A DNA stretch of 10,451 bases from an uncultured Nitrosomonadales bacterium (lineage in GTDB: Bacteria > Pseudomonadota > Gammaproteobacteria > Burkholderiales > Gallionellaceae), in assembly GCA_903934275.1 (NCBI GenBank), contig CAIZNF010000189.1, forward strand, positions 1 to 10,451, in the 5' to 3' direction. Every line of letters begins with the position of its first letter. Within the stretch, counting starts at the first letter, position 1. The position numbers and the translations under genes were made by a program. Below are positions 1-10,451 of the stretch, piece after piece. The notes below the pieces were generated by a model. The model did not search any database. It saw only the letters and a program-made list of their open reading frames with translations, and had not been told where the DNA came from.

Positions 1-873
1 AATGGTGTTGTGGGAGCGGTATGTGGGGGAGGGGGTGTGTGGGGTGGGTGTGAGAGGGCGCAATTCATCAAGCAGCGCGCAGATGGTATGCACGATGTCG
101 AGGTTGGCTTTTTCGTTCCAACCGCCCACATTGTAAACCTCGCCCACTCGACCCTTTGCCAGGACGCAACGGATCGCGCTGCAATGATCTTTGACATACA
201 GCCAGTCGCGGATTTGCTGGCCGTCGCCATATACCGGCAGCGGCTTTCCCGCGAGCGCGTTGACGATCATCAGCGGGATGAGTTTCTCCGGGAAGTGATA
301 CGGGCCGTAGTTGTTGGAGCAGTTGGTGGTCAGCACCGGCAGGCCATAGGTGTGGTGGTAGGCGCGCACCAGATGGTCGCTGGCGGCTTTGCTGGCGGAG
401 TACGGGCTGTTCGGCTCGTAGCGGCGCGTTTCGCTGAATGCGGGATCGTCTTTGGCGAGCGAGCCATATACTTCATCGGTGGAAACATGCAGGAAACGGA
501 AGCCGTTATTTTCTTCATTTGCCAAGTTTGACCAGTAAGCGCGCACCGTTTCAAGCAAATGAAAAGTGCCGACAATGTTGGTCTGGATGAAATCTTCGGG
601 GCCGTGGATGGAGCGGTCTACATGGCTTTCTGCGGCAAAGTTGACGACGGCGCGCGGGCGGTATTGCTTCAGCAGTTGCTCCAACAATTCAGCATTGCCG
701 ATGTCGCCATGCACAAAGATATGGCGCGGGTCATCCTTGAGGGATGCAAGGCTTTCCAGATTGCCCGCGTAGGTCAGTTTATCGAGGCCGACGACGGTTT
801 CATCATGCTGCGCAAGCCAGTCCAAGACAAAATTTGCACCGATAAAGCCTGCACTGCCGGTTACCAGGATCAT
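1..873 (-). CDS. rfbB: dTDP-glucose 4,6-dehydratase, 3' end cut by window edge
   Basis: RmlB/RfbB converts dTDP-glucose to dTDP-4-keto-6-deoxyglucose, the second step toward dTDP-L-rhamnose and related cell-surface sugars, in the cytoplasm. Read on the minus strand from the ATG at 873, 291 residues are visible with no stop; the family is about 350 long, so roughly 60 residues lie outside. Visible motifs: the NAD-binding GSAGFIG near residues 6-12, AAESHVDRS near 80-88, the active-site TDE at 132-134, and the SDR pair Tyr158/Lys162 in YSASK, followed by the [14 protein letters not shown] segment. AGGTG about 10 nt upstream of the ATG is a plausible ribosome site. The last 20 visible residues are odd: an [14 protein letters not shown] stretch encoded by almost pure C/A sequence stands where relatives have a short charged loop before SYR. 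Short-chain dehydratase identity is very secure; assignment to RfbB rather than another sugar-nucleotide dehydratase is secure from TDEVYG and the length. Confidence 0.93.
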
Positions 874-920
874 ATTTTTATTGCACCTGAATGAGGCGCG
901 TTTGTTCAAAAAGTGGCGCG

Positions 921-948
921 ATTATATTTGATGCGCCCGGCCATTCAT
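921..948 (-). promoter_or_regulatory. candidate sigma70-type promoter for rfbB
   Basis: On the minus strand a perfect TATAAT (921-926) sits about 48 nt upstream of the rfbB ATG. A 16-nt spacer leads to ATGAAT (943-948), which matches the -35 consensus at only three of six positions. Transcription would start near 914 and give a leader of about 40 nt. The -10 box is seen directly; promoter function is inference. Confidence 0.4.
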
Positions 949-987
949 ATAGGCCGTCCAGCATGGCGAATCGGGGAAACATAATTG

Positions 988-1013
988 ACAAAGCCGGCTT
1001 GCGCCGGCTTTGT
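988..1013 (-). terminator. intrinsic terminator of the carbonic anhydrase gene
   Basis: A perfect 11-bp inverted repeat (ACAAAGCCGGC and its complement) encloses the tetraloop TTGC. It begins 29 nt past the stop of the minus-strand carbonic anhydrase gene. On the minus strand the stem ends in TTTGT and is followed by CAATTAT, an imperfect U-rich tail. It separates this gene from the co-oriented rfbB. Confidence 0.75.
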
Positions 1014-1041
1014 TGTCACGCCTTGCAAAGCTTGTGCAATA

Positions 1042-1752
1042 TTAGTGCGCCGGTTTTGCTGCCGCCGGTGCCGGCATGTTGCGCAGCTTGGCGGGATCGG
1101 TCTCACCGTTGATATTGATAATGTTGAGCCTGCCTGCGCCTTGCTTCATATCGTCGGAGAAGTCATATACCGCGCCTACCACCAGCAAATGCCCAGCCTT
1201 CACCTGCGTGCCCCATTCTTTGAGCGCGGCGGCAACCTGGTTGTTGACATTGGTCTTCACACCGTCGATGTTGGCACCACCCTTGGTGATGCTGATGGTG
1301 TCCAGCTCTTTCTTGATCGGGTCTTCCAGCGTCGAGTAATCTCCACCGGCAGCCTTGATCGCGCCGCAGGAAGAATGGCCGATGACCAGCAGCAATGAAG
1401 AAGCCAGATGGTTCACGCCGTACTGCACGGAACCCTTCGCGGTAGCCAACTGGTTACCGATGTTGCGCACCATGAACAGGTCGCCCTCAGGGGTCTTATC
1501 GAACGCGTTGGTGTGCACGCGCGAATCGGAACAAGTTATAACGGTGGCACGCGGGTGCTGCCCCGCGGCCAGTTTCTTGAAGAATGCCGAGTTGTGCGCG
1601 GCGATATAGGCATTGTCGTCCGCCTGAATTTCCTTGATATACGCCCGTGCTACGTCGGCATCGCCGTGAGCGTGGTCGCTGCTGGCATGGGCAGACAAAG
1701 GTATAGCGAATGCGGCTGCGGCCAGCAAGGCCGCGAGTTGCTTCTTGAACAT
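1042..1752 (-). CDS. periplasmic beta-class carbonic anhydrase
   Basis: Beta carbonic anhydrases are zinc enzymes that interconvert CO2 and bicarbonate. The 236-residue product has the two signature blocks: CSDSR at residues 74-78 (zinc ligand Cys74, catalytic Asp76/Arg78 pair) and HSSCGA at 126-131 (zinc ligands His126 and Cys129). The N-terminus MFKKQLAALLAAAAFAIPLSAHA is a clear Sec signal peptide with a likely cut after AHA near residue 23, so the enzyme is expected in the periplasm, unlike the cytoplasmic Can/CynT type. A His/Asp-rich SSDHAHGDAD follows the cut, and the C-terminal tail is Ala/Pro-rich. AGGGAG five nt before the ATG supports this start. The gene is monocistronic: a terminator lies just downstream and glyA is divergent. 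A periplasmic role in CO2/bicarbonate uptake or pH handling is inference. Confidence 0.93.
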   Translation of the reverse strand: MFKKQLAALLAAAAFAIPLSAHASSDHAHGDADVARAYIKEIQADDNAYIAAHNSAFFKKLAAGQHPRATVITCSDSRVHTNAFDKTPEGDLFMVRNIGNQLATAKGSVQYGVNHLASSLLLVIGHSSCGAIKAAGGDYSTLEDPIKKELDTISITKGGANIDGVKTNVNNQVAAALKEWGTQVKAGHLLVVGAVYDFSDDMKQGAGRLNIININGETDPAKLRNMPAPAAAKPAH

Positions 1753-1960
1753 GTTTTCTCCCTATGTTTGGTTTGGTGGTGTGCTGTCAAAACAGCAGCG
1801 CAAAATCTAACAGACAACGGGGCTGGTGCGCAACACTTAAATTCACAACGCTTGTATCGTGATGCATCGACATAATTATCACCCGCAGGCATCGCGGCCT
1901 TTTCATCCTACATGATAGAATTCGCACCTTCCCGTTTTCATTATTTCAGGAATAAACGCC

Positions 1961-3208
1961 ATGTTCTCCAGACAAAACACTATCGCCCATGCCGACCCGG
2001 AATTATGGGCTGTGATCCAGAACGAAAACCGCCGCCAGGAAGATCATATCGAGCTGATCGCCTCGGAAAATTACGCCAGCCCTGCGGTGATGGAAGCGCA
2101 GGGCAGCCAGTTGACCAACAAGTACGCCGAGGGCTACCCGGGTAAGCGCTATTACGGCGGTTGCGAATATGTGGATGTGGCCGAACAACTAGCGATCGAC
2201 CGCCTGAAGGCGCTGTTCGGTGCGGAGTACGCCAACGTGCAGCCGAATTCCGGTTCGCAGGCCAATCAGGCGGTATACATGTCGGTGCTGAAACCCGGCG
2301 ATACCATCCTCGGCCTGTCGTTGGCGCATGGCGGGCATTTGACGCACGGCGCATCGGTCAACGCCAGCGGCAAACTGTACAACGCCATCCAGTACGGCCT
2401 GAACGATAAGGAAGAAATCGACTACGACCAGGTGCAGGCATTGGCCACAGCGCACAAGCCGAAGATGATCGTGGCGGGCGCATCGGCCTACGCTCTGGTG
2501 ATCGACTGGAAGCGTTTTCGCGCGATTGCCGACAGCGTCGGCGCATACCTGTTTGTGGACATGGCGCATTACGCCGGATTGATCGCGGCGGGCGTATATC
2601 CCAGCCCGGTCGGCATCGCGGATTTTGTCACCAGCACCACGCACAAGACTATGCGCGGCCCGCGCGGCGGCTTTATTCTCGCCAAGGCGGAATTTGAAAA
2701 AGTGCTGAATTCGGCGATTTTTCCCGGCATTCAGGGCGGCCCGCTGATGCATGTGATCGCTGCCAAGGCGGTCGCGTTCAAGGAAGCGGCCAGCAAGGAA
2801 TTCAAGGCATACCAGAAACAGGTGGTGGACAACGCGCGCGTGATGGCGATGGTGCTGCATGAGCGCGGCCTGCGCATCGTATCGGGGCGCACCGACAGCC
2901 ATTTATTCCTGCTGGACTTGCAGCCCAAGAACATCACCGGCAAGGATGCCGAAGCCGCGCTGGGGCGCGCACATATCACGGTGAACAAGAACGCCATCCC
3001 CAACGATCCGCAGAAACCCTTCGTGACCAGCGGCATCCGCATCGGCAGCCCGGCGATCACCACGCGCGGCTTCAAGGAACTGGAAGCGGAAAAACTCGCG
3101 CACCTGATCGCCGACGTGCTGGACGCGCCAAATGACGATGCGGTGATCGCACGCGTGATTGGCGAAGTGAAAAAACTGACCACGCAGTTCCCGGTTTACG
3201 GCGCGTAG
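1961..3208 (+). CDS. glyA: serine hydroxymethyltransferase
   Basis: GlyA is a cytoplasmic PLP enzyme that moves the serine hydroxymethyl group to tetrahydrofolate, giving glycine and 5,10-methylene-THF, the main one-carbon source. The 415 residues match the usual length of about 415-420. Seen in order: [11 protein letters not shown] (30-40), the [12 protein letters not shown] block with Glu57 and Tyr65, [10 protein letters not shown] (93-102), VDMAHYAG with Asp200 and His203, and [14 protein letters not shown] with the PLP lysine at 229, the same position as in E. coli. The ATG at 1961 has AGGA about nine nt upstream and gives the family's normal N-terminus. Only 35 nt separate its stop from ribD, so the two are probably cotranscribed. 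TAGAAT at 1916-1921 could be a -10 box but has no convincing -35. No riboswitch-like structure was seen in the leader. Confidence 0.98.
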
Positions 3209-3243
3209 TTTTACGGCTTGCGCCAGTCAAGCAGGCTTCTAGC

Positions 3244-4392
3244 ATGTTCTCCGCACAAGACAGCCTATGGATGGCGCAGGCGTTGCGACTGGCGGAGCGC
3301 GGGCTGTACACCACCAGCCCCAACCCGCGCGTCGGCTGCGTGCTGGTGCGCGATGGCAGCGTCGTTGGTGAAGGCTGGCACGAACGCGCCGGTGAACCAC
3401 ATGCAGAACCCCATGCGCTGCAAGCAGCCGGTAATGCGGCGCGCGGCGCAACCGCCTATGTGACGCTGGAGCCATGCAGCCATCATGGCCGCACCCCGCC
3501 CTGTGCCGATGCGCTGATAGAAGCAAAAGTGGCGCGCGTGGTGGTGGCGATGCAAGACCCCAATCCGCAGGTGGCAGGTCAGGGCGTTGCCAGACTGCGC
3601 GCGGCTGGCATCGAAGTGGAATGCGGCCTGATGGAAGCGGCGGCGCGTGAATTAAATATCGGCTTCTTTGCGCGCATGACGCGCGGCACTCCGTGGGTAA
3701 GAAGCAAGATCGCGATGAGTCTGGACGGGCGCACCGCGCTCAACAACGGCGCGAGCAAATGGATCACCGGCGACGCGGCGCGGCAGGATGTGCAGCATTG
3801 GCGCGCGCGTTCCTGCGCCGTATTGACGGGTATCGGCACCGTGCTGGTGGACGACCCGCTGCTAAATGTACGTGAAAGCACGCTGACCTCTTCTGCGGAG
3901 CACATGCCTTCTCCTCCCCTGACAAGGGGAGGCCGGGAGGGGTTGCGTCAGCCGTTGCGTGCGGTAGTGGATAGCCGTTTGCAAATGCTGCCGAGCGCGC
4001 GTCTGTTGCAACAGCATGGAGCAGTAATTTATACCGCCATACAAGACGCGCAAAAGATCGCTGCATTGGAACAGGCCGGTGCGCGTGTCGTCGTGCTGCC
4101 GGATACGGACAGCCAAGTGGATATCGCCGCTGTGCTGCACAACCTCGCCACGCAGGGCTGCAACGAAGTGCTGGTTGAAGCGGGCAGCAAATTGAATGGG
4201 GCCTTGCTGAAGGCCGGTCTGGTGGATGAGCTGGTGCTGTATCTCGCGCCGCAGTTGCTCGGCGACATGGCGCGCGGCATGGCGCAACTGGGCGAGTTGA
4301 CCAGCCTGGATCAGCGCGTCAATTTGGAATGGAATGATGTGCGCCATGTCGGCAAGGATTTGCGCATCGTGGCGCGAGTAAAAAAAGGATAA
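3244..4392 (+). CDS. ribD: bifunctional riboflavin deaminase/reductase RibD
   Basis: RibD carries out two successive cytoplasmic steps of riboflavin synthesis: deamination of the GTP cyclohydrolase II product and NADPH-dependent reduction of its ribose. The deaminase domain (about 1-145) has HAE at 53-55 and PCSHHGRTPPC at 77-87, giving zinc ligands His53, Cys78 and Cys87 and catalytic Glu55. The reductase domain (about 148-382) shows WVRSKIAMSLDGRTA, GIGTVLVDDP, RQPLRAVVDSR and EVLVEAGSKLNGALL. At 382 residues it is slightly long. The excess lies between NVR (210) and RQPLR, where a GC-rich palindrome encodes residues 223-234 (SPPLTRGGREGL) that look foreign to the family. GCAGG eight nt before the ATG supports the start. 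ribE begins two nt after its stop, and the ribE Shine-Dalgarno lies in its last codons. Confidence 0.97.
   Translation: MFSAQDSLWMAQALRLAERGLYTTSPNPRVGCVLVRDGSVVGEGWHERAGEPHAEPHALQAAGNAARGATAYVTLEPCSHHGRTPPCADALIEAKVARVVVAMQDPNPQVAGQGVARLRAAGIEVECGLMEAAARELNIGFFARMTRGTPWVRSKIAMSLDGRTALNNGASKWITGDAARQDVQHWRARSCAVLTGIGTVLVDDPLLNVRESTLTSSAEHMPSPPLTRGGREGLRQPLRAVVDSRLQMLPSARLLQQHGAVIYTAIQDAQKIAALEQAGARVVVLPDTDSQVDIAAVLHNLATQGCNEVLVEAGSKLNGALLKAGLVDELVLYLAPQLLGDMARGMAQLGELTSLDQRVNLEWNDVRHVGKDLRIVARVKKG
3911..3945 (+). repeat. palindromic repeat unit inserted in ribD
   Basis: CCTCCCCT (3913-3920), a GACA loop and AGGGGAGG (3925-3932) form a perfect 8-bp hairpin, followed by CCGGGAGGGGTTG. The whole 35-bp block recurs in thiL at 8170-8204 with one change in the loop (GACA to GATA). 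In ribD it is read as SPPLTRGGREGL; in thiL it is read in another frame. The flanking Ser/Thr-rich codons (ESTLTSSAEH) may also be extra. A mobile REP-like unit is the simplest explanation. Confidence 0.8.
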
Positions 4393-4394
4393 AC

Positions 4395-4994
4395 ATGTTC
4401 AGCGGCATCATCGCAGATGTAGGCATCATCACCCGTGCGGATGACCGCAACGGCGGCCTGCGCCTTTCGGTTTCAACCAAGGCACTCGGCATGGACGACG
4501 TGCAACTCGGCGACAGCATCGCGGTAAACGGCGTATGCCTCACCGTGGTTGAGAAAAAAAGCGAAATTTTCACCGTCGATGTTTCACGCGAGACCTTGAA
4601 TTGCACCGTCGGGCTGGAAGTGCAGGGCGCGCGCGTCAATCTGGAAAAGGCGCTGCGTCTGGCGGATCGGCTGGGCGGGCATATGGTCAGCGGTCATGTG
4701 GATGGCGTGGGCGAAGTGGTCGCGTTCACCGACATCGGCGAAAGCTGGAAACTGGTGGCGCGTGCGCCGCAGGCGCTGGCCAAGTACATTGCGGTGAAAG
4801 GCTCGATCACCATCAACGGCGTGAGCCTCACCGTGAATGAGGTGGATGGCGCGGCGTTCAGCGTCAACCTGATCCCTCACACGCTGGCGGTAACCACGCT
4901 CTCCGACTTGCGTGCGGGGGCAAAAGTGAATCTGGAGATCGATTTGATTGCGCGCTATGTGGAGCGCATGATGCAGGCTGAAAGAGAGGGCTGA
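4395..4994 (+). CDS. ribE: riboflavin synthase, alpha chain
   Basis: Riboflavin synthase dismutates two molecules of 6,7-dimethyl-8-ribityllumazine into riboflavin and the pyrimidinedione that RibH recycles; the usual form is a cytoplasmic trimer. The 199-residue product has the typical two tandem lumazine-binding barrels. The first begins MFSGIIADVGI and contains GVCLTVVEK and VSRETLNCT; the second begins near GGHMVSGHVDGVG (about 94) and contains GVSLTVNEV and SVNLIPHTLAVTTL. The C-terminal helix IDLIARYVERM is also typical. AAGGA (4385-4389) precedes the ATG by five nt, inside the end of ribD, which implies translational coupling. The same protein is called RibC in some species. Confidence 0.97.
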   Translation: MFSGIIADVGIITRADDRNGGLRLSVSTKALGMDDVQLGDSIAVNGVCLTVVEKKSEIFTVDVSRETLNCTVGLEVQGARVNLEKALRLADRLGGHMVSGHVDGVGEVVAFTDIGESWKLVARAPQALAKYIAVKGSITINGVSLTVNEVDGAAFSVNLIPHTLAVTTLSDLRAGAKVNLEIDLIARYVERMMQAEREG

Positions 4995-5022
4995 AAGGGA
5001 TGGCTAAAATGGATGGATTGAA

Positions 5023-6114
5023 ATGACCGATATAGCACCGATACAAGACATCATTGCCGAAATCCGCGCTGGGCGGATGGTGGTACTGGTGGACGAGGAA
5101 GAACGCGAAAACGAAGGCGATCTGGTGTTCGCCGCCGAATTTACTACGCCGGAAAAGATCAATTTCATGGCCAAGCACGGGCGCGGGCTGATCTGCCTGA
5201 CGCTGACCGAGGCGCATTGCAAACAGCTCAATCTTCCGCTGATGGTGCGCGATAACGGTTCGCCGCTGGGCACCAATTTCACGTTGTCCATCGAGGCGGC
5301 GAGCGGCGTGACTACCGGCATTTCGGCAGCGGATCGTTCGCGCACCATCCAAGCTGCGGCGGGCAAGAATGCCAAACCTGCGGACATCGTGCAACCCGGT
5401 CATATCTTCCCGCTGATGGCGCAGAACGGCGGGGTGCTGGTGCGCGCCGGGCATACCGAAGCGGGCTGCGATCTGGCGCAACTGGCCGGGTTGATGCCCG
5501 CTACGGTGATTTGTGAAATCCTCAAGGACGACGGCGAGATGGCGCGGCTGCCAGACCTGATCGAGTTTGCCAAGTTACATGGTTTGAAGATCGGCACCAT
5601 CGCCAGCCTGATCGAGTATCGCAGCCACAACGAAAAGCTGGTCGAGCGAGTGGCGCAGCGCAGCGTGCAGACGGCTTATGGCCCGTTCGATTTATTCAGT
5701 TATGTGGACAAGACGACGCAGCGCACCCATCTGGCTTTGTTGAAGGGTGAGATTAGCCCCGACGCAGAGACTCTGGTGCGTGTGCATGAGCCTCTGTCGG
5801 TGATGGATTTTCTGGAGCAGGTCGATTATTCGCATTCCACCAGCGTGCATGACGCGCTGAAAAAAATCAGCCAGTCCCCATGCGGGGTGCTGGTGCTGAT
5901 GCATCACGGCGAAACATCGCAGGATTTGCTGGCGCGCGCCGCAACCACGCCGGGAACGCATCAGCGTTGGGATCCGCGCAGCTACGGCATTGGCGCGCAA
6001 ATACTGCGCGACCTCAATGTTGGTAAAATGCGTCTGATAGCCACGCCGCACAAGATGCCGAGCGTGGTCGGTTTTGGTCTTGAAGTGGTGGGCTATTGTC
6101 AGGTTAAGTCGTAA
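5023..6114 (+). CDS. ribBA: 3,4-dihydroxy-2-butanone-4-phosphate synthase with degenerate GTP cyclohydrolase II-like domain (RibBX type)
   Basis: The N-terminal domain (about 1-205) is RibB, which makes 3,4-dihydroxy-2-butanone 4-phosphate from ribulose 5-phosphate. It has the acidic metal-binding motif DEEERENEGD (24-33), SIEAASGVTTGISAADR (89-105), GHIFPL with His127, and RAGHTEAGCDL with the catalytic-site His144. The C-terminal part (about 210-363) is related to GTP cyclohydrolase II and keeps DPRSYGIGAQIL and a GFGLEV end. It lacks the HSECLTGD...RCDCG zinc-site cysteines; VRVHEPLSVMDFLEQ stands in their place. It is therefore unlikely to be a cyclohydrolase. This matches the RibBX variant described in Proteobacteria, where the X domain has no demonstrated cyclohydrolase activity. 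A true RibA must be encoded elsewhere. GGATGG six nt upstream supports the start. The 122 nt down to ribH hold two repeat hairpins. Confidence 0.95.
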   Translation: MTDIAPIQDIIAEIRAGRMVVLVDEEERENEGDLVFAAEFTTPEKINFMAKHGRGLICLTLTEAHCKQLNLPLMVRDNGSPLGTNFTLSIEAASGVTTGISAADRSRTIQAAAGKNAKPADIVQPGHIFPLMAQNGGVLVRAGHTEAGCDLAQLAGLMPATVICEILKDDGEMARLPDLIEFAKLHGLKIGTIASLIEYRSHNEKLVERVAQRSVQTAYGPFDLFSYVDKTTQRTHLALLKGEISPDAETLVRVHEPLSVMDFLEQVDYSHSTSVHDALKKISQSPCGVLVLMHHGETSQDLLARAATTPGTHQRWDPRSYGIGAQILRDLNVGKMRLIATPHKMPSVVGFGLEVVGYCQVKS

Positions 6115-6124
6115 GGGGCAATCG

Positions 6125-6141
6125 GGTGGGCTTTGCCCACC
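6125..6141 (+). repeat. short perfect hairpin in the ribBX-ribH gap
   Basis: GGTGGGC, a TTT loop and GCCCACC form a perfect 7-bp stem 10 nt after the ribBX stop. This sequence is of the kind found as short dispersed repeats in proteobacterial intergenic DNA. It has no U tract (CATGGC follows), so it is not a convincing terminator. Confidence 0.55.
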
Positions 6142-6165
6142 ATGGCTACATGGCACAGTAGAGCG

Positions 6166-6215
6166 CCCTCTCCCCAACCCTCGCCCACTTGTGGGAGAGG
6201 GGCTAGGGGAGAGGG
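6166..6215 (+). repeat. GC-rich palindromic element upstream of ribH
   Basis: Two imperfectly complementary arms, CCCTCTCCCC...CCCAC (6166-6188) and GTGGGAGAGGGG...GAGAGGG (6191-6215), meet at a TT loop and form a hairpin of about 50 nt. The element shares CCCCAACCCTC and GGGAGAGGGG with the first palindromic insertion in thiL (7549-7559 and 7627-7637), so both belong to one family. Here it sits between genes, ending about 11 nt before the ribH Shine-Dalgarno. In the mRNA it could stabilise or separate the ribBX and ribH segments; that role is inference. Confidence 0.75.
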
Positions 6216-6236
6216 TAAAAATTTGAAGAGGCAGAC

Positions 6237-6689
6237 ATGAAAGAAATCGAAAAGAATCTCAACGGCAGCGGGCTGCGCATCGGCATAGTGCAAAGCCGTT
6301 TTAATCCCGAAGTATGCGAAGGCTTACTGGGCGAGTGTCGCGCCCGGTTGGTGCAGCAGGGCGTGGATGAAGATGACATCACACTGGCAACCGTGCCGGG
6401 CGCGCTGGAAATTCCGCTGGTGCTGCTGCATATGGCGGAAAGCGAAAAGTTTGACGCGCTGATTGCGCTGGGTGCGGTGATACGCGGCGACACCTATCAT
6501 TTCGAGGTGGTATCGAATGAGTCGGCGCGCTGCGTGAACGAGGTACAGCTGGCGTGCGGCGTGCCGGTTGCCAATGCGATTCTCACCACCGATACCGATG
6601 AACAGGCGATTGCGCGCATGCACGTCAAGGGCAGTGAAGCCGCACTGGTGGCGATTGAAATGGCCAACCTGCTGCGTGACTTGGCATGA
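6237..6689 (+). CDS. ribH: 6,7-dimethyl-8-ribityllumazine synthase
   Basis: Lumazine synthase joins the RibB product with the RibD-pathway pyrimidine to give 6,7-dimethyl-8-ribityllumazine, the substrate of RibE. It usually assembles as pentamers or 60-mer capsids in the cytoplasm. The 150-residue product has VQSRFNPEV (18-26), the substrate-loop PGALEIP (54-60), and [22 protein letters not shown] with catalytic His88. [11 protein letters not shown] (114-124) matches the family's ribityl/phosphate-binding region. AAGAGG five nt before the ATG supports the start. Its TGA overlaps the nusB ATG (ATGA), so nusB translation is probably coupled. It is separated from ribBX by 122 nt with two repeat hairpins but remains in the same direction. 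Confidence 0.97.
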
Positions 6690-7168
6690 GCAACTTGGGC
6701 ACGAACAACCCGGCTGCAGAAAATGAAGTAAAAAAACCGCCAAACAGAAGCCCGCGTCACCGCGCGCGCGAACTTGCGTTGCAGGGCGTTTACCAATGGC
6801 GCGTCACGGCAGGAGAAGATGAGCAAATAGAAAAACAGATCCACGCCGAGAAAAATCTCGGCCGATACGACAAAGATTTGTTTTCAAAATTGCTGCGCGG
6901 CACGTTGAGTAGACACGCTGACCTTGAAGTGCTGCTCTCCCCATATCTGGACAGGCCGCTTGCCGAACTCAGCCCGGTGGAATTTGCCGTTCTGATGCTG
7001 GGCGCATTTGAATTATCGCAACACCTCGAAGTACCTTACAGAGTAGTCATCAACGAAGCGGTTGAGCTGGCCAAAACCTTTGGCGGCACCGACGGCCACA
7101 AATATGTCAACGGCGTGCTCGACAAGCTGGCAGCGCAATTGCGGGCGGTTGAAGTGGCGGCGAAATAG
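6686..7168 (+). CDS. nusB: transcription antitermination factor NusB
   Basis: NusB pairs with NusE (ribosomal protein S10), binds boxA RNA, and keeps RNA polymerase processive on rRNA operons. The product is 160 residues, slightly longer than the E. coli protein because of a polar N-terminal tail of about 20 residues ([19 protein letters not shown]). The helical core follows: [17 protein letters not shown], the [14 protein letters not shown] segment, [17 protein letters not shown], and [34 protein letters not shown], which is the most diagnostic block. The start overlaps the ribH stop by four bases. The ribH-nusB order is common in proteobacteria. The 78 nt after it are largely a dispersed repeat that runs up to thiL. 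Confidence 0.97.
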
Positions 7169-7189
7169 AACTTGGTCGTTAGATAATTC

Positions 7190-7241
7190 GTAGGTCGGGC
7201 TCTGCCTGACAGTAATATGCGGCGGGTGGAACCCGCCCTAC
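7190..7241 (+). repeat. dispersed inverted-repeat element abutting thiL
   Basis: The ends GTAGGTCGGGC (7190-7200) and ACCCGCCCTAC (7231-7241) are inverted copies matching at 9 of 11 positions. Inside, GGCGGGT-GGA-ACCCGCC (7221-7237) is a perfect hairpin. GTAGG-plus-CGGG modules of this kind occur widely as short intergenic repeats in proteobacteria. It ends five nt before the thiL ATG and occupies the place where a Shine-Dalgarno would be. Confidence 0.7.
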
Positions 7242-7246
7242 AAACC

Positions 7247-8422
7247 ATGTCCGAATTTGATCTGATCCGCCGCTACTTTACTCGCGCCACACCCAGCGCG
7301 CTGCTCGGCGTGGGCGACGATGCCGCGCTGCTGCAAGCGAGTGCAGGCAATGTGCTGGTGGTATCCAGCGACATGCTGGTATGTGGCACACACTTTCTTC
7401 CCGATGCCGACCCGTTTATGCTGGGGCACAAGACTCTCGCGGTAAACCTGTCCGACATGGCGGCGATGGGTGCTGTGCCGCGCTGGGCGACGCTGGCCAT
7501 CGCGCTGCCCCTCGTTCATGGCAAAGAAACAAGCCATGAACGCCCCCACCCCAACCCTCTGGGTGAAACACCTAGCCATTCGACTAGGCTGCAAACGACC
7601 GCAGCCAAGTCGCTGGTTACCCCGGAGGGAGAGGGGGCAAACGAATCGCTGTGCGAACCTATGTTTACCGTGGACGAAACCTGGCTGGCACAATTCAGCG
7701 CGGGGTTTTTCGCGCTGGCGCAGCAGCATGGCGTGGAATTGGTCGGCGGCGACACCACGCGCGGACCGCTCAATTTATGCGTGACCATAATCGGCGAAGT
7801 GCCCGCACAGCAGGCGTTGCGCCGCAGCGGCGCGCAAATTGGCGATGAAATATGGGTATCTGGCTGTCTGGGCGATGCGGCGTTGGCGCTGGCGCATCTG
7901 CAAGGCCGCATCACATTGGACGCGATGGAGTTCGCCACTTGTGCATCCGCGTTGCATCAGCCGCAGCCGCGCGTGGCACTGGGGCTGGCGCTGCGCGGTA
8001 TCGCCAGCAGCGCAATCGATGTTTCCGACGGATTGCTCGCCGACCTCGGGCACATTCTTGAGGCTTCGCAGGTGGGCGCGGAGATTGAGTTTGCGGCGTT
8101 ACCGCTGTCAGCCATGTTACGGGCGTGCCTAACCCCCCTCAATCCCCCCTTGTCAGGGGGGAAGCATAACTCCTCCCCTGATAAGGGGAGGCCGGGAGGG
8201 GTTGGGTTGCTTCAACAATGCATCCTGTGCGGCGGCGACGATTACGAATTGTGTTTCACCGCACCAGTCGCGCGCCATACGAATCTGTTAAGTATCGCAA
8301 CACGGCTTGACCTACCGCTGACCTGTATCGGAAAAGTTGTTGCAGGGCGCGGCTGTATCGTGCACGATGCGTCGGGTGACCCTATCAATATCGAGGCCTG
8401 CGGTTATGACCACTTCCGGTGA
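7247..8422 (+). CDS. thiL: thiamine-monophosphate kinase with two in-frame palindrome insertions
   Basis: ThiL phosphorylates thiamine monophosphate to thiamine diphosphate with ATP in the cytoplasm. From the ATG at 7247 (MSEFDLIRRYF, the family's usual N-terminus) the product has 391 residues against about 325 in E. coli. Conserved blocks remain in order: GVGDDAALL (21-29), HFLPDADP, AVNLSDMAAMGA (65-76), VGGDTTRGPL (166-175), AIDVSDGLLADLGHI (256-270), GGDDYELCFT (329-338) and a C-terminal GYDHF. The surplus is two blocks. Residues about 89-141 replace a single residue between LP and VDETWL of the E. coli alignment, and about 22 residues lie near 297-320 before the GGDDYELCF block. Both blocks are encoded by GC-rich palindromes. 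No stop or frameshift is present, so the gene is probably functional. No Shine-Dalgarno is visible. Its end overlaps pgpA by 17 nt. Confidence 0.95.
   Translation: MSEFDLIRRYFTRATPSALLGVGDDAALLQASAGNVLVVSSDMLVCGTHFLPDADPFMLGHKTLAVNLSDMAAMGAVPRWATLAIALPLVHGKETSHERPHPNPLGETPSHSTRLQTTAAKSLVTPEGEGANESLCEPMFTVDETWLAQFSAGFFALAQQHGVELVGGDTTRGPLNLCVTIIGEVPAQQALRRSGAQIGDEIWVSGCLGDAALALAHLQGRITLDAMEFATCASALHQPQPRVALGLALRGIASSAIDVSDGLLADLGHILEASQVGAEIEFAALPLSAMLRACLTPLNPPLSGGKHNSSPDKGRPGGVGLLQQCILCGGDDYELCFTAPVARHTNLLSIATRLDLPLTCIGKVVAGRGCIVHDASGDPINIEACGYDHFR
7514..7638 (+). repeat. long palindromic insertion inside thiL (first)
   Basis: It opens with a perfect 9-bp inverted repeat, GTTCATGGC (7514-7522) and GCCATGAAC (7533-7541). 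From 7541 to 7638 a second, nested stem-loop follows. Its outer arms are GCCCCCACCCCAACCCTC and GGGAGAGGGGGC. Inner arms are TAGCCA/TGGTTA with one wobble pair, then CGACT-A-GGCTGC (7581-7592) pairing with GCAGCC-A-AGTCG (7601-7612) around an 8-nt loop. It encodes about residues 90-131 of ThiL. The outer arms share sequence with the intergenic element at 6166-6215. Confidence 0.75.
8131..8204 (+). repeat. inverted doublet of palindromic units inside thiL (second)
   Basis: Unit one is AACCCCCCTC followed by the hairpin TCCCCCCT-TGTC-AGGGGGGA (8143-8162). Unit two lies in the opposite orientation at 8170-8204: CCTCCCCT-GATA-AGGGGAGG followed by CCGGGAGGGGTTG. The outer ends AACCCCCCTC and GGGAGGGGTT are near-inverted copies, so the pair is arranged head to head like REP doublets. 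Unit two is 34/35 identical to the ribD copy at 3911-3945. The doublet encodes roughly residues 295-320 of ThiL. Confidence 0.8.
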
Positions 8423-8909
8423 ATTGTCCGTCAAACCCAGTTTTCAGTTCGTGCTGAGCCACCCGGCGCATCTGCTGTCGTTCGGCTTCGGCAGCGGCCT
8501 GGCGCGCAAGGCACCCGGTACGTTCGGTACCTTGGCCACATTCCCGATTTACTGGTATCTCGCGCCGCTCCTGACGGATGAGATGTTTCTGCTCATGCTG
8601 GTTTGCGCATTTGTCGTCGGCGTGTGGGTGTGCGGTTTTACCGGTAAAGTATTGGGCGTGTCAGATTACGGCGGCATCGTGTGGGACGAGATCGTGGCTT
8701 TCATGCTGGTGCTGTTTTTTACTCCGCCCGGCTGGTATTGGTCGCTGCTGGCCTTTGTGCTGTTCCGTTTTTTCGACATCGTCAAACCGCCGCCGATACG
8801 TTATTTTGACAGCAACTGGCACGGTGGGCTGGGCGTAATGTTTGACGACCTGCTGGCAGCCGGTTATGCGCTGCTGTGTCTGGCTATAGTACGAAATATC
8901 CTCCCATGA
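8406..8909 (+). CDS. pgpA: phosphatidylglycerophosphatase A
   Basis: PgpA is an inner-membrane enzyme that dephosphorylates phosphatidylglycerophosphate to phosphatidylglycerol. From the ATG at 8406 (MTTSGELSVKPSF) the protein has 167 residues, close to the family norm. The signature HPAHLLSFGFGSGL...APGTFGTLATFP spans about residues 18-48. GVSDYGGIVWDEIVAF (around 80-98) carries the conserved acidic residues, and FRFFDIVKPPPIRYFD plus GLGVMFDDLLAAGYA close the protein. Hydrophobic stretches at about 45-75, 94-118 and the C-terminus are likely membrane segments. It overlaps the end of thiL by 17 nt and shares ATGA with the following nuclease gene, so it is probably translated by coupling. The in-frame ATG at 8337 lies deep in thiL and is not expected to be the start. 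Confidence 0.95.
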   Translation: MTTSGELSVKPSFQFVLSHPAHLLSFGFGSGLARKAPGTFGTLATFPIYWYLAPLLTDEMFLLMLVCAFVVGVWVCGFTGKVLGVSDYGGIVWDEIVAFMLVLFFTPPGWYWSLLAFVLFRFFDIVKPPPIRYFDSNWHGGLGVMFDDLLAAGYALLCLAIVRNILP

Positions 8910-9577
8910 GTTTCCTCCGCTCCCTGATTTATGTGACGTTGCTCGGCGCGAGCTGCGTGGCTCAAGGCGCAGAATTTACCGCCAAGGTGGTCGTTGTGCT
9001 GGATGGTGACACGGTGATGGTGCAGCGTAAGGGAGGGTTAGTAAAAATTCGGTTAGCCGAAATCGACGCGCCGGAAAAAGCGCAGATTTTCGGCGAAACC
9101 TCGAAAAATTCGCTCTCCGATATGGTGCTGGGCAAGCAGGTGAAGGTATCCAGCCAAGCAATGGATAAATACGGGCGCATGGTCGCTAATCTTGGCCTGG
9201 ACGGCCTGGATGTGAATGCCGAACAGATCCGCCGTGGCATGGCATGGGAATATTCGCACTTCCACGGCAACAAGGAGCTGGTCGCGTTGCAGGAAGAAGC
9301 CAAACAAGTGCCGCGCGGCCTGTGGGCTTTGAGCGACCCGATGCCGCCGTGGGAGTGGCGCAAATTGCATCCCAATATGGACGACAAATCCCATGTTGCA
9401 GCAGCACCCGTGGCAGATAATGTAAGCTCGTCCGGCTGCGGCAGTAAAAAGCGTTGTTCGGAGATGACCTCTTGTGAAGAAGCGACGTATTACCTGACAC
9501 AGTGCGGCATCAAGACGCTGGACGGCAATGGCGACGGAGTGCCGTGCGATAAGTTGTGTACGCCTGCTGCAAGATAA
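8906..9577 (+). CDS. secreted thermonuclease (SNase-like) with C-terminal Excalibur-type motif
   Basis: The 223-residue product starts with a signal peptide, MSFLRSLIYVTLLGASCVAQGA, with a likely cut after residue 22, so it is exported. Residues about 24-155 form a staphylococcal nuclease-like OB fold: VLDGDTV (calcium ligands Asp33/Asp35), IRLAEIDAPEKAQ (Arg49, Asp54, catalytic Glu57) and DKYGRMVA (Arg91). This is the complete catalytic set of the family, expected to cut DNA and RNA with calcium. After a linker, residues about 178-218 have the Excalibur pattern: cysteines at 178, 184, 190, 200, 214 and 218 and a calcium-loop-like DGNGDGVPC. The ATG shares ATGA with the pgpA stop and no Shine-Dalgarno is seen, so coupling is likely. 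Roles in nutrient nucleic acid use or extracellular DNA turnover are inference. Confidence 0.9.
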   Translation: MSFLRSLIYVTLLGASCVAQGAEFTAKVVVVLDGDTVMVQRKGGLVKIRLAEIDAPEKAQIFGETSKNSLSDMVLGKQVKVSSQAMDKYGRMVANLGLDGLDVNAEQIRRGMAWEYSHFHGNKELVALQEEAKQVPRGLWALSDPMPPWEWRKLHPNMDDKSHVAAAPVADNVSSSGCGSKKRCSEMTSCEEATYYLTQCGIKTLDGNGDGVPCDKLCTPAAR

Positions 9578-9590
9578 AGGCTACGCTTGC

Positions 9591-9619
9591 TGGACAGGAA
9601 TATTGATGGGCGATATAGT
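9591..9619 (+). promoter_or_regulatory. candidate promoter of the DUF4258/DUF2283 module
   Basis: TGGACA (9591-9596), a 17-nt spacer and TATAGT (9614-9619) each match the sigma70 consensus at five of six positions with ideal spacing. Transcription would start about seven nt past the -10, at or next to the ATG at 9626, giving a leaderless mRNA. No Shine-Dalgarno precedes that ATG, which fits. The boxes are seen; use as a promoter is inference. Confidence 0.55.
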
Positions 9620-9625
9620 TAAACC

Positions 9626-9877
9626 ATGTTCAGCAACCGCTTCCAGCGCCATGTAGTCATTTCCGAGCATGCGAAAATGCGCATGAAGGAACGTGACATC
9701 AGCGAAGCGATGCTGCTGGAAGTTATCGATTTGGGCGAGACGCGTTACAAGGACGCAACACATCTGTGGGCGTTCAAAGAGTTCCCGGCACGGCATGACA
9801 ACTTGCTATGCGCAGTGTTGGTGTTGGAAGATAGCGTGGTCATTAAGACGGTCATGCACCATTTCACGATTTTGTAG
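9626..9877 (+). CDS. DUF4258 family protein, putative RelE-like toxin
   Basis: The 83-residue protein matches the DUF4258 pattern. ISEHAKMRMKERDIS (12-26) has the His/Arg/Glu-rich helix typical of the family, followed by MLLEVIDLGE, then a beta-rich C-terminal half (LLCAVLVLEDSVVIKTVMHHF). DUF4258 proteins are small, with a proposed relationship to the RelE/ParE toxin fold; activity is not established for most. The next gene, DUF2283, starts nine nt after its stop, the usual partner and order. Toxin-antitoxin function is inference. A well-spaced promoter places the likely transcription start at the ATG, and no Shine-Dalgarno is visible, so translation may be leaderless and weak. An alternative is a non-toxic small regulatory or DNA-associated protein. 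Confidence 0.8.
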   Translation: MFSNRFQRHVVISEHAKMRMKERDISEAMLLEVIDLGETRYKDATHLWAFKEFPARHDNLLCAVLVLEDSVVIKTVMHHFTIL

Positions 9878-9881
9878 GAGG
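9875..9881 (+). promoter_or_regulatory. strong Shine-Dalgarno of the DUF2283 gene
   Basis: TAGGAGG ends five nt before the ATG at 9887 and includes the TAG stop codon of the DUF4258 gene. It is the strongest ribosome site in this part of the window and contrasts with the absence of one before the upstream partner. That would favour higher output of the second protein, as expected for an antitoxin. Confidence 0.75.
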
Positions 9882-9886
9882 TTGCC

Positions 9887-10084
9887 ATGCACACCACTTA
9901 TTTCGATAAAGACGACATTCTTGTCATCAGGCTTTCGGATAAACCGATAGCCCGCGAAGTGTCGCAAAATTGGAATACGCATATCAGCTACGCAGAAGAT
10001 GGCAGCATGGTTGAAGTGGTGTTGCTGGAGGCTCGCGCCAACGGCGCTTACCCGCTGGAAGTTCAACATGCGCGGGTTGCCTGA
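9887..10084 (+). CDS. DUF2283 family protein, putative antitoxin partner
   Basis: The 65-residue product follows the DUF2283 pattern: an N-terminal YFDKDDILVIRLSDKPIAREV (about 5-25), where family members have a Y-D-x-x-x-D-x-L-x-I-x-L strand, then ISYAEDGSMVEVVLLEA (about 33-49), the paired D-E-D-G turn and closing strand. The family is small and of unknown biochemical role, and it often lies directly beside DUF4258 genes. Because of this pairing it is read here as the candidate antitoxin or cognate partner. No DNA-binding helix-turn-helix is obvious. A strong Shine-Dalgarno supports the start. No terminator is visible directly after the stop. Confidence 0.8.
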   Translation: MHTTYFDKDDILVIRLSDKPIAREVSQNWNTHISYAEDGSMVEVVLLEARANGAYPLEVQHARVA

Positions 10085-10196
10085 AAGACCGCTTTGACCC
10101 GGTGCTAGGAAACCTTTTGCCATCGTTTATACGCAGAACATGGGAATGATGTAACACCGTAGATGCTGTAAGGCACGAACCGCATCATTTGAGTTA

Positions 10197-10262
10197 GCCC
10201 GGATGAAGCGCAACGTAATCCGGGAGCACCCGCCAGGGATTCCGGATTCCATTCATCCGGGC
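10197..10262 (+). repeat. dispersed inverted repeat (CCCGGATGAAGCGCAACGT type)
   Basis: The outer arms GCCCGGATGAA (10197-10207) and TTCATCCGGGC (10252-10262) are perfect 11-bp inverted copies. Internally CCCGGAT pairs with the ATCCGGG at 10218-10224. The GGATGAAGCGCAACGTAATCCGG core is a widespread proteobacterial intergenic repeat. It lies 112 nt after the DUF2283 stop. Possible roles as a 3' mRNA stabiliser or attenuator are inference. Confidence 0.75.
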
Positions 10263-10315
10263 ACGCTTGCTGAACATATCGCGGGTGAGGCGCTGCTGAA
10301 GGGCAACTCTGTGCC

Positions 10316-10410
10316 ATTATGCAAAGTTACGAATTATGTAAAGTTAATTTTTGCAGGCCAGTTCCCATCAGGGTTTCGTAGCATAAACTGGCTCATGAGC
10401 TTTGCATAAT
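10316..10410. repeat. nested direct and inverted repeat array, possible mobile-element end
   Basis: ATTATGCAAAGTTA (10316-10329) and ATTATGTAAAGTTA (10333-10346) are direct repeats, 13/14 identical, 17 nt apart. CTTTGCATAAT (10400-10410) is a perfect 11-bp inverted copy of the first. Between them GCCAGTT (10357-10363) and AACTGGC (10386-10392) form a second perfect inverted pair. Three copies of one AT-rich motif around an inner dyad suggest protein-binding sites such as those at recombinase or transposase ends. No such gene is in the window. Confidence 0.55.
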
Positions 10411-10451
10411 AAAAATGGTTTAACACCTTCAACTATAAGCCCGGTGCATGA

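Follow-up and report, generated by a model that had tools for sequence, protein, structure and literature searches.

REPINs spread as a unit made of two inverted hairpin units. In Rickettsia, several families of palindromic elements of 105-146 bp lie in frame in conserved genes, where they are translated and the protein tolerates the insert (PMC2229807). Di Nocera et al. (2013) described GTAG- and CGTC-tagged REPs, i.e., short hairpins and their dimers, which are mostly extragenic and of which a minority lies inside genes of free-living bacteria, many of them DNA repair genes and some tRNA synthetase genes; in Xanthomonas recB different REPs occupy about the same site (PMC3733652). As far as that account goes, coding palindromes as a phenomenon have been known since 2013 (PMC3733652).

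Here, we describe a palindromic family, F1, units of which lie in ribD and thiL of a Gallionella-type bacterium, in a window (the whole stretch of DNA analyzed) of 10,451 nucleotides (Table 1). Like the Rickettsia elements, F1 occurs as an in-frame insert in conserved protein genes, but going by the published descriptions it is set apart by its size, a 35-bp half or a 73-bp doublet, and by its host, which judging from its named relatives is probably not obligate intracellular. The earlier note on this DNA had recognized the behavior of Rickettsia palindromic elements; the resemblance stands, but coding palindromes in free-living bacteria had already been published, as the cited account of tagged REPs indicates (PMC3733652). 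With those REPs F1 shares the short hairpin, the dimers and the mostly extragenic location with a genic minority, whereas its consensus carries neither tag, its doublet consists of two unlike halves and no RAYT was found nearby. The doublet of two inverted units is reminiscent of REPINs, although the RAYT link was not found for F1, and F1 resembles MITEs in being non-autonomous, having inverted ends and folding as one hairpin, but neither a target-site duplication nor a parent transposase was found for it.

Palindromic units in ribD and thiL

Table 1. Positions of genes, loops and palindromic elements in the window
Feature	Positions	Strand	Description
ribD	3244..4392	+	ORF
RibD loop ESTLTSSAEHMPSPPLTRGGREGL	3874..3945	+	24 residues
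F1 right-half unit in ribD	3911..3945	+	peptide PPLTRGGREGL, plus frame 2
C-rich palindrome, extragenic	6165..6216	.	between ribBA-type gene and ribH; z -6.0 (6159-6222)
thiL, thiamine-phosphate kinase	7217..8422	+	ORF
ThiL site 1 insert	7511..7669 (about)	+	C-rich palindromic F2 (HERPHPNP...PEGEG) interrupted by F3
F3	7560..7619	+	60-bp hairpin element nested in F2 palindrome
F1 doublet, thiL site 2	8131..8203	+	73 bp, one long hairpin, ends AACCCC...GGGGTT
F1 right-half unit in thiL	8170..8204	+	peptide SSPDKGRPGGV, plus frame 1

As the earlier note had stated, the 35-bp units of ribD and thiL differ at a single place, the loop base at unit position 13 (C/T), and are read in two different open plus frames (codon phase 1 in the ribD copy and phase 2 in the thiL copy); five of the six frames are open in both copies, while plus frame 0 is stopped by TGA and in thiL by TGA TAA. 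The RibD and ThiL ORFs that hold the two peptides are intact, and the start of thiL is likely at 7247 because the ATG at 7217 sits in a GTAG...CTAC palindrome. The same note had taken the 35-bp palindrome for the full unit, which had to be revised: in thiL it forms the right half (8170-8203) of an inverted doublet whose left half lies at 8131-8164. Compared with shuffled sequences, the 35-mer alone folds no better (z -0.74), whereas the 73-mer doublet does (z -4.1). Both hosts are under purifying selection, with dN/dS values of 0.16-0.21 for ribD (three pairs among the genomes G000, G016 and G017) and 0.09-0.14 for the thiL core (six pairs); for the inserts, with few sites, the values were 0.85-2.7.

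A second palindrome-derived insert of thiL, at site 1, had been missed earlier; its segment 7541-7650 folds with z -5.9. F3, which is nested in F1 and F2 palindromes where stem and loop meet, is absent in G016 and G008 at an otherwise matching site 1. An origin of F3 from integron attC seems unlikely, as by eye it does not fit the attC consensus boxes. Rfam miRNA families matched the F2/F3 palindrome of locus L034 far under their gathering scores (35.5/80 bits, E 0.00014; 23.2/90 bits, E 0.65) and were discarded as chance hairpin matches.

The F1 family and its occurrence in genes

The claim that DNA and not protein was copied held, with the family found across the source genome and in relatives. 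In the former, the 34-mer (up to 3 mismatches) occurs at 9 places and the core CCCCTGANAAGGGG 15 times, as compared to 0 for the respective reversed controls, which confirms the other copies that had been expected there. F1 was found in 29 of the 61 searched genomes of the genus as well as in other proteobacteria and a few candidate-phylum bins, and a wide scan returned at least 124 exact copies in at least 115 stretches. In a viral collection, F1 was present in 12 stretches and F3 in one. Among 144 F1 copies with unique context, the partner half lies upstream in 94 and downstream in 3; most commonly, two unlike halves stand inverted to each other in a doublet of about 73 bp with ends AACC...GGTT, and single right halves occur too. 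The consensus of the 144 copies shows neither a GTAG nor a CGTC tag, its ends being CTCCTCC and GGGGTT. In the broad sense of the term F1 is a REP, i.e., a palindromic unit of 20-40 bp in many copies, mostly extragenic and frequently in inverted dimers.

The suggested spread through coding sequence stood in part: in-frame genic copies exist, but most copies proved extragenic when both were counted. Compared with random points drawn from the regions fetched around F1 copies, coding copies were rarer in the genus sample (39 of 128 classified copies versus 1427 of 3000 points) and in the wide sample (16 of 106 versus 649 of 1500, among the matches listed). These in-frame counts are probably too low, since two known ThiL copies (source genome and G067) escaped the classifier. 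In the genus sample all five open frames were used, and the classifier is built such that the TGA frame cannot appear among the copies called in frame. Of the 128 classified genus events, 16 have a stop between coding flanks of the same frame, a figure in which gene ends and real breaks are pooled.

The genes concerned are conserved. All 18 in-frame ORFs scanned from the wide sample, namely the 16 called in frame plus L159 and L175 from six near-threshold rows (L096, L110 and L128, of 22-46 aa, were left out), match NCBIfam families at E<1e-20. Matches at E<1e-40, a few of them under the curated cut-off, were obtained for 27 of 30 scanned genus ORFs; L294 and L383 match Pfam domains and the third remaining ORF is L311. 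Eight of nine unscanned genus ORFs match scanned ones by BLAST, and the ninth, L321, appears to be at the same place as L137. Nearly all host genes checked could be named, e.g., MutS, MutL, Mfd, CysS and MetH, and F1 is present in at least 25 different genes.

Loops of RibD, MutS and ThiL

The RibD loop has 5 residues in 66 of 120 listed homologues (18 were unreadable) as compared to 24 here, and carries F1 in 1 of 29 loci. The insert is not confined to this genome, since near relatives have it too. A comparison of orthologues had been expected to show presence and absence of the segments; both states were found, but not cleanly, because several host codons are missing from filled loops. About 2 to 8 host codons are lacking there, and neither a target-site rule nor a duplication could be established for F1. 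In one MutS loop, F1 was found in 7 of 29 cases. F1 is also seen in two plus frames in one MutS loop, where the unit shows small indels and is partly duplicated in places; these changes could have shifted the F1 frame, so that different frames alone are no proof of separate insertions.

At site 2 of ThiL, 12 of 59 genus genes carry an insert, and these inserts belong to four palindrome families, judged unrelated by eye: F1, one in G013, one in G005 with CGTC at both ends (CGTC...GACG), and a C-rich one in G035. No palindrome was seen at this site in 12 loci of other genera. On a ThiL tree of 58 rows, which excludes the truncated G057 and in which G047 is labeled as a single unit despite being a doublet, 4 changes were needed at site 1 and 9 at site 2, the latter not being read as 9 insertions because recombination is possible. 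Moreover, the flanks of some filled loops are closer to each other than to the sister genome (G018 versus G061), which suggests whole-loop transfer by recombination.

Discussion

F1 is probably a non-autonomous REP/REPIN-like hairpin element that spread as DNA and is kept in genes where it is tolerated. We propose that it spreads within and between genomes, landing mostly between genes, and may be moved in trans by a transposase, perhaps a single-strand one. Genic copies would be kept only when one of the five open frames is read, the downstream frame is preserved and the loop tolerates a Gly/Pro/Ser-rich linker, harmful insertions presumably being removed by selection; RibD and ThiL in the window would be two survivors. 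Several findings count against this reading: no transposase for F1 came to light in the 34 Y1_Tnp loci fetched, and G034 and G047 have 17 and 7 F1 copies but gave no Y1_Tnp match, albeit in assemblies that are 83% and 60% complete; host codons are missing from filled loops, the flanks of some of these loops point to recombination, and the genus sample includes the events with a stop between coding flanks. Furthermore, it is plausible, if somewhat short of probable, that a few loops, namely ThiL site 2, the MutS sites A and B and probably loops of MetH and CysS, act as permanent landing places, in which unrelated palindromes enter, flip, nest and replace one another, so that the next element finds a harmless target in the palindrome already present. 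If so, the genus would repeatedly re-edit the same protein loops while keeping the enzyme.

A possible but rather unlikely alternative gives true insertion a minor part: the loops would be passed on chiefly through homologous recombination, through gene conversion and through template switching from one palindrome to another, and a unit would change its orientation or frame where it stands, either by being flipped or by being partly duplicated. This is in line with the ThiL inserts being far less diverged than the core is at its synonymous sites (8 of 96 nt at site 1 of G000/G016 versus a pS of 0.34; 8 of 93 nt at site 2 of G000/G017 versus a pS of 0.32), with the changed LLLAI flank common to filled MutS copies, some of which have partial unit duplications, and with P0021 and P0040, which share flanks and, as judged from their peptides, differ in the arrangement of halves. 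The four families at ThiL site 2, by contrast, require separate insertions, and the range of genes in which F1 sits also argues against this account. That F1 is an ordinary REP moved by a resident RAYT (Y1 HUH transposase) appears improbable: despite the inverted pairing of its hairpin units and Y1_Tnp matches in 52 of the 61 genus genomes, its consensus lacks the GTAG tag, a Y1-like ORF lies in 1 of 115 listed F1 stretches, and the Y1_Tnp loci of the source genome hold no F1. F1, F2 and F3 were absent from 34 fetched Y1_Tnp (IS200-type) loci (96 kb), the best-scoring matches of a longer list, whereas 8 F1 copies were found in 110 kb of loci from ribD/thiL relatives; as both genes host F1, this comparison set errs on the high side.

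It is very improbable that the inserts are kept for a function of the peptide or mRNA hairpin in these enzymes. Their persistence across several species and the frequency of repair and translation genes among the hosts would fit such a role, but the same loop is filled by unrelated peptides, most orthologues lack inserts and the insert dN/dS values given above, from few sites, speak against it. An artefact of assembly or contamination, or low-complexity similarity that arose by chance, is negligible as an explanation; the source genome, a MAG, does have 5.7% contamination, but many independent assemblies show the same structures and the counts, at zero for the reversed controls, refute it.

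The untagged doublet, the nesting and the recurrent loops look new, and no description of coding palindromes in this clade was found in the open-access literature. In species related to this bacterium the same few protein loops repeatedly carry such repeats, and the many filled and empty loops make the movement of coding palindromes testable, and likewise the reasons why enzymes of repair and tRNA charging are such frequent hosts. The loops of dozens of genomes also offer a natural map of insert-tolerant sites in conserved enzymes, drawn by several different elements. Regarding structure, the predicted ThiL model was unusable as evidence (mean pLDDT 37.7) and the weak RibD model (mean pLDDT 66.4), in which the insert is a low-confidence coil (209-234), was likewise left aside. 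The solved ThiL structure 3mcq aligns without either insert, and in the E. coli-type RibD structure 8dq9 the corresponding loop is longer than in empty relatives, so that the RibD loop varies without palindromes too.

One palindromic element in two genes

The earlier note had reported one palindromic unit, translated in different frames, within ribD and thiL. The two 35-mers indeed differ at a single loop base, and ribD reads the unit in plus frame 2 and thiL in plus frame 1, plus frame 0 containing a TGA. The finding is real, and its inference that the DNA and not the protein was copied is right. The unit belongs to a REP-like palindromic family, here F1, in which a second hairpin lies 5' of the unit, at most 80 bases away, in 94 of 144 copies with unique context (on the other side in 3). 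The halves are dissimilar (left e.g. AACCCCCTCCANCTCCCCCTTGTCAGGGGGAG, right CTCCTCCCCTGACAAGGGGAGGCTGGGAGGGGTT). The thiL doublet folds as a single hairpin (-48.3 kcal/mol, z -4.1); the 35-mer by itself showed no gain in stability over its shuffles (z -0.74), and only the right half was recognised in ribD.

Both host genes look functional, judging from low dN/dS: 0.16-0.21 for ribD among G000 (the genome of the window) and its congeners G016 and G017, 0.14-0.19 in pairs with G012, and 0.09-0.14 in six pairs for the insert-free thiL core. The insert segments, with few sites, gave 0.85-2.7. Coding palindromes are already known as a phenomenon in Rickettsia (PMC2229807) and among the REPs of free-living bacteria (PMC3733652). 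In the literature searched, no description was found of the untagged F1 doublet, of its nesting partner F3 (a 60-bp hairpin), or of different palindromes repeatedly filling the same enzyme loops across the genus.

Features of the window and contents of ThiL site 2 across the genus
Feature	Genome	Position	Content
Genes (among others)	G000		glyA, ribD, riboflavin synthase gene, ribBA-type gene, ribH, nusB, thiL, pgpA
F1 in ribD	G000	3911-3945	right half
Palindrome	G000	7190-7241	GTAG...CTAC, just upstream of thiL
ThiL site 1	G000	7511-7669	F2, C-rich palindromic element
F3	G000	7560-7619	60-bp hairpin
F1 in thiL	G000	8131-8203	doublet; 35-mer from 8170
Small gene pair	G000	9626-10081	DUF4258 + DUF2283
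Extragenic block	G000	10197-10262	palindrome-rich, GCCCGGATGAAG...CATCCGGGC
ThiL site 2	G000, G016, G017, G055		F1 doublet as in window
ThiL site 2	G018, G067, G011		F1, opposite orientation
ThiL site 2	G047		other doublet, third frame
ThiL site 2	G053		right half + F3
ThiL site 2	G013		GARASCPQISGQDARAPAN palindrome
ThiL site 2	G005		CGTC-ended dimer, SFPRRRES...SRLRGNDG
ThiL site 2	G035		C-rich palindrome

Recurrent filling of enzyme loops

ThiL sequences were obtained from 59 of 61 genus genomes (all except G003 and G014). Site 2, between LR and LLQQCIL, was filled in 12 of the 59 and counted empty in 47, 13 of these calls resting on length or one-piece alignment where the text pattern did not match. 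In G016 the left F1 half is mostly gone and F3 is nested; the G055 doublet also carries a nested F3. Site 1 was filled by F2 in G000, G016, G008 and G055 and by another segment in G042, the incomplete G057 sequence ending short of it. A ThiL tree of 58 rows, with insert columns left out, required nine changes at site 2 and four at site 1. Among the best 120 of 7999 scored ThiL homologues, a ranking biased toward filled site 2, the site was empty in 55, longer in 64 and unread in one; 19 of the longer loops were of other kinds, their palindromic nature being checked for part.

Across 29 RibD loci (G000, 16 others of the genus and 12 of other genera), F1 occupied the loop of G000 only, and G007 and G018 had a different insert. 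Among the best 120 of 7999 scored RibD homologues, ten or eleven others carried the G000-type insert, whole or modified, including P0122, P0123, P0128 and P0137 (79-90% identical) and P0125, where F3, judged by peptide, is nested within it; the loop had five residues in 66 and was unreadable in 18. The insert therefore predates G000. As far as looked, it appears limited to near relatives, so the same peptide in orthologues of distant species, which the earlier note had named as evidence against its reading, was not encountered for RibD. A 19-residue EPQLAIHEPKLGAHEIKAM-type segment, unlike F1 by eye, occupies the same loop in 17 of the 120 (within P0193-P0240), among them P0221 and P0226, named Nitrotoga.

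MutS site A (LLLA^GLAWL) held F1 or remnants, in two frames, in seven of 29 readable loci (30 in all), and site B held inserts in 11 of 27 readable loci, mostly C-rich and of several kinds, one having F1. Host residues of empty loops are missing from filled ones (LHQRSGK in MutS, GIETP in RibD). The MutS of G016 is identical to that of Nitrosomonadales MAG JACREB01, one indication that the genus is probably Gallionellaceae-like.

The nested hairpin F3

F3 (TGATGNAACNACTAGCCATTCGACTAGGC-tip-GCCAAGTCGCTGGTTA) was found in 53 of 61 genus genomes and at 32 places in G000, controls giving 0. Its length was 60-61 bases in 42 of 50 distinct copies having both ends. The outer stem is invariant, with an A-A mismatch in 42 of 42, an invariance partly imposed by the search pattern; the variable tip co-varies, one position reading T-A in 13, G-C in 10, C-G in 9, A-T in 3 and unpaired in 7 of the 42. 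In loci L222, L270 and L341 and in G016 thiL, F3 lies within F1-type hairpins, each time at the same stem/loop border; many other loci have it in the F2 loop, and it also occurs in unrelated DNA. Rfam and literature searches returned no known family, and in the literature searched the sole match to its core text was one unrelated aptamer paper. A second nested element (GCGAGCATCCGC...GCGGATTGCCTGC) was seen in F1-type loops of L139 and L144 (Gammaproteobacteria MAGs) and in the genus MutS of G070 (L484).

Distribution and gene context of F1

G000, a MAG of 3.33 Mb in 722 contigs (93.9% complete, 5.7% contaminated), has the 34-mer at nine places (≤3 mismatches) and 15 cores (controls 0). Of 13 merged places, one too close to a contig end, those in frame within genes are ribD, thiL (called by homology, the classifier having missed it) and one further on contig C60. 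F1 occurred in 29 of 61 genus genomes drawn, at 1-100 copies each (≤2 mismatches; controls 0), and in at least 115 stretches in a scan of GTDB species genomes. Among 80 titles listed, Gallionellaceae and other Nitrosomonadales were the majority, the remainder being Rhodocyclaceae, Geobacter and Desulfuromonadaceae, Thiothrix, Gammaproteobacteria and four Nomurabacteria/Parcubacteria bins. One Nomurabacteria bin (L129, GC 0.37; the contig may be mis-binned) has an in-frame doublet within a dihydrouridine synthase (6684-7742; PF01207, 6.8e-62).

In the wide sample (124 copies, less 11 edge and 7 low-GC), the codon model placed 16 of the 106 that were classified in frame within genes, against 649 of 1500 random points in the same regions; for the genus sample (130 events in 129 regions of 8 genomes, less 2 edge) the values were 39 of 128 and 1427 of 3000. 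The unit frames in the latter were +2 (15), +1 (11), -0 (9), -1 (4) and -2 (1), +0 being zero by construction of the classifier, and 16 further events had same-frame coding flanks with an intervening stop.

The 18 host ORFs of the wide sample were MutS (4), MutL (3), Mfd (2), CysS (2) and, once each, MetG, ArgS, SucA, ApbE, PrmC, PDH E2 and an Opp-type permease. The genus sample had MutS (3), MutL (1), Mfd (2), UvrD (1), RecJ (2), MetH (3), CusA (3), GatB, CysS and PDH E2 (2 each) and single hosts, e.g. MurD, NuoG, AroA-Cmk, GcvT, MetG, SucA, PrmC and YbeY. An excess of repair genes is a strong impression and not a test result, because the samples apparently overlap (L137/L321, L162/L359 and L192/L356 look like the same loci) and copies at the same site may share descent; it agrees with Di Nocera et al. 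(2013; PMC3733652).

Further features of the window

The true thiL start is probably 7247, because the ATG at 7217 lies inside the GTAG...CTAC palindrome. The extragenic block is by eye a further repeat type. The contig start (1-60) is G-rich and of low complexity, perhaps an assembly end effect. The DUF4258 and DUF2283 genes form a pair that is possibly toxin-antitoxin-like.
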